Shown: positions 1 to 64,000 of the stretch, one piece after another
Numbering within the stretch: position 1 is the stretch's first letter
How the letters are laid out: every line of letters begins with the position of its first letter
From: Caproicibacterium amylolyticum
GTDB taxonomy: Bacteria > Bacillota > Clostridia > Oscillospirales > Acutalibacteraceae
NCBI RefSeq assembly: GCF_014467055.1
Contig: NZ_CP060696.1
Span: 620,001-684,000, forward strand
Length of the DNA: 64,000 bases
Reading direction: 5' to 3'
Translations under genes and position numbers: made by a program
Notes under the pieces: model-generated
What the model was told of the DNA's origin: nothing
Databases searched by the model: none
What the model saw: only the letters and a program-made list of their open reading frames with translations

Positions 1-843
1 AATATTGCCGGGAACGCATTCTTCATCTTCGGTGTGCACAGCGGTGTGGAGGGTGTTACGATTTCTTCTACCATCTCCCGTACAGCAGGCGCGGTGATTA
101 TGCTGATGCTGATACGACGGCAGGAAAATGCCGTTTATGCTTCTTATTCGTGGCAGGCGCTGAAACCAAACGGCGCCATGATAAAGCGAATCCTGCGCAT
201 CGGTATCCCCAGTGCTTTGGAAAACAGCATGTTCCAGTTAGGGCGCACGATGGTGGTCAGCATCATTTCTGTTTTCGGTACGGTGCAGGTTGCGGCAAAT
301 GCCGTGGCTAACAATCTGGATGGAGTTGGCTGCATTCCGGGACAAGCTATTTCGCTGGCGATGATTACTGTAATCGGCCGCTGCGTGGGTGCTGGAGATA
401 TGCAGCAGGTGCGGTACTACACCAAACGGCTGACCGGCATTGCCTACGCCAGTATGGCGGTGGTGTGCGGCAGCGTGCTGATTTTTCTGCAGTACATATT
501 TAAGCTGTATAACCTTGGACCGGACACCTTGGACCTTGCGACCAAACTGGTGTTTATTCATGATGGATTTGCCATGCTGCTGTGGCCGATGTCCTTTGTT
601 CTGCCGAATGCTCTGCGTGCGGCAAACGACGTTCGCTTCCCAATGATCTGGTCAATCTTTTCCATGTGCGTGTTCCGCGTTTTGTTCAGCTATATTCTGG
701 GGCAGTGGTTTGGCATGGGTGCCGTCGGCGTGTGGATTGCCATGATTATTGACTGGGCGTTCCGCGCGGCGGTGTTTATGATTCGCTTTTTTTCCGGAAG
801 ATGGGAAAATTTTGCGAAGCAGCATGCGGTGCGTACGCAGTAG
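1..843 (+). CDS. MATE family efflux transporter (5' end outside window)
   Basis: This is the C-terminal part of a multidrug and toxin extrusion (MATE) type membrane transporter, which exports cations or drugs by Na+ or H+ antiport. The reading frame is open from base 1 (residues NIAGNAFFIFG precede the first possible internal start), so the true start lies upstream of the window. The visible 280 residues hold several hydrophobic helices and the second MATE half beginning near KRILRIGIPSALENSMFQLGR, a typical cytoplasmic-loop-plus-helix-7 motif. The protein ends with a basic tail. The substrate cannot be read from the sequence. It is followed by a gene-free stretch with an inverted repeat and then the gal operon, so it is unlikely to belong to that operon. 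Confidence 0.9.
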   Translation, partial: NIAGNAFFIFGVHSGVEGVTISSTISRTAGAVIMLMLIRRQENAVYASYSWQALKPNGAMIKRILRIGIPSALENSMFQLGRTMVVSIISVFGTVQVAANAVANNLDGVGCIPGQAISLAMITVIGRCVGAGDMQQVRYYTKRLTGIAYASMAVVCGSVLIFLQYIFKLYNLGPDTLDLATKLVFIHDGFAMLLWPMSFVLPNALRAANDVRFPMIWSIFSMCVFRVLFSYILGQWFGMGAVGVWIAMIIDWAFRAAVFMIRFFSGRWENFAKQHAVRTQ

Positions 844-969
844 CAGTGTGATAATTGCTTTCCACCGTTCGTGTGCCACTAAGGGGTATTTTCAGAAAGT
901 GACGGAAAGTGATTTTTGATATTTATAAGCATTACTTTTGTGTTTTGGCAAATTAAATAAATTCCCTGC

Positions 970-1007
970 TGCGCGCCTGTGCAAAGTTCCAAAAGCACAG
1001 GCGCGCA
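970..1007. terminator. Inverted repeat after MATE gene
   Basis: A perfect GC-rich inverted repeat has arms GCGCGCCTGTGC (971-982) and GCACAGGCGCGC (995-1006), with a flanking T-A pair. It lies between the MATE gene and the gal promoter. There is no clear T-run on either side, so it may be a weak terminator or a transcript-end stabiliser. Confidence 0.5.
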
Positions 1008-1039
1008 ACATTTATCCATAAATTTGAAACATTCCGTGC

Positions 1040-1086
1040 TTGCAGGAATCACCAAAGCGGACTAATATAAAAACGTAAACAGTTTA
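1040..1086 (+). promoter_or_regulatory. gal operon promoter with operator-like palindrome
   Basis: TTGCAG (1040-1045), 17 bases, then TAATAT (1063-1068) form a SigA-type promoter. The start point (~1075) falls on TAAACAGTTTA (1076-1086), a perfect 11-bp palindrome resembling the half-sites of LacI/GalR-family operators. The operator assignment is inference. Confidence 0.6.
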
Positions 1087-1146
1087 AAAAAATTGATTAA
1101 AAACTCTGAATTTGTCATAAAAAGTTGAAACGAGGAGATGTATGAA

Positions 1147-2445
1147 ATGAAACTTGCGCAGGCAAAGGAAGCCTTTTTGATGGGTACAATGAATGAGAAG
1201 ATAAAACATATTTATGCCTGTGGGGATGAGGACTGCGAAACAACCATACAGCGCTATGCGGATGCGGTTAATTGCTTTGCTTCCCTTTATGGTGAAAACC
1301 GTGAGGTTTCCGTGTTCAGCGCGCCGGGGCGCACAGAAATCGGCGGCAACCATACAGACCATCAGCGCGGTCATGTGCTGGCGGCAGCAGTAAATCTGGA
1401 TGTCATTGCAGTTGTTTCCCGCAATGAGGACTACAAAATCCGCATCAAGTCGCAGGGGTACCCGGAGGATGAAATTGACCTAACAAATCTTGCTGTGCAG
1501 GAAAACGAAAAGAACGGAAGCAAAGGGCTGATTCGCGGAATTGCAAACCGTTTTATCGAAATGGGCTATCCGGTTTCCGGTTTTGACGCGTATACCACCT
1601 CGCAGGTGCTCAGCGGCAGCGGCCTTTCCAGCAGCGCAGCGTTTGAGGTGCTGGTCGGTACGATTATCAATGCGCTGTTCTGCTCCGGTAAGGAAAGCGC
1701 TATGAAAATCGCGCAGGTGGGGAAGTATGCCGAGAACGTTTACTTCGGCAAGCCCAGTGGCCTGATGGATCAGGCGGCAAGCAGCGTTGGAGGCTTTGTG
1801 GCAATCGACTTTGCGGACAAGGACAAGCCCAAGGCCCAGCAAGTGGACTTTGACCTGAACTCTTGCGGTTACGCGCTTTGTATTATCGACACCCACGCAA
1901 GCCACGCCGACCTGACGCCGGACTACGCGGCGATTCCGGAAGAAATGAAGAAAGTTGCTGCTCACTTTGGCAAGGAAGTTCTCAGTGAGGTGCCGGAAAC
2001 ACAGTTTTACGGACATATCCCGGAGCTTCGCAAAGAAATTGGCGACCGTCCGGTTCTGCGCGCGATGCATTTTTATAGCGATGATAAACGCGCGAAGGAT
2101 GAAGCACTTGCGCTGCGCATGAAAGACTTTGAAAAATTCAAGCAATTAGTGCGTGCATCCGGTGAATCTTCTTTTATGTATCTGCAGAATATTTACAGTG
2201 CAGAGCATTGGAATGAGCAGGCAGTTTCCGTAACACTCGGTCTGATTGCACACTTTGCGGCCGGTCTGCCGGAAAAAGATGCAATGGCATGGCGTGTGCA
2301 CGGCGGCGGTTTCGCCGGAACAGTGCAGGCATTTGTTCCGCAGAAATATGCGGCGGACTTTGTGCAGACTATGAACAGCTGGCTTGGGGAAGGTTCCTGC
2401 CACCTGCTGCGGGTGCGTCCGGTGGGCGGCACGCAGATGCTGTAA
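1147..2445 (+). CDS. galK: Galactokinase
   Basis: Phosphorylates alpha-D-galactose to galactose-1-phosphate with ATP, the first committed Leloir step, in the cytoplasm. The galactokinase signature GRTEIGGNHTDHQRG lies at residues 61-75 and the GHMP-kinase ATP loop GSGLSSSAA at about 157-165. GLMDQAASS carries the catalytic Asp, and the C-terminal GHMP motif GGGFAGT is present. I chose ATG 1147 over ATG 1138 because the GAGGAG Shine-Dalgarno directly abuts 1138 but is about 9 bases from 1147. The resulting 432 residues are somewhat longer than E. coli GalK (about 380), owing to an N-terminal extension of about 50 residues that is usual in clostridial forms. It is the first gene of galK-galT-galE. 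Confidence 0.96.
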   Translation: MKLAQAKEAFLMGTMNEKIKHIYACGDEDCETTIQRYADAVNCFASLYGENREVSVFSAPGRTEIGGNHTDHQRGHVLAAAVNLDVIAVVSRNEDYKIRIKSQGYPEDEIDLTNLAVQENEKNGSKGLIRGIANRFIEMGYPVSGFDAYTTSQVLSGSGLSSSAAFEVLVGTIINALFCSGKESAMKIAQVGKYAENVYFGKPSGLMDQAASSVGGFVAIDFADKDKPKAQQVDFDLNSCGYALCIIDTHASHADLTPDYAAIPEEMKKVAAHFGKEVLSEVPETQFYGHIPELRKEIGDRPVLRAMHFYSDDKRAKDEALALRMKDFEKFKQLVRASGESSFMYLQNIYSAEHWNEQAVSVTLGLIAHFAAGLPEKDAMAWRVHGGGFAGTVQAFVPQKYAADFVQTMNSWLGEGSCHLLRVRPVGGTQML

Positions 2446-2448
2446 AGC

Positions 2449-2620
2449 GCGCGTACAGTAAAAAAGTTTCGCCCGCCTCGCGTGCCCTCGAAGCCCGCGA
2501 GCGCTTCTGAGGATACTAAGGGCTTATGGTCAAGGGAAAGGTCGTGGCGCTGCGCGCGTCACACTGCGGTCGCTTCCTGAGAAAGCGACGGAAAGTAACT
2601 TCTTTAACATAATTTTCAAG
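2449..2620 (+). repeat. Dispersed intergenic repeat, copy R1
   Basis: This gene-free stretch between galK and galT begins with GTACAGTAAAAAAGTTTCGC and ends with the hairpin GTCGCTT-CCTGAG-AAAGCGAC followed by GGAAAGTAACTTCT. The start module recurs at 58.4 kb, and the ~120-bp distal part recurs inverted at 46.5 kb. It interrupts the gal operon without an obvious terminator. Confidence 0.75.
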
Positions 2621-2649
2621 TTTGATAAGATAAATGGAGGTTAATTACA

Positions 2650-3633
2650 TTGGCTGAATTAAGATGGAACCCGTTTTTACAGGACTGGCACATGATTGCA
2701 AGCAACCGGCAGAACCGCCCGCAGATGCCCAAGGATTACTGTCCGTTCTGCCCAAGTTTCGGTAATGTGCCAGACTACGAAGTAATGGAGTATGACAACG
2801 ATTTTCCGGCGCTCACGCAGGACCCGCCTGCTCCCGATGATGTGGCAACGGATTTCTTTAAAACGGCACCGAATTACGGCAAATGTGAAGTCATTCTGTA
2901 TTCCCCCGGACACACCACTACGCTGCCCGAGCTTTCTGACAGCCATATGCGCAAGCTGGTTGACCTCTGGTGCGAGCGTTTCAGCAAGATGGCGGCAGAT
3001 GAGAAAATCAAGTACGTTTTCCCGTTTGAAAACCGCGGGGATGTTGTTGGCGTAACCATGCCGCACCCGCATGGTCAAATGTACGGCTACTCCTTTATTC
3101 CAAAGCGGATTCAGGTGGAGTCCCACAGTGCAAAGGAATACTATCAGAAAAACGGTTCCTGCCTTTTTTGCGACACCCTGAAAAATGAACTGAAAGAGCA
3201 GAAGCGCATTATTTTCAGCAATGAACATTTCACAGTGTATCTGCCGTTTTATTCCGATTATCCATATGGTGTCTATATTATGGCAAACCGCCATGTTTCC
3301 TACATTACAGACCTGACCGGCGCAGAAAGGGACAGCCTAGGCATTACAATTCGCGACACAGCCGGTATGCTGGACGCACTGTTTGACTACCGCTTTCCGT
3401 ACATGATGTGTATGTACAGCGCACCGGTGAACAGCGGCGATTACAGCAAAGATTTTCATTATCATATTAAATTCTTCCCGCCGATGCGCAGCGCGGAAAA
3501 GCAGAAATTCAACGCTTCCAGCGAAACCGGCGCGTGGGCAAACTGCAACCCGACCTGCCCGGAAAATACCAGTGAAGAACTCCGCGCGGCATACAAAAAG
3601 TACCTTGCCAACCGCCCCGCGCAGGACAAGTAA
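2650..3633 (+). CDS. galT: Galactose-1-phosphate uridylyltransferase
   Basis: Transfers UMP from UDP-glucose to galactose-1-phosphate, giving UDP-galactose and glucose-1-phosphate. The HIT-fold active-site motif HPHGQ is at residues 139-143, with the nucleophilic second His. CPFC at 31-34 and a second Cys pair (CLFC) near 170 are likely zinc ligands. At 327 residues it is the normal size for the HPHGQ-type (class I) GalT. The start is TTG 2650, placed about 9 bases after a GGAGG Shine-Dalgarno. It lies about 200 bp after galK, the gap being filled by a dispersed repeat, and about 95 bp before galE. Confidence 0.96.
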   Translation: MAELRWNPFLQDWHMIASNRQNRPQMPKDYCPFCPSFGNVPDYEVMEYDNDFPALTQDPPAPDDVATDFFKTAPNYGKCEVILYSPGHTTTLPELSDSHMRKLVDLWCERFSKMAADEKIKYVFPFENRGDVVGVTMPHPHGQMYGYSFIPKRIQVESHSAKEYYQKNGSCLFCDTLKNELKEQKRIIFSNEHFTVYLPFYSDYPYGVYIMANRHVSYITDLTGAERDSLGITIRDTAGMLDALFDYRFPYMMCMYSAPVNSGDYSKDFHYHIKFFPPMRSAEKQKFNASSETGAWANCNPTCPENTSEELRAAYKKYLANRPAQDK

Positions 3634-3727
3634 AACTTGACGGTCCCAAAACTTCGGTGTATGATGTCCACAGACAAAATGAACCAAAGCTGAATGCCGG
3701 CAATTCCGGCAGAAAGGAAGTACAACA

Positions 3728-4738
3728 ATGAAAACGATTCTGGTAACCGGCGGCGCCGGCTTCATTGGCAGCCACACCTGTGTGGAACTGCTTAATCATA
3801 ATTACAATATCGTTGTAATGGACAATTTTGTCAATTCCAGCATGGGCGCAGTGGAAGCAATCCGCACCATCACAAAAAAAGATTTTCCGTTTTATGAATG
3901 TGATATGCTGGACGAAGCGGCATTTGAAAAAATCTTTGCGGAAAATAAGATTGACGCGGTCATTCACTTCGCAGGCTTAAAAGCAGTCGGCGAAAGTGTG
4001 CATAAACCGTTGGAATACTACCACAACAACCTGACCGGTACGCTCAATTTGCTGAAGCTGATGCGTAAGTACGGTGTACATCAAATTGTGTTCAGCTCCT
4101 CCGCGACGGTGTATGGCAGCAAAAACCCGGTTCCATTCTGTGAGGATATGCCGATTGGCGGCACAACCAATCCCTACGGTACGACGAAAGTCATGATTGA
4201 GCAGATTCTGCAGGATACCTGCGTGGCTGACAAGGACTTAAGAGTCGCGCTGCTGCGTTATTTCAACCCAATCGGTGCGCATCCCTCCGGCTTGATTGGC
4301 GAAAATCCAAACGGCATTCCGAACAACCTGATGCCATATGTTGCCCGCGTTGCGGCAGGCATTCTGCCGTGTCTTTCCGTTTATGGCGATGATTACAATA
4401 CACCGGACGGAACCGGCGTGCGTGACTACATCCATGTGTGCGACCTTGCCAGCGGCCACATCAGCGCGCTGGAAAAGCTGGACACCGTAAACGGCTGCGT
4501 TATTTACAACCTTGGCACCGGCTGCGGCAGCAGTGTGTTGGATGTGGTACATGCGTTTGAAAAGGCTTCCGGCAAAAAGGTGAACTACAAGATTGTTGCC
4601 CGCCGTGACGGTGATATTGCAACCTGCTACGCGGATGTTTCTAAGGCGAAAAAAGAATTGCATTGGGAAGCAAAATACAATTTGGATGACATGTGCCGTG
4701 ACTCCTGGAATTTCATTCAGCATACCAAACAGAACTAG
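3728..4738 (+). CDS. galE: UDP-glucose 4-epimerase
   Basis: Interconverts UDP-galactose and UDP-glucose with bound NAD and so closes the Leloir cycle. It also supplies UDP-galactose for surface polysaccharides. The extended short-chain dehydrogenase fold shows the NAD loop TGGAGFIG at residues 7-14, the SSSATVYG strand with catalytic Ser/Thr, and the YxxxK pair in NPYGTTK. RYFNPIGAHPSG and the GTGVRDYIHVCDLA segment are GalE hallmarks. Its 336 residues match the family. ATG 3728 follows AAAGGAAG at normal spacing. No clear terminator follows; the next promoter starts at 4777. Confidence 0.97.
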   Translation: MKTILVTGGAGFIGSHTCVELLNHNYNIVVMDNFVNSSMGAVEAIRTITKKDFPFYECDMLDEAAFEKIFAENKIDAVIHFAGLKAVGESVHKPLEYYHNNLTGTLNLLKLMRKYGVHQIVFSSSATVYGSKNPVPFCEDMPIGGTTNPYGTTKVMIEQILQDTCVADKDLRVALLRYFNPIGAHPSGLIGENPNGIPNNLMPYVARVAAGILPCLSVYGDDYNTPDGTGVRDYIHVCDLASGHISALEKLDTVNGCVIYNLGTGCGSSVLDVVHAFEKASGKKVNYKIVARRDGDIATCYADVSKAKKELHWEAKYNLDDMCRDSWNFIQHTKQN

Positions 4739-4776
4739 TTGGTGAATCCTACAAAAAACATAATTAAAAATTGGAA

Positions 4777-4805
4777 TTGAAATTTGCCGGATTATCCGTT
4801 ATAAT
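4777..4805 (+). promoter_or_regulatory. Strong SigA-type promoter
   Basis: TTGAAA (4777-4782), exactly 17 bases, then consensus TATAAT (4800-4805). Transcription should start near 4812 and run into the structured stretch that follows. Confidence 0.75.
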
Positions 4806-4811
4806 AGGTAC

Positions 4812-4965
4812 TTGTAACAGGGAAGTATGTATTCCCTTCCCTGCTGCACATACGTCAACAAAAGCAGATTGATGCCCAGCTCGGGCCGTCTGCGTTCCAC
4901 ATACCTGCTATGAGAGGGATCTTTTGTTGAGATTAGGGGCTGCCAAAAGGCGGCTCCTTTTTCTT
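4812..4965 (+). ncRNA. Candidate structured RNA or riboswitch-like leader
   Basis: About 150 nt run from a consensus promoter to an intrinsic terminator, with no convincing coding sequence. Structure seen: a 5' hairpin CAGGGAAG/CTTCCCTG (4818-4825 with 4836-4843); a long-range perfect 9-bp stem CAACAAAAG/CTTTTGTTG (4856-4864 with 4921-4929) enclosing an inner GCCC-AGCTC-GGGC hairpin; and the terminator GGGGCTGCC-AAAA-GGCGGCTCC plus T-rich tail (4936-4967). It could be an independent small RNA (length and GCTCGG-CCGTC apical motif faintly recall 6S RNA) or a transcription attenuator for the cupin gene, whose Shine-Dalgarno begins 20 nt later. I do not recognise a known riboswitch class. Confidence 0.5.
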
Positions 4966-4967
4966 TT
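4936..4967 (+). terminator. Intrinsic terminator before cupin gene
   Basis: GGGGCTGCC (4936-4944), AAAA loop, GGCGGCTCC (4949-4957), then TTTTTCTTTTT. It ends the structured RNA above and may act as an attenuator. Confidence 0.75.
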
Positions 4968-4995
4968 TATCAAAAACTTAAAAGGAGAAATTAAA

Positions 4996-5334
4996 TTGAA
5001 TGATTTTCCTGGTTTTATGAAAAGGCAAAGAAATATCGTTCCGGAAAATCAGCAAAATACGTTTGATATAAAAGGCTGTTATTATACTGCTGAAGATGGA
5101 AGTCAGATGGCTTTTTGGACTTGCTTTCAAGACAGAGTATCAAAAGAACATAAGCATGATTATGACGAATACATGATTTGTGTATCGGGACGATATACAG
5201 TAACAATAGATGGAAAAAAGTTCATATTACACGCTGGGGATGAACTGTTTATTCCAAAAGGAACTTTGCAGGGAGGAGAATGCAAAGCGGGAACCAGAAC
5301 GATTCATGCATTTGGTGGCAGAAGAATACAGTAA
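4996..5334 (+). CDS. Small cupin-domain protein
   Basis: A 112-residue single-domain cupin. The first cupin motif is visible around KEHKHDYDEYMICVSG (paired His and a Glu as metal ligands) and the second around LHAGDELFIPKGTLQGGE. Small cupins of this type bind a metal or small ligand, but the substrate is not evident. The start is TTG 4996, 8 bases after AAAAGGAGAAA; an upstream TTG at 4924 lies inside the structured leader and lacks a Shine-Dalgarno. Base composition is more AT-rich than the gal genes, which may indicate separate acquisition. It converges on the purine nucleoside phosphorylase gene over a shared terminator. Confidence 0.75.
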   Translation: MNDFPGFMKRQRNIVPENQQNTFDIKGCYYTAEDGSQMAFWTCFQDRVSKEHKHDYDEYMICVSGRYTVTIDGKKFILHAGDELFIPKGTLQGGECKAGTRTIHAFGGRRIQ

Positions 5335-5371
5335 AAAAATGAAGCAGCGGAATTTTCGCTGCTTCATTTTT
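5335..5371. terminator. Bidirectional terminator
   Basis: GAAGCAGCG (5341-5349), loop GAATTTT, CGCTGCTTC (5357-5365), flanked by A-run and T-run. It serves both the cupin gene and the convergent nucleoside phosphorylase gene. Confidence 0.85.
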
Positions 5372-5376
5372 GATAC

Positions 5377-6189
5377 TTACATCTTTTCAAGAATGGCGCT
5401 GATTAAATGCTGCAGGTCATGCCCGCGGGCATCAGCTGTGCGGATTACTTCCTCACCGCTTAGCGGCTGGTCAACCACACCGGCACCCATGTTGGTGATG
5501 AGCGAGAAGCCCAGTACTTGCAGACCGCAGTGCGCGGCGGCGATTGCTTCCGGTACGGTGGACATACCAACGGCGTCTGCACCCAATGTGCGGAACATGC
5601 GGATTTCCGCCGGTGTTTCGTAGCTGGGGCCGGTTGTGGAAAGATAGACGCCCTGCTGCAGAGTCAGGCCGCATTCTTTTGCAGTACGCAGTGCCAGTTC
5701 GCGCAGTGCCGGCGTGTAAACATAGGTCATATCGGGAAAACGCGGGCCAATCTGTTCCTCATTTTGACCAATCAGCGGGTTTGTGCCGAGATAGTTAATG
5801 TGGTCGGTCAGCAGCATCAGGTCGCCGGCTTTGTAGCTGGTGTTGACGCCGCCGGCAGCGTTGGTTAGAATAACCGTTTCAGCACCAAGTGCTTTCATTA
5901 CGCGAATGGGGAACACAATGTCCTCCATGCGGTGTCCTTCATAGTAATGCAGGCGTCCCTGCATGCAGACTACCGGAACAGCACCGATTTTGCCGAGCAG
6001 CAGTTTTCCGGCATGTCCCGGTGCAGTAGACGGTGCAAAACCCGGGATTTCTTTGTAGGGGATAACACAGGGGTCCTGCACGCTTTCCGCCAGCCCGCCA
6101 AGGCCGGAACCGAGGACGATGCCGACCTTTGGAATCAGAGGTGTTTTTTCACGAATTGCCGCAACAGCAGCATTGATTTTTTCCAGCAT
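5377..6189 (-). CDS. Purine-nucleoside phosphorylase
   Basis: Cleaves inosine, guanosine or their deoxy forms with phosphate to free base plus (deoxy)ribose-1-phosphate in purine salvage. The trimeric PNP family features are clear: the phosphate loop GSGLGG at residues 27-32, GRLHYYEGH, ILTNAAGGVN, GPSYETPAEIR and SLITNMGAG with the purine-binding Asn region. The 270 residues match the punA/deoD-like low-molecular-weight type. The start is the ATG at 6189, 8 bases from AGGAGG; an upstream in-frame ATG (6237) has no Shine-Dalgarno. It is monocistronic and ends at a terminator shared with the cupin gene. Confidence 0.94.
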   Translation of the reverse strand: MLEKINAAVAAIREKTPLIPKVGIVLGSGLGGLAESVQDPCVIPYKEIPGFAPSTAPGHAGKLLLGKIGAVPVVCMQGRLHYYEGHRMEDIVFPIRVMKALGAETVILTNAAGGVNTSYKAGDLMLLTDHINYLGTNPLIGQNEEQIGPRFPDMTYVYTPALRELALRTAKECGLTLQQGVYLSTTGPSYETPAEIRMFRTLGADAVGMSTVPEAIAAAHCGLQVLGFSLITNMGAGVVDQPLSGEEVIRTADARGHDLQHLISAILEKM

Positions 6190-6797
6190 AAAGATGCCTC
6201 CTAAAATTTTAAACAATGGTGAATTTTGGGGCTGCATGTGTAATTGTCAGCACTAGTATATACGATTGGCCGATGGTTCGCAAGCAATAATCATGTTCTA
6301 AAATTGTGCATAGAAGTGTTACAAATCATTCACAAGTCATTCAATCATATGTCACAACCAAACAGTATACTTTACCTTGTTCCAAAGGGGTACAAGCCGA
6401 GCCGCGGATCTGCCGACCGCGGTGTGCTCCTAAGAACTTTCAGTTTGTTTTCATAAAGATTTCTCCTCTCTCTTAACAGTAAAGGCGCGGTTTCTTCGGA
6501 AGCCGCGCCTTTACTGCGTTTACGGCACTTTTCAGGCTTTTTCAGAAGCCGAATTTTCGCCGTTTACTAATGAATATGTGTGTTTCATACAAAAACGACT
6601 ATTTTCAAGGGTGGAAAAAAGAAAATTAAAAAGTGTGATTTCTGACAGTGGATTTCATACTACCTGCCTGTCATTATCAGCCTCTGTGAAGAATAGCTTT
6701 TTGTTTTCATCATCCACTTTTAATACGACTATTATGAAACGTATGGCAATGATTCCCAGCGCTTATCAAATAAGCTTTAGGAAATGCAAATCAAAAA
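6190..6797. other. Gene-free stretch with a strong isolated hairpin
   Basis: About 600 bases without a supportable gene. It holds a CCGCGG-flanked inverted motif around 6400-6421 and the 40-nt hairpin at 6477-6516. On the minus strand, GAGAGGAGAAATCTTT precedes ATG AAA ACA AAC TGA (a four-codon reading frame near 6440-6454). The remainder is AT-rich with no family resemblance I can name. Confidence 0.5.
6477..6516. repeat. 18-bp near-perfect hairpin with UUCG tetraloop
   Basis: CAGTAAAGGCGCGGTTTC (6477-6494), TTCG, GAAGCCGCGCCTTTACTG (6499-6516): 18 pairs with a single G-T wobble and the extra-stable C(UUCG)G loop when read on the plus strand. Neither side has a T-run and no gene ends close by. 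Confidence 0.8.
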
Positions 6798-6821
6798 TTC
6801 CCGGCCGATTAAGGTCGGGAA
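6798..6821 (-). terminator. Terminator of the secreted repeat protein gene
   Basis: On the minus strand, TTCCCGACC-TTAATC-GGCCGGGAA is followed by TTTTTGATTT (one mismatch in the stem). It sits directly after the stop at 6829. A nearly identical hairpin occurs at 7819-7842. Confidence 0.8.
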
Positions 6822-6828
6822 AAAGTAA

Positions 6829-7683
6829 TTATTCAAATTTTGTCATGGTGGCGTACTCAATGATAAGGTACTGACCATTACTCACTTTAACATCGCGGTT
6901 TCCAGTGAAATAATCATCATAAGCGGTGCTGCCAGGCGAACCGCCATCCGAATTTTTAAGTTCAATATATGCTTCGGAAAACTTGTCACTGCTGGCAGCC
7001 TGTACGCGATAAGTTCCTGCTGGAATGTCAAAGCCAACCTTGAACATGGTTTCGCTGTATTTTCCGTTGTTAGACAGAAACTTTCCGGCATCTTTCGCGG
7101 GAATCATGGTTGTGTGCTGGAGAATCAGATACTGTCCATTTTTTACCGTTACGTATCTTCTACCATTGAACAGGTCATATGTTTCAAGGTTATCCAGGAA
7201 ATCGGCAGGACTGGTGCGGATTTCATAGTAACCGCTGTTGCCTTTGTTTGGAGTAAGTACATACTGACCGGCCTTAATACTGCTTCCGGCTTTATACATT
7301 CCCGCAACGTAAGGGATTGCAATGTCAGAATGCCGAACAGCGGCCTGACCGGGGAGCGTTGTGTAGACGCCGGCTGCTTCACCATCCTTTCCGATTGCGT
7401 GGACTATAAAATAATATACGTCATTTCCGCCTTCGGTCTTGTGAATCGTGCGCTCTGTCTGCAGCACTTTGCTGTTGCCGGTGGCAATCTTGGGATTGGA
7501 ATGTGTACCGTGCACAGTCATTTTGTAAGCATATGTTTTCCCATGGTCCAGTGTAAAATTGACGGTTGTGTCGCACTCAACCCAAGGCTGTGATACGTCC
7601 ACAGCGGCAAAAGCAACGGGACAGGATGAAATGAACACCGCTGCTGACAGAGCTGCTGAAACTAAGAACTTTAATCTTTTCAA
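6829..7683 (-). CDS. Secreted protein with two internal repeats
   Basis: A 284-residue exported protein of unknown function. A signal peptide (residues 1-26, basic MKRLK then hydrophobic, cleavage near AFA-AVD) is followed by a domain of about 90 residues. That domain (GKTYAYKMTVHGT ... GGNDVYYFIVHAIG) is also found at the C-terminus of the protein encoded at 22.7 kb. After it come two repeats of about 70 residues, each starting (Y/F)K(A/V)G-x-x-I-(K/P)-AG-x-Y and ending NGQYLI(L/I)-x-(H/Y)-(T/A)TM. This repeat type is common in uncharacterised Firmicute surface proteins. The start is TTG 7683, 11 bases from AGGAGG. No wall-sorting motif or C-terminal membrane segment is present, so it is probably released. 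Confidence 0.8.
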   Translation of the reverse strand: MKRLKFLVSAALSAAVFISSCPVAFAAVDVSQPWVECDTTVNFTLDHGKTYAYKMTVHGTHSNPKIATGNSKVLQTERTIHKTEGGNDVYYFIVHAIGKDGEAAGVYTTLPGQAAVRHSDIAIPYVAGMYKAGSSIKAGQYVLTPNKGNSGYYEIRTSPADFLDNLETYDLFNGRRYVTVKNGQYLILQHTTMIPAKDAGKFLSNNGKYSETMFKVGFDIPAGTYRVQAASSDKFSEAYIELKNSDGGSPGSTAYDDYFTGNRDVKVSNGQYLIIEYATMTKFE

Positions 7684-7716
7684 AAAACGAATACCTCCTA
7701 AATAAGATATACTTTT

Positions 7717-7745
7717 ACTATATTGTTATATCCATATATTGTCAA
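7717..7745 (-). promoter_or_regulatory. Promoter of the secreted repeat protein gene
   Basis: On the minus strand, TTGACA (7740-7745), 17 bases, TATAGT (7717-7722): a near-consensus SigA promoter giving a leader of about 27 nt. Confidence 0.75.
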
Positions 7746-8006
7746 TGTTAAATTCAACAAAATAAGCTTTCTAAGCAAAATCCCCAATTTGGGACACTTC
7801 TAAAAGTTTTTCGAAAAATTCCCGACCGGTTAAGGTCGGGAAATAGGGAATTAACGAATACACACTTGGCAGAGGCGTTTCGGCGGCAGTCACGAGAATA
7901 ACCTATACAGCGAAAATAGTCAACGCCTGCAGCAAAATCCATGGGGAAATCAGGTTAATGTCAATCATGCGCAAGTGCGGCTAATCTGTGAGCATTATAA
8001 ACGCAA
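7746..8006. other. Gene-free stretch, possible coding remnant
   Basis: Apart from the terminator hairpin at 7819-7842, I see no gene here. A plus-strand frame from about 7857 to 7982 stays open for some 40 codons (reads like ...EYTLGRGVSAAVTRIT...) but has no Shine-Dalgarno and no family I recognise. Confidence 0.35.
7819..7842 (-). terminator. Terminator downstream of the DUF3298-like gene
   Basis: Perfect stem TTCCCGACC-TTAACC-GGTCGGGAA on the minus strand followed by TTTTTCG. It lies 165 bases past the stop of the gene ending at 8007. Confidence 0.75.
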
Positions 8007-8708
8007 CTATTCGCTAGCAGAATTAAAACATTGCGGACGCCAGCCCACTGCAGCGTATGGGATGGTGAATACAACGATTCCCGTAGCATAAGGCGCAATG
8101 TCATATTGCTGATAATAAATTGCGATGCCGCAGCGGGTGAGATAATAGCTTTCTTTGTTGAAATTCTTTACAATCAGTTCCCGGTAATTTTCAAAATAAA
8201 TTCCGGGATTTTGCTGATATTGTTTGTCAGCCTGCTTAATAATCTGCTCTGTCAGTAATCCACAATAATCCTGATTGGCTGGGAACAGGCAGGCAAGCGG
8301 GACGTTTTTTCCGTTAGTAAGGTTCCAAGTGTCGGATGACCTGACCGTACCTCCATGAGCGCCGCCGGTATACTCGTACTGATCACGGTATACGCTGAGA
8401 TAGCAGTTCCAGTTGTAAGTTGTTTCATATTTTAGAACTGCGTCATAGGGATGGAAGGGAAATCCCTGCTCCAATGCGTCCTTATAATAGGCAATGGCCT
8501 GCTGATACAGTTCACCGGATGCATGCTGAGAAAATGCATCAACCTGCTTTTGAATTTCGGCATTGATGCAGGTTTGTACGGGTTCATTGTTCTGTAAGCA
8601 TATTTTGGGATAGGAAATGGCAAACGTAAGCATGGTTGTATTGTCGTATGTAAGAGTGCGTTTTGTTTTACACGTCTTAATAGATGCGTATGCGTTAAAA
8701 AAATTCAT
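8007..8708 (-). CDS. DUF3298/RsiV-PdaC-like domain protein
   Basis: A 233-residue protein whose C-terminal half matches the DUF3298 fold of anti-sigma factor RsiV and deacetylase PdaC. The motif YTGGAHGG is at about residues 113-120, followed by the TWNLTNGKNVPLACLFP strand-turn. In RsiV this fold binds lysozyme, but here there is no signal peptide, membrane segment or sigma-binding N-terminus. The protein therefore either acts inside the cell or has lost its export signal. ATG 8708 is well placed after GGAGG (8 bases). No adjacent ECF sigma gene exists, so an anti-sigma role is not supported by context. Confidence 0.65.
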   Translation of the reverse strand: MNFFNAYASIKTCKTKRTLTYDNTTMLTFAISYPKICLQNNEPVQTCINAEIQKQVDAFSQHASGELYQQAIAYYKDALEQGFPFHPYDAVLKYETTYNWNCYLSVYRDQYEYTGGAHGGTVRSSDTWNLTNGKNVPLACLFPANQDYCGLLTEQIIKQADKQYQQNPGIYFENYRELIVKNFNKESYYLTRCGIAIYYQQYDIAPYATGIVVFTIPYAAVGWRPQCFNSASE

Positions 8709-8880
8709 GAGCAGAGCCTCCGTTTTAGATTTTTATTATTTTATTCAATCAAAGCGGAGATTGACACAAAGTGGGGGAACGGAAATAACTGCGCTTTCAA
8801 TCAAAAAACAATAGTTTGACAGCCTTGTAAACTGGGATTGTTCGTTGGTTTGGAGTGATGGCGATTAACTACAATGAAAA

Positions 8881-8908
8881 ACGGCCCCTACTGTTAAGTA
8901 AGAACCGT
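8881..8908 (-). terminator. Terminator of the small gene
   Basis: On the minus strand, ACGGTTCTTAC (8898-8908), loop TTAACA, GTAGGGGCCGT (8881-8891): 11 pairs including G-T wobbles, followed by a T-run. Confidence 0.75.
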
Positions 8909-8914
8909 TACTTT

Positions 8915-9070
8915 TTATTCTTTGAGTGTTTCTATTTCATTTCGCAAGTCGTTAATCATGGAGCCGAGTTGGACCATTCGTTTCAAGTCTTTCGTTCGCT
9001 TGGCTTCCTGATAACCAGTGGTATACACGATCAATTTACTTTTTAGGATTGCTTTTGCGTTTTTGCACAT
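8915..9070 (-). CDS. Small hypothetical protein, 51 residues
   Basis: A short gene with a complete set of signals: GGAGG 6 bases before ATG 9070, a 51-codon frame, stop TAA at 8915 and an intrinsic terminator immediately after. The product begins MCKNAKAILKSKLIVYTTG and ends DLRNEIETLKE. It is strongly basic in the first two thirds, with an amphipathic C-terminal helix carrying leucine/isoleucine spacing (MINDLRNEIETL), suggestive of a small helical nucleic-acid- or protein-binding peptide. I recognise no family. It is transcribed in the same direction as its neighbours but has its own terminator. Confidence 0.6.
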   Translation of the reverse strand: MCKNAKAILKSKLIVYTTGYQEAKRTKDLKRMVQLGSMINDLRNEIETLKE

Positions 9071-9175
9071 GATGGTCCTCCATTCGCTGTTTTGTAGTTA
9101 ACGTGTGGTAATGTATGTGATGAAAAGAAATTGGAACAGGCCGCTTTTAAAAGCTGGATTGAAATAAACAAAAAA

Positions 9176-9193
9176 CCGCCCACAAATGGGCGG
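9176..9193 (-). terminator. Terminator of the cold-shock gene
   Basis: Minus strand CCGCCCA-TTTG-TGGGCGG then TTTTTTG, 18 bases past the csp stop codon. Confidence 0.85.
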
Positions 9194-9210
9194 CCAATGT
9201 TCAGTCTCAA

Positions 9211-9423
9211 TTATGCTGGGCGCACGTTGGTTGCGCGCATTTTGCTGCTGTTTTTGGGATCAGCTTCGACGTCATAGGTTACCTTTTGACCTTCTGCCAA
9301 GGTTTTAAAACCATCGCTCACGATGCTGGAGAAATGTACAAATACATCTCCGCTGCCGTCATCGTTGGAAATAAAACCAAATCCCTTAGCTTCGTTGAAC
9401 CATTTTACTGTACCGTTATTCAT
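9211..9423 (-). CDS. Cold-shock protein
   Basis: A 70-residue single OB-fold cold-shock domain protein, an RNA/ssDNA chaperone. RNP1 (KGFGFI, residues ~16-21) and RNP2 (VFVHF, ~30-34) are intact, as is [16 protein letters not shown] at the N-terminus. The start is ATG 9423, 9 bases after GGAGGT; an in-frame upstream extension (to 9495) lies in the hairpin leader and is unlikely to be translated. The gene has a strong promoter (9552-9580) and an unusually structured leader of about 120 nt, consistent with post-transcriptional or temperature-dependent control as in other csp genes. Confidence 0.95.
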
Positions 9424-9547
9424 AAACAGGTACCTCCATAAATTTATTGAGTATTTTACAAGTAAAAAAAACTCACATTTTTTGTAAATTTTCACAGCGT
9501 GAATGACTTACAAAAAATGTGAGGCAATTCGTACATTAAAAATACTC
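9424..9547 (-). promoter_or_regulatory. csp leader with nested inverted repeats (attenuator or thermosensor candidate)
   Basis: The predicted 5' UTR contains a perfect 16-bp inverted repeat, CTCACATTTTTTGTAA (9472-9487) with TTACAAAAAATGTGAG (9508-9523). On the transcribed minus strand it is followed at once by eight T (9464-9471), the layout of an intrinsic terminator. An outer 9-bp pair, GAGTATTTT (9449-9457) with AAAATACTC (9539-9547), links the transcript 5' end to a point about 12 bases before the Shine-Dalgarno. Confidence 0.65.
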
Positions 9548-9551
9548 ATTT

Positions 9552-9580
9552 ATAATACCATAACTTTTTAAGAATGTCAA
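9552..9580 (-). promoter_or_regulatory. Promoter of the cold-shock gene
   Basis: Minus strand TTGACA (9575-9580), 17 bases, TATTAT (9552-9557). Start point near 9545. Confidence 0.8.
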
Positions 9581-9768
9581 GATATTATTTAAGATATTTT
9601 GCAAATACAGTATGAGTGGAAATAAATCTGCGCTATGGTATTTTATAATTTCAGATAACACACAAACTTATCTTTGCTTTTTCACACAGGCTCCTTTTAT
9701 TGTTCACTCAATCTTAACGTAACTTAATTATTATAAAGATTAACAGGGAATAAGAAGAATTTCTATGA

Positions 9769-9797
9769 TTGACAGAATGTTTTGTTCAGTCTATGAT
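9769..9797 (+). promoter_or_regulatory. Promoter of the FlxA-like gene
   Basis: TTGACA (9769-9774), 17 bases, TATGAT (9792-9797); SigA-type rather than the flagellar SigD type. Confidence 0.75.
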
Positions 9798-9837
9798 TGT
9801 AGTAAACAGATGTGTAAATTCGAAAGGGGAACCGTGT

Positions 9838-10200
9838 ATGAGCAGTTATTCAGTTGGAGCAGTCAGTGGGACAGGCAGCACTTCTGCAGCAGATACCAGT
9901 ACCGCACAGCAAATTGCACAGCTTAAAAAGGAAGAGCAGTCTTATGAAAAGCAGCTGACGAAGCTGAAGCAGGGCGGCGCCTCCAATGATGAAACACAGC
10001 AGCAGATACAGCTTCTGCAGAATAAAATTCAAAATATCCAGCAGAAAATTCAGGAGCTGCAGGGCACTTCTTCGCAGTCAACAGCTGCTGCTGTACAGCA
10101 AAGTGACGCTGCACAGCAGCAGACACAACAGACGGCTGCCGTTTCCGGCAGTGTCCCAGCTAATTCGGATGGTACACACACAGTGGATATTTTGCTGTAA
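9838..10200 (+). CDS. FlxA-like coiled-coil protein
   Basis: A 120-residue cytoplasmic protein with a central coiled coil (about residues 22-78, rich in Gln/Lys/Glu with heptad-spaced Leu/Ile). Low-complexity Ser/Ala/Gln segments flank the coil. The profile matches the FlxA-like family, which in E. coli is a flagellar-regulon protein of unknown role. The start is ATG 9838 after GAAAGGGGA; the upstream in-frame ATG (9769) overlaps the promoter. No flagellar genes are nearby, so a link to motility is only suggestive. A strong terminator follows. Confidence 0.6.
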   Translation: MSSYSVGAVSGTGSTSAADTSTAQQIAQLKKEEQSYEKQLTKLKQGGASNDETQQQIQLLQNKIQNIQQKIQELQGTSSQSTAAAVQQSDAAQQQTQQTAAVSGSVPANSDGTHTVDILL

Positions 10201-10220
10201 TTTTAGTAGATGGACAAGGA

Positions 10221-10250
10221 AGTCCGCGGGCAGTTCCCGCGGACTTTTTT
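10221..10250 (+). terminator. Terminator after FlxA-like gene
   Basis: AGTCCGCGGG-CAGTT-CCCGCGGACT followed by a T-run. Confidence 0.9.
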
Positions 10251-10278
10251 GTAGAAACAAGAGAAAAGAGGGAGCTTT

Positions 10279-10551
10279 ATGAACGAAACACTATCGCACC
10301 TTTTAGATGATGCACGAAAAGACAATACGTTAAAAGAAGCTCTGCTTGCAACTCGCAAGGCAGAGGACCCCATGGATGCTTTTTGCATTTGTGCGACTGC
10401 GCATGGCTATCCGGTAACGGTAGGGGAACTGTTTGAGATGGGTGAGCAGTTTACAGACGATATTTTCTGCAGCTGCAACGGCCGTGCCGAGGAACCGATT
10501 GCAGAGTGGTCGGATGCATACGAAACTTTTTTTGCTGCGCTTGCAAACTGA
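10279..10551 (+). CDS. Nif11-like domain small protein
   Basis: A 90-residue acidic protein. Residues 8-52 (LDDARKDNTLKEALLATRKAEDPM... then AHGYPVTVGEL) fit the Nif11 / N-formylated leader-peptide domain seen in RiPP precursors and in free-standing proteins. The tail is acidic and contains Cys residues (CSCNG) near position 74. There is no Gly-Gly cleavage site with a clear core peptide and no LanM, cyclodehydratase or export gene nearby, so it is more likely a free-standing relative than a functional natural-product precursor. GAGGGAG lies 6 bases before ATG 10279. It sits convergent to dinB, with only 4 bases between the stops. Confidence 0.55.
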   Translation: MNETLSHLLDDARKDNTLKEALLATRKAEDPMDAFCICATAHGYPVTVGELFEMGEQFTDDIFCSCNGRAEEPIAEWSDAYETFFAALAN

Positions 10552-10555
10552 AAGT

Positions 10556-11815
10556 TTACTTTGCGGGCGCTTCTGCCGCTGGGGGCAGCGCAGAAAGCCG
10601 ATTTCCCTGAAATTCTGCCAGCATCATGTCTTCCAGCAGAACCGCCGGACGTACACAGGCGGTGCCGTAGCGTTTTTTTAGGTTATCGACTGCGGCATCC
10701 AGCTTTTCCGCACGCTCTCGAGAAGATTCATTGCTGAAAAGACTGGTTTGCACGCACTGTTCGGCAGAAACAAAATCGGACACTGTAATTCCCACGCTGC
10801 GCAGTGGGCGTATCCAGTGATAATTTGTTTGGAATAGTGCATAGGCGTCTTCTGCAATTTCCCGGGTGATGTTGGTGTATTCCTGCCGCGCATGCTGCCG
10901 CGTAAAGGAATGCAGGGCAGTATCCCGCACACCAATGGAAACTGTGCGCGCAAGAAAGCCCTGTTCCCGCAGGCGGCGTGCGACACTGTCCGCTAATACC
11001 AGAAAAACCCGCTTAACATCTTCATTGCAGGTCAAATCCCGCGGAGTGGTGGTTGAATTGCCGATGGATTTCACTGCCGGTTTGCTGCCCCAATGTTCAA
11101 CAGGGGAAGTGTCCATACCATTGGCGTAGCGCCACAGAACGTCACCGCCTTTGCCAAAGCGGGTCTGCAGCACTTTCTGCGGCATGGCGGCAAGGTCACC
11201 GATGGTATGCACACCGTATTCCAGTAACTTTTTCTGCGTTGCCTTGCCAACAAAAAGAAGATTCTCCACCGGCAGCGGCCAAATGCGGCTTTTCCAGTCA
11301 TTGTGCAGGAAAACGGTGGTTGCATCCGGCTTCTTGTAGTCACTGCCCAGTTTTGCAAAGACTTTGTTCCAGCTGACACCGACGCTGACGGTAATGCCCA
11401 ACTTGTCGTGAATACGGCAGCGGATTTCATTTGCGGTGCGGATGCCCTGTTCGGGGGAGGAAACGCTTCCGGTAATGTCCAGCCATGCTTCGTCCAGCCC
11501 AAAAGGTTCTACCTGGTCAGTGTACTGCAGGTAAATTTCCCGCGCACGTTTGGAGTATTGCACGTACAGTGGAAAGCGGGGCGGCAGCACAATTAAATCG
11601 GGACATTTTCTGCGCGCCAGCCACAGTGCTTCCCCGGTGGCGACGCCGCATTGTTTGGCAAGCTGATTTTTTGTTAAAATAATGCCATGGCGTTTTTCCG
11701 GGTCACCGCCTACTGCGAAGGGCTTGCCCTGCAGTTCCGGATGGTAAAGTGCTTCCACAGAAGCATAGAAGCAGTTGCAGTCACTGTGCAGAATGATGCG
11801 GTCCAATGGTTTCAC
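10556..11815 (-). CDS. dinB: Y-family DNA polymerase (DNA polymerase IV type)
   Basis: Error-prone translesion polymerase. Palm metal ligands are visible as D12 (SDCNCFYASVE) and D108-E109 (FGLDEAWLDITG). The little-finger domain spans about 245-350, and QTSLF at 356-360 is a good beta-clamp-binding motif. The 419 residues are slightly longer than E. coli DinB (351), with a C-terminal tail after the clamp motif. The ATG at 11815 follows AAAGAGGTGAAACC. The promoter (11845-11873) carries an SOS-box-like sequence at the start point, so LexA control is likely. The unusual Cys residues in the first strand (DCNCF) are as read from the sequence. Confidence 0.93.
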   Translation of the reverse strand: MKPLDRIILHSDCNCFYASVEALYHPELQGKPFAVGGDPEKRHGIILTKNQLAKQCGVATGEALWLARRKCPDLIVLPPRFPLYVQYSKRAREIYLQYTDQVEPFGLDEAWLDITGSVSSPEQGIRTANEIRCRIHDKLGITVSVGVSWNKVFAKLGSDYKKPDATTVFLHNDWKSRIWPLPVENLLFVGKATQKKLLEYGVHTIGDLAAMPQKVLQTRFGKGGDVLWRYANGMDTSPVEHWGSKPAVKSIGNSTTTPRDLTCNEDVKRVFLVLADSVARRLREQGFLARTVSIGVRDTALHSFTRQHARQEYTNITREIAEDAYALFQTNYHWIRPLRSVGITVSDFVSAEQCVQTSLFSNESSRERAEKLDAAVDNLKKRYGTACVRPAVLLEDMMLAEFQGNRLSALPPAAEAPAK

Positions 11816-11827
11816 CTCTTTTTAACT

Positions 11828-11873
11828 GAACATACGTTTAAAATATTATAGCACACACGTTCAAAAATAACAA
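11828..11873 (-). promoter_or_regulatory. dinB promoter with SOS-box-like site
   Basis: Minus strand TTGTTA (11868-11873), 17 bases, TATAAT (11845-11850). GAACATACGTTT at 11828-11839 differs by one base from the Firmicute LexA core GAAC-N4-GTTC and covers the expected start point. A weaker half-site, GAACGTGTGTGC, lies in the spacer. Confidence 0.6.
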
Positions 11874-12000
11874 CTGCTGTTTTTCACAAAGCAGCGGGGA
11901 AAAAGCAACTGTTCTTCATTTTCGGCGATTGCTCTTAAAAATTTGTTCATTCTGAAAAATGTTGCCAAAAAACCGCATGAAGGCAGGAAAAGGAATACGG

Positions 12001-12056
12001 AAAAAATCAAATAATTTGATTTTTTACAAGACAAATGGCTCGTGATTTGTTATAAT
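12001..12056 (+). promoter_or_regulatory. Hydrogenase promoter with upstream inverted repeat
   Basis: TATAAT at 12051-12056 has a weak -35 AAGACA (12028-12033) at 17 bases. Just upstream is a perfect 11-bp AT-rich inverted repeat, AAAAAATCAAA-TAA-TTTGATTTTTT (12001-12025), centred near -50, a position typical of an activator or redox regulator site. The regulator is unknown. Confidence 0.5.
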
Positions 12057-12123
12057 AGGAACGAGTACAGTGTGATAAACTTTTGTCAAGCAAGAGTCAG
12101 TAGATGAAAAAGGAGAATGTCGA

Positions 12124-13635
12124 ATGGCAATCAGAGGAGTTCACTCTTCCGTTACGGATATCCGCCGCCGGGTTTTTACAGAGGTGGCGCGTCTGGCATA
12201 TGAGGGGGGCGACTATTCCCGTATAGAAGAAATCCCCTACAAAATTGTTCCCGGTGAACGTGCAAGCTACCGCAACAGCATTTTTCTGGAGCGTGCAATC
12301 GTTGGCGAGCGCCTGCGGCTCGCTATTGGTCTGCCGCTGCGCTCTGTTGAGCAGCATGCACCGGTTTATGACGGGGTGGTGGAAAGCGCCATTGCCGAAA
12401 AATATTATGATCCGCCGCTGGTGAATGTAATCAAGTTTGCCTGCAATGCCTGCCCCGAAAAAACAGTGCATATCACAGAGATGTGCCAGAACTGTCTGGA
12501 ACACCCCTGCAGGGAAGTCTGCCCGAAGCACGCAATTTCCGGTGAAGACGGGAAAAGTGTCATTGACCAGGATGCCTGTATTAAATGCGGCCGCTGCATT
12601 ACAGTCTGCCCTTACAACGCAATTATTAAGGTAGAGCGTCCCTGCGCTTCTGCCTGCGGCATGGATGCTATTTCTTCCGATGAACTTGGCCGTGCGACTA
12701 TTAATTATGAAAAGTGTGTTTCCTGTGGTCAGTGTCTGGTAAGCTGCCCATTTGGTGCGATTTCCGATAAAGGTCAAATTTTCCAGGTGGTACATGCCAT
12801 CAAGCAGGAAAATGAAATTTATGCTGCGGTTGCACCGGCATTTGTCGGTCAGTTTGGCCCGAAGATGACTCCGGAAAAACTGCGTGGCGCATTCCAGGAG
12901 CTTGGCTTTACCGATGTGGCGGAGGTCGCTGTTGGTGCTGACCTGTGCACGATTGAAGAAGCAAATGACTTTCTGGAGAATGTACCGGAAAAACTGCCGT
13001 TTCTGGCGACTTCCTGTTGCCCGGCATGGTCCGTAATGGCGAAAAAGGAATTTCCGGAGTACGAAAAGTGTATTTCCATGGCACTTACCCCGATGGTGCT
13101 GGCAGCGCGCCGTTTGAAGAAGGAGCACCCAAACTGCAAGGTTGTGTTTGTTGGCCCCTGCGCGGCGAAAAAGCTGGAAGCCAGCCGCCGCACGATCCGC
13201 AGTGATGTGGACTTTGTGCTGACTTTTGAAGAGGTCATGGGAATGTTTGAGGCAAAGAATGTTGACCTTGGCGGCGACATTCCGGACAGCGAACTGAATG
13301 AGGCTACTGCGGCAGGCCGCGGTTTTGCGGTCAGCGGCGGTGTTGCCAATGCGGTTGTGGAAGCAATCAAGAAGATTGCCCCGGAGCGTGAGGTGAAAGT
13401 GCAGGCAGCACAGGGCCTGAAGGACTGCCGCCAGATGCTTCGGCTGGCAAAGGCGGGCAAGCTGAACGGTTATCTGCTGGAAGGTATGGCATGTCCGGGC
13501 GGCTGTGTTGCCGGTGCCGGCACACTGCAGCCAGTGGCAAAATCTACTGCGCTGGTCAATATGTATAAGAATAAGGCGGACAAAAAGAATGCGCTGGACA
13601 GCAAGTACAGCGACATTGCGGACAAGCTTGACTGA
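12124..13635 (+). CDS. Monomeric [FeFe]-hydrogenase, group B-like
   Basis: A 503-residue cytoplasmic iron-only hydrogenase-type protein that would couple ferredoxin oxidation to H2. An N-terminal region of about 100 residues precedes CxxC (C107, C110) and C121-x2-C-x4-C-x3-C. Two ferredoxin-like sets follow (C152... and C198...), so three or more [4Fe-4S] clusters are expected. H-cluster motifs: TSCCPAW (296-302), GPCAAKK (344-350) and MACPGGC (455-461). The Cys set C298, C299, C346, C457 and C461 corresponds to the C. pasteurianum CpI ligands and proton-path Cys. GPCAAKK instead of MPCTAKK and the missing NADH-type N-terminus point to group B, whose physiology is little known. No maturation genes (hydEFG) lie nearby. 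AAAAGGAGAATGTCG precedes ATG 12124. Confidence 0.9.
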   Translation: MAIRGVHSSVTDIRRRVFTEVARLAYEGGDYSRIEEIPYKIVPGERASYRNSIFLERAIVGERLRLAIGLPLRSVEQHAPVYDGVVESAIAEKYYDPPLVNVIKFACNACPEKTVHITEMCQNCLEHPCREVCPKHAISGEDGKSVIDQDACIKCGRCITVCPYNAIIKVERPCASACGMDAISSDELGRATINYEKCVSCGQCLVSCPFGAISDKGQIFQVVHAIKQENEIYAAVAPAFVGQFGPKMTPEKLRGAFQELGFTDVAEVAVGADLCTIEEANDFLENVPEKLPFLATSCCPAWSVMAKKEFPEYEKCISMALTPMVLAARRLKKEHPNCKVVFVGPCAAKKLEASRRTIRSDVDFVLTFEEVMGMFEAKNVDLGGDIPDSELNEATAAGRGFAVSGGVANAVVEAIKKIAPEREVKVQAAQGLKDCRQMLRLAKAGKLNGYLLEGMACPGGCVAGAGTLQPVAKSTALVNMYKNKADKKNALDSKYSDIADKLD

Positions 13636-13664
13636 TTTCTGTAAACAAACAATAAATTTCGTTT

Positions 13665-13705
13665 GATGCCTTGTCCGGCAGGCTTGCCGGCGAGGCATCT
13701 TTCAT
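13665..13705 (+). terminator. Terminator after hydrogenase gene
   Basis: Two-part stem: GATGCCTTG (13665-13673) with CGAGGCATC (13691-13699), enclosing CCGGCA/TGCCGG; tail TTTCAT. Its 3' arm also supplies the only GAGG near the mutY start. Confidence 0.75.
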
Positions 13706-14773
13706 ATGGATAAAAAAATTATGAATATGAATCAAATCGTTCAGCCGCTGCTGCAGTGGTTCGAGCAGAATAAACGGGATTTACCGTGGCGGCACAACTG
13801 TACGCCGTACCGCGTGTGGGTTTCAGAAATCATGCTCCAGCAGACACGTGTGGAAGCGGTTAAAGGGTATTTCAGCCATTTTTTACAGGCGGCACCGGAT
13901 ATTCCTGCGCTGGCCGCACTTCCGGAGGAAAAACTGCTGAAGCTGTGGGAAGGACTTGGCTACTATTCCCGCGCACGCAACCTGCAGAAAGCGGCAAAAC
14001 AAATTATGGAACAGTACGGTGGAAATATGCCGGCAGTTTATGAACAGCTGCTTACCTTACCCGGAATCGGCAGCTACACTGCCGGTGCAGTTGCATCGAT
14101 TGCATTTGGGCTGCCTGTTCCTGCGGTGGATGGCAACGTTCTGCGCGTTTGGATGCGGCTTACCGCAGACCATGCGGATATTGCCGACCTAAGAACAAAA
14201 CGGCAGACAGAAGCGGCACTGCAACCGCTGATGCCGGCGGAACACAGCGGTGCGTTTAATCAGGCACTGATGGAGCTGGGTGCGATGGTGTGTGTGCCGA
14301 ATGCGGCTCCAAAATGCAGCAGCTGTCCGCTGGCGGAATTTTGTGAAGCGCATCGTCAGGGAACCGAATTGCAGTTTCCGGTGAAAAAACCGAAGCCGCC
14401 GCGCCGTGTGGAACAGCGGACAATCCTGCTGCTGGAGCAGGAGGGCAGGCTGGCACTGCGCAGGCGTCCGCCTAAGGGACTGCTGGCATCTTTGTGGGAG
14501 CTGCCGGGCTTTGGCGGCGCATTAACGCAGGAGCAGGCAGTGGAAGCGGTACGCTCCCTTGGGTTGGAGCCGGTGCGGCTGAAACCGCTGCCGCCTGCAA
14601 AGCATATTTTCACGCATATTGAATGGCACATGACCGGTTGGCGGGTGTGGCTGGCACCCCTGCCGGAAGCGCAGAAGCTGACTTGGGCGGATGCGGATGA
14701 GCTGCGGGCCGGCTACCCGCTGCCCAGTGCATTTCGGCCGTTTCTGCGGGAGTTTTTGCAGGCAGAAAAGTAA
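13706..14773 (+). CDS. mutY: A/G-specific adenine DNA glycosylase
   Basis: Removes adenine mispaired with 8-oxoguanine. The HhH-GPD fold shows catalytic E41 in SEIMLQQTRVE, the hairpin LPGIGSYTAGAVASIAFG and the conserved Asp in PAVDGNV. The [4Fe-4S] loop reads C-x7-C-x2-C-x5-C (VPNAAPKCSSCPLAEFC), one residue longer in the first spacer than the usual C-x6-C. A C-terminal NUDIX-like domain (about 235-350, GLLASLWELPGF) recognises the oxidised base. The 355 residues match the family. The start is uncertain: ATG 13706 has only a GAGG inside the preceding terminator, and ATG 13724 or 13730 are alternatives. Confidence 0.94.
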   Translation: MDKKIMNMNQIVQPLLQWFEQNKRDLPWRHNCTPYRVWVSEIMLQQTRVEAVKGYFSHFLQAAPDIPALAALPEEKLLKLWEGLGYYSRARNLQKAAKQIMEQYGGNMPAVYEQLLTLPGIGSYTAGAVASIAFGLPVPAVDGNVLRVWMRLTADHADIADLRTKRQTEAALQPLMPAEHSGAFNQALMELGAMVCVPNAAPKCSSCPLAEFCEAHRQGTELQFPVKKPKPPRRVEQRTILLLEQEGRLALRRRPPKGLLASLWELPGFGGALTQEQAVEAVRSLGLEPVRLKPLPPAKHIFTHIEWHMTGWRVWLAPLPEAQKLTWADADELRAGYPLPSAFRPFLREFLQAEK

Positions 14774-14805
14774 ATTTGAAAGAAAAGAGAAAGTATTGTA
14801 TTATT

Positions 14806-15342
14806 ATGTTTAGATCTATGGAAAAAAGCGAGTTTCAGCTCGTTTATCAGATTATGAAAGAATCATTCCCCGAAAGCGAGCGGCGCCCCATGGAAGCGCA
14901 GAAAAAACTCTTAGGAGAAAAAGATTACCATGTTGCTGTATGTGAACAAAATGGACTGCTGGGTGGGTTCCTGGCTTCCTGGCAGTTAAAGGACTTTCGG
15001 TTCATAGAGCACTTTGCGGTTGACCCACAACTGCGCAACCATGGTTTGGGTTGGAGAATGCTGCGCACCTTTTTACAGGCAGATTCCGCTCAAACAGTGC
15101 TGGAGGTTGAACCACCCCAAACAGAGCTTGCGAAGCGCCGTATTCAGTTTTACAAACGAAATGGTTTTTACCTGAATTCCTACAGCTATCATCAGCCGCC
15201 GATGGCTGATGGGCAGAAGCCGATCCCGCTGATGATCATGTCCTCTGGCAAAGCTTTGAATCCTCAGGAATTTCAGTGCTTTCGCGGAGAAGTTTACAAA
15301 AAAGTGTACCGGGTTGCGCCGAATGGTTTGAATCCGGCTTGA
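14806..15342 (+). CDS. GNAT family N-acetyltransferase
   Basis: Acetyl-CoA-dependent acyltransferase of about 178 residues; the acceptor is unknown. The GNAT core is visible: beta4 FIEHFAVDPQLRNHGLGWRML gives motif A with the Q/R-x-x-G-x-G/A pyrophosphate loop (RNHGLG). The later KRRIQFYKRNGFYLNSY segment is motif B. A TTG at 14776 opens the same frame directly after mutY but has no Shine-Dalgarno; I prefer ATG 14806 behind a purine-rich stretch, with ATG 14818 also possible. It is probably co-transcribed with mutY. Confidence 0.8.
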   Translation: MFRSMEKSEFQLVYQIMKESFPESERRPMEAQKKLLGEKDYHVAVCEQNGLLGGFLASWQLKDFRFIEHFAVDPQLRNHGLGWRMLRTFLQADSAQTVLEVEPPQTELAKRRIQFYKRNGFYLNSYSYHQPPMADGQKPIPLMIMSSGKALNPQEFQCFRGEVYKKVYRVAPNGLNPA

Positions 15343-15364
15343 CAGTTCGTACAGAAAGGAAAAA

Positions 15365-15895
15365 ATGTTTGTTGAAACGGAAAGGACATTTCTGCGGAAT
15401 TTTATAGAAAGTGATTTACAGGATGTCTGGGAGTATTCCAGTCAGGATGGTGTCGGAGAAGCAGCCGGATGGCTGCATCATCATACGATTGCAGAAACCC
15501 GTGCTGCACTTGCCAAAGATATACAGAATCGCAGCAAGTATGCGATTGTTCTGCGTAAGAACAAAAAAGCAATTGGGTACCTTGCGGTAAATGAAGATTC
15601 CGAGGACCATCGGGCAGACACAAAAGAACTTGGCTGTGTGCTGAACCGTGCCTATCAGCGGCAGGGAATCATGACGGAGGTCATCCGTGCAGTTTTAGAA
15701 GAGCTTTTTTCTCAGGAGATTACATATGTGTACGCCTGCTGCTTTCAGGAAAATACTGCTTCCAAACACATGATTGAAAAGTGCGGTTTTTCTTTTGAGC
15801 AGGAAGGTACATATTATGCTAAGCCACTGCAGAAAGAGTTTAAAAGTTTTGAGTATTTATGGACCAAGGAACGCTGGATTAACGAACATTCTTAA
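15365..15895 (+). CDS. RimJ/RimL-type N-acetyltransferase
   Basis: A 176-residue GNAT protein of the acetyltransf_3 group, the type that acetylates ribosomal protein N-termini or small amines. It opens with the characteristic TERTFLRNFIESDLQDVWEY. The acetyl-CoA loop is NRAYQRQGIMTEVIRAVLEELF, and NTASKHMIEKCGFSFEQEGTYY forms motif B. It follows the first GNAT gene by 22 bases with AAGGAAAAA before ATG 15365, so the two form an operon with mutY. The substrate cannot be assigned. Confidence 0.85.
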   Translation: MFVETERTFLRNFIESDLQDVWEYSSQDGVGEAAGWLHHHTIAETRAALAKDIQNRSKYAIVLRKNKKAIGYLAVNEDSEDHRADTKELGCVLNRAYQRQGIMTEVIRAVLEELFSQEITYVYACCFQENTASKHMIEKCGFSFEQEGTYYAKPLQKEFKSFEYLWTKERWINEHS

Positions 15896-15987
15896 AAGTT
15901 CGTGATGGCGGCAAATTTGTATTGATTTTTGGTATGAAAAAGGAAGAATATGAAAGAATACAGATAAAGGAAAGAAGGTGCAGGAAA

Positions 15988-16749
15988 ATGTCGGAAGAAA
16001 ACAGATTTGCAGTGCTGATTGATGCGGACAATGTTTCTGGAAAGTATATCCGATACATTTTAGATGAAATCAGCAATGACGGCGTTGCAACCTACAAGCG
16101 GATTTACGGCGACTGGACAAAGCCGTCACTCGCATCGTGGAAAAGTGTGCTGCTGGAAAATTCAATTATTCCTTTTCAGCAGTACGGCTATACCACTGGA
16201 AAAGGTTCAACAGATTCCGCGATGATTATCGATGCTATGGATATTTTATACTCCGGCCATGTAGATGGTTTTTGCCTGGTTTCCAGTGACAGCGACTTTA
16301 CCCGCCTGGCTGCCCGGCTGCGGGAAAGCGGCATGGTGGTGATTGGTATGGGCGAAAAGAAAACACCGGATGCCTTTATTGCTGCCTGCAACAAATTTCG
16401 CTATTTGGAAGTTTTGGCACAGCAGGCAGAAGAGAATGAAAAAGAAGAAGACGAAGCGGCAAAGCCGGAAATGGTGCCGCCGGACAAGGTGATTAACACC
16501 ATCTATAATATGGTGCGGGACAATGCGGACGAGGACGGCCGCGTACTGATTGGTGACGTAGGAAACATGTTGGTGCGCCGCTATCCTGATTTTGATGTGC
16601 GGAATTACGGCTTTAAAAAGCTGAGCCTTTTCATCCGCTCACTGGATATGTTTGAGGTCGTCAGTGTGACAGCTGAAAACGGCCGCAACCGTATTTTTTA
16701 TGTTACAGAAAAACCCGGCCGCCAGAAGAAACCAAAGATTCATGTATGA
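15988..16749 (+). CDS. NYN-domain nuclease-like protein with OST-HTH/LOTUS domain
   Basis: A 253-residue protein pairing a PIN-like NYN domain (residues 5-145) with a C-terminal winged-helix OST-HTH domain (about 165-245). The acidic metal-binding set is intact: IDADN (11-15), GSTDSAMIIDAMD and SSDSDFTRLA. A Glu/Lys linker (AEENEKEEDEAAKPE) separates the domains. In bacteria this LabA-like architecture is widespread but poorly characterised; RNA binding or cleavage is inferred from the folds. The start is ATG 15988 after AAGGTGCAGG; the in-frame ATG at 15922 lacks a Shine-Dalgarno. Confidence 0.85.
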   Translation: MSEENRFAVLIDADNVSGKYIRYILDEISNDGVATYKRIYGDWTKPSLASWKSVLLENSIIPFQQYGYTTGKGSTDSAMIIDAMDILYSGHVDGFCLVSSDSDFTRLAARLRESGMVVIGMGEKKTPDAFIAACNKFRYLEVLAQQAEENEKEEDEAAKPEMVPPDKVINTIYNMVRDNADEDGRVLIGDVGNMLVRRYPDFDVRNYGFKKLSLFIRSLDMFEVVSVTAENGRNRIFYVTEKPGRQKKPKIHV

Positions 16750-16840
16750 GCACTGCTCCTAAATCATATAAAAATGAAGGGAACCTACAAAACTGTATAC
16801 AGGTGTAACAATTCTTTAACTGGAATTTATGTCCTGCAGT

Positions 16841-16849
16841 TGTTATAAT
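16841..16849 (+). promoter_or_regulatory. Extended -10 promoter of the deacetylase gene
   Basis: TGT-TATAAT (TGn extended -10 with consensus hexamer 16844-16849); the -35 (TGGAAT at 16821-16826, 17-base spacing) is weak. Confidence 0.5.
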
Positions 16850-16919
16850 GGATTATGGTAAACCAAGGACGAAAAAACAGTTTTTTGTCCATTCACAGTG
16901 ACGGAAGAGGGAGTTAGAA

Positions 16920-18032
16920 ATGTCTTATCACAAGCGAATGAGTGCCCGCGAGCGCCGGAAGCAGATACATAGGCGCCATGCGGCAATCGTTGCTGTCTGC
17001 ATTGTGTTGGTCATCGCACTTGTTGGCGGTACCTATGGGGTAACGCGGCTGCTGCTGCACCAATCACAGCCAGTCAATTCTGTCAGCTCTGTGGCATCTG
17101 CAGCAAAGCCGGCAGCTTCATCTTCGGAAGTGCCAGCTGCTTCCACTGGTGATCCAACCAAAGCTGGAGAAGCCTTTGAGGTCGGCAAAACCGGTCTGAC
17201 CGGCTACGAAGTAAAGTATCCGAATCTTTACGCAAGAAAGAAAATCGGCCAGTGGAAAAATGCAGAGGACAAAGTGGTGTACCTGACTTTTGACGATGGC
17301 CCAAGTTCCTTGACACCGCAGCTGCTGGAAGTCCTGAAAAAGAATAATGTAAAGGCTACGTTTTTCCTGACAAATCAGCCGGAACAGCGGCGCGATATGC
17401 ATTATATTAAAGATATTTATGAGGCAGGCTGTGTTTGTGCAGTGCACAGCTCCTGCCACAACTATAAAAAGATTTACGCTTCTGTAGATGCTTTCCTGGC
17501 AGATTTCAATGAAATGTATGAGATTATTCAAAAGCAGACCAACGGTCACGCCGCTCCCTTTTTCCGCTTTCCCGGCGGCAGCAACAATCCCCAGATGACT
17601 GCCAGCGTGCGGCAGGGCATTATCAAGGAAATGACACGCCGCGGGTTCTTCTTCTATGACTGGGATATTGATTCCTACGATGCCATGGGTGCAGACGCAA
17701 ATGCGATTTATGCCAATGTAACAAAGGGCATAAGCAACGGCGGCAATATTCCGCTGATGCACAATACTGCCGTGAAAAAAGCGACACTCAGCCAGATCGG
17801 GAACATCATTCAGTATGGGGTGCAGAACGGCTACACTTTTAAGCCGCTGGATGGTACACTTGACCCCAGCATGTACTGCTTTTCCAATCAGATTTTTATA
17901 CCGCTTCTGAAAGATAATCCGAACTTTAAGCTAAGTGATAAGCACGAAGCGCGCTTTGCTTCCCTGCTTGGTATTTCCTCCGTATCAACGTCTTCCACAG
18001 CCGCTTCCTCTGCGCCTCTTGGCGGACAATAA
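16920..18032 (+). CDS. Membrane-anchored polysaccharide deacetylase
   Basis: A 370-residue type II membrane protein. A basic N-terminus and a transmembrane helix (about 21-46) are followed by a Ser/Ala/Pro linker (50-80) and a NodB deacetylase domain outside the cell. Carbohydrate-esterase-4 motifs: TFDDGP (123-128; D125 base, D126 metal), HSSCH (H176 and H180, metal) and RFPGGSNN. Relatives remove acetyl groups from peptidoglycan sugars, giving lysozyme resistance or cortex maturation. GGAAGAGGGAG precedes ATG 16920. It is monocistronic, with a promoter and a strong terminator. Confidence 0.9.
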   Translation: MSYHKRMSARERRKQIHRRHAAIVAVCIVLVIALVGGTYGVTRLLLHQSQPVNSVSSVASAAKPAASSSEVPAASTGDPTKAGEAFEVGKTGLTGYEVKYPNLYARKKIGQWKNAEDKVVYLTFDDGPSSLTPQLLEVLKKNNVKATFFLTNQPEQRRDMHYIKDIYEAGCVCAVHSSCHNYKKIYASVDAFLADFNEMYEIIQKQTNGHAAPFFRFPGGSNNPQMTASVRQGIIKEMTRRGFFFYDWDIDSYDAMGADANAIYANVTKGISNGGNIPLMHNTAVKKATLSQIGNIIQYGVQNGYTFKPLDGTLDPSMYCFSNQIFIPLLKDNPNFKLSDKHEARFASLLGISSVSTSSTAASSAPLGGQ

Positions 18033-18045
18033 TTCTGTATTTGAA

Positions 18046-18088
18046 AAAATCCACCGCTGTGCTTTAAAACAACAGCGGTGGATTTTTT
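18046..18088 (+). terminator. Terminator after deacetylase gene
   Basis: Stem AAATCCACCGCTGT with ACAGCGGTGGATTT followed by a T-run. Confidence 0.9.
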
Positions 18089-18173
18089 TATGAGAATTAC
18101 TATTAAAATTATATTAGCTATAAATTATATAGTTAAAGAGCAAAAAGACTTTTGCAAAATTACAAACAAATTC

Positions 18174-18249
18174 TTGTATCTTGCAGAAAAACATGGTATC
18201 ATTGTTTTGTTTGTTAAAACTAAATTAAGTTTATGTTAAAATCTTAACT
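18174..18249 (+). promoter_or_regulatory. Phosphate transporter promoter with Pho-box-like repeats
   Basis: TTGTAT (18174-18179), 17 bases, TATCAT (18197-18202). Downstream, TTAAAA (18214), TTAAGT (18225) and TTAAAA (18236) recur at exact 11-bp spacing, the layout of PhoP-type direct repeats, then TTAACT at 18244. Regulator assignment is inference. Confidence 0.5.
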
Positions 18250-18272
18250 TGGCAAGGAGAAATCGATCTGCT

Positions 18273-19331
18273 ATGACGATTACTTTTTCCGACTTCCTGC
18301 AGCAGCTAATCAGCAGCCCACCATTTTTAATTACGGTGGTGCTCATTCTTTCCGCAATTATCGTTAACGGCGGAACAGATGCACCAAATGCGATAGCGAC
18401 CTGCGTGTCCACCCGTTCCATGGCGCCGAAGGCGGCCGTTGTCATGGCGGCAGTCTTTAACCTGCTGGGCATTATTGTGATGACAAAGCTGTGCCCATCG
18501 GTGGCCGAAACGATTTACAAAATGGTGGACTTTGGCAGTGATACACACAATGCCTTGATTGCTGTGTGTTCGGCAATGATTGCAATCGTTGTTTGGGGTG
18601 CCGCAGCGTGGTTTATCGGCATTCCCACCAGTCAGAGTCATTCCCTGATCGCGGGATTGACTGGAGCGGCAATCGCGGTACACAATGGTGTTTCCGGCAT
18701 CAATGGCGGTGAATGGATCAAGGTACTGTATGGTTTGGTGCTTTCCGCTGGACTGGGCTTTGGGCTCGGCTGGGTTTTGTCTAAGCTGACAGCGGGTATT
18801 TGCCGGAACATGGACCGTCGGCGTACAACCGGTTTTTTCCGCAACGCGCAGGTCTTTGGCGGTGCGCTGATGGCATTTATGCATGGTGCGCAGGATGGAC
18901 AAAAGTTTATCAGCGTGTTTATGCTGGGGCTGCTGCTGGTAAACGGAAAGAACGCGGGTGCCAACGGCATGATGCAGATTCCGTTCTGGATGATGGTTTT
19001 GTGTGCAATCGTTATGGCAACAGGCACAGCAGTTGCCGGTTCCCGCATCATCAAATCTGTTGGTATGAGCATGGTAAAGCTTGAACGCTACCAGGGTTTT
19101 GCGGCAAACGTGGCTGGCGCAATCTGCCTGCTGATTTCGAATCTGACCGGCTGGCCGGTCAGCACCACCCACACTAACACCACTGCGGTAATGGGTGTGG
19201 GTGCTTCCAAGCGGATGTCGGCGGTTAACTGGGGCGTTGCCAAGGATATGGCTCTGACGTGGATCTTGACTTTCCCTGGCTGCGGTTTGATTGGCTTTAT
19301 TGTGGCGAAGGTGTGCCTTGCAATTTTCTAA
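18273..19331 (+). CDS. pit: Low-affinity inorganic phosphate transporter, PiT family
   Basis: A 352-residue integral membrane permease moving phosphate (often as a metal-phosphate complex) with H+ or Na+. Both PiT signature halves are present: NGGTDAPNAIATCVSTRSM near the N-terminus and the inverted-repeat copy FMHGAQDGQKFISVF. GIPTSQSHSLIAGLTGA and GWPVSTTHTNTTAVMGVG are the paired second motifs. About ten hydrophobic helices are visible. I chose ATG 18273, about 12 bases from AAGGAG; TTG 18249 precedes that Shine-Dalgarno and is unlikely. The DUF47 partner follows by 70 bases. Confidence 0.93.
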   Translation: MTITFSDFLQQLISSPPFLITVVLILSAIIVNGGTDAPNAIATCVSTRSMAPKAAVVMAAVFNLLGIIVMTKLCPSVAETIYKMVDFGSDTHNALIAVCSAMIAIVVWGAAAWFIGIPTSQSHSLIAGLTGAAIAVHNGVSGINGGEWIKVLYGLVLSAGLGFGLGWVLSKLTAGICRNMDRRRTTGFFRNAQVFGGALMAFMHGAQDGQKFISVFMLGLLLVNGKNAGANGMMQIPFWMMVLCAIVMATGTAVAGSRIIKSVGMSMVKLERYQGFAANVAGAICLLISNLTGWPVSTTHTNTTAVMGVGASKRMSAVNWGVAKDMALTWILTFPGCGLIGFIVAKVCLAIF

Positions 19332-19400
19332 TGAATGGAATTACTAAACTTTACATAGTGACTATGACAGAAGCAAACAAATGAAGGAGCGTTATTCAAC

Positions 19401-20021
19401 GTGGCGAAAAAAAAGAGTCCTTACTATGATGGCTTTGTCACTCAGAACAGCTACTGCTGCAAAGCGGCTGCAACCCTGCAGGAAGTCCTAAATCATTTTG
19501 ATCCTGAAGTGCTGCCGCAGAAGCGCGAGGAAATGCATGCGATTGAGCATGATGCTGACAGTACAAAGCACAAGATGATGGAGCAGCTGGCACGTGAATT
19601 CATTACCCCGATTGAGCGTGAGGATATCATTGAACTTGCGCAGGCAATCGATGATGTAACAGACAACATTGAAGATGTGCTGATGCGTATGTATATGTAT
19701 CATATGCAGGAGGTACGTCCGGAAGCACGCCAGTTTGCAGAGCTGATCGTGAAGTGCTGCGGCAATCTGCAGGAAGTACTTTCCGAATTTCACAACTTCC
19801 AAAAGGATACAAAAATCCACGAACGTGTTGTAGAAGTCAATAGTTTGGAAGAAGAGGGTGACCGCTTGTATGTGGCAACGGTACATCAACTGTACGGTGA
19901 AGAAGGGGAGCCTTCCGTAAAAATCGGCTGGGTGCGTACCTTTGACTGTCTGGAAGAGTGCTGCGATGCCTGCGAGCACGTTGCAAACTTAGTGGAAAGC
20001 ATTATTATGAAAAATAGTTAA
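19401..20021 (+). CDS. DUF47 (PhoU-like) protein, PiT partner
   Basis: A 206-residue, all-helical cytoplasmic protein of the DUF47/TIGR00153 family, related to PhoU. It carries the acidic metal-binding signatures E-x-x-AD (AIEHDADSTKHKM) and DDVTDNIED. Such genes typically sit beside pit and modulate phosphate uptake. Here the order is pit then DUF47, the reverse of the common arrangement. GTG 19401 follows GAAGGAG. A terminator follows directly. Confidence 0.9.
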   Translation: MAKKKSPYYDGFVTQNSYCCKAAATLQEVLNHFDPEVLPQKREEMHAIEHDADSTKHKMMEQLAREFITPIEREDIIELAQAIDDVTDNIEDVLMRMYMYHMQEVRPEARQFAELIVKCCGNLQEVLSEFHNFQKDTKIHERVVEVNSLEEEGDRLYVATVHQLYGEEGEPSVKIGWVRTFDCLEECCDACEHVANLVESIIMKNS

Positions 20022-20029
20022 AAATCAGG

Positions 20030-20060
20030 AAGGCTCTGCTTTTTGGCAGTGCCTTTTTTT
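20030..20060 (+). terminator. Terminator of pit-DUF47 operon
   Basis: AAGGC-T-CTGC (20030-20039) pairs with GCAG-T-GCCTT (20046-20055), then a T-run. Confidence 0.8.
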
Positions 20061-20149
20061 GCGGGCATCTTTTCAAATGTCGAAAGAAGGTATATGATAG
20101 AAAAGCCGTCTGCCTTTTGCGGATACATTTATAATACAGCAATCCATGG

Positions 20150-20262
20150 GATTTACAAATGCCTTGGCTTGCAGCCCACCTTTTTCCAGAGGCAGGAACC
20201 CGTCAGCCTATTTCGCAAACGATTCCCCCCTGTTAGGGGAATCATCCCTAAGCGTTTTCTAA
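20150..20262 (+). repeat. Dispersed intergenic repeat, copy R2 (partial)
   Basis: GGCTTGCAGCCCACCT followed by CCAGAGGCAGGAACCC and TAGGGGAATCATCCCTAAG resembles the internal module at 58.62-58.69 kb. It fills the gap before the second MATE gene; no promoter is obvious. Confidence 0.6.
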
Positions 20263-20373
20263 GAATATCATGTTGGGGTAGGCGGGCGATGGAAAGTGTT
20301 TTTTAACATGTATGCAGATAGTTGCAAGCAGGCGGCACGTAAGGAACAGGATGGGCAGAAAGGAGCAAAGAAC

Positions 20374-21783
20374 TTGAAATTTCAGTTTTTGCGGCAGAAT
20401 GGGGAACAGCGCCGAGACATGATTTTAAACGGCAGTATTCCGCGTTCCCTGTTTATGCTGGCACTTCCGACTTTGATGATGGGCATTGTGCAGTCAATGA
20501 TGCCATTGACAGACGGCCTTTTCATCAACAATGTAGCGGGTACGCTGGTGGCCAGCGCGGTGACTTACTGCCAGCCGATTTTGAACATGGCAGTGGCGCT
20601 GTCACAGGGAATCGGCGCGGCAGCTATGGCCATGATTGGGCAGGCAAACGGGCGCGGAGAAACAGACGAAGCGAAGCACATTTCTACACAGGTCATGGTG
20701 TTCTCCTTTATTCTGGGGCTTTGCCTGGTGCCGGTCATGGTCATTGTGGCGTTTCCGATTTCTGCCAATGTGACACCGGAAATTTCCCGAAATGTATTCC
20801 TTTATATAGCGTTAAATGCGGCGGTGCTGCCGTTTTCTTTTTTGGAATCCATTTATAATGCCATCAAGAATTCCAGTGGCAAACCGGAAGCGACTTTTAT
20901 CCGTATGCTGATGATGCTGACACTCAAAATCATTTTTAACTGTATCTTCATTGTGTGGCTGCGTTTGGGCATTATCGGCTGCGTGCTGGCTTCCCTGGGC
21001 GCAAATGTGATCGTTAGTATCTGGATGTACTTTGAACTGTTTGTCCACGACAGCGAGGATAAACTGATTTTAAAAGGATTCCACTTCGATCGGAATGTTC
21101 TGCACCCGTTGATACATATCGGAATACCATCCATGATCACCAGTGTTATGCTGCAGATAGGATTTTTTCTAATCAACAATGAAGTGCAGAAATATGGTGC
21201 AGTGGTGCTCAATGGGCAGGGAATTGCTAATAACATTACCAACATCTGTTTTAACCTGCCGTCCGCCTTTGGTTCCGCGGTTACAACGATGGTCAGCATG
21301 AATGTTGGCGCTGGGCAAAGTCGCCACGCACGAAAGTGTATGTGGACAGGGTGCTTGTTCAGCGTGATTACGGCAATTTTAATCATTGCAATCGTTATTC
21401 CGCTTTCACCGTATCTGACGGTACTGTTTACGCGTGAACCGGAGGTGCTGAACATCGCTAACCGTGCACTGCACATCTACACGTACTCTGTTGTTGGCTT
21501 TGGTGTTTGTATGGTGGAACAGGGTGCGTTTATCGGGTTAGGGCGGACGAAAGTGCCTATGATTGTCGGTTTCCTGCGCATCTGGGCGTTGCGGTATGTA
21601 TTTATCTTATGTACGGAGTCTTTCCTGACCTTTTATTCGGTGTTCTGGGGTAATTTGTTTTCCAATTATATGGCGGCGGCTATCAGTACACTGCTCATCA
21701 TGCATGTAAGCTGGAAAAGTGCACTGGACGGTGGGGAGGAAGAACCGAAAAAACATTTTTCCCTGCACTTTAGAAAACATTAA
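20374..21783 (+). CDS. MATE family efflux transporter
   Basis: A 469-residue, twelve-helix MATE exporter. The first half begins IPRSLFMLALPTLMMGIVQSMMPLTDGLFINN and the second at VLHPLIHIGIPSMITSVMLQIGFF, the usual two-bundle layout. It is not closely similar to the MATE fragment at the window start. TTG 20374 is 8 bases behind AAAGGAGC; an earlier in-frame ATG (20296) would add 26 poorly conserved residues. The substrate is unknown. Confidence 0.9.
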   Translation: MKFQFLRQNGEQRRDMILNGSIPRSLFMLALPTLMMGIVQSMMPLTDGLFINNVAGTLVASAVTYCQPILNMAVALSQGIGAAAMAMIGQANGRGETDEAKHISTQVMVFSFILGLCLVPVMVIVAFPISANVTPEISRNVFLYIALNAAVLPFSFLESIYNAIKNSSGKPEATFIRMLMMLTLKIIFNCIFIVWLRLGIIGCVLASLGANVIVSIWMYFELFVHDSEDKLILKGFHFDRNVLHPLIHIGIPSMITSVMLQIGFFLINNEVQKYGAVVLNGQGIANNITNICFNLPSAFGSAVTTMVSMNVGAGQSRHARKCMWTGCLFSVITAILIIAIVIPLSPYLTVLFTREPEVLNIANRALHIYTYSVVGFGVCMVEQGAFIGLGRTKVPMIVGFLRIWALRYVFILCTESFLTFYSVFWGNLFSNYMAAAISTLLIMHVSWKSALDGGEEEPKKHFSLHFRKH

Positions 21784-21785
21784 AA

Positions 21786-21835
21786 AAAGCCTTTCGGCAG
21801 ACGGCTCGGTTGAGTGGTTTGCCGAAAGGTTTTTT
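21786..21835. terminator. Bidirectional terminator
   Basis: CCTTTCGGC (21790-21798) with GCCGAAAGG (21821-21829), A-run before and T-run after; shared by the MATE gene and the convergent HAD gene. Confidence 0.85.
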
Positions 21836-21838
21836 GTT

Positions 21839-22459
21839 TTACCATTGTATACCAACGTGGTGCAGGTCATTTTCCAGAGCGGAAAAATTCCGTTTGTACT
21901 GGTGCGTGTGTAATCCGAGTTTTGCGGCGGTTTGAATGTTCTCCGTATTGTCGTCAATAAAAAAACATTCATCCGGTTTTAAGGAATAACGGGAAAGCAG
22001 AGTGTGAAAAATAGCTTCACCGGGTTTTATCTGCTGCACATCAGCTGAGTAAACAGCGCCGTCTATGATTGTAAAAGCCGGAATACGGTGGCTGTAAACG
22101 TGCAGACGTACACCAGTATTGCTGAGTATGTAAATACCATAGCCTGCCTCGTGTAGTGCTAGTGCCAAACTGTTCGTTTCCGGAATTGGACGAATGTAGG
22201 ACTGCCATCCGTAAAAAAGTTCACGTGCTGGTTTTTGCAGACGTTCAGGAAGCTTGGGCAGCATTTTGGCGAGCGCCTCTGATTCAGTGATCCTTCCCTC
22301 ATCCAACTGCAGCCAGGTGTCTTCGCCAAACAGAACTCTTGTAACCAGTTTGCAGTCTTCTGTTTCCTGCCCGCCGGGCAGAAAGGCGGCAGTATAGCGT
22401 TCGGGGCAATAATCAATCAAAACTTGTCCCATATCAAAAATAATATTTTTCACAGCCAT
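21839..22459 (-). CDS. HAD-superfamily (subfamily IA) hydrolase
   Basis: A 206-residue phosphatase-like protein. Motif I reads IFDMGQVLIDY: nucleophile Asp is kept, and Gly replaces the second Asp as in the YihX-type FDxGxV group. Motif II is in ILSNTGVR, the motif III Lys in KPGEAIFH and motif IV in CFFIDDNTENI. YihX-like enzymes dephosphorylate sugar phosphates such as glucose-1-phosphate; the substrate here is unproven. ATG 22459 lies 8 bases after AGGAGG. Confidence 0.85.
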   Translation of the reverse strand: MAVKNIIFDMGQVLIDYCPERYTAAFLPGGQETEDCKLVTRVLFGEDTWLQLDEGRITESEALAKMLPKLPERLQKPARELFYGWQSYIRPIPETNSLALALHEAGYGIYILSNTGVRLHVYSHRIPAFTIIDGAVYSADVQQIKPGEAIFHTLLSRYSLKPDECFFIDDNTENIQTAAKLGLHTHQYKRNFSALENDLHHVGIQW

Positions 22460-22644
22460 TGAAGCAGCCTCCTTATGCGACATATTAAAGCAAAAATCAT
22501 TTTTTGGAATAGTATGATTGTAGCACAGGTGAAAAATATAGTAAAGACAAGGGAACAAGACGTTTACAGTTTGATATATTTGAAAATGAGAATTGTCTAT
22601 TTCTTATGCATATTTACAAAATTTTTATTTCATCATTTTTTGCC

Positions 22645-22673
22645 TTGCGGCAGCAGGGTAATTGTGGTATATT
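22645..22673 (+). promoter_or_regulatory. Promoter of secreted protein gene
   Basis: TTGCGG (22645-22650), 17 bases, TATATT (22668-22673). Confidence 0.5.
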
Positions 22674-22744
22674 TGTTTCAGATAGATTATTATAGCAAGC
22701 ATAAAATATGTGACTGCGTCACTGAGCGTTTCGGGGGTAGCAAA

Positions 22745-23764
22745 ATGAACTTAACTGGAAAAAGAGTTTTTGCCGTAATAACTGCAGCTGTTTTAGCCGG
22801 TGCTGTGTCTACCATGGGCACATTTGCTGCTGATGGCCTTCATACAAACACACTGGTTCAGGAATCATCCGCTTCGTACCGCATGACTGTTCCGGCTTCT
22901 GGCGTCGGGTATACTACTTCTGTAACCGGAAGCAGTGTTGTGGCTGGAGAGAGCTTTGAACTGCGCGTCGCACTGAAAACCGGTTTCCAGAAACAGGAAC
23001 CGGTTGTTCTGGCAAACGGTGTTCAGCTTTCCCCGTTGGAAAAAGACAGTACAGCACATACCTACACATATGTGATTCCGGAAGTAAATGCAGATGCTGT
23101 TTTTACAGTTTCTGCTCTGGCAGACACAGCGGTTCCGGCGGCTAGTGAGGACAGCGGTAAACCGCAGGAGGAAAACCCTGACGGTTTTCCGGTTCATTAT
23201 AATGGGAGTTCACCGGTTTCCAATCTGACCGGAGTTCAGCCGCTTTCCTGCGGCGGTCTGCTTACCTTTAAGGTATACAGCAAAACAGCGCCGCAGAAGG
23301 TGAGCTGCGGCAACGGTGCAGTTAGCAGTGTGAATGCAGCCATGAAAGCTTGGGACGAAAAAACACAGACTTCTGAATGGCAGGTGTACGGAATTGCTTC
23401 TTCCAGCCGCAGCAGCGATGACACTGGCATTTATGCACAGGTGAATGGAACGACAACAAGGCTTTTTTCTGTTAAGCTTACAAAGGCACCGTATACTTGC
23501 GACACAACTAAAAATATTTCTCTGAAGTCGGGCAAACAGTATTGGGCAAAAGTGACGGTCGCCAAGGGCACAAAAGTTTCTTATGCGGCGGGTAATGGTT
23601 CGGTCGTTTCTACTCTGGTAAAAAACGGTGGTAAACCGGCTGACCTGAAAGACGGCAATGACACCTATTACATGGGTTTGAAAGCCGTAAAAAGTGGCGA
23701 AACCGGGCTTTACCTGACAGTGAATGGTCAGAAATACTGCATGTACCGCATAACGGTTGCTTAA
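22745..23764 (+). CDS. Secreted protein sharing a domain with the 6.8 kb protein
   Basis: A 339-residue exported protein of unknown function. It has a signal peptide (MNLTGKRVFAVITAAVLAG..., cleavage near TFA-ADG). A Big/FN3-like N-terminal beta domain (about 40-125) is followed by an acidic Pro-rich linker (DSGKPQEENPDG). Two related C-terminal modules come next: about 165-250 (GGLLTFKVYSKTAPQKVSCGNGAVSS ... DDTGIYAQVNGTTTRLFSVKL) and about 255-339 (SGKQYWAKVTVAKGTKVSYAAGNG ... GETGLYLTVNGQKYCMYRITV). The second matches residues ~40-125 of the secreted protein at 6829-7683. ATG 22745 follows a GGGGG tract. There is no sorting signal. Confidence 0.75.
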   Translation: MNLTGKRVFAVITAAVLAGAVSTMGTFAADGLHTNTLVQESSASYRMTVPASGVGYTTSVTGSSVVAGESFELRVALKTGFQKQEPVVLANGVQLSPLEKDSTAHTYTYVIPEVNADAVFTVSALADTAVPAASEDSGKPQEENPDGFPVHYNGSSPVSNLTGVQPLSCGGLLTFKVYSKTAPQKVSCGNGAVSSVNAAMKAWDEKTQTSEWQVYGIASSSRSSDDTGIYAQVNGTTTRLFSVKLTKAPYTCDTTKNISLKSGKQYWAKVTVAKGTKVSYAAGNGSVVSTLVKNGGKPADLKDGNDTYYMGLKAVKSGETGLYLTVNGQKYCMYRITVA

Positions 23765-23787
23765 ACAAATAAATTCATATAACGATA

Positions 23788-23822
23788 AAAAAGGTTTGCT
23801 GTGAAAACAGCAGACCTTTTTT
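23788..23822 (+). terminator. Terminator of secreted protein gene
   Basis: AAAGGTTTGCTGT-GAAA-ACAGCAGACCTTT followed by a T-run. Confidence 0.9.
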
Positions 23823-24095
23823 ATGCTTACACATGGTACGGTATGTGTTTTAGAGATGGCTGCAAAGATTGCAGAAATGCATTGATTTATCCAGTTAGAT
23901 ATAAATAACAAAAGCAAAATTGTCAGTCAATTTTACAAATTTTAACACCTATTCATAACGCTGAGTCTAATATTGGCCAATTTTTTATTTTTAAGTCAAA
24001 AAATACTTGTGCAAATTATAAAAATGTGGTAAGATAGATTCATAGAAATAATTATCTTATTCTTAAAATTCTACAACAGTATTGGAGGGATCACT
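23823..24095 (+). promoter_or_regulatory. AT-rich stretch with chemoreceptor promoter
   Basis: No gene is seen. Near the end TTGTGC (24007-24012), 17 bases, TAAGAT (24030-24035) forms a plausible SigA promoter for the chemoreceptor; I see no SigD (CCGATAT-type) motif. Confidence 0.5.
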
Positions 24096-26174
24096 GTGAG
24101 GACAGAAAGAAAACGAAAGGCTAGCTCATTAAAAAAAAGGATTGTGTCACTTATCACTTTCTGCATTGTGCTGCTGGCTGCGGTCAGCATTATTTCCGGT
24201 TCGCTGACCAGTTATAATGGCCTTTTGCAGAATGTTAACAAGGACTTAAATTCAATCGGGCAAATTGCGGACGTTGCAATCAGTAGAGAATTGGAGGACA
24301 TAAAGTCTACTGCAAAGGAGGCACAGAAAATTGACCGTTCTGCTTCCAATAAAAATGCGGAACGGGACTTGCAGACGTTTTGTAAGGAAAACGGGTATGA
24401 TGGAGTGGCGATTGTTACTGCTTCCGGTACAGTTGACACAACCGATGATGTCCTGAAAAACGTGAAGTTTACGGAGGATTCGTACTTTAAGGAAGCACTG
24501 CAGGGCAATGTAACCATCGGCACAACTGTTTCCAATGGCAGTGATGGTGTTTTTGTTCCGGTTTATGTTCCGGTGGACAACAACCAGTCGGTAATCGTCT
24601 GTCGGCTGCCTGGTACGGTATTCAGTGATATCATTAAGAATATCCGCGTTGGAGATACAGGTAACGTGTTTATTCTGGATAAAAAGGGAATCATCGTTGG
24701 CAATATGCGGCCAGAACTTGTGAAAGTGCGCACCGACTTTATTACAGACGGCAAAACGGATTCCAGTAAGGCTGAGGCTGCCGCTGTGTATTCTGAGATG
24801 GTGTCAGGCAAATCGGGAGTTTCGCAGTATTCTTACAGCGGCGTAAAACGTGTATGTTCTTATCGGCCAATTACAAACGGAAACGGTTGGTCATTGGGTG
24901 CGGTTGCTCCGATTGGTGAGATGACCAGTTCCATTACAAGCACCATATTTTTCATGACATTATTTATTGTTCTCAGTGCAGTTGCATGCGAGGTCATTAC
25001 CATTAAGGTTGTTAAGAAGATTACAAAGCCGATTACCGACTGTGCGGACCGCTTGACAAAGTTGTCGGAAGGCGATCTCCATTCCGAGGTGCCGACAACA
25101 GATGCCAATGATGAAACCGGTATTTTGCTTAAACAGCTTGACGTTACAATGACTAGACTGCGCACGGTGGTGCAGGGCATTTCAGATTATCTGGCATCTA
25201 TGGCAAATGGCGACCTTTCACTGAAAGACCCGCCGCAGTACAGAGGTGACTTTGCACAGGTTTCCAAGTCGATTGCTACCATATTGGCTTCTTTAAATCA
25301 TGTTGTGCAGCAGATTGAGCAGAGTTCTTCCGAGGTAACAAGTGGTTCCGAACAGATTGCGGCAGGTGCGCAGGCATTAAGCCAGGGCGCAACCGAACAA
25401 GCGAGTTCTGTGGAAGAACTGGCAGCTACTATTCAGGGAATTTCCAAGCAGGTTGACGCAAACACAAGGCATGCCAACAAAGCAGAAATGAAAGCAGTTG
25501 AAACTGCGAAGGAACTGGAAAACGGCAAGGCGGATATGCAGCAAATGCTGGGTGCAATGCGGGAAATCAGTGATTCTTCTGGCCAGATCGGTAAGATTAT
25601 CAAGTCAATTCAGGACATTGCTTTCCAGACTAACATACTTGCACTGAATGCTGCAGTTGAAGCAGCACGTGCAGGGGAAGCTGGCAAGGGCTTTGCGGTA
25701 GTCGCTGATGAAGTTCGCAATTTGGCAAACAAGAGTCAGGAAGCTTCTCAGGAAACGACCAAGATGATTGAACGCTCGGTTACTGCGGTTGAGTCCGGTA
25801 CGAAGATTGCTCATGAAACGGCTGCATCCATGGATCGTATTGTGGCAGCTTCTGATGTTTCTACCGAGATGGTACATAAGATTTCCAGTGCTTCTCAAGA
25901 GCAGGATGTGGCAATTCAGCAGGTTACGCAAGGTATGGATCAGATTTCCAGCGTTGTACAGACTAACTCCGCAACGGCAGAAGAAAGTGCAGCTGCAAGT
26001 GAAGAACTTTCCGGACAGGCTGCAATGCTGAAAAAGCTGGTTAGCTATTTCAAGCTTCGCGATGGAAGCGACACTGCTCTCGGCAGTATGAATGATATGC
26101 CGTCCGTTGCACCGGAAAATCCGGCATCCTACAGCAACTCTGAATTCACAAATTATAGACAGGATAAGTACTAA
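24096..26174 (+). CDS. Methyl-accepting chemotaxis protein with dCache-like sensor
   Basis: A 692-residue transmembrane chemoreceptor. TM1 spans about 16-38, then an extracellular double-Cache-like ligand domain (about 40-275, with the [12 protein letters not shown] and [21 protein letters not shown] strands). TM2 is about 283-305, followed by HAMP (about 306-360) and a long cytoplasmic coiled coil. The kinase-contact tip is [20 protein letters not shown] with [15 protein letters not shown] following. Gln/Glu pairs suitable for methylation lie on both flanks. There is no C-terminal CheR-tethering pentapeptide. GTG 24096 follows TTGGAGGGATCA. The ligand is unknown. Confidence 0.93.
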
Positions 26175-26202
26175 TACAAAAAGATAAACAAAGTTCGATG
26201 CA

Positions 26203-26235
26203 AAAAGCGGAGTCTTGTATAGGCTCCGCTTTTTT
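26203..26235 (+). terminator. Terminator of first chemoreceptor gene
   Basis: AAAAGCGGAG (26203-26212) with CTCCGCTTTT (26224-26233), T-run. Confidence 0.85.
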
Positions 26236-26254
26236 GCTGCATCCATACGCGATG

Positions 26255-26300
26255 AGAGATTTCGTCCATTTTCAAAGGTGGGTGGATGGGTGAAGCCAAT
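26255..26300 (+). repeat. Degenerate copy of dispersed intergenic repeat
   Basis: TTTTCAAAGGTGGGTGGATG followed by GGTGAAGCC and a GTTTTGTTC end resembles TTTTCAAAGGCGG...GGGTGAAGCCCACGGTCTTGTCC at 58.44-58.48 kb. Confidence 0.4.
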
Positions 26301-26400
26301 CGTTTTGTTCTGTACACCCCCACACTCGTGGTTAAGAATATTTCTTCGGGACACGTGACCACCGAAAGCAATATTCGGACGAGTATGGGCAAGTATAACC

Positions 26401-26434
26401 AAAGGGACTGGCATCCATCGATGCCAGTCCCTTT
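26401..26434 (-). terminator. Terminator of adhesin-sortase operon
   Basis: Perfect 14-bp stem AAAGGGACTGGCAT / ATGCCAGTCCCTTT with a 6-base loop, just past the sortase stop; the T content of the tail is modest. Confidence 0.7.
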
Positions 26435-26443
26435 GCAGTTCAT

Positions 26444-27208
26444 TTATTTTGACGATTGTTTTACTAGTTTGCCAACAACGGCAAGGCGAGCATTATTGTA
26501 ATCATAGGTGCAGGTACACATCGTAATTAGTCTGTCTTTAGAAGTGACCTGTACTTTGCTGGTAAATACGCTTTGCTTACGCGCATTGTCCAGAAATTGT
26601 TTCTGCTCACCGTCAGTAGCGAACCGGGTGGGGAAGATGGGAGAGGCACCATCCAGTACGTAGCCGGCAATCAGCTGAATCTTATAGGTAGCTGTAGGTG
26701 TAATCAGGTCCATAGTTGGATGTGCCTGATAGTATTTCTGATCACGATATTTCTCAAGAGAAGTGAACATATCTCCAGTTGCCAGATGATGTGCAAAGAG
26801 AATGGAGTTGTCATCTGTAAAATTGGGGGAGTTGCTCTTGTTCAGAAACACTGCACCGTTTTCATTGCTGCTGTTGTCAGCGCGGTGGGAAAGATAATAT
26901 TGATTATCTTTCCCCTGTACGATAGGATAGTTAATTGGTGTGCCGATGCTGTAAATCCAAGCGACTGCATTGGGACAAGTTGCTCTAAGATTCTTGAAAT
27001 CAATTTGCGGAGTCATGGCCGCAGCGGAAGTGGTGGAGCCCTGCACGGTTCTTGTTGCAAGGCTGTCATAAAATTTATGACTTTCGCTTCGGCTGGTCAG
27101 TTCAAAGAAAAGGCCAAATGCGAAGAAATCAACTGCAAGCAGGCAGGCAACCAGGGAAAGTGGAAACGCAATGTGCTTTTTCTTTTTCGTCTTTTTTTGG
27201 CTGCTCAT
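26444..27208 (-). CDS. Class B sortase
   Basis: A 254-residue membrane-anchored cysteine transpeptidase that joins sorted proteins to the cell wall or polymerises pilins. A Lys-rich N-terminus and a TM helix (about 13-36) precede the class B core: IDFKNLRATCPNAVAWIYSI..PINYPIVQGKDNQYYLSH and GAVFLN. Catalytic residues are H140 (ILFAHHLATGDMF), C233 (CTCTYDY) and R241 (NNARLAVVG). ATG 27208 follows GGGAGGAATAATGCC. It starts 4 bases after the stop of the giant LPKTN protein, so the two are almost certainly one operon and an enzyme-substrate pair. An upstream in-frame start (27256) would overlap that gene and is less likely. Confidence 0.93.
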   Translation of the reverse strand: MSSQKKTKKKKHIAFPLSLVACLLAVDFFAFGLFFELTSRSESHKFYDSLATRTVQGSTTSAAAMTPQIDFKNLRATCPNAVAWIYSIGTPINYPIVQGKDNQYYLSHRADNSSNENGAVFLNKSNSPNFTDDNSILFAHHLATGDMFTSLEKYRDQKYYQAHPTMDLITPTATYKIQLIAGYVLDGASPIFPTRFATDGEQKQFLDNARKQSVFTSKVQVTSKDRLITMCTCTYDYNNARLAVVGKLVKQSSK

Positions 27209-27212
27209 GGCA

Positions 27213-30200
27213 TTATTCCTCCCTCTTTTTCCGCTTGAGGCCCCAGCGCAGAACAAAGAATGTTACCAAGGATGAAACGGCCAGTCCAACGCTCCAGAAA
27301 GGAATTGTATCTGGCACGTTTGTTTTCGGCAGAGTTTCGCTGCTGCTCTTGCTGCCGCTGCCAGTGGTGCCGGTAGTGCCGCCGGTTCCGTTTGTGCCGT
27401 TCGTACCGTTTGTGCCTCCAGTGCCGTTTGTACCCTTGGCTCCGCTGGTTCCGTTTGTACCACTGGCGCCATTGCCTCTGCTGCCGGAAGTTCCTGAGGT
27501 ACCGGAAGCATTGGAGTTGGAAGTCCCCGAAGCGCCGGAGCGGGTGGAAGAAGTACCGGAAGTTCCTGAAGTACCAGAGGTACCAGAAGTGCCGGAATTG
27601 CTGCTTGCTGTACCAGCCTGCTTGGTGTAATTAAACGTGGCTGGTGTAGTGTTGGATGCTTGTACATAAGCGTCATCAGCAGATTTTTTTAGTTCATAGC
27701 CGGTAATTTCCGGTGCTACAACAGTATAGTGCGTGCCGTTTGGCACTTCAATGGAAACTTCCGTATTGCCCTTTAGAGGAACGGTTGCGGTATTTCCACC
27801 GGCAGCATCGCCACGTAGTGACAATGTTTTTGTAGAGGAGGTGCTGGAAGTGCTGCTGGAAGAAGAACCAGTACCGTATTTCAGCGTACCTGTTTTGCCA
27901 TCACTGCGTTTGTAGGTAAAGGTGCCGTTTAATGCTGTTCCGTCCGAATTGCTCAGACGTACAGTGAAACCATATTCCTTCGCAATTTGAGTTTCATCTG
28001 TATTGGCATCATACTTCATCTGTACTGTCATGCTGCCGCTCTTAGAGTTCGGGTTGCGCTTATCGGTCACCGTAACGGCTGTAATGTTGCCGGCGGTAAC
28101 AGTTACATCTTGATCACCAGCTACAATATAATTGTTTGGTGCTTTTGTTTCGTGCAGTTTGTAAGCGCCGGCCGGCAGACGCTTGAAAGAGGCAATGCCG
28201 GTGTCACCGGTGGTAGCAGTTTGGAACACAGCACCGCCGGGTGTCTGCAGCTGGAAGGTTGCGCCGGAAAGACCGACATCTCCCGTGTCTTCGCCGTGCT
28301 TCGTTACATTTACGATGCTGGTGCCGACTTTCGGGTCGTAAGAAATCAGCAGCCAATCCTGTTTGTCGGAATTGTTAAAGTCGCCTTCGGAGAACTGTAC
28401 ATCTTTTTCTGTGGTTAAAACAGCTTTGTATGGCCTTGGTGTTTTTTTAGAACTAAATAAATCAGGTGGGGTAATTTCACGAATATAATACGGTGTATCG
28501 GAACCCCAGGCAAGCTTTGCAAATTCCACCTTGCCGTTGCTGTCGCTGGTAGCTTGCTGCAAAAGTGTGCCGCAAGCCTGATCTTTGTACAGCCCATAGA
28601 TAGCGCCTTTCAGCGGTGAGCCAGTTATGTGTTTTTCCGCAGCGTCCCCTGCACCACGAAGCATCAGGTTGCCCGCAAAAGTTGCGGTGTCTGCTTTGTT
28701 GGAAGGAGTTGACGCATTGTTGGAAGGAGTTGACGCACTGCTGGAAGGGGTTGATGCATTGCTGGAAGGGGTTGATGCATTGCTGGAAGGGGTTGATGCA
28801 TTGCTGGAAGGGGTTGATGCATTGCTGGAAGGGGTTGATGCATTGCTGGAAGGAGTTGACGTACTGCTGGAACTGGGATCTGTTTGCGGACTGGACTGTA
28901 CATAAAACACAATAGAACTTGCGCTATTGCGCTTATTGATAACTGGCACCGTATCGCCTATATTCACATCGGTAGAGAATTTCTTTTCAGTACCATAATA
29001 CTGGAAGGTTTTACCGAGTGCGTCATTGTTTACTGTTACCGCTACGCCGCCTGTACTGTCTGACTTTTCTGTAAAAGGAGAAGTGTCGTCCATTGTGTAG
29101 CCGCTTGGTGCCTGATATTCCTGTATCGTGTAAGTGTGTCCGGCAGGGACACGAAATACCGCCAAACCATTTTTGTTGGTTGAAACGGAGGCAAAAAGCT
29201 GACCAGTAAGCATGGTCATATCCGCGCAACGAATGTCAAACAGAGCACCAGCCAGTGGTGCGCCAACCTCGTCGGTTTTTTGCAGTTTAATTACCGAACG
29301 GTTTTCTGTGGCAAGGGTATTGGCTTCATCCACACTTTGCATAGTAATGGAATCCGTTGGAACGTTAGTGTCTGTATTATAGGTAATCAGGCTGCTGCCG
29401 TTAATCCCGGAAATAAGTGAGCCAATCTCCGCCGAAAAAGTAATACGGCAGGGGGTGGAAATATCGGTGCTCGGGCGCTTCACAGTCAGAATGCCGCGCC
29501 CCGGCTTGCCGCTGTCTGTACGGGCTACACTGTAAGTATAATCGGAACTTGGTTTCAATGTCTTCACAACATAGTTTGTGCTGTATACGCCATTAGATTC
29601 TTTCATGCTGGCTTCATCTACGCTCGACCCATCTGGCGTAACGATTGCATTTTGGAACTGCACACTGCCTTCCACCAACTGCAATCCGGCGGGGAGCTGT
29701 ATGGTAATGGTGTTATCCGTAGTGCCGGGAACAGTGGCACCAAGTTTGTTTACTAGCAGCTGGTACTGGAGAGCACCATTGCTCTGCGCAGGCAGCAAAA
29801 CTTTTTCTTCTGCTATGGGGCTTTTTACATTGGTTTGCTGAATGGCCGTTTCGTCATTAGACTGTGTTTTGTCCCAGTGTGCAATGGAGCGTTCGTTTTT
29901 AGTGTCGTCCTGCGCATCCCCACTTGTTTTATATAAATAGGTACTATTGCTTAACGTAAAATTAGGCAGGGGCTTGCCACTGGAAAAAGCAAGCTTTGCG
30001 GCAGCATCGCCTAACTCTTTGGCATTTGTTTCCGTGCCGTGGTCCGCAAGTTTGATATTAAACGTAAGTGTCAGTGTCTTTTTGTCCACACTGCTGCCTT
30101 GTATTGTGAAATACACAGTGCCGGGCGTTGTGGTCGTATCAGCAGTAACAACGTCAGTAATTGTTGAAATTTCCGTAGAAGTAATGCCGTCGGAAAGTGT

Positions 30201-33047
30201 GCCAGCAAGAGACCCGTCAACATAACTGGTGCCGGTGGGTAAAGCATTTTTTATGCACCAGCCGTTCATTGCGTCCTGCTTATTTTGGTTTACGGTAATT
30301 CGCAGCTTTAGCCTGTGGTTCACGTAGTCATAATTTGTGTCCGTACTGTTGGGCAGAACGTTTACAAAACCTGCCCGCAGCATGGTGCTGTTTACTGTTA
30401 CTTTACCAGTGCCTTTTTGTGGGCTAGACTGTGAACCAATCACAGCGGGGGCTTCTTTCGTATCCGTTTCATCTGCGGTGGCGTTGTCCCACTTTTCATA
30501 GTGATAGGAAGCAATTAGTGGCTGGCCGTTCTTATCCGTTACTATCGTACCAGCATCATTTGTTTCATCCGACTTGTCTGTGGTGACACTATGAGTGGTA
30601 TTGGGACCAGAAATAATCGTTTTTATATGATAAAAGGTATCGGCTACAAAGCGTCCCTGCGAATCGTCCGGGGCGGGGTTGCTTGCTTCGACTTGGTTAC
30701 CGCCACCTGTTAATGTGGTGTTATCTCGAGTGGTAAGTGTAACCGGTGTTGGGGTAACTGTTCCGCCGGGAACGGGGCCAGGGTTCACAAACAGCTTTGC
30801 CGTGTTGGCATACTGTGTACCGGTGCCACCGCTGTTGCCGGTGTAATCGTCTTCAACGGTTAAAACGGTTCTGTAGTGAATTACTTTTTTACCTTTGATT
30901 GGCGAAACTTTTTGCTGGGATTCATTGTTTTCCGCTGCATCTGTAACCTTTGTAGCCCATTTAATCTGAATATTGCTTGTAAAGTATTCTGCTTCACCGG
31001 TTGGTTTGGTTGATTTGGTCACAATACTTCCGGTTGCGCTACTGTGTGGCGAAAGTGTATCACCAGCTTCGGTAATCTGAATGTAATTATTGAAGCTGTC
31101 TGCTGTGTCTATGGTACCCTCGCTAACAGGGGTTACAGAACCCGTTAGCGGAACCAATCTTTGCCTGGTACTGCCTTCGGTGGAGTTGTAGCTAGAAGTG
31201 ATGGCATCCTGCAAGTCAACATATGTCCATTTTTCAACTGCTTCATTTAAATAAATTGACCAGTCAATAGTGTGAGTTTGTGCGTTGTAGATGCCCTCTT
31301 TACGCAGGGCAGCAATGCCTGGTTTTACTTGCGCTTCCTGCGCCGCACCGGAAGAACCACCCGTCCATTTATCTTTTAGGTCAAAGCCAACGTGTGGGTC
31401 ATTTTTCACGGAATTGTCTTCTGCGCCCTCTTGGTTAAAGAAATCGGTGTTTACCTTTGTGGTATACCAGATGTACAGAGGAGAATTAAAGTCTTTGCTG
31501 CCGTCACTCTTTTGAAGCGGTATGCTAATGGTACTCTTGCCGTTACTGTTTTCTGCAGGAGAAATTGTCCACACGCCGCCATCCGTATCATCTTTTTTAG
31601 CAGAAGCCTTTGTGCTGACATAAACAGTGCCGGTAAAGGTTTGGTTTTCAAGTTTGTCCTGAATCGTAGCATTGCTGATAGCGCGGCCGTTTTCGTTAAA
31701 AAGCAAACACCAGTAAACCATATTTTGTACTTTGTCGTAGGTGCCCTGCTTGCGCAGCCATGTTTGTGAAAAAGGTACGGTTACTTCGGAGCCTTTAAAG
31801 GAACCGCCGTCCATTGCTAACTCGGCGGTTGCCTTCACTTCACCGGTCAGAGCGGCCGTCGTGGTTTGCGAGCCGAAGGTGTGCGAGGGCTTCTGAAAGC
31901 TGTCGCTGGAAGGTTTGGTTTTGTAGGTCAAAACAATTTGTTTTGTGGAAGAGTCGGCATACATATTCAGTGCATTCGCAAAGTTAACTTCTACATCCGG
32001 TTTGTCGGTTGTATCATTATCTGCCTTGTCAATTTTATTTTCCGGGCTGCCCTTAAAACCGAGGGAACCCTTCACATAATCTCCGGGCATTTTAAAAGTC
32101 AAGCCTGTATAGGAGCAGTTGTTGGGGGTAATCACAGCTGTCCACACGATGCAGCCGGTGCTGACTTCGGTAAAAGTAACTTGGTTGCCATCCATAGAAA
32201 CCGGCTGCGTTACGGTTTCCTGATGTCCGGAAAGGTCAATTACCGGTGACTCGGGGTTATACTCCGGGAACTGCAGGTCCAGTGTAAAGTAGCTGGAGTC
32301 GCGGCTTTTGGCGCCTTCACCGCCGAAGTAGAGGGGCAGGGTTTGCTGTCTGTTTTTGTTAATGGTTGTTTTGTCCAGCTTGCAGCCAAGCTGGACGGTG
32401 CACTTTGGCAGATAATTATCACTTACTGCGGCGGCATTGTCTTTTTTTGCATAATAATTTAGCCATGCGCTGTAATTTGGGACAGCCCCATTATGTTTAT
32501 CTTTGCCAAAGGTCAAAATAGCTTTTTTCTCGGTTGAATCCAGGGACACACTACCGACAATTATGGAACTGAAAGCTGTGCCCCCTTCTGATAATGTAAT
32601 CGGTGAAAAACTGCCGGTGATATCTGCCGAACCCCCTGCGGCTTTGATACCAGCGCAGATTTCTTCCGGTAAATCCAGGTCATACGTTTTATCACTTTCA
32701 ATGGCGCTGTCTGCAGCATCTACAGCGCTGCGCTGCATTTTTTCAAGTGGAATCGTAAAGCTGTAGTTTATGGCACTGGTCCAGTCGGAGCTGTTTTTAT
32801 CCCAGCTGTAGCTGGCACCGTATGTAGAAGGCGTTGTTCCGCTCATGGTAACGCCCGCCTTAAGCGTTTGTTTGTTAATTAGGGTCGTAATATAAGGTGT
32901 GGTGCTTTCCTCTGCGTGCGCCTTCATGGGCACAAGGCCTGTAAAGGCCGAAACTGTTACAGCAAATGCGAGTGCGGAAGCCGCCGCCTTTCGCAGGATT
33001 TGCCGGATGGATGGGTGCGCGCGTCTGCGCAATTCAATCTTTTTCAT
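27213..33047 (-). CDS. Giant LPKTN-anchored surface adhesin/pilin-like protein
   Basis: About 1,944 residues, the largest gene in the window. Its signal peptide is long (residues 1-45, cleavage at AHA-EE). Residues about 50-1240 form a series of beta-rich adhesin or isopeptide-type modules, each with recurrent WSIYLNE/VYWCLLFNE-like strands. SpaA/Cna-B-like domains follow at about 1245-1345 (IKLQKTDEVGAPLAGALFDI with IQEYQAPSGY; Lys and Glu suit an internal isopeptide bond), 1460-1545 (PLKGAIYGLYKDQA) and 1575-1650 (VGLSGATFQLQTPGG with LHETKAPNNY). A seven-residue TPSSNAS repeat occupies 1394-1449 and Gly/Thr/Ser/Asn repeats about 1809-1900. The end is a wall-sorting signal: LPKTN (1906-1910), hydrophobic helix, RKKREE. 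ATG 33047 is 11 bases from GAGGA; TTG 33056 is too close to it. Adhesive function is inferred from domains. Confidence 0.9.
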   Translation of the reverse strand: MKKIELRRRAHPSIRQILRKAAASALAFAVTVSAFTGLVPMKAHAEESTTPYITTLINKQTLKAGVTMSGTTPSTYGASYSWDKNSSDWTSAINYSFTIPLEKMQRSAVDAADSAIESDKTYDLDLPEEICAGIKAAGGSADITGSFSPITLSEGGTAFSSIIVGSVSLDSTEKKAILTFGKDKHNGAVPNYSAWLNYYAKKDNAAAVSDNYLPKCTVQLGCKLDKTTINKNRQQTLPLYFGGEGAKSRDSSYFTLDLQFPEYNPESPVIDLSGHQETVTQPVSMDGNQVTFTEVSTGCIVWTAVITPNNCSYTGLTFKMPGDYVKGSLGFKGSPENKIDKADNDTTDKPDVEVNFANALNMYADSSTKQIVLTYKTKPSSDSFQKPSHTFGSQTTTAALTGEVKATAELAMDGGSFKGSEVTVPFSQTWLRKQGTYDKVQNMVYWCLLFNENGRAISNATIQDKLENQTFTGTVYVSTKASAKKDDTDGGVWTISPAENSNGKSTISIPLQKSDGSKDFNSPLYIWYTTKVNTDFFNQEGAEDNSVKNDPHVGFDLKDKWTGGSSGAAQEAQVKPGIAALRKEGIYNAQTHTIDWSIYLNEAVEKWTYVDLQDAITSSYNSTEGSTRQRLVPLTGSVTPVSEGTIDTADSFNNYIQITEAGDTLSPHSSATGSIVTKSTKPTGEAEYFTSNIQIKWATKVTDAAENNESQQKVSPIKGKKVIHYRTVLTVEDDYTGNSGGTGTQYANTAKLFVNPGPVPGGTVTPTPVTLTTRDNTTLTGGGNQVEASNPAPDDSQGRFVADTFYHIKTIISGPNTTHSVTTDKSDETNDAGTIVTDKNGQPLIASYHYEKWDNATADETDTKEAPAVIGSQSSPQKGTGKVTVNSTMLRAGFVNVLPNSTDTNYDYVNHRLKLRITVNQNKQDAMNGWCIKNALPTGTSYVDGSLAGTLSDGITSTEISTITDVVTADTTTTPGTVYFTIQGSSVDKKTLTLTFNIKLADHGTETNAKELGDAAAKLAFSSGKPLPNFTLSNSTYLYKTSGDAQDDTKNERSIAHWDKTQSNDETAIQQTNVKSPIAEEKVLLPAQSNGALQYQLLVNKLGATVPGTTDNTITIQLPAGLQLVEGSVQFQNAIVTPDGSSVDEASMKESNGVYSTNYVVKTLKPSSDYTYSVARTDSGKPGRGILTVKRPSTDISTPCRITFSAEIGSLISGINGSSLITYNTDTNVPTDSITMQSVDEANTLATENRSVIKLQKTDEVGAPLAGALFDIRCADMTMLTGQLFASVSTNKNGLAVFRVPAGHTYTIQEYQAPSGYTMDDTSPFTEKSDSTGGVAVTVNNDALGKTFQYYGTEKKFSTDVNIGDTVPVINKRNSASSIVFYVQSSPQTDPSSSSTSTPSSNASTPSSNASTPSSNASTPSSNASTPSSNASTPSSSASTPSNNASTPSNKADTATFAGNLMLRGAGDAAEKHITGSPLKGAIYGLYKDQACGTLLQQATSDSNGKVEFAKLAWGSDTPYYIREITPPDLFSSKKTPRPYKAVLTTEKDVQFSEGDFNNSDKQDWLLISYDPKVGTSIVNVTKHGEDTGDVGLSGATFQLQTPGGAVFQTATTGDTGIASFKRLPAGAYKLHETKAPNNYIVAGDQDVTVTAGNITAVTVTDKRNPNSKSGSMTVQMKYDANTDETQIAKEYGFTVRLSNSDGTALNGTFTYKRSDGKTGTLKYGTGSSSSSTSSTSSTKTLSLRGDAAGGNTATVPLKGNTEVSIEVPNGTHYTVVAPEITGYELKKSADDAYVQASNTTPATFNYTKQAGTASSNSGTSGTSGTSGTSGTSSTRSGASGTSNSNASGTSGTSGSRGNGASGTNGTSGAKGTNGTGGTNGTNGTNGTGGTTGTTGSGSKSSSETLPKTNVPDTIPFWSVGLAVSSLVTFFVLRWGLKRKKREE
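27345..27620 (-). repeat. Gly/Thr/Ser/Asn-coding low-complexity repeat in adhesin
   Basis: Imperfect 9-base-based repeats (units such as GGTACTTCC, GGTACGAAC) encode runs of GTS and GTN triplets ahead of the sorting signal, a flexible wall-spanning stalk. Reading them in other frames makes spurious Val-Pro-rich open frames. Confidence 0.85.
28701..28868 (-). repeat. 21-bp minisatellite, eight units, in adhesin gene
   Basis: Eight tandem 21-base units, plus-strand form GGAAGGGGTTGATGCATTGCT, at 28701-28868. The five central units are identical; the outer three differ at a few sites. Each unit encodes seven residues (TPSSNAS register), so changes in copy number keep the frame. Identity of the inner units points to recent expansion. 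Confidence 0.95.
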
Positions 33048-33271
33048 AATACACAAAATCCTCTTTCAGCGATGTTAAAATACTTGTACATATGAGTTTT
33101 AATTCAAATAGGAAATCGTTTAAAAAAGCATATATCTATTCCATACTAGAGTACCACATTATTCCTAATACTGTCAATGACGGCAACGACAATTTTCGTA
33201 GGAAAATTTTTGCGAAAAACGTTGCAAATTTGGCTTGAGAATGCGACTTATAATATAGATAGTAATATTCT
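33048..33271 (-). promoter_or_regulatory. Adhesin promoter and AT-rich leader
   Basis: Minus strand TTGACA (33172-33177), 18 bases, TACTCT (33148-33153) is the best promoter for the adhesin gene, leaving a leader of about 95 nt. No gene lies in this stretch. Confidence 0.5.
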
Positions 33272-33309
33272 GAAGCGGGGCTTTGCAGATGCGGCAAAGC
33301 CCCGCTTTT
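33249..33309 (+). other. Orphan TATAAT plus intrinsic terminator (possible small RNA)
   Basis: A consensus TATAAT (33249-33254, weak -35) is followed about 18 bases later by a perfect 14-bp hairpin, AAGCGGGGCTTTGC (33273-33286) with GCAAAGCCCCGCTT (33294-33307), and TTTTC. No gene ends upstream on this strand, so the hairpin either ends an RNA of about 50 nt or insulates the adhesin from upstream transcription. Confidence 0.4.
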
Positions 33310-33398
33310 CAAATTCACCCAAAAAGTACAATAATCCTGGTTGAAACACAGATTTTTATGCATTTATGCGAAAAATGTAAGATAATAGAAAATTGATA

Positions 33399-33427
33399 TA
33401 GACAAATAGGAAAAAGTAAGTTATACT
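33399..33427 (+). promoter_or_regulatory. Promoter of second chemoreceptor gene
   Basis: TAGACA (33399-33404), 17 bases, TATACT (33422-33427), giving a leader of about 165 nt without obvious structure. Confidence 0.6.
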
Positions 33428-33598
33428 GTTTTTGAATTGGTTTGTAAAGTTAATAAATAAAGCCAATGTATTGAAAAATGTTACCATACGCTCGTCATAA
33501 TCACAGAAACGATTCCCTTTCGACTGCCTTTAGGCGAAAAGCCACCTGCTTCTGTGGGCATAATTTGCAGAAAAATTCTGCAAAAATGGAGGAAGAAA

Positions 33599-35443
33599 AT
33601 GAAAAATATGAAGATTTCAAAAAAGCTGTTCGTGGCTTTTGCTGCAATTTTAGCAGTTTTTGTTTTGCTGGCAGCCACTTCGCTTTCAAATTTGCTGTAT
33701 TCGTCCGCACAGTTCCAGACATTTTATGAGCATTCTTATCAGGCGGTACAGCTTGCACAGCAAACTGCAAGTAACCTTGAATCCGGCGCAAAGTATATTG
33801 GATATTCCATTATGACAGAAGATGCAACAAAAACAGAAGAATTTGTGAAAAATGCGAAGGAAAATCTGAGCAATTACAGCAACAGTCTGACAAAGCTGAG
33901 TCAGGTTTATCAAGGCGACCAGACTAAGCTGAAGGCGATGATGTCTGTTGTGCAAAACCTGGCAACCACGCGCGACCAGATTTTGGCGTATGCAGTTAAT
34001 AAAGAAAACGCGACCGCTTCGCAGATTTATTTCCGTGATTATCAGCCAACCCTTGACAACATGGTTGCAGCGCTGCAGGATGTGCGCGCGGATGCGCAAA
34101 AAACTGCTGATAGCAGTTATGCGGCTGCCCAAAACGCAAAAGTTGTATCTATTTTTGCTACGGTCGGTTTCAGCGCGCTTGCTTTGATAATCATTATCTT
34201 TATGGGTGTTCATCTTAGTAAGCTGTTGACAAAACCGATTCATGAAATTGAAGGTGCAGCCAAGGAAATGGCCGCTGGTAACTTCAGCAGTGTAAAGCTT
34301 ACCTATCAGTCCAAAGATGAGTACGGCCTTCTTTCTGATTCAATTCGAAAAGTAATCAGCATTTTGGATGAGGTGATACAGGACGAAGGATATCTGCTTT
34401 CCGAAATGGGAAACGGCAACTTTGAAGTGCGCTCTAACAAACTGGAAATTTACAACGGTGATTTGCTGAAACTTGTGGATTATATGCGCAATATTAATGG
34501 TACCCTGAGTGAGACGCTGCTGGGTATTCAGCAGTCCGCTAATCAGGTTTCAGGAGGCTCCGAGCAGGTTTCCAGTGCGGCGCAGGCACTTAGCCAAGGT
34601 ACTGTGGAGCAGGCAAGCTCTTTGGAAACGCTGACGGAAACTGTACAGGACATTTCAAAGCGCGTACAGGCAAATGCGAAGCATGCAAAGCGCGCAAGCG
34701 AAGATGCGTCTGGCTGCCAGCAGGAGATGGTGCAGGGCAACCAGAAGATGCAGAAAATGATTACGGCAATGAACAATATCAGCGAAACCTCCGGCGAAAT
34801 CGCCAAAATTGTAAAGACGATTGAGGACATTGCGTTCCAGACGAACATCCTTGCGCTGAATGCCTCTGTCGAGGCAGCGCGAGCCGGCTCCGCAGGCAAA
34901 GGCTTTGCTGTTGTCGCGGATGAAGTCCGCAACTTGGCCAATAAGAGCCAGAAAGCCTCACAGAGTACGGCACAGCTGATTGAGTCTTCTCTCAGTGCAG
35001 TTAAAGAAGGTACTGTCATTGTTAACGACACTGCACAGTCCTTGTCTGCTGCGGTCGAATCTATTGATAAAATCAACACTTCTGTTGCAAAGATCTCCCG
35101 CGATTCCGATGAACAGGCGAGCGCTGTTGAGCGTGTTACCGAAGGAATTGAGCAAATCAGCAGCGTTGTGCAGACTAACTCTGCAACATCTGAGGAAACA
35201 GCTGCTGCCAGTGAAGAGCTTTCCAGTCAGGCGGAAATGCTTAAGGAAACCGTTGGCAGATTTAAACTGAACACTGTGTTCTCCCAAAAAGATGGGCACG
35301 GCAATTATGTACAGGGACAGCAGGCAATGGCTGCTGCAGAACTGGTCAGCGCAAAACCGGCTCAAAAACCAGTGGCCAAGCCGGCAGTCAAGACACAGGC
35401 AAAGCCGATTCCGGTGCAGTTTGCCGGTGGGGATAAATACTAA
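33599..35443 (+). CDS. Methyl-accepting chemotaxis protein with helical-bundle sensor
   Basis: A 614-residue chemoreceptor. TM1 spans about 8-30, then a helical extracellular domain (about 32-185; [20 protein letters not shown] and [17 protein letters not shown] suggest a four-helix-bundle type). TM2 is about 187-212, followed by HAMP (about 213-265) and a HAMP-like connector ([12 protein letters not shown]). The signalling coiled coil has its tip at [20 protein letters not shown]. From there on it is very similar to the receptor at 24096-26174, but the sensor half is unrelated. The C-terminal tail is Ala/Lys/Pro/Gln-rich and ends GGDKY. The start is ATG 33599 after TGGAGGAAGAAA. Confidence 0.93.
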
Positions 35444-35462
35444 AATAACTTGAAAATTGAGC

Positions 35463-35512
35463 AGCAGAGCCGCCGCGGGGGAAACCTTGCGGCGGCTCTG
35501 CTTTTCTTTTTC
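35463..35512 (+). terminator. Terminator of second chemoreceptor gene
   Basis: AGCAGAGCCGCCGC (35463-35476) with GCGGCGGCTCTGCT (35489-35502), then TTTCTTTTT. Confidence 0.9.
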
Positions 35513-35547
35513 GGGTGTTTTTTACAGTGGAAAGCGGGAAAGGTGTC

Positions 35548-35576
35548 TTGTCATCTGTCAACAGATATGCTATACT
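35548..35576 (+). promoter_or_regulatory. nadABC promoter with palindrome in the spacer
   Basis: TTGTCA (35548-35553), 17 bases, TATACT (35571-35576). The spacer holds ATCTGT-CA-ACAGAT (35553-35566), a perfect inverted repeat placed to block RNA polymerase; an NAD/niacin-responsive repressor such as NiaR is the natural candidate, by inference. Confidence 0.6.
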
Positions 35577-35640
35577 GAATTTTAACAAAAAATGCAGGCG
35601 CATTGCCCTGCAGTGGCAAAACAGCCGGGAGAGTAGACGT

Positions 35641-36546
35641 ATGGACGAAAAGCAATTACGGATACAGGAACTGAAAAAAGAAAAGGATGCGGTGATTCTT
35701 GCACATTATTATATGACCGGTGACGTGCAGGCAGTTGCGGATTATGTAGGCGATTCTTTTTACCTGAGCAGAATTGCACAGCAAGTTAAGGCAAAGACCA
35801 TTGTCATGTGCGGTGTACGTTTTATGGGTGAAAGCGCAAAGATACTGAACCCAGAGAAGACAGTGCTGCTTCCTGCGGCAAATGCTGACTGTCCGATGGC
35901 ACACATGGCAACTGTAAAGCGGATAGAGGAAGTACGTGCGCAGTACGATGACCTTGCGGTTGTCTGCTACGTTAATTCCACTGCGGAACTTAAAATGCAT
36001 TCGGATGTCTGTGTGACCAGTGCGAATGCCATGAAAATTGTAAAAGCGCTTCCTAACAAAAATATTTTCTTTATTCCGGATGAGAATCTTGGCCGCCACG
36101 TTGCTGCACAGCTGCCGGAAAAAAATTTCATTTATAACGACGGCTGCTGTCCGGTGCATGCATTCCTGACCGCAGAGGACGTAACAGCGGCGCGCAGTAC
36201 CCACCCCGGTGCACTGGTATTGGTTCACCCGGAGTGCCGCCCGGAAGTGACAGCACTGGCGGATTACGCCGGCAGTACTGCAGGCATCATTCAATATGCT
36301 GGTGCGAGTGACGCGAAGGAATTCATTATCGGTACGGAGCACGGGGTGCTCTATGAATTGGAAAAAGAAAATCCGGACAAAACATTTTATCCGCTGCATG
36401 AAGACCAGATTTGTCCGAACATGAAGCGTGTTACACTGGATAAAGTCATTGACGTAATGGAAAGCGGCGTACCGTTCATCAAAATGGACGCCGAAACGAT
36501 TCAAAAAGCACAGGCACCGCTGGAAAAAATGCTGGAGCTTTCCTGA
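35641..36546 (+). CDS. nadA: Quinolinate synthase
   Basis: Condenses iminoaspartate with dihydroxyacetone phosphate to quinolinate using an oxygen-sensitive [4Fe-4S] cluster. The 301 residues match the compact NadA form. Motifs seen: ILAHYYMTGDVQAVADYVGDS at the N-terminus, and cluster Cys in VMCGVRFMGESAKIL, NDGCCPVH and ICPNMKRVTL. ATG 35641 follows CGGGAGAG; an upstream ATG would place the promoter inside the gene. First of nadA-nadB-nadC, the complete de novo aspartate-to-nicotinate-mononucleotide route. Confidence 0.96.
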   Translation: MDEKQLRIQELKKEKDAVILAHYYMTGDVQAVADYVGDSFYLSRIAQQVKAKTIVMCGVRFMGESAKILNPEKTVLLPAANADCPMAHMATVKRIEEVRAQYDDLAVVCYVNSTAELKMHSDVCVTSANAMKIVKALPNKNIFFIPDENLGRHVAAQLPEKNFIYNDGCCPVHAFLTAEDVTAARSTHPGALVLVHPECRPEVTALADYAGSTAGIIQYAGASDAKEFIIGTEHGVLYELEKENPDKTFYPLHEDQICPNMKRVTLDKVIDVMESGVPFIKMDAETIQKAQAPLEKMLELS

Positions 36547-36586
36547 CGGACTTTTGCAAACATATATATAATAGGGATGATTCTAA

Positions 36587-37888
36587 ATGGTAAATGTGCA
36601 GAATTACGATGTGCTGGTAGTAGGCACCGGCGTTTCAGGCCTGTTTCTCGCACTGCATATGCCGGAAACCGCCCGCGTACTGATGATTACAAAAGCGGAT
36701 TTGGACGAAAGTGATTCTTTTCTGGCACAGGGCGGTATTTGTGTGCTGAAAAGCGAGGATGATTACGACGCGTATTTTGAGGACACGCTGCGTGCCGGAC
36801 ACTACGAAAACCGGCGGGATTCCGTGGATATCATGATTCGTTCCTCACAACACGTGATTCGGGAATTGGCACGCTTTGGGGTAGACTTTGCCCGCAAAGA
36901 CGGCGAACTGTTGTTTACGCGGGAGGGCGCGCACTCCGCACCACGTATTCTTTATCATGATGACTGTACTGGAAAAGAAATTACAAGCAAATTGCTTACC
37001 AGTGTGCAGAAACTGTCAAATGTGACGATTTTAGAGCACACGACGCTGGTGGATCTGCTCTGCGACGGCAACTGCTGCCGCGGTGCGGTGCTGCAGATGG
37101 CAGACGGCAGTGTAAAGCCTCTGTATGTGCCGAATGTGGTACTTGCAAGCGGCGGTGTTGGCGGTGTGTATGAGCATTCCACCAACTTCCCTCACCTGAC
37201 CGGTGATGCGTTGGCATTGGCCATGAAGCACGGCGTGGAACTGGAAAATATTGATTATGTGCAAATTCACCCGACAACACTTTACTCCCAAAGGCCAGGA
37301 CGCAGCTTCCTGATTTCTGAATCTGTGCGTGGTGAGGGTGCAGTCCTTCTGGACAAAAACGGGAACCGCTTTACAAACGAGCTGCTGCCGCGGGACTTGC
37401 TGACGCAGAAAATCTACAAGCAGATGAAAAAGGACGGCACCCGCCATGTGTGGCTTTCCATGCAGACCGTCCGCTGCCCGGATGTGGAAAAGCGTTTTCC
37501 GACTATCTGCGAGCGCTGCCGCGAAGAGGGCATTGACGTTCACAAGGACTGGGTGCCGGTCGTGCCGGCACAGCACTATTTCATGGGCGGTATTCATGTA
37601 AACCTTTCCAGTAAAACGACTATGGAGCATTTGTATGCAGTGGGTGAAACCGCCTGCAACGGCGTGCATGGGGCGAACCGCCTTGCCAGCAATTCCCTGC
37701 TGGAAAGTTTGGTTTTTGCGGAGCGTGCGGCGGCGGATATTTCCCTGCATGAACCAAAAAATAATACGTCGGACAGCAGTTTATTTGACCCGACTGCTTA
37801 TGAGAATCTGACACAATATTTTGCTGACAATATTTCCGCGGTTCAGGCGGAAATCGTGCGGCAGAAGCAAAGGAGAGCACAGAAATGA
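36587..37888 (+). CDS. nadB: L-aspartate oxidase
   Basis: FAD enzyme oxidising L-aspartate to iminoaspartate, feeding NadA directly. The dinucleotide fold LVVGTGVSGLFLALHM is at residues ~9-24. DESDSFLAQGGICV, the active-site region HPTTLYSQRPGRSFLISESVRGEGAVL and the FAD motif HGANRLASNSLLESLVF are present. At 433 residues it is about 100 shorter than E. coli NadB (540); the C-terminal helical domain is largely missing, as in several clostridial versions. It overlaps nadC by 4 bases (ATGA), so the two are translationally coupled. Confidence 0.95.
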   Translation: MVNVQNYDVLVVGTGVSGLFLALHMPETARVLMITKADLDESDSFLAQGGICVLKSEDDYDAYFEDTLRAGHYENRRDSVDIMIRSSQHVIRELARFGVDFARKDGELLFTREGAHSAPRILYHDDCTGKEITSKLLTSVQKLSNVTILEHTTLVDLLCDGNCCRGAVLQMADGSVKPLYVPNVVLASGGVGGVYEHSTNFPHLTGDALALAMKHGVELENIDYVQIHPTTLYSQRPGRSFLISESVRGEGAVLLDKNGNRFTNELLPRDLLTQKIYKQMKKDGTRHVWLSMQTVRCPDVEKRFPTICERCREEGIDVHKDWVPVVPAQHYFMGGIHVNLSSKTTMEHLYAVGETACNGVHGANRLASNSLLESLVFAERAAADISLHEPKNNTSDSSLFDPTAYENLTQYFADNISAVQAEIVRQKQRRAQK

Positions 37889-38736
37889 ATCCAGTAACCG
37901 CAAAATTGAATGCGGACCATCTGCTTCTGCAGGCACTGCAGGAGGACATTACCAGTGAGGACGTAACCACCAATGCAGTTATGCCGACGGCAAAGCCTGG
38001 TCAGGCAGATCTACTTTGCAAGCAGGACGGCATCCTTGCGGGTATTGATATATTTCGCCGCGTGTTTGAACTTTTGGATGAAACTGTGCAGGTAAAGGCA
38101 TTTTTCAAAGACGGCGATGCAGTAAAGAAAGGCGACCGGTTGGCGACAGTGACCGGCGATATGCGTGTGATCCTTTCCGGTGAGCGTACCGCGCTCAATT
38201 ACCTGCAGCGCATGAGCGGTATTGCAACTTATACCCATTCCGTTGCAAAACTGCTGGAGGGCAGCAAAACCAAATTGCTGGATACCCGCAAAACCACACC
38301 GAATATGCGCATCTTTGAAAAATATGCGGTTCGTGTTGGCGGCGGCTGCAACCACCGCTATAACCTTTCAGACGGTGTGCTGATTAAGGACAACCATATC
38401 GGCGCCGCAGGCGGTGTCAAAGAGGCTGTCCGCATGGCGAAGGAGTACGCCCCGTTTGTACGGAAAATCGAAATTGAAGTGGAAAATCTGGATATGCTGC
38501 GGGAAGCACTGGAGGCTGGTGCCGATATTATCATGCTGGACAACATGACACCGGAGCAGATGCGTCAGGCAGTTCAGATTGTAGACGGTCGTGCACAGAC
38601 AGAGTGCTCCGGCAACATTACCAAAGAAAATATTGCAAAAATCCTCGATATCGGGGTTGACTTTGTTTCCAGCGGCGCGCTGACGCACTCCGCACCGATT
38701 CTGGATGTTTCGCTGAAGAACCTGCACGCAGTTTGA
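37885..38736 (+). CDS. nadC: Nicotinate-nucleotide pyrophosphorylase (carboxylating)
   Basis: Converts quinolinate plus PRPP to nicotinate mononucleotide, CO2 and PPi. The 283 residues match the family. Substrate-binding residues are visible in ERTALNYLQRMSGIAT, LLDTRKTTPNMR, the GGGCNHRYNLSDGVLIKDNHI loop region and IMLDNM. It is last in the operon, followed by a strong terminator. ATG 37885 lies within the nadB stop region with AAAGGAGAG upstream. Confidence 0.97.
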   Translation: MNPVTAKLNADHLLLQALQEDITSEDVTTNAVMPTAKPGQADLLCKQDGILAGIDIFRRVFELLDETVQVKAFFKDGDAVKKGDRLATVTGDMRVILSGERTALNYLQRMSGIATYTHSVAKLLEGSKTKLLDTRKTTPNMRIFEKYAVRVGGGCNHRYNLSDGVLIKDNHIGAAGGVKEAVRMAKEYAPFVRKIEIEVENLDMLREALEAGADIIMLDNMTPEQMRQAVQIVDGRAQTECSGNITKENIAKILDIGVDFVSSGALTHSAPILDVSLKNLHAV

Positions 38737-38740
38737 AAAA

Positions 38741-38793
38741 ACAAAAGCCGGCCGTTGTTTGGCAAAAGATGTCAAGCAACGGCCGGCTTTTGT
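38741..38793 (+). terminator. Terminator of nad operon
   Basis: AAAAGCCGGCCGTTG (38743-38757) with CAACGGCCGGCTTTT (38777-38791). Confidence 0.85.
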
Positions 38794-38867
38794 ATGCGTT
38801 TGCATTTTCGGCAGGATTCGTGTAAAATCGACTTGTATACCCGAAATCTTAAAGAAGGGACGATTGC

Positions 38868-39770
38868 ATGAATCAACTGACCAAGTTCTTTCACTCTAAA
38901 AAGAAAAGAAATCGCTTTTTAATGATTGCTTCTGCCATTTTGGCGGCGGCAATCCTCCTGACAGCCATACTGCACGCCTGTACGGCACAGCAGGAGGATT
39001 CCGGTACGGCTATTCCCAGCAATGAACTGCTGATTAATGACCGGTACGAAGGGAAAAAGCTGATTCCAAAATATGATATTGCGAAAAATACCTACAAAGA
39101 CAGCAAATTTTCCACAAAAAACGGCTTGATTTCCTACGACGATAAAAACACTGCTGAGGGAATCGATGTTTCTGCGTGGCAGGGCGACATTGACTGGAAA
39201 AAGGTGAAGGCCGCTGGAATCAACTTTGCAATGCTCCGTGTGGGCTACCGCGGCCAGACTGAGGGAAAAATCCATGAAGATGAAAAATTTGAGCAGAACA
39301 TTAAAAATGCACTTGCGGCAGGTGTCGAGGTCGGCGGCTATTTCTTTTCGCAGGCTGTAACCAAAGCGGAAGCAGTGGAAGAAGCGGCCTATGTAATACA
39401 AAAGCTTGCTCCTTATAAAATTAAATGGCCGGTCGTGTTTGACTGGGAGCCGGGTGAGGGCGAAACCACTTCCTCCGCAAGTATGCGCACCGACCTGGTT
39501 ACGCCGGAGCAGGTGACGCAGTTTGTAAAGGCTTTCTGCAGCAAGGTAAAAACCTATGGCTACCAGCCCTGCTACTATACCAATAAAAACATGGCGTACT
39601 CCACGTTTAACCTGAAAGAATTGGAAGCGTACCCGATGTGGTATGCGGAGTATAAGGATCTGCCAAGTTTTTACTATCACTTTGACATCTGGCAGTATGC
39701 TTCTAAAGGCAAAGTGGATGGGGTCAGCAGTACAGTGGATTTGAATATTGCGTTCCGAAAATTTTCTTAA
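38868..39770 (+). CDS. Glycoside hydrolase family 25 lysozyme-like protein
   Basis: A 300-residue exported muramidase that would cleave the MurNAc-GlcNAc bond of peptidoglycan. A basic N-terminus and hydrophobic segment (about 17-36) end in LHAC, which resembles a lipobox but has an atypical His, so the protein is either lipid- or helix-anchored. The GH25 barrel runs from about 97: GIDVSAWQGDIDW (catalytic Asp near the strand 1 end), MLRVGYRG, YFFSQAVT, VVFDWEP (paired acidic residues) and DIWQYASKG-x-VDG. The stop overlaps by 4 bases the end of the convergent esterase gene. Confidence 0.92.
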   Translation: MNQLTKFFHSKKKRNRFLMIASAILAAAILLTAILHACTAQQEDSGTAIPSNELLINDRYEGKKLIPKYDIAKNTYKDSKFSTKNGLISYDDKNTAEGIDVSAWQGDIDWKKVKAAGINFAMLRVGYRGQTEGKIHEDEKFEQNIKNALAAGVEVGGYFFSQAVTKAEAVEEAAYVIQKLAPYKIKWPVVFDWEPGEGETTSSASMRTDLVTPEQVTQFVKAFCSKVKTYGYQPCYYTNKNMAYSTFNLKELEAYPMWYAEYKDLPSFYYHFDIWQYASKGKVDGVSSTVDLNIAFRKFS

Positions 39771-40633
39771 TCGTCTTTCGGGTCTTTGCCGCCGGGCAGT
39801 TCGCGGCGAAGCCAGTCGTCACACAAATCGGGCCAGCACGAAACTTCCGGCACAATGAGGTGAAAAGAGCGGTCGCGCAGCTGTGTCTGCACGGTAGAAA
39901 GCGATAGGCCGTGGCCGCCGTGCGGGAAAATGTGCATTTCAAACGGAATTTTTTCTTTCCGCAGGGCAAGCGCAAAAAAGAGAGAGTTTTCCACAGGAAC
40001 GCAGTCATCTTCTGAAGTGTGCCACAGGAACACCGGGGGCATGTCCGCACGCACACTGTTTTCCAAAGAAAGCCGATGCAGCAGCTCCTGCGGCGGATTT
40101 TCACCGAGCAGGTTGTCAAAGGAGCCGCGATGCGCATATTTCCCGCCGGTAATGACCGGATAGCCGAGGCAAAGTGCATCCGGGCGGGTCTGCGCGGCCG
40201 TAAGGGATAGCGGTTGGTAGATCTCCGGAGCGTCCCAGAACAGGGCAAGGGAAGCCGCCAGATGTCCGCCTGCGGAAAAGCCCATGACGGCAATGCGGCT
40301 TTCATCTACGCAGAAATGGGCGCTGTTTTGGTGAATGTAAGTCATGGAAGCGGCCGCTTCCTGCAGTGCCAGCGGATAGCGTGCGGGGGCGCAGGTGTAG
40401 CGAAGAACAAAGCACTGAAAACCGCGTGCCAGAAATTCCAGCGCAATGACCTCTGCTTCACGGTCAGAGGTCATGCAGTAGCCGCCGCCGGGGCAGACGA
40501 GAATTGCCGGCCAGGTGCGGCTGGGGCTGATTTCCTGAGAAGTGCCGCGGGCGTAGCTGTAAAGAACTGCGGTGCTGCCAAGTCCTGCAAGCGGTGGAAA
40601 CTTTTCAGCGAGGGAAATTGTTTCGGTAATCAA
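39767..40633 (-). CDS. Alpha/beta-hydrolase esterase (acetyl esterase/lipase type)
   Basis: A 288-residue cytoplasmic hydrolase. Oxyanion motif ILVCPGGGYCMTS (about 44-56) precedes the nucleophile elbow GFSAGGH (about 118-124). Catalytic Asp lies in TSEDDCVPVE and catalytic His in HIFPHGGHGLSL, completing the triad. This BD-FAE/Axe-like pattern fits enzymes removing acyl groups from plant polysaccharides or small esters; no signal peptide is present. The ATG at 40633 follows AAAGGTGG. It is convergent with the GH25 gene with a 4-base overlap and no terminator between them. Confidence 0.85.
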   Translation of the reverse strand: MITETISLAEKFPPLAGLGSTAVLYSYARGTSQEISPSRTWPAILVCPGGGYCMTSDREAEVIALEFLARGFQCFVLRYTCAPARYPLALQEAAASMTYIHQNSAHFCVDESRIAVMGFSAGGHLAASLALFWDAPEIYQPLSLTAAQTRPDALCLGYPVITGGKYAHRGSFDNLLGENPPQELLHRLSLENSVRADMPPVFLWHTSEDDCVPVENSLFFALALRKEKIPFEMHIFPHGGHGLSLSTVQTQLRDRSFHLIVPEVSCWPDLCDDWLRRELPGGKDPKDD

Positions 40634-40787
40634 TTAGAGTACCACCTTTCGGATGTAAATCATATAACTGAAAAACAGTTCTATTATACAAGCATTGCCG
40701 CAAAAAAGACAGGTGATTTTTTGAGGAAAATACCGCATAATTTATAGATTTGCATCCAAAGCTGCATTCTTACGACCAGGGTTTTGG

Positions 40788-40816
40788 TTGCAACCCTTTT
40801 TCAGGCATGATACACT
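40788..40816 (+). promoter_or_regulatory. Promoter of HAD-ispD-ispF operon
   Basis: TTGCAA (40788-40793), 17 bases, TACACT (40811-40816). The leader ends in GC-rich self-complementary sequence (GGGTACCGCGGTGCCC, 40857-40872) just before the Shine-Dalgarno. Confidence 0.6.
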
Positions 40817-40883
40817 ATTGGACAGAATACGCGCCGCACAGCGGTGTAGTCTAAAGGGGTACCGCGGTGCCCGGGAGGGTCTT

Positions 40884-41534
40884 ATGCAGGTAAAATACGC
40901 AATTTTTGATATGGACGGCACGCTGCTGGATTCCATGCACGTTTGGGACAATGTGGGACAGACTGTTCTGCGCCGCAATGGGATTCCTGTGCCGGAGGGT
41001 TTGCGCCGTGCGATGCGGGATATGACAGTAGAGGATGTTGCAAAGTATTTCAAAACACTTGGTGCCAAATGTTCGGTGGAACAGTTGATGCAGGAAATCA
41101 ACGACATTCCTTATGAAAAATATCTGTATGATGTTCAGCCCAAACCCGGTGCAGCAGCCTTTTTGCAGCGGCTGCACCGGCAGGGAGTGCCGATGTGTAT
41201 TGTGTCTAGTACGGATGCCGCAAGTATCCGTGCGGCGTTTGACCGTCTGGAACTGACCGGATTGTTTACATTCATTCTTTCCACCAACGATTTTGGCAGC
41301 GGCAAGGACAGGCCGGAGATTTTTTACGAAGCAGCCCGTCGGCTTGGCGGAAAACCGGAGGAAACCGTTGTGTTTGAAGATGCACTGTATGCCATCCGCA
41401 CGGCCAAGGCAGCGGGTTTCCAGGTCGCTGCCTTGGCGGATGAACGGGCAGCTTTTGAAAAGTCGGAAATTGAAAAGATTGCGGATGTTTACCTGCCGGA
41501 TCTGCGTGCATTTCCTTGGAAGGGAGGCTGCTGA
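40884..41534 (+). CDS. HAD-superfamily phosphatase/phosphoglucomutase-like
   Basis: A 216-residue HAD-IA protein with all catalytic motifs: FDMDGTLLDS (residues ~7-16, nucleophile and acid/base Asp), VSSTDAAS (motif II), the Lys in SGKDRPEIFYEAARRLG (motif III) and FEDALYAIRTAKAAGF (motif IV). A helical cap lies between motifs I and II. The pattern resembles beta-phosphoglucomutase and general sugar-phosphate phosphatases; the substrate is unproven. ATG 40884 follows GGGAGGG. Its stop lies 1 base before the ispD start, a conserved-looking tight coupling with isoprenoid genes. Confidence 0.88.
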   Translation: MQVKYAIFDMDGTLLDSMHVWDNVGQTVLRRNGIPVPEGLRRAMRDMTVEDVAKYFKTLGAKCSVEQLMQEINDIPYEKYLYDVQPKPGAAAFLQRLHRQGVPMCIVSSTDAASIRAAFDRLELTGLFTFILSTNDFGSGKDRPEIFYEAARRLGGKPEETVVFEDALYAIRTAKAAGFQVAALADERAAFEKSEIEKIADVYLPDLRAFPWKGGC

Positions 41535-41535
41535 T

Positions 41536-42210
41536 ATGGCTTGCTGTGCACTGATTCTGGCTGCCGGTGCTTCCACACGCATGGGCGTCCCAAAACAGGA
41601 GATTCCGCTGTTGGGCGTGCCTGCACTGGTTTATACGCTGCGCGCATTTGAGCAGGCGGACAGCATACAGCGAATCGTGCTGGTCTGCCCACCGAAGCAG
41701 GAGACACATTATCGTGAACTTGCAGATCATTGGCACTGTACCGGAAAACTTGCGGCAGTGGTGCCGGGCGGCGCGACCAGGCAGCAGTCCGCCGCCGCCG
41801 GAGCCGCCGCCGCAGGCGAGTGCGATTTTCTGGCGGTGCAGGACGGCGCGCGGGTGCTGACCCTGCCGGGGGAAATTGACTGTGTGGTGGAGGATGCCCA
41901 GAAATACGGCGCTTCCGCTCTGGCGGTGCCGGTAAAGGACACGATTAAAGTGATCAGCGCGGACGGCTTTGTCACCGATACGCCGGAGCGCAGTACCCTG
42001 TGGTCAGTCCAAACGCCGCAGGTATTCTGTATGGAGAAGTACTGCAGTTTGCTCACAGCGGCACAGGGCGACTTTACAGATGACTGCCAGCTGTTTGAGC
42101 GTGCCGGTGTGCCGGTACATTTGTGCCGCGGCAGCTACACAAATTTAAAGCTGACTACGCCGGAAGACATTCCGGCGGCGGAAGCAATTTTACGGGCAAG
42201 GGAGCAGTAA
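41536..42210 (+). CDS. ispD: 2-C-methyl-D-erythritol 4-phosphate cytidylyltransferase
   Basis: Third step of the MEP isoprenoid pathway: couples MEP with CTP to CDP-ME. The nucleotide-binding loop LILAAGASTRMGVPKQEIPL is at residues 6-25, with PGGATRQQSA, the metal site VQDGARVL (usually HDAARP) and the C-terminal MEP motif TDDCQLFE...LKLTTPED. The 224 residues match the family. ATG 41536 follows AAGGGAGGCTG. It is tightly followed by ispF (3 bases). Confidence 0.94.
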   Translation: MACCALILAAGASTRMGVPKQEIPLLGVPALVYTLRAFEQADSIQRIVLVCPPKQETHYRELADHWHCTGKLAAVVPGGATRQQSAAAGAAAAGECDFLAVQDGARVLTLPGEIDCVVEDAQKYGASALAVPVKDTIKVISADGFVTDTPERSTLWSVQTPQVFCMEKYCSLLTAAQGDFTDDCQLFERAGVPVHLCRGSYTNLKLTTPEDIPAAEAILRAREQ

Positions 42211-42213
42211 CCT

Positions 42214-42681
42214 ATGCGGATTGGGCATGGATATGATGTACACAAACTGGTAGAGGGCCGCAGGCTGATTTTGGGCGGCGTTGCCGTGCCTTATAAAAAA
42301 GGGCTTTTGGGGCATTCGGATGCGGATGTGCTGGCACACGCCATTTCGGATGCGCTGCTGGGTGCCGCTGCACTGGGGGACATCGGCTGTCTGTTTCCGG
42401 ACAGCGACCCGGCCTACAGCGGCGCAAACAGTATGCTGCTGCTGCATGAGGTCTGTGAAAAAGTGCGTACGGCGGGATATGAAATTGAAAACATTGATTC
42501 AACGATCCTCTGCCAAAGGCCGAAACTGCGCCCGTATATTGATTCCATGCGGGAACAGCTGGCGAAAGCCTGCGGCATTGCCCCAAAACAAGTCAGCGTG
42601 AAAGCCACCACCGAAGAAGGGCTTGGATTTACCGGTGCGGGTGAAGGAATTGCTGCACATGCAGTGTGCTTGCTGCGGTAA
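42214..42681 (+). CDS. ispF: 2-C-methyl-D-erythritol 2,4-cyclodiphosphate synthase
   Basis: Cyclises CDP-ME 2-phosphate to MEcPP with loss of CMP, the fifth MEP step. The zinc site is visible as GHGYDVH (D8, H10) with the later H42 in [29 protein letters not shown] and the C-terminal [18 protein letters not shown] loop are diagnostic. The 155 residues match exactly the usual trimeric enzyme subunit. The intervening ispE is not in this window. Confidence 0.97.
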
Positions 42682-42771
42682 AAAGAATCACAGTTCTTTC
42701 TGGCAAAAAAGGCAGAAATCAGGGGTAACACATATTCTGTATAGATAGTAAATACAGAGAGGTGATACCTT

Positions 42772-43002
42772 GTGGGTCAGCAGCTGATTATTGTCGGTTC
42801 TATTACCTATGCGATGAAGAGCCGCGAAATATTGTTTAACCATGGAATCAAGGCATATGTGGAGCGTCTGCCGCGTACACCGGATATGCCCGGCTGCGGT
42901 TACGGCGTTTTTGTTCCCAGCAGAACTGATGAAGCAGAAAAAATTCTGCGGGATGCCGGAGTGCACGTTTTGGGCCGCAGGGAGCGGGTGAGCAGGGGAT
43001 GA
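42772..43002 (+). CDS. DUF3343 protein, putative Se/S carrier-like
   Basis: A 76-residue protein of the DUF3343 family, sometimes annotated as a sulfur/selenium carrier-like protein. The pattern is beta1 LIIVGSITYAMKSREIL, then a Cys in PDMPGCGYGVFVP and a helix EAEKILRDAGV; the conserved Cys (about residue 43) could hold a persulfide or perselenide. GTG 42772 follows GAGAGGTG. It overlaps the start of the cysteine-desulfurase-like gene by 4 bases, strongly suggesting the two proteins work together. Confidence 0.8.
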   Translation: MGQQLIIVGSITYAMKSREILFNHGIKAYVERLPRTPDMPGCGYGVFVPSRTDEAEKILRDAGVHVLGRRERVSRG

Positions 43003-44144
43003 TTTACCTTGATAACGCTGCCACCACGTTTCCCAAGCCACCGCAGGTAACTTCTGCTGTACAGCAGGCTATCCTGCGCTATGGCGCAAATCCGGGGCGT
43101 GCCGGCCATAAAATGAGTCTGGAAACCGCGCAGGAAGTGTTCCGCGCAAGAGAAGAGGCCGCTGCGCTGTTTGGAGCACCCGGCCCGGAGGATGTTTCTT
43201 TTGTTCTGAACTGTACGCAGGCACTGAATATGGTGATTAAGGGAACAGTAAAGCCCGGCACCCATGTAGTGACATCCTGCTTGGAGCACAATGCTGTTAT
43301 GCGGCCGCTGGAAACTCTGCGCCAAAAAGGGATTATTACCTACACAGAGGCACAGGTTGTGCCGGGGGACAACGACGCAACGCTGGACGCTTTCCGTAAA
43401 GCGATGCAGGACAATACCTGCCTGTGCGTCTGCACACACGCTTCCAATGTGTGGGGGATTCGGCTGCCGGTGGAGCGGATAGCCGCGCTGTGCCACGCTT
43501 ACAAAGTCCCAATTTGCGTGGATTGTGCGCAGTCTGCGGGCGTAGTGCCGATTTCTATGACCGAAAATGGAATCGATTATTTGTGTGCACCGGGGCACAA
43601 AGGACTTTATGGGCCAATGGGAACCGGCCTGCTCCTTGCACAGGATGGTTCCAAACTGGACACAATTATTGAAGGCGGCACCGGCACCGCTTCAGAAAGT
43701 TTGGCACAGCCGGAGGGAACGCCGGAACGCTTTGAGAGCGGTACGATCAATGTGCCGGGAGTGATTGGTCTGCGTGCGGGAATTACCTTTGTGCGCAGTA
43801 AAACAACCCAACAGATCTACCGCCATGAAAGCGAGCTTGTCTGCGGGCTGTATGACAAACTAAAAACTTCCGGAAAAGTGACGCTGTATACACCACGTCC
43901 TGAGCCACCATATTTTGTACCGCTGCTTTCCTTTAATCTTCCCGGAAAGGGCTGTGAGGAGGTCGCGGCTGCGCTGGACCGGCAGGGTTTCGCCGTGCGC
44001 GCAGGGCTGCACTGTGCACCCAGAGCACACGATTTTTACGGAACACTGAATTGTGGGACTGTGCGGGTCTGCCCATCTGCGTTTACCAACCGGTCGCAGA
44101 TTGACGCATTTGCGCGCACAGTAGTGCGTATTGCATCCGTTTGA
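42999..44144 (+). CDS. Cysteine desulfurase-like class V aminotransferase
   Basis: A 381-residue PLP enzyme of the NifS/SufS family, which takes sulfur (or selenium) from cysteine (or selenocysteine) and hands it on as a persulfide. Typical features: IYLDNAATTFPKPPQV at the N-terminus, HNAVMRPLE, the THASNVWGI phosphate region, PICVDCAQSAG and the PLP lysine in CAPGHKGLYGPMGTG. GLHCAPRAHDFYGT, near the C-terminus, carries the active-site Cys and resembles the subgroup with RAGLHCAPLAH rather than IscS. Partner choice (DUF3343 directly upstream, 4-base overlap) suggests specialised sulfur or selenium delivery rather than general Fe-S assembly. Confidence 0.9.
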   Translation: MIYLDNAATTFPKPPQVTSAVQQAILRYGANPGRAGHKMSLETAQEVFRAREEAAALFGAPGPEDVSFVLNCTQALNMVIKGTVKPGTHVVTSCLEHNAVMRPLETLRQKGIITYTEAQVVPGDNDATLDAFRKAMQDNTCLCVCTHASNVWGIRLPVERIAALCHAYKVPICVDCAQSAGVVPISMTENGIDYLCAPGHKGLYGPMGTGLLLAQDGSKLDTIIEGGTGTASESLAQPEGTPERFESGTINVPGVIGLRAGITFVRSKTTQQIYRHESELVCGLYDKLKTSGKVTLYTPRPEPPYFVPLLSFNLPGKGCEEVAAALDRQGFAVRAGLHCAPRAHDFYGTLNCGTVRVCPSAFTNRSQIDAFARTVVRIASV

Positions 44145-44193
44145 TTTTTTGGTGAAAAGAAAAAGTGTTTTCCATAAAAATAAAAGAAAAAGA

Positions 44194-44221
44194 TTGCATA
44201 TCCTCTCTGATATGATAAAAT
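44194..44221 (+). promoter_or_regulatory. Promoter of cdaA-cdaR
   Basis: TTGCAT (44194-44199), 16 bases, TAAAAT (44216-44221). Confidence 0.5.
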
Positions 44222-44250
44222 TATAGCAGAGCAGGAAGGGAGGGATTGCC

Positions 44251-45150
44251 GTGGCCCAGTTGACAACGTTTTTTGAAAATTTTTTCGGAAATTTACAGAA
44301 TATTTTTATGAATTTCCGTTTTGTGGATGTAATTGACATCCTGCTGGTCACTATTGTTATCTACAATGCAATCAAATTAATGCGGGAAACCCGAGCGGGC
44401 CAGCTGGTAAAGGGCATCATTGTTGTACTGTGTGTTTGGATTTTAGCCACGACGGCGCATCTGTACATGACAACAACCCTGCTGACCTTTGTGATTCAGT
44501 ATGGACTGGTGTGCCTTGTGGTACTGTTTCAGCCGGAACTGCGCAGCGCATTGGAAAAAATGGGCCGCGGCAAAGTCAGCGGCGGCCTGCGCTCCATTTT
44601 CAGCGTACGCGCCAGCGAGGAAGAGGAGCAGCAAGAGCAGCTGCGCCGCGGCATTCTGGCGGTTGTGGAAGCCTGCGACGGTATGTCGCGCACCAAAACC
44701 GGTGCACTCATTGTTTTTGAACGTGCTACGAAACTTGGTGACATTGTGGACACCGGCACAGTAATTGAAGCAGTACCCAGTGTGCCGATTATCTGTAATG
44801 TGTTTTTTAACAAGGCACCTTTGCACGACGGTGCTATGGTGATGCGGGATGGCATGCTGTACGCGGCGGGATGTATTCTGCCGCTGACAAAGCGGAACAA
44901 CGACGTTGCCATTGAGCTAGGCACACGCCACCGTGCCGCAATCGGCATGAGTGAAAACTCGGATGCTGTTGTGGTGGTCGTTTCCGAAGAAACAGGCCAG
45001 ATTTCCATTGCACTGGGCGGCACGATTACCCGCAATTACACACGGGAATCCCTGCAGAATGAATTGAACAATCTGCTTCTGAACCAGGACACATCAAAGA
45101 ATAAGAGTACTTTCTTTGCGTCCATCAGGAGGCCGAAGAATGAAAAATAA
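44251..45150 (+). CDS. cdaA: Diadenylate cyclase
   Basis: Makes the second messenger c-di-AMP from two ATP at the membrane; c-di-AMP controls potassium and osmolyte balance and wall integrity. Three TM helices fill residues ~25-95, then the DAC domain (about 110-270) with catalytic motifs HDGAMV (DGA) and LGTRHRAAIGMSE (RHR). GTG 44251 follows GGAAGGGAGGG. The 299 residues match B. subtilis CdaA (273) with a short C-terminal tail. The cdaR gene overlaps its end by 11 bases; the usual third partner glmM is not adjacent here. Confidence 0.95.
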   Translation: MAQLTTFFENFFGNLQNIFMNFRFVDVIDILLVTIVIYNAIKLMRETRAGQLVKGIIVVLCVWILATTAHLYMTTTLLTFVIQYGLVCLVVLFQPELRSALEKMGRGKVSGGLRSIFSVRASEEEEQQEQLRRGILAVVEACDGMSRTKTGALIVFERATKLGDIVDTGTVIEAVPSVPIICNVFFNKAPLHDGAMVMRDGMLYAAGCILPLTKRNNDVAIELGTRHRAAIGMSENSDAVVVVVSEETGQISIALGGTITRNYTRESLQNELNNLLLNQDTSKNKSTFFASIRRPKNEK

Positions 45151-46456
45151 AGAGAAGAAGCCACATACGTTCCCCAAAAAAACAGAACAGGGTCGCCTGA
45201 AAGGCCTGTTTTACAACAACAAATTTGTTCTGATTCTGTCGGTTGTAATCGCTTTTATCATTTGGGTCGCGCTGGCATTTAACGACACCGAGCATTTTCC
45301 GAAGCGAATCAATGAGGTGCCAATCAGCGTGCAGCTTTCTGACGAAGCGCAGCAGCAGGGGCTGACTGTGTACTCTCCGACAAAGACAGACACTGTTTCA
45401 GTTACAATCAGCGGCAATACGCTGATTGTAAACCAGATTCGCAGCAGCGATATCGAAGTGGTGCCTATGAGTGTTTCACAGATTACCGCGCCGGGGGATT
45501 ACAAAATTGCATTGATGGGCAAAAACGTAAGTGCGCTTTCCAGTTTTGAATTCGTCAATATTTATCCTTCCGAGTGGACCGTTCACGTAGACCGCGCCGC
45601 AAAAAAGTCGTTTCCGATTAAGTTGCCTGCCAATATGGATAAAATCGACACCTCCGGCTACTACAGCCCGGGACCAACTGCAGATACGGAAAGTGTAACG
45701 ATTTCCGGTCCGGAAACGGAAGTAAACAAAATCGATCATGTTTCCATCGACTACAGCGCCGGCAGTACGGCGCTGACCGAAACAAAATCTGTACAGGCAC
45801 CGTTGGTGCTGTATGATTCCAGCGGAAATGTCATTACCCCCAGTCACTATGTGACCATGAGCATTTCGCAGGTGAATGTGACCATACAGGTCCAGCCGAA
45901 AAAGACCGTGAAAGTCCGCCCGACCTTTACCAATCAGCCTGCCGGACTTCAGATGGACCAGGACAGCGCCTTTACGGTTACGCCGGGCACTATTGAAATC
46001 GCCGGCCCGAAAGACACCCTGAGCAAAATTTCCGAAGTCAGCCTGGAGGCCATCGACTTTTCGCAGATCAACACCACGCACAACAGTTTTAATCAGCAGA
46101 TTTCACAGCTGCCGACTGGCTGTACAAATTTGAGCAGCGGCACAACAGCACAGGTCACGCTCAAAAATATGAGCCAGTATACATCAAAGGAAATTACGAT
46201 CACCAACTTTACCAAGATGAATGTACCGGATGGTATGACCGCGGCAATGGAGACCAAATCGCTGACAGTCAGCATTGTCGGCAAGGAAAGTGATATTGCT
46301 ACCCTTACGGACAGTAATATTACTGCGGCGGTGGACTTTTCCAATGTACAGGAAACAGGAACCACCAATGCGCCTGTTTCCATTAAAATTGGTGGCAACA
46401 AAAACTGCTGGGCCTACGGAACGTATCAGGCAAGCGTTACGCTGAGCAAAACTTAG
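45140..46456 (+). CDS. cdaR: YbbR-domain regulator of diadenylate cyclase
   Basis: A 438-residue single-pass membrane protein that binds and modulates CdaA. A basic N-terminus and TM helix (about 26-46, FVLILSVVIAFIIWVALAF) precede four extracellular YbbR beta modules (about 50-435), recognisable by repeats of VSVTISG / VTISGPETEVNKI / IEIAGPKDTLSKI / LTVSIVGKESDI. ATG 45140 follows AGGAGG at 6 bases and lies inside the cdaA end, so translation is coupled. A strong terminator lies about 190 bases downstream, beyond a dispersed repeat. Confidence 0.92.
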   Translation: MKNKEKKPHTFPKKTEQGRLKGLFYNNKFVLILSVVIAFIIWVALAFNDTEHFPKRINEVPISVQLSDEAQQQGLTVYSPTKTDTVSVTISGNTLIVNQIRSSDIEVVPMSVSQITAPGDYKIALMGKNVSALSSFEFVNIYPSEWTVHVDRAAKKSFPIKLPANMDKIDTSGYYSPGPTADTESVTISGPETEVNKIDHVSIDYSAGSTALTETKSVQAPLVLYDSSGNVITPSHYVTMSISQVNVTIQVQPKKTVKVRPTFTNQPAGLQMDQDSAFTVTPGTIEIAGPKDTLSKISEVSLEAIDFSQINTTHNSFNQQISQLPTGCTNLSSGTTAQVTLKNMSQYTSKEITITNFTKMNVPDGMTAAMETKSLTVSIVGKESDIATLTDSNITAAVDFSNVQETGTTNAPVSIKIGGNKNCWAYGTYQASVTLSKT

Positions 46457-46469
46457 CGCAATACGCCAA

Positions 46470-46640
46470 AGAGAAAAAGAATTACTTTCCGCTGCTTTCT
46501 TAGAAAGCAATCGCAGTGTAGCGCGCGCAGCGCCACGACCTTTCTTTTGACCTTATCCTAAGAAGTGCTCGCAGGTTTGGAAGCCTGCAAGTCAGGCACC
46601 CAAGGCCTTTTCCTTTTGAGCACTTTGTCAGCAATAACCC
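46470..46640 (-). repeat. Dispersed intergenic repeat, copy R3 (inverted relative to R1)
   Basis: Read on the minus strand, this stretch matches R1 over about 120 bases: GCGAGC-CTTCT, GGTCAA..GAAAGGTCGTGGCG, CTGCGCGCG, ACACTGCG, the hairpin TGCTTTC/GAAAGCA and GGAAAGTAATTCT. A further GCAGG/CCTGC hairpin lies at 46574-46591. Confidence 0.75.
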
Positions 46641-46642
46641 CT

Positions 46643-46692
46643 AAGCCGGACAGCAGCAGGCACTTTTCGCTTGCTGCTGTCCGGCTTTTTTG
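46643..46692 (+). terminator. Terminator of cdaA-cdaR
   Basis: AAGCCGGACAGCAGCA (46643-46658) with TGCTGCTGTCCGGCTT (46672-46687), T-run. Confidence 0.9.
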
Positions 46693-46733
46693 CTGTTTCA
46701 AGGCGAAATTTAGAAGAAAACTCGCTGAAAAGA

Positions 46734-46762
46734 TTGAATAAATACAAACAAAATGATAAAAT
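46734..46762 (+). promoter_or_regulatory. Promoter of recJ-relA
   Basis: TTGAAT (46734-46739), 17 bases, TAAAAT (46757-46762). Confidence 0.6.
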
Positions 46763-46867
46763 AATTTATCAGCCTTTTTTAAAATATGAACAAAATATGA
46801 CCGGATAAACAGAAGAACCGGCAGTAAATAATGAAGCTTTGCCGGTGAAAGGACGGGTGAACATCAG

Positions 46868-48958
46868 TTGGCACTGAAAAAATGGGAAGTTGCTTCTTAT
46901 GACCGGCAGACAGTGCGCGAAATTGCGCAGCAAACCGGCTTGCCGGCAGCTGCAGCCGCGCTGCTGCAGTCCCGCGGCTGCAAAACGGCTCAGGAAGCGG
47001 CAGACCTGATAAATGGAGCACCGCTGAGTGACCCGCTTCTGCTCAAAGATATGGATAAAGCGGTTGAACGAATCAACCGCGCAATCGAGGAATTTGAAAA
47101 AATCGCGGTTTATGGCGATTATGATGCGGATGGTGTAACAGCAACCTCTATTCTGTATTCCTATTTGGAATCCTGCGGCGCGGATGTTTCTTTTTACATC
47201 CCGGAGCGGGAGGGAGAGGGTTACGGCCTGAACCTCACTGCGGTGGAGACCCTGCACGAACGGCAGGTGGATTTGATTGTAACGGTGGACAACGGCATTT
47301 CTTCCCTTGCAGAGATTGCGCGTGCTGGGGAACTTGGCATGGATGTTGTGGTAACAGACCATCACCAGCCGCGTCAGGAACTGCCGGACGCAGTTGCAAT
47401 CGTTGACCCTTTTCGGGCGGATGACCACAGTGACTGCAACTGCCTGTGCGGCGCGGGATTGGCTTTTAAGCTGGTGCAGGCGCTGGAGGGGCCGGAGTCC
47501 GACCAGCAGCTTCTGTTGGAAACCTATGCCGACCTTTTGGCGGTTGGCACCATTGGCGATGTGGTGCCAATGGTTGGGGAAAACCGCACCTTCGTGAAAA
47601 AAGGCCTGCAGCTTCTGCCGCAGACCGACCGGCCGGGGTTGCGTGCTTTGCTGGAAAAGGCAGGACTGGAAGGGCACACGCTGACATCTGAAAACGTTGC
47701 GTTTGGTGTCGTTCCGCGCGTGAATGCGACCGGAAGAGTCGGCTCGCCGGAACGAGCAGTGCGCCTGCTGTTGAGTGAAGACCCGGAAGAAGCCTGCCCG
47801 CTAGCAGCAGATATCTGTGATGATAATGATTACCGCAGGCAGCTGGAAACAGAAATTTTGGAAAGTGCTCTGCAGCAGTTGCATCAGGAACCAGAGCGGA
47901 TGCTTGACCGCGTTTTGGTGGTAGAGGGGCGCGACTGGCATCATGGTGTAATCGGAATTGTGGCAAGCCGCATTACCGAGCGGTTTGGCAAGCCGTGCAT
48001 CGTACTTTCCACTAATGCGGAGGAAACCAAAGGTTCTGGCCGCAGCGTGGAGGGCTTTTCTTTGTTTCTAGCGGTTTCTGCATGTGCGGATTTACTGACA
48101 AAGTTTGGCGGCCACCCGATGGCTGCAGGGCTCACTATGCCGCCGGAAAATACTGCGGAGTTTCGGCGGCGCATCAACGCTTACGCTGCCACACAGGGAA
48201 CCATGCCGGTTCCAGTGCTGCATTTGGACGGCGCACTAAAGCCTGCGCGCCTCTCTTTGGAATTGCCGCGTGCGGCACAGATGCTGCAGCCATTTGGTAC
48301 CGGCAACCCCCGGCCGCTGTATGGTTTGCTGGGTGTGACCCTGCAGGAAATTCAGCCGGTAAGCAGCGGCAAGCACCTGCGCCTAATCTGTGTCAGTGCG
48401 GGGGTGCGGGTACGCTGCATGAAATTTGGTACCACGCTGGAGGCGTTCCCGTACAAAGTGGGCGATGTGCTTGACCTGGCCGTTGAACTGGAAGTCAATG
48501 AGTACAACGGACGGGAACTGCTGTCGGTCATTGTCCGTGATATGAAGCTCGCAGGGTGCAGAGCCGAAACACTGCTGGCGGGACAGGCGTTGTTTGAGAA
48601 AGCAGAACGCGGTGATCCGCTGACACCGGAGGAATTGACCGGATTAACACCTGACCGCACGGCCTGCGCGGGGCTGTACCGCACACTGCGTGCGTGCGGC
48701 GGCTACAGCGGCGGTGCGGAAAAGCTTTCCGGAATGGATTCCTCCATGCCGTTTGCACGTTTGCTGGTCTGCCTGGAGCTTTTTCGGGAACATGGCCTGA
48801 TACAGTTGGAAATGTTCGGCATGCAGTACACGGTCAAACTGTGTACTGCACAGGGAAAAGTAGATCTTTTCAACAGTGACTTTCTGCGGCGTTTAAAATC
48901 GCAGGTACAAACGGTACCGAATTTGCAGGGGAGCAATGAAAATTATGATGTGCGGTGA
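46868..48958 (+). CDS. recJ: Single-stranded-DNA-specific exonuclease
   Basis: A 5'-3' ssDNA exonuclease for recombination and repair. DHH-family catalytic motifs are intact: VYGDYDADGVTATSIL (about 78-93), VDNGISS, VVTDHHQP and the DHHA1 region GRDWHHGVIGIVASRI plus SGRSVEGFSLF. An OB-like C-terminal part follows (about 460-560) and the tail is short. TTG 46868 is used, about 13 bases after AAAGGACGGG; no better ATG exists nearby. The 696 residues are intermediate between E. coli (577) and B. subtilis (786). Its end overlaps relA by 23 bases. Confidence 0.94.
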   Translation: MALKKWEVASYDRQTVREIAQQTGLPAAAAALLQSRGCKTAQEAADLINGAPLSDPLLLKDMDKAVERINRAIEEFEKIAVYGDYDADGVTATSILYSYLESCGADVSFYIPEREGEGYGLNLTAVETLHERQVDLIVTVDNGISSLAEIARAGELGMDVVVTDHHQPRQELPDAVAIVDPFRADDHSDCNCLCGAGLAFKLVQALEGPESDQQLLLETYADLLAVGTIGDVVPMVGENRTFVKKGLQLLPQTDRPGLRALLEKAGLEGHTLTSENVAFGVVPRVNATGRVGSPERAVRLLLSEDPEEACPLAADICDDNDYRRQLETEILESALQQLHQEPERMLDRVLVVEGRDWHHGVIGIVASRITERFGKPCIVLSTNAEETKGSGRSVEGFSLFLAVSACADLLTKFGGHPMAAGLTMPPENTAEFRRRINAYAATQGTMPVPVLHLDGALKPARLSLELPRAAQMLQPFGTGNPRPLYGLLGVTLQEIQPVSSGKHLRLICVSAGVRVRCMKFGTTLEAFPYKVGDVLDLAVELEVNEYNGRELLSVIVRDMKLAGCRAETLLAGQALFEKAERGDPLTPEELTGLTPDRTACAGLYRTLRACGGYSGGAEKLSGMDSSMPFARLLVCLELFREHGLIQLEMFGMQYTVKLCTAQGKVDLFNSDFLRRLKSQVQTVPNLQGSNENYDVR

Positions 48959-51134
48959 AAAAACTTTTGACGGGCTGACGGCGCTGCTTTCACAGAGCGA
49001 ACATGAATACAATATGGAACTGATTCGCCGGGCGTATGATCTGGCGCTTTCCGCACATGGGGATCAGAAGCGGCTTTCCGGCACGCCCTATATTTCACAT
49101 CCGGTTGCGGTGGCGTGTATCCTTGTGGAACTGGGCATGGACAGCGAATGTGTTGCAGCCGGACTTTTGCACGACGTGGTAGAGGATACCAAAATCAGTC
49201 TGGATGAACTGCGCCGTATTTTCAGCGATGAAATAGCCGGATTGGTGGACGGCGTTACCAAAATCACGAAAATGGGGCGGATTCCGTACAATTCCCGCGA
49301 GGTGCAGCAGGCGGAAAATATCCGCAAGATGCTGATCGCGATGAGCGAGGACATCCGCGTCATTATCATTAAGCTGGCGGACCGTCTGCACAATATGCGT
49401 ACATCCGAGTACTGGACACCTGCTAAGCAGCGGGAAAAAGCGCTGGAGAGCATGGAAGTCTATGCGCCGATTGCGCACCGGCTGGGCATCCGCGCCATCA
49501 AAGAGGAACTGGAGGACCGTTCCCTGCGGATTCTGGACCCCTTCGCCTACAAGGAAATTGAGGACAGCCTTGCTCTGCGCAAGGATGAGCGCAATGAATT
49601 TATTGAAAAGACAAAAAAACTCATAGAGGACCGCATTTCCGGTTCAATTCCGAACGTCTATGTTTCCGGCCGTGTAAAGAGCATCAACGGTATTTACCGC
49701 AAGATGTTTGTGCAGGGCAGAAATATGGATGAAATTTACGATATTTACGCGGTGCGCGTCATTGTGGATACAGTGAATGACTGCTACAACGTGCTGGGCA
49801 TTGTACATGATATGTTCCGCCCGCTGCCGAACCGCTTTAAAGATTATATTTCCACCCCAAAGCCAAATATGTATCAGTCCCTGCATACAACTGTAATCGG
49901 TAAGGACGGCATTCCGTTTGAAATCCAGATTCGTACGTGGGAAATGCACCACACAGCGGAGTACGGCATTGCCGCCCATTGGAAATACAAACTTGGCATG
50001 ACGGATGCGCGTTCTGCGCGGGATGGTATGGAAAAGCGGCTGACATGGATTCGGCAGATTCTGGAGGATCAGAACAATTCTGCGGACGCAACCGATTTGA
50101 TTCACACCATCAAAAATGACCTGACACCGGATGAAGTGTATGTCTTTACACCGCGCGGGGATGTGATCAATTTGCCGGCCGGCAGTACCGTGATTGATTT
50201 CGCGTATGCCATTCACAGCGCAATCGGCAACCGCATGGTCGGTGCCAAGGTGGACAAACGCATGGTGCCGCTGACCACCCAGCTGAAAACCGGTCAGATT
50301 GTGGACATTGTTACCAGCAAGGAAACCAGAGGCCCCAGCCGCGATTGGCTGAAAATTGTAAAAACCAGCGAGGCGCGCAACAAAATCCGCACCTGGTTCA
50401 AAAAAGAAAAGCGCGATGATAATATTTTAGAGGGCCAAAACGAAGTTGAGCGCGAGTTTAAACGCAACGGCGTCACCATGACCGGTGAAGAACTGGAGTC
50501 GCTCCTGATGCGTTTGGGCGCAAAACAGAACTGTGCTTCAGTGGAGGATGTTTACGCGGCAATCGGCTACGGCGGCATTCAGCTTTGGAAGGTGATGCCC
50601 CGTATTAAGGAAGACTACCTGAAAACCCACCATCCGGAGCCGCCTAAAGAGCAGCCAAAGCCCCAGCAGACTGCAAAAAAGGCTGCCAGCGGTGTAATCG
50701 TAGACGGAATGGCCGACTGCCTTGTTAAATTTGCGCGCTGCTGCAACCCACTGCCCGGAGATGAGATTATCGGTTTTATCACCCGCGGCTACGGTGTATC
50801 CATTCACAAAAAGTCCTGCAGTAATGTGCCGCATCCAATCAGCGACGCGGCAGAGCCGGAGCGTTGGATTTCCGCACACTGGGCAGGTGAAGTGCAGGAG
50901 GAGTTCCAAACCACGCTGGAAATTGTGGCAGAGGACCGTTCCGGCCTGCTGGCGGATGTTACCCAGCAGCTGTTCAGCATGCACTTGTTTATTCATGCAC
51001 TGAATTCCCGCGAACTCAAGGACGGCCGTGCGGCCATTTCCGCAAGCATTACAGTAAACGGCCTTTCCCACTTACAGAGCATTATTGGCAGACTGGAGTC
51101 TGTTGACGGTGTGGAATCGATTCGCAGAACGTAA
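48936..51134 (+). CDS. relA: Bifunctional (p)ppGpp synthetase/hydrolase
   Basis: Makes and degrades the stringent alarmone (p)ppGpp. Domain order: HD hydrolase (about 25-180, YISHPVAVA, LLHDVVEDT, ADRLHNMRT), synthetase (about 235-350, SGRVKSINGIYRKM, YDIYAVRVIV, YQSLHTTVIG, EIQIRTWEMHHTAEYGIAAHW), TGS (about 395-455, VFTPRGDVINLPAGSTVIDFAY), the RCCNPLPGDEIIGF zinc-finger region and C-terminal ACT (about 665-730). The HD residues are intact, so hydrolase activity is expected. ATG 48936 lies inside the recJ end, with GGGGAG just upstream; ATG 48945 is an alternative. Confidence 0.95.
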   Translation: MKIMMCGEKTFDGLTALLSQSEHEYNMELIRRAYDLALSAHGDQKRLSGTPYISHPVAVACILVELGMDSECVAAGLLHDVVEDTKISLDELRRIFSDEIAGLVDGVTKITKMGRIPYNSREVQQAENIRKMLIAMSEDIRVIIIKLADRLHNMRTSEYWTPAKQREKALESMEVYAPIAHRLGIRAIKEELEDRSLRILDPFAYKEIEDSLALRKDERNEFIEKTKKLIEDRISGSIPNVYVSGRVKSINGIYRKMFVQGRNMDEIYDIYAVRVIVDTVNDCYNVLGIVHDMFRPLPNRFKDYISTPKPNMYQSLHTTVIGKDGIPFEIQIRTWEMHHTAEYGIAAHWKYKLGMTDARSARDGMEKRLTWIRQILEDQNNSADATDLIHTIKNDLTPDEVYVFTPRGDVINLPAGSTVIDFAYAIHSAIGNRMVGAKVDKRMVPLTTQLKTGQIVDIVTSKETRGPSRDWLKIVKTSEARNKIRTWFKKEKRDDNILEGQNEVEREFKRNGVTMTGEELESLLMRLGAKQNCASVEDVYAAIGYGGIQLWKVMPRIKEDYLKTHHPEPPKEQPKPQQTAKKAASGVIVDGMADCLVKFARCCNPLPGDEIIGFITRGYGVSIHKKSCSNVPHPISDAAEPERWISAHWAGEVQEEFQTTLEIVAEDRSGLLADVTQQLFSMHLFIHALNSRELKDGRAAISASITVNGLSHLQSIIGRLESVDGVESIRRT

Positions 51135-51139
51135 GTGAG

Positions 51140-51290
51140 TTACTTTGCCTTTACAGTAAAGTTTTCGCCAGCCTTGTTCACAAGGCTGCGGGTGTGGGTG
51201 GAACCCACGGTTTTGCCCTTAGCAACATAAGGAGCAGGTCTGGGCTGCAAGCCCAGGACCTTGCCCTTGTGCTAGAACTTATGAATATTT
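51140..51290 (+). repeat. Dispersed intergenic repeat, copy R4
   Basis: CAGTAAAGTTTTCGCCAGCC, hairpin AGCCTTGT-TC-ACAAGGCT, hairpin GTGGGT-GGAA-CCCAC, then TGGGCTGCAAGCCCA (the reverse complement of the module at 58.62 kb). The first part is nearly identical to 62.91 kb. It fills the gap between relA and the MBL gene. Confidence 0.75.
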
Positions 51291-51302
51291 TCAGGAGGCA
51301 CT

Positions 51303-51923
51303 ATGCAGATAGAATGTATTTCCGGCGGTCCGCTGCCAACCAACTGTTACCTGTTGACCGATGAGGAAACCGGCAAAACTGCGGTGATTGACCCCGGCTT
51401 TTACAATTCCCAGCTGGAAAAGGCTGTGCAGAAGCATCAGGTCGTGATGATTTTGCTGACGCACGGGCATTTTGACCATATCACAGGTGTGAAAAAACTG
51501 GCAGTCGAAACCGGCGCAAAAATTTATATGGATGCGGCGGACAGCGACTTTCCCATGAAGCCGGAGCTGAACCTGAGCAGCGCCATGGGGCTGGATGCAA
51601 TAGAACCATTTGTGCCGGATGTGCAGTTGCACGACGGCAGCACCATTGAGCTTGGCAGTCTGCAAATTAAAGTGATGCATACACCGGGGCATACACGCGG
51701 CGGGTGCTGCTACCTTGTGGGTGACACGCTTTTTTCCGGCGATACGCTGATGTGCGGCACTGTTGGACGCACAGATCTCCCGACCGGCAGTTACGAGGAG
51801 ATACGCAAGTCGGTGCAGAGGCTGCGTGACCTGCCAGGAGAATGGCGTGTGCTGCCCGGTCACGAGTTTGAAACCAAGCTCAGCTGGGAGCGGAGCAATA
51901 ATCCCTATATGGAAGCTGAGTAA
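51303..51923 (+). CDS. Metallo-beta-lactamase-fold hydrolase (glyoxalase II-like)
   Basis: A 206-residue MBL-fold enzyme. Metal ligands are complete: THGHFDHI (about 59-66), HTPGHTRGG (about 126-134), GDTLF with the bridging Asp (about 144) and the final His in LPGHE (about 188). The size and motifs match small bacterial glyoxalase II-like thioesterases acting on hydroxyacyl-thiols; the exact substrate is open. ATG 51303 follows CAGGAGG. It leads an operon with hemZ (2-base gap) and a nucleoside kinase. Confidence 0.9.
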   Translation: MQIECISGGPLPTNCYLLTDEETGKTAVIDPGFYNSQLEKAVQKHQVVMILLTHGHFDHITGVKKLAVETGAKIYMDAADSDFPMKPELNLSSAMGLDAIEPFVPDVQLHDGSTIELGSLQIKVMHTPGHTRGGCCYLVGDTLFSGDTLMCGTVGRTDLPTGSYEEIRKSVQRLRDLPGEWRVLPGHEFETKLSWERSNNPYMEAE

Positions 51924-51925
51924 AA

Positions 51926-53407
51926 ATGAATTTGATACTGGAAAACAATTCGTTTCACTATGAACTCGAAAAACTCTGCCGCTTATTTTACCCCGAAGAG
52001 CCTATCCGTGTGCTGGAAAACGGTGTGCAGCCGGAGCTTCCAGACCCGATTACCGCATATGCGGGGGTACAGGAGAAAGAAGGAAAGGTTCAGCTTTGCG
52101 CTCGTTTTCGTGACGATGCGGAGGAAATTCACGCTGAAGCGGAGTACATCCCCGAACAATATGGGGACAAAAGCCCGGAACGTCAGCTGGCAGAGCTTTT
52201 GTACGAACTGTTGGTGCAGCAGACCGGCTTTTCGCCCCGCTGGGGCATTTTAACCGGTGTGCGTCCGGTAAAGCTGCTGCACAGCCTGATTGCCCAGTAC
52301 GGGCAGGAACAGGCGGTGCAGGTCTTTCAGAAAGCCTACCATGTCAGTGAAGCCAAAACGAAACTTGCCCTGCTGACCATGGAAAATGAACGGCAGCTGC
52401 TCAACAGGGAAAAAGTCAACGGCTTTTCCCTGTATATTGGTATTCCGTTCTGCCCGAGCCGGTGTGCTTACTGTTCCTTCGTTTCCATGACTGTGGAAAA
52501 AACGATGCAGATGATACCGGAGTATGTGCAGTGCCTTTGCCGGGAAATCGAGGCAGCAGGCAAGGTGGCACGGGAACTGAAGCTTTCTTTGCAGTCGGTT
52601 TACATGGGCGGCGGCACGCCCACGACCCTTACAGCGGAACAGATGGACCGCGTACTGGGAACCGTGCAGGCATCCTTTGACCTTACAGACTGTATGGAAT
52701 TTACCGTGGAAGCCGGCAGACCGGATACGGTAACGCCGGAAAAGATGGCCGGTCTTCGCCGCCGCGGCGTTTCCCGCGTCAGCATCAACCCGCAGACGAT
52801 GCAGGAAAAGGTACTGCAGGCGATTGGCCGCAGGCACACCGTCAGGCAGGTGCTGGAAGCGTTTCAGATGGCACGTGACGCGGAATTTACGGATATCAAT
52901 ATGGATTTGATTGCCGGTTTGCCGCTGGATACGCCGGAAACTTTTGCGGATACGGTTGACCGCGTCTGCAAACTGGCGCCTGAAAGCATTACCGTGCATA
53001 CACTGGCATTAAAACGGTCTTCACGCATCTTTCAGGAGGGGCAGCAGCGCGCTTCGGGGGCCGCCGCCGCACAGATGCTGGATTATGCCGGCCCAAAGCT
53101 GATAGACGGCGGTTGGCGGCCATACTATCTTTACCGGCAGACCCGCATTTTGGGCGGGCTTGAAAATGTCGGCTTTGCCAAAAAAGGATGCGAAAGCTTT
53201 TACAACGCTGCCATTATGGACGAAAGCCAGACAATTCTGGCCTGCGGGGCAGGCGCTGGAACAAAGGTCTGTGACCCTTCCGGCAGCGGACAGCTGGAAC
53301 GCGTGTATAACTTTAAATATCCTTATGAGTATATTTCCCGACATGGGGAGATATTGGAGCGGAAAGAAAAGGTGAAGCAAATCTATGATCAATACACGGC
53401 ACAGTGA
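51926..53407 (+). CDS. hemZ: Radical SAM coproporphyrinogen dehydrogenase HemZ-like
   Basis: A 493-residue radical S-adenosylmethionine protein of the HemN/HemZ family, linked to oxygen-independent heme precursor oxidation, though some relatives serve other roles. The [4Fe-4S] motif is GIPFCPSRCAYCSF (C-x3-C-x2-C, about residues 173-186). YMGGGTPTTL binds SAM, with VEAGRPDTVTPEKM and RVSINPQTMQEKVL following. The roughly 165-residue N-terminal extension is the HemZ hallmark separating it from HemN. It overlaps the nucleoside kinase gene by 23 bases. Confidence 0.92.
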   Translation: MNLILENNSFHYELEKLCRLFYPEEPIRVLENGVQPELPDPITAYAGVQEKEGKVQLCARFRDDAEEIHAEAEYIPEQYGDKSPERQLAELLYELLVQQTGFSPRWGILTGVRPVKLLHSLIAQYGQEQAVQVFQKAYHVSEAKTKLALLTMENERQLLNREKVNGFSLYIGIPFCPSRCAYCSFVSMTVEKTMQMIPEYVQCLCREIEAAGKVARELKLSLQSVYMGGGTPTTLTAEQMDRVLGTVQASFDLTDCMEFTVEAGRPDTVTPEKMAGLRRRGVSRVSINPQTMQEKVLQAIGRRHTVRQVLEAFQMARDAEFTDINMDLIAGLPLDTPETFADTVDRVCKLAPESITVHTLALKRSSRIFQEGQQRASGAAAAQMLDYAGPKLIDGGWRPYYLYRQTRILGGLENVGFAKKGCESFYNAAIMDESQTILACGAGAGTKVCDPSGSGQLERVYNFKYPYEYISRHGEILERKEKVKQIYDQYTAQ

Positions 53408-54344
53408 GTATGTTCATTTTACAAATAATCTGGCGGAAATGAACCAAATGGCGGAAAATAATCCCGCGGAGCTGGTTTCCCGTGCAGACCAGCGCTTTCA
53501 CAACAGCATCCATGATGTTGCGAAAAAAGTAGTGCAGCGCGGCTGCCGGGTGGTGCTTCTGGCGGGGCCGAGCAGCAGCGGAAAAACCACTACGGCGCAT
53601 TTTCTTTCGGATGCGCTTAACCAGCTGGGGCATGAAACCAAAATGATTTCTCTGGATGATTTTTACCGTGCGGAAGATGAAACTCCACTGCGTGCGGACG
53701 GCCAGCATGACTTTGAGTGTCTGGAGGCATTGCGGCTGGACTGCGTCCGCAAGTGTCTTAAGGACTTGACAGAGTCCAACAGCTGCGAAGTGCCGCAGTT
53801 TGATTTTGTTTACCACAAACCGTTGCCGCAGCCGCGCAGGCTGACGCTTGGCGAAAATGATATTGCGGTGATCGAGGGGCTGCACGCGCTGAATCCGGTA
53901 CTGACCGACCAGCTGCAGCGGGACGGCATTGTGCGGATGTACATCAGTGTGAAACAGGACATCATAAACGGTACGGAACAGCTGCTGAACGCACATGAAG
54001 TCCGTATTGTGCGGCGCGTGGTGCGGGACTTTAACTTCCGTGGAACCAGCCCGGAGCGCACACTGGGTATGTGGGAATCCGTCATGGACGGAGAACAGAA
54101 GTATATAAATCCTTTTAAGCATAACGCGGATTTTACCGTGAATTCCCTGCACGCGTATGAACTGGGGGTTCTGCGAAACCCGGCACTGCTGCTGTTGCGC
54201 GAGGTTTCCGAGCAGAACGGCTGGGTTGCAGAAGAAGTGAATCGTTTGCAGTTTGCGCTGATGCTGGTGAAACCGGTGGACGCCGGACTGCTGCCGCCAA
54301 CTTCTCTGATACGGGAATTCATAGGCGGCGGACTTTACAACTGA
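53385..54344 (+). CDS. Uridine kinase-like nucleoside kinase
   Basis: A 319-residue P-loop kinase of the phosphoribulokinase/uridine kinase superfamily. Walker A is GPSSSGKTTT (about 61-70), the DDFYR substrate-binding motif follows at about 88-92, and VIEGLHALNP forms the Walker B-like strand. The N-terminal ~40 residues (YVHFTNNLAEMNQM) resemble the C-terminal part of the TGS-containing nucleoside kinase family found in Clostridia, so this looks like a trimmed version. Substrate probably uridine/cytidine, by inference. ATG 53385 is inside the hemZ end. Confidence 0.85.
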   Translation: MINTRHSEYVHFTNNLAEMNQMAENNPAELVSRADQRFHNSIHDVAKKVVQRGCRVVLLAGPSSSGKTTTAHFLSDALNQLGHETKMISLDDFYRAEDETPLRADGQHDFECLEALRLDCVRKCLKDLTESNSCEVPQFDFVYHKPLPQPRRLTLGENDIAVIEGLHALNPVLTDQLQRDGIVRMYISVKQDIINGTEQLLNAHEVRIVRRVVRDFNFRGTSPERTLGMWESVMDGEQKYINPFKHNADFTVNSLHAYELGVLRNPALLLLREVSEQNGWVAEEVNRLQFALMLVKPVDAGLLPPTSLIREFIGGGLYN

Positions 54345-54389
54345 GTTATGTTTTAAGTATTAACATTTAGTTAATATTCCTATTTTTAC

Positions 54390-54419
54390 TTGCAATTTAA
54401 AATCTCGTTATGGTATAAT
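54390..54419 (+). promoter_or_regulatory. Promoter of zinc-ribbon protein gene
   Basis: TTGCAA (54390-54395), 18 bases, TATAAT (54414-54419). Confidence 0.65.
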
Positions 54420-54463
54420 CCTAGCAAACAAGAGTATACTGACTGACAAGGAGCGTGGCGGAT

Positions 54464-54907
54464 ATGGGACTGTTTGAAGATGTTGTCATCAACGCAAAGA
54501 ATGCTGCTACCGCAGTAGGAGAAAAAGCAAACCAGATTATGGACATTTCCAAGCTGCGCATCAATGCGGCTGACCTGAACAATGAAATCAGCAAACGGTT
54601 CGAAGCACTGGGCCGCGTTGCTTATGATTCCAAAAAAACAGGTGCGTCGTCTGATGAGCTGATTGGGGAATGTGTTGCGGCTATTGATGAGCTTTACGAG
54701 CAGCTGGACGCTGTTAATGAGCAGCTTGCAGCTAAGCGCAGCCGCATTCCCTGCAAAAAGTGCGGCCAGGAAAATCCGGTCGGTGCTGCTTACTGCAGCA
54801 AGTGCGGCCAAAAGCTACAGCCGGATGCAGCAGAGGACTCCGCAGAGGAAACAACCGCTGCCGAGCCGGAAAAACCGACTGAAAACTCAGAAGAACCTAA
54901 AGAATAA
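54464..54907 (+). CDS. Coiled-coil zinc-ribbon protein
   Basis: A 147-residue cytoplasmic protein. A helical region rich in heptads (about 1-95, VAAIDELYEQLDAVNEQLAAK) precedes a zinc ribbon with two CxxC pairs (PCKKCGQENPVGAAYCSKCGQ, about 97-117) and a strongly acidic tail of Glu/Pro/Ala. Similar small proteins are common in Clostridia and have no assigned role. ATG 54464 is 10 bases after AAGGAG; GTG 54455 is too close to it. Confidence 0.75.
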   Translation: MGLFEDVVINAKNAATAVGEKANQIMDISKLRINAADLNNEISKRFEALGRVAYDSKKTGASSDELIGECVAAIDELYEQLDAVNEQLAAKRSRIPCKKCGQENPVGAAYCSKCGQKLQPDAAEDSAEETTAAEPEKPTENSEEPKE

Positions 54908-54919
54908 TTTAGAAAATGA

Positions 54920-54953
54920 AACGGCTGCCGCTTTTTTTGCGGCGGCCGTTTTC
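54920..54953 (+). terminator. Terminator after zinc-ribbon gene
   Basis: AACGGCTGCCGC with GCGGCGGCCGTT (one G-T), loop of T, then TTTC. Confidence 0.75.
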
Positions 54954-55035
54954 TGTTTCTGTGGTACTGTGGATATTTTTTTGTTTTTTCACATAGATAT
55001 CAAAGGAAGACTGTGAAGAAACGGAAGTGTTCAGT

Positions 55036-56778
55036 GTGGCGCGAAAAAGTCAAAGTTTTTTAAAAGGTGCTGCTGTGCTGGTGGGTGCAGTGGCGGTTGT
55101 AAAGATACTGGGTGCGCTGTTTAAAATTCCGCTGAGCTGGATTCTAACGCCGGTGGGCAGCGCCTACTTTGGAAGCGCCTATTCCCTGTACTTTCCTATT
55201 TACAGTTTGGCGGCGGCTGGATTTCCAACTGCTGTGGCACGCATGGTCAGCGCAAGGTGTGCGCGTGGTCATTTTCGGGACGTGCGTGCTCTGCACAAGG
55301 TTTCTGTACGGCTGTTTACGGCGCTTGGATTTTGCGCTTTTGCCCTGATGATGGCGCTTTCATGGCCATATGCCAATCTAGCAGTGCGCACAGGCCCACA
55401 GACTGTACTGCCTGCCCTATGGGCATTGGCACCGTGCGCCCTCTTCTGCAGCCTGCTGTCAGCCTACCGCGGCCTTTATGAGGGTATGCGCAACATGACT
55501 CCGACGGCGGTTTCACAGATTATTGAGGCAGCGGGCAAGCTGATTTTTGGCTTGGGTCTGTGCGCTGGTGCTGCTGCCGCCGCCGCACGGGAATATGCGG
55601 AAAGCGGCACGGTCTGGGGCGTTGCGCAGCCATCTGAAGAATACGCAAGGCTTGCGGCACTGCCGGCATGTGCGGCAGGAGCGGTGTTTGGTGTTACCAT
55701 AGGCAGTATGCTTGCATTTCTGTTTTTGATGATTTATTACAAAAAAAATGGAGACGGCATTACCAAAGCAGAGCTTCGCCGCGCACCGCCGCCGCCCGCG
55801 GCAAGAACACTGCGGCGGGAACTTCTGCGCACAGCGGTTCCGATTGCGCTCGGCTCACTTGCAGTCAATCTTTCCACGCTGGTGGACGCGGCACTGCTGA
55901 ATCAGCGGCTGACAGACCTGATGCAGCAGCTGCCAACTGCGCTGCTGCAGATTTATAACGGACTGCTGCCTGAAGAAGTGGTGCGTATGCAGAGTGTGCC
56001 TTCTTTTTTGTATGGCTGCTATACAAATGCCAATACTATGTTTATGCTGGTACCGACCATAACACAGGCGTTTGCAATGAGTGCACTGCCAAGTGTTACT
56101 GCTGCGTGGGCGGCGGGTTCCCGCCCGCGTCTGGAGAAATGCGTGCTTTCAGTTTTGCGACTTTCGGCCATGATTACGCTGCCGATGGGGCTGGGGCTGG
56201 CTGTGCTGTCGGAGCCGGTATGCAGGGTGCTGTTTGGTGTGCAGAACGCACCGGAAATCACCGGGCAGATTTTATCTGTACTGGGCATTGCAGCGGTCTT
56301 TTCGGCATTGTGCACGCCGGTGCAGAGCATGCTGCAGGCGGTTGGCAGGGTGGATCTGCCGGTCAAGTTTTTGTTTGGCGGGCTGGTGGTAAAAGGTGTG
56401 CTGAACTACGTGCTGGTCGGCGACCCACGCTTTCAGGTGATGGGTGCGGCGATTTCCACACTGCTCTGCTATGGTGTCATTTTGCTGTGCTCACTTGTGG
56501 CTTTGTACCGTGAAACAAAAATCAAGCTGCATCTCTGTTCTCTGTTGGGCAGACCGCTTTTGGCAGGGGCTCTGAGTGCGGTGACAGCCAAGCTTGTTTG
56601 GCGGGCGCTGCAGACGACGCTGGGCGGTACGGCGGCTACAGTTTTGGCAGTGTGTGCGGCAGCAGCTGTATATGCAGTATGTGCGCTAATTTTGGGAATA
56701 ATTACTAAAGATGACATAAAATCTTTGTATGCTGGAAAATCCGCTAAAAGCCTTGAAAAACCGGGGCGTATCGTGTAA
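55036..56778 (+). CDS. SpoVB/MurJ-like polysaccharide flippase
   Basis: A 580-residue membrane protein of the MOP superfamily with about 14 helices, related to SpoVB and MurJ, which move lipid-linked peptidoglycan or polysaccharide precursors across the membrane. Recognisable parts are VKILGALFKIPLSWILTPVGSAYFGSAYSLYFPIYSLAAAGFPTAVARMVS at the N-terminus and SAYRGLYEGMRNMTPTAVSQIIEAAGKL in helix 4-5. In a spore former a role in cortex or wall precursor export is likely. The start is unsure: GTG 55036 has CGGAAG at 8 bases, GTG 55027 is in frame just upstream. Confidence 0.88.
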   Translation: MARKSQSFLKGAAVLVGAVAVVKILGALFKIPLSWILTPVGSAYFGSAYSLYFPIYSLAAAGFPTAVARMVSARCARGHFRDVRALHKVSVRLFTALGFCAFALMMALSWPYANLAVRTGPQTVLPALWALAPCALFCSLLSAYRGLYEGMRNMTPTAVSQIIEAAGKLIFGLGLCAGAAAAAAREYAESGTVWGVAQPSEEYARLAALPACAAGAVFGVTIGSMLAFLFLMIYYKKNGDGITKAELRRAPPPPAARTLRRELLRTAVPIALGSLAVNLSTLVDAALLNQRLTDLMQQLPTALLQIYNGLLPEEVVRMQSVPSFLYGCYTNANTMFMLVPTITQAFAMSALPSVTAAWAAGSRPRLEKCVLSVLRLSAMITLPMGLGLAVLSEPVCRVLFGVQNAPEITGQILSVLGIAAVFSALCTPVQSMLQAVGRVDLPVKFLFGGLVVKGVLNYVLVGDPRFQVMGAAISTLLCYGVILLCSLVALYRETKIKLHLCSLLGRPLLAGALSAVTAKLVWRALQTTLGGTAATVLAVCAAAAVYAVCALILGIITKDDIKSLYAGKSAKSLEKPGRIV

Positions 56779-56824
56779 AATAGATAAAGCTTTAACATGA
56801 TTTGGCACTGGGGGTACTGCAGAA

Positions 56825-57520
56825 GTGAATTTTCAGCCGAAAAAGCGGTATGATTTACAAGATATGCGGCAGATTATTAAAATTCTGCGTTCACCGGAGG
56901 GCTGCCCGTGGGACCGCGAGCAGAACCACCACTCCATCCGAAACAACTTCATTGAGGAAACCTATGAGGCTGTGGAAGCAATCGACACCGAAAACCCAAC
57001 GCTCCTGTGTGAGGAACTGGGGGATGTTCTGTTTCAGGTGCTGTTTCACTGCCAGTTGGAAGAGGAAACCGACCGTTTTTCTTTTGATGATATTGTTGAC
57101 GGTGTGGCAAAGAAAATGATTGAGCGCCATCCTCATGTGTTTGGCTGTGTGCAGGCTGCAAATGTGGAAGAAGTTCTGCAAAACTGGGACGCGATTAAGC
57201 AGGAAAGCAAGCACCGCAACAGCGGCACTAAGGTGCTGCAGAGCGTTTCGCCGGCTTTGCCTGCATTGATGCGTGCCGCCAAAGTGCAGAAAAAGGCACA
57301 GCAGGCTGGCTATCCGCTGGAACAGGACCCCGCCGCGGCAGACCCGCAGCAGGCAGGCGCATTGCTGATGCAGGCTGTCCGTGCAGTACGGGCGGCCGGG
57401 CTGGAGCCGGAGCAGGTGCTGAGTGAGGAAGTTGAGTCTTACATCCGCGGATTTGCGGAATGGGAGGCTGTCAGTAAGGATACTGCGCAGGATTGCGTGG
57501 AAAAAGAAAAGGATTTATAA
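56825..57520 (+). CDS. mazG: Nucleoside triphosphate pyrophosphohydrolase
   Basis: Hydrolyses (d)NTPs to NMP and PPi, cleaning up abnormal nucleotides. The MazG fold motifs are CPWDREQNHHSIRNNFIEETYEAVEAI and ELGDVLFQVLFHCQLEEE (ExxE...ExxD metal helices), followed by MIERHPHVFG. The 231 residues keep the catalytic N-terminal half and a shorter C-terminal half than E. coli MazG (263). GTG 56825 is the start, with GGGGGTACTGCAGAA upstream. It precedes hup by 16 bases, a common clostridial pairing next to spore and ribosome-rescue genes. Confidence 0.93.
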   Translation: MNFQPKKRYDLQDMRQIIKILRSPEGCPWDREQNHHSIRNNFIEETYEAVEAIDTENPTLLCEELGDVLFQVLFHCQLEEETDRFSFDDIVDGVAKKMIERHPHVFGCVQAANVEEVLQNWDAIKQESKHRNSGTKVLQSVSPALPALMRAAKVQKKAQQAGYPLEQDPAAADPQQAGALLMQAVRAVRAAGLEPEQVLSEEVESYIRGFAEWEAVSKDTAQDCVEKEKDL

Positions 57521-57536
57521 ACGGAGGTATTTTACA

Positions 57537-57812
57537 ATGAATAAGACCGAACTGATTAATGTGGTTGCCGAAAAGGCTGCTGTATCCAAGAAAGATGCTG
57601 AAAATGTTGTTGCTGCTGTGCTCGATTCCATTGTGGATGCTGTTTCTCACGAAGAAAAGGTTCAGCTGGTTGGCTTTGGTACCTTTGAGTGCCGCAGCCG
57701 CAGCGCACGCCAGGGCCGCGACCCGCGCACAAACAGCACCATTGAGATTCCGGCTTCCAAAGTTCCGGCTTTCAAGGCCGGCAAAGCTTTTAAGGACGTT
57801 GTGAACAAGTAA
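57537..57812 (+). CDS. hup: HU-type DNA-binding protein
   Basis: A 91-residue histone-like protein that bends and compacts DNA. It begins MNKTELINVVAEKAAVSKKDAE and carries the diagnostic GFGTFECRSRSARQGRDPRT (DNA-binding arm entry) and IPASKVPAFKAGKAFKDVV at the end. ATG 57537 is 8 bases after GGAGG. It is in the same transcript as mazG and is closed by a strong terminator. Confidence 0.97.
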   Translation: MNKTELINVVAEKAAVSKKDAENVVAAVLDSIVDAVSHEEKVQLVGFGTFECRSRSARQGRDPRTNSTIEIPASKVPAFKAGKAFKDVVNK

Positions 57813-57827
57813 TTTCTTGCGAGATGC

Positions 57828-57860
57828 GGCAGCTTACCGGTAACCGGAAGCTGCCTTTTT
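57828..57860 (+). terminator. Terminator of mazG-hup
   Basis: GGCAGCTT (57828-57835), inner ACCGGT-AACCGG, AAGCTGCC (57848-57855), then a T-run. Confidence 0.9.
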
Positions 57861-57869
57861 CTTTCGACA

Positions 57870-57970
57870 AAAACACAGAGATAAAAACACAGCCCCGGCC
57901 GGTAGTCCGGGCGCAGCAGAAGTGCTGTCAGTAACCTGCCTCCTTGGTTGTCCGTTCTCTGTGGTTTGGA
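57870..57970 (+). ncRNA. yjdF riboswitch (azaaromatic-sensing motif) candidate
   Basis: Between the hup terminator and the YjdF gene, a closing stem CACAGAGA (57874-57881) / TCTCTGTG (57956-57963) encloses a GC-rich multi-hairpin region (CCCCGGCCGG-TAGTCCGGG and GCAGCAGAAGTGCTGT among others), and a GGAGG lies shortly after. YjdF genes are known to be preceded by the yjdF RNA motif, which binds azaaromatic compounds and switches translation. Assignment rests on the gene partner and the 8-bp closing stem, not on a covariance search. Confidence 0.65.
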
Positions 57971-57990
57971 TATTTTAAGGAGGAACCAAA

Positions 57991-58410
57991 ATGAATAAGA
58001 CCGTTTCCCAGCTGACCGTGTATTTTGAGGACCCGTTCTGGGTCGGTGTATGCGAGCGCAGCTGCGGAGAAAACTATGAAGTGTGCAGAATTGTGTTTGG
58101 CGCGGAACCAAAGGACTTTCAGGTGTATGACCTGCTGGTAAAGCACTGGAGCCGGATGCGTTTCAGCAGCGGTATTGCTGTGGAAGAAGCGCAGGAACGG
58201 AAAATCAATCCGAAGCACATGCAGCGTGCCGCAAACCGGCAGATGCAGCAGTGCGGCATTGGCACCAAGGCACAGCAGGCGCTCAAACAGCAGCAGGAAC
58301 AGGGCAGGCAGGCCAGAAAAATCCGTACCCGAGAGCAGCAGGAGGCGGAAAAAGAACGGCAGTTTGCGCTGCATGAGCAGAAGCGACGTGAAAAGCATAG
58401 AGGGCACTGA
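57991..58410 (+). CDS. yjdF: YjdF family protein
   Basis: A 139-residue DUF2992/YjdF protein. The N-terminal beta region reads TVSQLTVYFEDPFWVGVCER and YEVCRIVFGAEPKDFQVYDLL. Its C-terminal half is a basic, Gln/Lys/Arg-rich helix (HMQRAANRQMQQCG onward). The biochemical role is unknown; its riboswitch suggests involvement in coping with planar nitrogen heterocycles. ATG 57991 is 7 bases after AAGGAGG. Confidence 0.85.
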   Translation: MNKTVSQLTVYFEDPFWVGVCERSCGENYEVCRIVFGAEPKDFQVYDLLVKHWSRMRFSSGIAVEEAQERKINPKHMQRAANRQMQQCGIGTKAQQALKQQQEQGRQARKIRTREQQEAEKERQFALHEQKRREKHRGH

Positions 58411-58417
58411 AGCGTCC

Positions 58418-58750
58418 GTACAGTAAAAGTTTCGCCCGCCTTTTCAAAGGCGGCAGGTGTGGGTGAAGCCCACGGTCTTGTCCCTTGACCATAAAGCACT
58501 TTCTATTTAGAAAAAAGGAAACAAGCAAAAGTTATCCTGCGGCGGCGAAGCCACGCCGCACAGAAGCAGCGTTTAAGGCTGACAGGCTGCTGGTAGGAGG
58601 TGCTTACAAAGGTCAAGACCTGGGCTTGCAGCCCACCTCTTACCAGAGGCGGGAACCCTTTTGCCCTGCGGGCATCTTCCCTAAAGGGGAGCAATCACAC
58701 TGCGGTCGCTTTCTCAGAAAGCGACGGAAAGCAACTTCTAAACACTTTTG
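58418..58750 (+). repeat. Dispersed intergenic repeat, copy R5 (most complete)
   Basis: Modules in order: GTACAGTAAAAGTTTCGC; hairpin CCGCCTTT-TC-AAAGGCGG; hairpin GTGGGT-GAAG-CCCAC; TGCGGCGGCGAAGCCACGCCGCA; hairpin TGGGCT-TGC-AGCCCA with CCAGAGGCGGGAACCC; and hairpin GTCGCTTTC-TCA-GAAAGCGAC with GGAAAGCAACTTCT. Pieces recur in R1, R2, R3, R4 and R6. No open frame fits the whole stretch. Confidence 0.8.
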
Positions 58751-58781
58751 CGTACAAATTTGAGAAAGGAATCTATATTTT

Positions 58782-59027
58782 ATGAGGTTGGACAAATATT
58801 TAAAAATATCGCGCATTATCAAACGCCGCACCGTTGCAAATGAAGCCTGTGACGCTGGTCGTGTGCTGGTGAACGGCAAGAGCGCTCGCGCGTCTTATGA
58901 CGTAAAGGTTGGAGATACGCTGGAAATTTCGCTGGGCGCGCACACCGTAAAGGCGGAGGTGCTGAGTGTGAGTGAATATGCCACCAAGGACAGCGCCGCT
59001 TCCATGTATCGTATGCTGGAAGAATAG
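58782..59027 (+). CDS. rqcP: S4-domain ribosome quality-control factor
   Basis: An 81-residue S4 RNA-binding protein of the RqcP/YabO (HslR-like) family, which works with RqcH on stalled 50S subunits to add C-terminal tails. The S4 motif RLDKYLKISRIIKRRTVANEACDAGRVLVNG occupies residues 2-32, followed by KVGDTLEISLG. ATG 58782 follows GAAAGGAATC. Its position directly upstream of yabP-yabQ-divIC matches the B. subtilis order yabO-yabP-yabQ-divIC-yabR. Confidence 0.93.
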   Translation: MRLDKYLKISRIIKRRTVANEACDAGRVLVNGKSARASYDVKVGDTLEISLGAHTVKAEVLSVSEYATKDSAASMYRMLEE

Positions 59028-59079
59028 CTTTCAGGCGCGGTGCATATATCTTCCTGTATGGACAGGAGGTGTATGCACC

Positions 59080-59367
59080 ATGTATGAAGAAAAAAACACA
59101 GGCACGGCAAACAAGGCGCCGCACATGATTACACTGGACAACAGGCATGAGCTGCGCGCGACAGGCGTTTCAAATGTAGACAGCTTTGACGAACAGACCG
59201 TTGTAGTTTACACATCCCTGGGGCAGCTGATCGTGCGCGGGGAAGGGCTGCATATTGAGAAGCTGAGTGTGGAAACAGGCGAGCTTACCCTGACCGGCAC
59301 GGTCGCTTCCATGAGCTACGTGGGCGACGAAAAGCGCGGCGGGGGACTCTCACGCCTGTTTCGGTAA
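59080..59367 (+). CDS. yabP: Sporulation protein YabP
   Basis: A 95-residue protein required with YabQ for spore formation. The conserved core is PHMITLDNRHELRATGVSNVDSFDEQTVVVYTSLGQLIVRGEGLHIEKLSVETGELTLTG region of short beta strands. ATG 59080 follows GACAGGAGG. Its TAA stop overlaps the yabQ ATG by one base (TAATG). In B. subtilis the equivalent promoter is SigE-dependent; I did not identify one here. Confidence 0.92.
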   Translation: MYEEKNTGTANKAPHMITLDNRHELRATGVSNVDSFDEQTVVVYTSLGQLIVRGEGLHIEKLSVETGELTLTGTVASMSYVGDEKRGGGLSRLFR

Positions 59368-60050
59368 TGGACGCTTCCAACTCCCAGAATACGTTTGCAT
59401 TTCTGCTGTTCTGCGCACTTGGAGCAGCGCTGGCGGTTGTATGGTGTGTTTTGCGCGCGGTGCGTGCACAGCTGCGGGAAAGGGGTGCGTTCAGCATTGT
59501 GCTGGAGGCATTTTTCGGTGTGCTGTGTGCGGTAAGCGTAAAACTGCTGGCGCTGGGCGTGTACTGGGGAGAGGTGCGCGGCTTTCTGCTGCTTGGAGCA
59601 GGATTTGGCTTCTGGCTGATTTATGAAACACTGGGGCGGCTGCTTACCTTTGTGGTGGGCGCGCTGCTGCATGCGGCAGTACGTTTTTTGCTGCGTCCGT
59701 TGGGGCGTTTGGTGTGCCGTTTGGGGCGTTTCCTTGGCAAAGTACTGACATTTCCGGTTCATCTTGCGAAAAAAGTACTGGTTACCTTGAAAAATGCCTT
59801 GAAATCTGTACAGAGGTTCGTGTATAATAAAAAAAATGCCAGAAAGGCCGCAAAAGGCAAAAAACGTGCAGTTCGGGGGATGGTGAGGCCGTATGCGGGA
59901 AATCAAAGCGCAAAAAAAACAGAAGAGCACACGAAATCTCCTGCTTGGGCTGGCAATTCTCGTGTTTTGTCTGTATATGCTCGCGGCAGTGGTCAATCAG
60001 CAAATGCAGATACGCAGTCAAAAGGCAAAGCTGCAAAGTATTCAAAGTGA
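59367..60050 (+). CDS. yabQ: Spore cortex biosynthesis protein YabQ
   Basis: A 227-residue membrane protein needed for spore cortex formation and outer coat placement. Three to four hydrophobic helices lie within residues ~10-90, including the conserved VLRAVR and RGFLLLGAGFGFWLIYETLGR. A basic amphipathic stretch follows (about 110-150). The last ~52 residues overlap the divIC coding sequence in another frame, and their low-complexity Lys/Ser/Ala content suggests an unconstrained tail. Confidence 0.9.
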   Translation: MDASNSQNTFAFLLFCALGAALAVVWCVLRAVRAQLRERGAFSIVLEAFFGVLCAVSVKLLALGVYWGEVRGFLLLGAGFGFWLIYETLGRLLTFVVGALLHAAVRFLLRPLGRLVCRLGRFLGKVLTFPVHLAKKVLVTLKNALKSVQRFVYNKKNARKAAKGKKRAVRGMVRPYAGNQSAKKTEEHTKSPAWAGNSRVLSVYARGSGQSANADTQSKGKAAKYSK

Positions 60051-60201
60051 GATACAGGTACAGGAAATTAAAAACAGCGACATCCGCCATGAGTTGGCGA
60101 GCGAGGGCCAAAGCAGTGAGTATATTGCCCGCATGGCCCGCGAAAGCTTAAACATGGCAAAAACAGGAGAGAGAATCTTCATCTGCCCGGGCGGGGATTA
60201 A
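59893..60201 (+). CDS. divIC: Septum formation initiator DivIC-like
   Basis: A 102-residue bitopic division protein of the FtsB/DivIC/FtsL group that bridges to the septal peptidoglycan synthase. A basic N-terminus, TM helix (about 16-36, LLLGLAILVFCLYMLAAVV) and periplasmic-side coiled coil (about 38-72) are followed by EYIARMARESLNMAKTGERIF, the classic DivIC C-terminal motif. ATG 59893 is the only reasonable start and lies 158 bases inside yabQ. Confidence 0.93.
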   Translation: MREIKAQKKQKSTRNLLLGLAILVFCLYMLAAVVNQQMQIRSQKAKLQSIQSEIQVQEIKNSDIRHELASEGQSSEYIARMARESLNMAKTGERIFICPGGD

Positions 60202-60246
60202 CCGCATGCAGGGCGGGGCAAATTTTAAGGAGGAACAAAGAGTTTT

Positions 60247-60744
60247 ATGCAGCTTGAGGTAGGTACAGTCCTGGAAGGAAAGGTTACCGGCATTACCAAG
60301 TTTGGTGCGTTTATTGAGCTTCCCACCGGGCAGACGGGCATGGTTCATATTTCTGAAATCGCACCTACGTTTGTGAAAGAAATCCACGATTTTGTAACAG
60401 AGGGCCAGACTGTTAAAGTCAAAGTCCTAAGTATCGGTGAAAACAACAAAATCAGCCTTTCCATGAAACAGGTAGAAGGGCAGCAGAATGGAGCAGCCCG
60501 CGCCCAGCAGGGAGGCGCTCGCCCGCAGCGTTCCCCACGTCCGCCGCGCCGCCGCCCGGAACCGCAGCCGCAGCAGCACCGTCCCGGAAATTACGAATGG
60601 CAGCCCCGCCGGAACGATTCCGCCGATTTTGAAGATATGATGTCGCACTTTAAACAGACCAGCGATGAAAAAATGTCTGACCTGAAAAAAACAGTGGAAA
60701 GCAAACACGGCGGTTACTCCCGCCGTTCCAACAGTTCAAAATAA
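60247..60744 (+). CDS. yabR: S1 RNA-binding domain protein
   Basis: A 165-residue protein with a single S1 OB-fold (residues 3-75; GTVLEGKVTGITKFGAFIEL, GMVHISEIA, VKVKVLSIGENNKISLSMK), like B. subtilis YabR and general stress protein 13. The rest is a basic Arg/Pro/Gln-rich linker and a helical tail (SADFEDMMSHFKQTSDEKMSDL), probably an RNA- or ribosome-contacting extension. ATG 60247 follows AAGGAGG. It completes the rqcP-yabP-yabQ-divIC-yabR block. Confidence 0.9.
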   Translation: MQLEVGTVLEGKVTGITKFGAFIELPTGQTGMVHISEIAPTFVKEIHDFVTEGQTVKVKVLSIGENNKISLSMKQVEGQQNGAARAQQGGARPQRSPRPPRRRPEPQPQQHRPGNYEWQPRRNDSADFEDMMSHFKQTSDEKMSDLKKTVESKHGGYSRRSNSSK

Positions 60745-60750
60745 GTTTTC

Positions 60751-60798
60751 GAGCCGCACCGGGCAGCGGGCTTCCCGCTTGCCACGGCGCGGCTTTTC
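60751..60798 (+). terminator. Terminator after yabR
   Basis: Nested stem AGCCGC / GCGGCT enclosing GGGCAGCGGG / CCCGCTTGCC, then TTTTC. Confidence 0.8.
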
Positions 60799-60878
60799 AT
60801 TGCTCTGAGGTTAGATTGCCGTCCAGCAGAGAGAGTTGGCGGTTAAGTACAGTACTACAAGAAGGAGATATACAATCC

Positions 60879-62045
60879 ATGCTTTTTATTCATGCAGAAA
60901 TCCACACAATGGCAGGGACAGTTCTCAAAGACGGCTGGCTGCAGACCCACGAAAACGTGATTGCGGCGTTGGGCGAGATGCCTGCACCGCAGACTGCAGA
61001 TGAAGTTTATGACTGCCGTGGCGCGGCGATGTACCCTGGCTTTGTTGACGCTCATACCCACATTGGCATGATGGAGGATGGCCTGACCTTTGAGGGCGAC
61101 GACGTCAATGAGGATACAGATCCTACCACGCCGCAGCTGCGCGCGATTGATGGCCTGAACCCAATGGACCGCGATTTCCGCGAAGCGGTGGAGGCGGGTG
61201 TTACCACTGTTGTAACCGGCCCCGGCAGTGCCAACCCGATCGGCGGCCAGATGGCGGCGGTTAAAACTTACTGCCCCAGCGGCTGCGTGGATGACATGAT
61301 TTTGAAAGCGCCGGTTGCCATTAAGATGGCAATGGGAGAGAACCCGAAAAACGTATATCATGAAAAAGAACGCGGCCCGGTTACCCGCATGGCAACAGCT
61401 GCATTCATCCGTGAAGAGCTTTTTAAGGCACAGCGCTACATGGAGGAGCTTCAAAAAAGCGAAGAGGACGAGGACACCGATCCACCGGAGTTTGATATGA
61501 AAGCAGAAGCGTTGCTGCCCGCTCTGCGCCGTGAAGTGGAAGTCCACTTTCATGCGCATCGTGCAGATGATATTTTTACTGCAATTCGTATTGGCAAAGA
61601 ATTCAACTTGGATTTTGTAATTGTGCATGGTACCGAGGGACACTTGATTGCCGAACGGCTGGCAAAGGAGAATGTACGTGTGCTGTCAGGTCCGTTTCTT
61701 TCCGAGCGCAGCAAACCGGAACTGCGCAACCTGACGCCTGCGTGTCCGGGCATCCTCAGCAAAGCAGGCGTGCGCACCGCGATTATTACCGACCATTCCG
61801 TAATCCCTATTCAGTATTTGCCGCTTTGCGCAGGGCTTGCAGTGCGTGATGGCATGAGCCGCGAGGACGCACTGCGTGCCATTACGATTGAGCCGGCACG
61901 TATCTGTCACCTCGAAAATCGGGTTGGTTCATTGGAAACGGGCAAGGATGCGGACTTTTTACTCTTTACGGAAGACCCGCTTTCCAACTTTACAAAACCG
62001 CGTATGGTTGTGACCAATGGCGTAATTGCTCTGGATAACCGCTGA
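60879..62045 (+). CDS. Amidohydrolase family protein
   Basis: A 388-residue metal-dependent hydrolase of the imidazolonepropionase/adenine-deaminase-like superfamily. It has the N-terminal beta sandwich, metal motif DAHTHIGMMEDG (two His), HFHAHRADDIFTAI, the HGTEGH motif and Asp in IITDHSVIP, then the C-terminal sandwich with GSLETGKDADFLLFTEDPL. Close relatives are often called isoaspartyl dipeptidase- or imidazolonepropionase-like; the substrate is unassigned. ATG 60879 lies behind AAGAAGGAGATATAC. It is followed by the fumarase-alpha gene (16-base gap). Confidence 0.9.
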   Translation: MLFIHAEIHTMAGTVLKDGWLQTHENVIAALGEMPAPQTADEVYDCRGAAMYPGFVDAHTHIGMMEDGLTFEGDDVNEDTDPTTPQLRAIDGLNPMDRDFREAVEAGVTTVVTGPGSANPIGGQMAAVKTYCPSGCVDDMILKAPVAIKMAMGENPKNVYHEKERGPVTRMATAAFIREELFKAQRYMEELQKSEEDEDTDPPEFDMKAEALLPALRREVEVHFHAHRADDIFTAIRIGKEFNLDFVIVHGTEGHLIAERLAKENVRVLSGPFLSERSKPELRNLTPACPGILSKAGVRTAIITDHSVIPIQYLPLCAGLAVRDGMSREDALRAITIEPARICHLENRVGSLETGKDADFLLFTEDPLSNFTKPRMVVTNGVIALDNR

Positions 62046-62061
62046 AGCGGAGGAGGCAGCT

Positions 62062-62901
62062 ATGAGAGAACTGGACGCGCAACAAATTACAAATACGGTG
62101 GCAAGGCTCTGCATTGAGGCCAATCGCAAGCTGCCGCAGGACTTGGAAGCCTGTATTCACTGCAAGGCTGAAACAGAAACCAGTCCGCTTGGGAAAGGCA
62201 TTCTGCAGGATTTGTGTGCCAACATGGATGCCGCTGCAAAGCTGGAAATTCCGGTGTGTCAGGATACCGGCATGGCGGTCGTTTTTGCGGAAGTGGGGCA
62301 GGAAGTTCACATTTCCGGCAGCTTTGAGGACGCTGTGAACCGCGGTGTTTCCAAAGGCTACACTGAAGGACTGCTGCGCTGTTCCGTAGCAGCTGACCCG
62401 ATTCGCCGCGGTAATACCGGCGACAATACACCTGCTGTCTTACATACCCGCCTTGTGCCGGGAGATAAAATTCGCCTGACAGTAGCGCCGAAAGGGTTTG
62501 GCAGTGAAAATATGAGCCGCCTGAAAATGCTGACGCCTGCGGCAAGCGAACAGGACATCATTGATTTTGTGGTAGACACCATGCGGCAGGCGGGAAGTAA
62601 TCCCTGCCCGCCGGTCGTGCTGGGTGTCGGCATCGGCGGCGACTTTGAGAAGTGCGCCGAGCTGGCAAAGCAGGCGCTGTGCCGCCCGGTTTCCGAAAAG
62701 AATGCTGACCCGTACTATGCTGAACTTGAACAAAAGATGTTGGATGCCGTCAATGCGCTGCACATTGGCCCGCAGGGCTTTGGCGGAGATGTAACCTGCC
62801 TGACACTTGCGATTGAGCAGTACCCAACACATATTGCAGGCTTGCCGGTTGCGGTGAATGTGGGCTGCCACGTCACGCGCCACGCCAGCGCAGCGCTGTA
62901 A
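62062..62901 (+). CDS. Fumarate hydratase class I, alpha subunit (TtdA-like)
   Basis: A 279-residue iron-sulfur hydro-lyase alpha subunit, acting on fumarate/malate or on tartrate. Cluster Cys lie in PVCQDTGMAVVF, SNPCPPVVLGVGIGGDFE and NVGCHVTRHASA; the RRGNTGDNTPAVLHTRLVPGDK region is diagnostic. In two-subunit class I enzymes the beta subunit gene normally follows directly; here only a dispersed repeat and hpf follow, so the beta partner must be elsewhere or lost. ATG 62062 follows GGAGGAGG. Confidence 0.92.
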   Translation: MRELDAQQITNTVARLCIEANRKLPQDLEACIHCKAETETSPLGKGILQDLCANMDAAAKLEIPVCQDTGMAVVFAEVGQEVHISGSFEDAVNRGVSKGYTEGLLRCSVAADPIRRGNTGDNTPAVLHTRLVPGDKIRLTVAPKGFGSENMSRLKMLTPAASEQDIIDFVVDTMRQAGSNPCPPVVLGVGIGGDFEKCAELAKQALCRPVSEKNADPYYAELEQKMLDAVNALHIGPQGFGGDVTCLTLAIEQYPTHIAGLPVAVNVGCHVTRHASAAL

Positions 62902-62904
62902 AAA

Positions 62905-63060
62905 GCACTTTCAGTAAAGTTTTCGCCAGCCTTGTTCACAAGGCTGTGGGGGTTGGGGCTTTGCCCCAAGGTCTTGACCGTAAAGCCCTTGCTGTTAAAA
63001 CAAGTAACCAGCAGCATTCCCTGCGGCGGCGAAGTCACGTCGCAAAGAATCACCCGCCAT
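62905..63060 (+). repeat. Dispersed intergenic repeat, copy R6
   Basis: TCAGTAAAGTTTTCGCCAGCC, hairpin AGCCTTGT-TC-ACAAGGCT (identical to R4), hairpin TTGGGGC-TTT-GCCCCAA in place of GTGGGT/CCCAC, GGTCTTGACC, then CCTGCGGCGGCGAAG with TCACGTCGC as in R5. The rest of the 450-base gap up to hpf is AT-rich with no gene seen. Confidence 0.8.
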
Positions 63061-63355
63061 GCTTTGTGTCCTGAATTTGCAACAGCTTTTATTGAGGCTG
63101 CAGGGCACCGGTTTTCTGCTTGCGTGCGTCCTAAGACATAAGAGCGAATGCCCCAAGACACAAGCTTGTTATACTTTGGCTTTTTCACGCGTAATCGCCG
63201 AAAAGTGATTCTTATCTCCCCAAAATACATTATTTTTATAAATTTCACAATAAATTCACGCTTAGACCTTTTATTTTTTTGGCGAATGTGCTATTGTATA
63301 GGCAAGGAATCAGAAAAATTTGAATTCTATCATTCCGCGAAGGAGATGTCTGAGT

Positions 63356-63895
63356 ATGAAGGTTACAATTACGGGAAGAAAAGTAAATCTGCGCGAAAAC
63401 TTTAAGGAACTGGCTGTTAAAAAGCTTTCTCGTTTTGACCGTATTTTTGATGAGAATGCGGCTGCCAAAGTAGTGGTAACGGTAGAGCGCAACCGCCAAA
63501 CCGTTGAAATTACGATTAAGAGCAATGGCATGATATTCCGCGGTGAAGCAACCGACCCAGAGATGAACAACGCGCTTGACCAGGTGGTCAGCACGCTTGG
63601 GCGTCAGATTCGCAAGAATAAGGCAAAACTTGACAAACAGATTCATTCCGTTGCACTTGACCAGTATTTGCAGGAATATGTGAATGCAAATGAGGAACCT
63701 GAGGAAGACTACAAGGTGGTGCGTACCAAACACTTCATTGTTAAGCCAATGAGCGTTGAGGAAGCAATTTTGCAGATGAATATGCTGGAACATCAATTCT
63801 TCATGTTCCGCAATGTGGAAACAGAAGAGATCAACGTCGTTTACCGCCGCAAGGCAGGAAACTATGGCCTGCTTGAGCCGGAGGACAACGACTGA
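63356..63895 (+). CDS. hpf: Ribosome hibernation promoting factor, long form
   Basis: A 179-residue HPF that pairs ribosomes into inactive 100S dimers in stationary phase or stress. The N-terminal HPF/RaiA domain (1-100; MKVTITGRKVNLRENFKELAVKKLSRFDRIF) is joined by an acidic linker (NANEEPEEDYKVVRTK) to the dimerising C-terminal domain (about 120-179; KPMSVEEAILQMNMLEHQFFMFRNVETEEINVVYRRKAGNYGLLEP). ATG 63356 follows GAAGGAGATG. A hairpin terminator lies at 63917-63945. Confidence 0.96.
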   Translation: MKVTITGRKVNLRENFKELAVKKLSRFDRIFDENAAAKVVVTVERNRQTVEITIKSNGMIFRGEATDPEMNNALDQVVSTLGRQIRKNKAKLDKQIHSVALDQYLQEYVNANEEPEEDYKVVRTKHFIVKPMSVEEAILQMNMLEHQFFMFRNVETEEINVVYRRKAGNYGLLEPEDND

Positions 63896-63916
63896 ACAAT
63901 ATAAGGTTTAACTTTC

Positions 63917-63945
63917 GGGGGCCGGGAACTTTACCGGCCTCCCTT
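63917..63945 (+). terminator. Terminator after hpf
   Basis: GGGGGCCGG with CCGGCCTCC (one G-T), loop GAACTTTA; weak T-tail. Confidence 0.6.
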
Positions 63946-63964
63946 ACTGTGTACAGGAGGAAAA

Positions 63965-64000
63965 ATGGAAGACTTTAAATTAGCTGCACCATGCCTGCTT
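63965..64000 (+). CDS. Start of a gene cut by the window edge
   Basis: AGGAGGAAAA precedes ATG 63965 and an open frame MEDFKLAAPCLL to the window end. The opening resembles the N-terminus of THUMP-domain 23S rRNA methyltransferases (RlmL/YpsC type), but 12 residues are too few to be sure. Confidence 0.45.
   Translation, partial: MEDFKLAAPCLL

What the first reader, a model, noticed from the sequence alone, without database searches (positions are those of the whole stretch)
58418..58750. Mosaic family of hairpin-rich intergenic repeats, at least six copies in 64 kb
Non-coding stretches at 2449-2620, 20150-20262, 46470-46640, 51140-51290, 58418-58750 and 62905-63060 share modules in varying combinations and in both orientations, all in the gaps after gene ends. 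The 58.4 kb copy carries nearly all modules. No open frame or transposase accompanies them. They could be a REP/MITE-like family moved in trans, or a structured RNA/3'-end element specific to this lineage. I know of no named family with these modules.
Basis: partly seen in the sequence, partly recalled or inferred. Interest (0 to 1): 0.75.

Follow-up and report, generated by a model that had tools for sequence, protein, structure and literature searches.

The report
Hairpin-built mobile repeats behind genes
The six non-coding stretches belong to a real family of short, hairpin-built DNA repeats that spread in some gut and rumen bacteria and settle mostly just behind the stop codons of genes, much like the REP and BOX repeats of other bacteria but with sequences not found described so far.

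Summary
All six stretches are copies of one modular family: 57 clusters in the 617 kb of this genome that I held, none more than 25 nt into a called gene, no profile match in shuffled or reversed DNA. Elements are trains of hairpins; the usual end is GCCCKTACAGTAAAAGTTYCGCC plus a hairpin, with a sharp boundary. Four of six window copies lie in gaps 67-348 nt shorter in relatives, so they are insertions. One copy replaced the end and stop codon of leuB. The core occurs in 5 of 245 genomes of the order, in 6-38 copies: patchy, not confined to this lineage. Stems vary with compensation. End E faces stop codons more often than starts in several genomes; closeness to the stop is partly explained by compact gaps. 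No clear target duplication, no Y1 transposase in this genome, no Rfam family, no match in phage or plasmid records. Best reading: non-autonomous mobile repeats of the REP/BOX kind, probably transcribed in 3'UTRs, mobiliser unknown. In one other genome the unit ends in a terminator-like hairpin.

The parts
58414..58503 (+). End module E of the 58.4 kb copy: terminal sequence GTCCGTACAGTAAAAGTTTCGCC, hairpin H1 (58436-58453), hairpin H2 (58459-58473). Three bases lie between it and the stop codon of the 57991-58410 gene.
58487..58565 (+). Module M: linker and hairpin H3 (GCGGCGGCGAAGCCACGCCGC, 58539-58559); overlaps the inner part of module E as I defined it
   Evidence: limits by eye
58609..58691 (+). 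Module B: hairpin 58620-58635 and a following GC-rich stretch
   Evidence: limits by eye
58694..58739 (+). End module C: hairpin GTCGCTTTCTCAGAAAGCGAC (58705-58725) and end GGAAAGCAACTTCT
2449..2603 (+). Copy 1: decayed E-like end (about 2449-2476), T module, C end. Between the galactokinase gene (ends 2445) and a GalP_UDP_transf gene.
20158..20238 (+). Copy 2: B module only
46481..46608 (-). Copy 3, inverted: C end and T module. Lies between the stop codon (46456) and a terminator-like hairpin at 46643-46687.
51147..51270 (+). Copy 4: E end of the second type (AGCCTTGTTCACAAGGCT hairpin), then a hairpin inverted with respect to 58606-58635
62905..63045 (+). Copy 5: E end of the second type and M module. 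Three bases lie between it and the stop codon of the 62026-62901 gene.

Best explanation
This is a family of non-autonomous mobile DNA repeats built from exchangeable hairpin modules, of the same general kind as BIME/REPIN, BOX and NIME repeats. SHOWN: modular structure, sharp ends, empty sites in relatives, intergenic placement, patchy high-copy distribution across an order, compensatory variation of stems, and a bias of the E end towards the stop codon of the neighbouring gene. INFERRED: copies move as DNA through a hairpin-recognising enzyme supplied in trans and possibly lost from this genome; modules are exchanged by recombination between copies; copies are tolerated best between stop codon and terminator, where they are transcribed as 3'UTR hairpins and may affect termination, RNA decay or translation of the upstream gene.
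For: The family is far above chance. The outer boundary is sharp: 0.45-0.84 bits at the four terminal columns, 0.11 at the next column out, 53 of 61 ends used. Four of six window copies sit in gaps of 371, 454, 411 and 168 nt; relatives with those genes in order have 23-40, 157-172, 222-239 and 97-101 nt. In leuB, 10 of 10 relatives have 356 codons; here it has 357 and the end lies in the element. None of 57 clusters overlaps a called gene by more than 25 nt, and five reach 2-13 nt into a gene's end. 16 of 57 are in convergent gaps against 55 of 413 gaps of the held DNA (Fisher p 0.009), 3 of 57 in divergent gaps against 55 of 413 (p 0.09). The core (up to 3 mismatches) occurs in 5 of 245 genomes of the order, with 0 control hits. 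Stems covary: H2 pairs at 0.911 against 0.563 when arms are dealt anew (93 of 100 copies); H3 in genome G140 at 0.99 against 0.666 (15 copies, 7 different arms); on alignment A2, 34 cells with changes on both sides against 10.3 in shuffles.
Against: No mobiliser was found; Y1_Tnp is absent from this genome. No target duplication stands out in 24 end pairs: the best of 25 offsets reaches an uncorrected p of about 0.01 for lengths 2-4 (5, 4 and 2 pairs), which that many tests can give. Copies here are 72-86% alike over 100 nt or more, so movement is not recent. The bias of E towards stops (29 of 36 in four other genomes; 37 of 51 here) is not predicted by a pure DNA parasite without targeting. 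Wobble is mixed: G.T against A.C is 7 to 8 in H1 of this genome (34 of 54 copies) but 35 to 6 in its H2, mostly at positions 6-8 outside the five-pair stem, 17 of them one fixed T.G; in H3 of other genomes it is 28 to 24 over 85 sites. In one search two of five measures (pairs with double changes, further pair types) do not exceed shuffles. In the wider set 6 of 74 cores lie inside called genes.
Confidence: 0.7

Rival explanations
1. Structured 3'-end RNA element: the hairpin train is kept at gene ends because it works in the mRNA, as a terminator, decay barrier or translation-termination signal, and copies were spread by that use.
For: The E end faces stop codons in 37 of 51 cases here and 29 of 36 in four other genomes. 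Median distance from stop to a stop-facing E end is 5 nt here. In genome G140, 17 of 22 copies have the end motif CTCAT, 14 of those 17 at 171-179 nt from the core; 17 of 17 are followed by a hairpin and 15 have an A-tract at its foot. The 46.48 kb copy and the leuB copy lie between the stop codon and a terminator-like hairpin. T.G exceeds A.C in H2 of this genome, 35 to 6.
Against: Distribution is patchy: 5 of 245 genomes of the order, 4 of 11 of the genus, this one included. Orthologous gaps of four window copies lack the element although gene order is kept. G.T does not exceed A.C in H1 or H3. In this genome I find no terminator supplied: of 39 stop-adjacent gene ends 0 have one before the element and 7 after it, much like control gene ends, 61 of 267.
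Confidence: 0.2
2. MITEs of an ordinary DDE insertion sequence, with E and C ends as terminal inverted repeats.
For: E ends occur inverted at both sides in 9 of 57 clusters, E with C in 11, C with C in 2. In some other species the core sits inside a longer inverted repeat (by eye: L148, L163).
Against: No clear target duplication in 24 pairs. The leader outside the core differs between lineages (by eye). No transposase between the one inward pair of ends checked with family models (229-232 kb).
Confidence: 0.07
3. Ordinary decayed terminators or chance similarity of GC-rich hairpins.
For: Hairpins are common at gene ends (general knowledge).
Against: Zero matches in shuffled or reversed DNA, a shared 23-nt terminal sequence outside the hairpin, 0 control hits in 245 genomes.
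Confidence: 0.02

Closest known systems
REP / BIME / REPIN repeats
   Same: Extragenic palindromes in many copies, singly, in inverted pairs and in clusters (PMC3116915, passages seen). In E. [quoted passage not shown]
   Different: No GTAG tag and no unpaired CGTC tag, no Y1 transposase in this genome, longer units (mostly 285-344 nt) with several hairpin kinds. The words Firmicutes and Clostridi do not occur in the main text of the survey of tagged REPs, PMC3733652 (passages seen).
BOX elements of pneumococcus
   Same: Modular elements with end modules and optional inner modules, over-represented between convergent genes, often clustered with or inserted into other repeats (PMC3049150, passages seen).
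   Different: BOX has target duplications; none is clear here. Sequences were not compared directly.
Neisserial intergenic mosaic elements (NIME)
   Same: Mosaics of short inverted repeats and longer repeats in intergenic arrays (PMC3898611, passages seen).
   Different: The dRS3 pattern ATTCCC(N8)GGGAAT is absent from the window at up to 1 mismatch.

Membership tests
REP/REPIN superfamily (GTAG/CGTC) | Short palindrome in high extragenic copy number | tested here: met
   57 clusters, none more than 25 nt into a called gene
REP/REPIN superfamily (GTAG/CGTC) | Unpaired GTAG or CGTC tag at one end of the palindrome | tested here: not met
   The E end reads AAAAGTTTCGCC before the stem; the C end contains CGTC, but it can pair with GACG in the hairpin (by eye; tag definition)
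REP/REPIN superfamily (GTAG/CGTC) | Associated Y1 tyrosine transposase (RAYT) | tested here: not met
   0 matches of PF01797 in the own genome, control rings in 5 of 14. 9 of 20 other carrier genomes have a Y1_Tnp match; whether these are RAYTs or plain IS200 was not resolved
MITE | Terminal inverted repeats | tested here: inconclusive
   E inverted at both ends in 9 of 57 clusters, E with C in 11, C with C in 2, one or no sharp end in 35
MITE | Target-site duplication | tested here: not met
   24 end pairs, lengths 2-9, 25 offsets each: only uncorrected p of about 0.01 for lengths 2-4; decay cannot be excluded
MITE | Insertion sequence with the same ends | tested here: inconclusive
   No autonomous copy seen in held stretches; whole genomes were not scanned for transposases other than Y1
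BOX | Sequence homology to boxA/boxB/boxC | not tested
   No direct comparison made
NIME | dRS3 repeat ATTCCC(N8)GGGAAT | tested here: not met
   0 matches in the window at up to 1 mismatch, 0.16 expected
Rfam families | Match to a curated covariance model | tested here: not met
   Window: only a riboswitch at 57871-57971. 14 loci: three matches, to a T-box, that riboswitch and a tRNA, none at the repeats. Permissive scan of 58380-58790: best E 0.7, far below its cut-off

The most novel reading that the evidence does not exclude
These are portable gene 3' ends: mobile hairpin cassettes that enter specifically at the stop codon. They use the stretch of DNA left single-stranded by naked nascent RNA between the terminating ribosome and RNA polymerase, and can supply the gene with a stop codon and, in some lineages, a terminator. 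Stems are renewed as whole hairpins, which keeps the fold while the sequence changes.
Probability: 0.13. Interest if true: 0.82.

Novelty: new variant of a known kind. Interest (0 to 1): 0.52.

Why it matters
It extends the REP/BOX kind of mosaic repeats to an order of gut and rumen bacteria for which seven searches of the held papers listed no paper whose title, or abstract as far as shown, describes it. A core sequence is shared across genera although the elements come and go between species. The facing of stop codons, the element-supplied stop in leuB and the terminator-like end in one genome give a system in which to ask why such repeats settle at gene ends: by targeting or by selection. 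Whole stems that differ between otherwise similar copies while staying paired also raise a testable question about how hairpin DNA is copied or exchanged.

Tried and rejected
Rfam: nothing at the repeats. RAYT/Y1 link: not in this genome, in 9 of 20 other carriers, so no consistent link. Phage and plasmid records: no match with the 58.4 kb copy; one exact match of the core pattern in viral contigs, not followed up. Autonomous copy between inward-facing ends: the 229-232 kb pair encloses an rRNA dimethylase, a homocysteine methyltransferase and a small ORF without a family; the ORFs between the ends in L294 13247-15776 and L077 717-4987 were listed but not scanned with family models. Target duplications: none clear. 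Terminator role in this genome: no support. RsmI as a second C-terminus test: relatives vary too much to judge, and one row (L277) was misregistered and dropped. A first H3 pairing test had a wrong register and was redone. A first pattern for G140 ends missed most copies and was redone. Alignment A2 uses 41 of the 54 E-like sites; the 13 left out are chance matches (for example window:32880, L184, L194, L247, L248) or real copies with large insertions or losses, so A2 is hand-picked. In the H1 test, 20 of 54 sites fitted neither stem pattern and were dropped; H1 of the first stem type alone is weak (0.817 against 0.756, maximum 0.803).

Full report
WHAT WAS CHECKED. Module profiles find all six in the window, and each of the five iterated profiles finds nothing in shuffled or reversed DNA of the same 617,218 bases. 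Much of that DNA was fetched because it held matches, so its 57 clusters are not a density. The unbiased density comes from 20 evenly spaced stretches of 20 kb: 5 clusters in 400 kb. The window, with 6 in 64 kb, is a rich patch. Whole-genome searches give 55 places with the 58.4 kb copy (40 of 87 candidates scored), 41 sites of the terminal sequence at up to 3 mismatches against 5 for the pattern read backwards, and 61 places with a covariance model of the end module (150 of 1278 candidates scored).

ANATOMY. An element is a row of hairpins between two end modules. End E begins GCCCKTACAGTAAAAGTTYCGCC. Information is 0.74, 0.45, 0.69 and 0.84 bits at the four outermost columns and at most 0.18 bits in the 16 columns outside (53 of 61 ends). 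It is followed by hairpin H1, in two main stem types, and hairpin H2. End C is a different end, (A/G)TTACTTTCCGTCGC plus a TTTCTNAGAAA hairpin. Between them lie a linker with hairpin H3 (module M) and further hairpins (T or B). Of 22 clusters with two sharp ends 15 measure 285-344 nt. Combinations vary, hence the mosaic. An alignment of 21 chosen elements shows the common order.

INSERTIONS. For four of the six window copies the flanking genes are in order in relatives. The gaps are 371 nt here against 33, 40, 23 and 30 in G001, G002, G003 and G006; 454 against 172, 158, 172 and 157; 411 against 222 and 239 (G002, G003); 168 against 97 and 101 (G002, G003). Among the other gaps that could be compared the largest difference is 89 nt (52 against 141 in G003). 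The other two copies lie where no orthologous pair was found in the stretches fetched. At 46.48 kb the copy sits between the stop codon and a terminator-like hairpin. In leuB 10 of 10 relatives have 356 codons; this gene has 357, and its last residues and stop lie in the element. No target duplication is clear in 24 pairs of ends, of which some have a weak second end; for lengths 2-4 the best of 25 offsets has an uncorrected p of about 0.01.

PLACEMENT. None of 57 clusters overlaps a called gene by more than 25 nt; five reach 2-13 nt into a gene's end. 38 lie in tandem, 16 in convergent and 3 in divergent gaps. Gene calls come from a simple codon-usage caller of my own. In tandem gaps the stop side is the nearer one in 33 of 38. 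E ends face a stop 37 times (median 5 nt) and a start 14 times (median 55.5 nt); C ends face a stop 10 times and a start 15 times (Fisher p 0.011). Closeness alone is weaker evidence. 36 of 70 stop-facing ends of all types lie within 20 nt; uniform placement gives 20.6, or 28.6 (maximum 37 in 2000 trials) if 40 nt before starts are barred. 22 of 37 stop-facing E ends lie within 8 nt, against 6.6 expected, or up to 16.8 if 80 nt before starts are barred; in convergent gaps the nearer side is within 8 nt in 8 of 16 against 5.3 (p 0.07). In stretches of four other carrier genomes I counted 38 cores: 1 inside a called gene, 1 without an upstream neighbour, 29 facing a stop at a median of 22 nt from the core (24 within 40 nt) and 7 facing a start (none within 40 nt). 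In the wider set, 6 of 74 usable cores lie inside called genes; of 60 between two called genes 34 face a stop, 15 of them within 50 nt, and 26 a start, 2 within 50 nt.

DISTRIBUTION. Of 245 genomes drawn from the order, 5 have it at up to 3 mismatches (this genome, three others of its family and one of another family), in 6 to 38 copies, with no control hit in any. Within the genus 4 of 11 genomes have the end module (61, 7, 1 and 2 places). The sequence outside and beyond the core differs by lineage (by eye). No match in phage or plasmid records.

STRUCTURE. Stems change on both arms together. H2 in 93 of 100 copies from other lineages pairs at 0.911, against 0.563 when arms are dealt anew (the register was chosen by best hairpin, which favours own pairing); with a register fixed by the loop and the inner pairs left out it is 0.833 against 0.537, 75 copies. 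H3 in genome G140: 104 of 105 cells paired with 7 different arms in 15 copies; over 85 sites of all other genomes 0.75 against 0.472. On the alignment of 41 own ends 85.5% of cells pair, against 78.3% in shuffles and at most 55.1% when slid, with 34 double changes against 10.3; the number of pairs with double changes (5 against 4.7) and of further pair types (14 against 15.7) do not exceed shuffles, and H2 there pairs in only 70.6% of cells. Wobble pairs give no clear answer on an RNA strand. G.T against A.C is 7 to 8 in own H1 and 28 to 24 in H3 of other genomes, but 35 to 6 in own H2, mostly at positions 6-8 beyond the five-pair stem. The hairpins may be kept as DNA, as RNA, or by exchange of whole hairpins.

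MECHANISM. Most likely these are DNA repeats that moved with help from an enzyme in trans and persist where they do least harm, between stop codon and terminator. Past movement is shown by the empty sites; the enzyme is not known. The directional bias means either that entry is polar with respect to transcription or that the E-first order is selected. In E. [quoted passage not shown] In genome G140, 17 of 22 copies have a CTCAT end, 14 of these at 171-179 nt from the core; 17 of 17 are followed by a hairpin, 15 with an A-tract at the foot, which looks like a terminator supplied by the element. In this genome no such end was found: of 39 stop-adjacent gene ends 7 have a terminator-like hairpin after the element, against 61 of 267 control ends.

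LITERATURE. Seven searches of the held library sought this family (one of them with the sequence itself), two sought comparators and one a guessed genus. None listed a paper that describes this family by title, or by abstract as far as shown. Most subscription papers are not in the library. Of the papers cited I saw passages only.

Noticed in passing
window 57871-57971: An azaaromatic (yjdF) riboswitch precedes the DUF2992 gene at 57991-58410, whose end carries the 58.4 kb repeat.
   Followed up: no
window 27213-33056 (-): Large protein of 1947 codons with SpaA prealbumin-like domains; a run of 21-nt tandem repeats lies within it at 28671-28901.
   Followed up: no
L286:3460-4180: In genome G140 a gap holds a tandem array of units of roughly 90 nt with a hairpin, next to copies of the core (by eye).
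   Followed up: no
L034, L039, L057 (genome G001): G001 has tandem arrays in which E or C ends alternate with another module (GACGCAGACTGTAAAAGAAGC) that I did not see in this genome's elements (by eye).
   Followed up: no
L080, L082, L148, L163: In some species the core lies just inside sequences that look like insertion-sequence ends: GGGGCTGTCGCATTAA in L080 and L082, and an inverted pair AATGTCATCAACTTAA / TTAAGTTGATGACATT in L148, similar in L163 (by eye).
   Followed up: no
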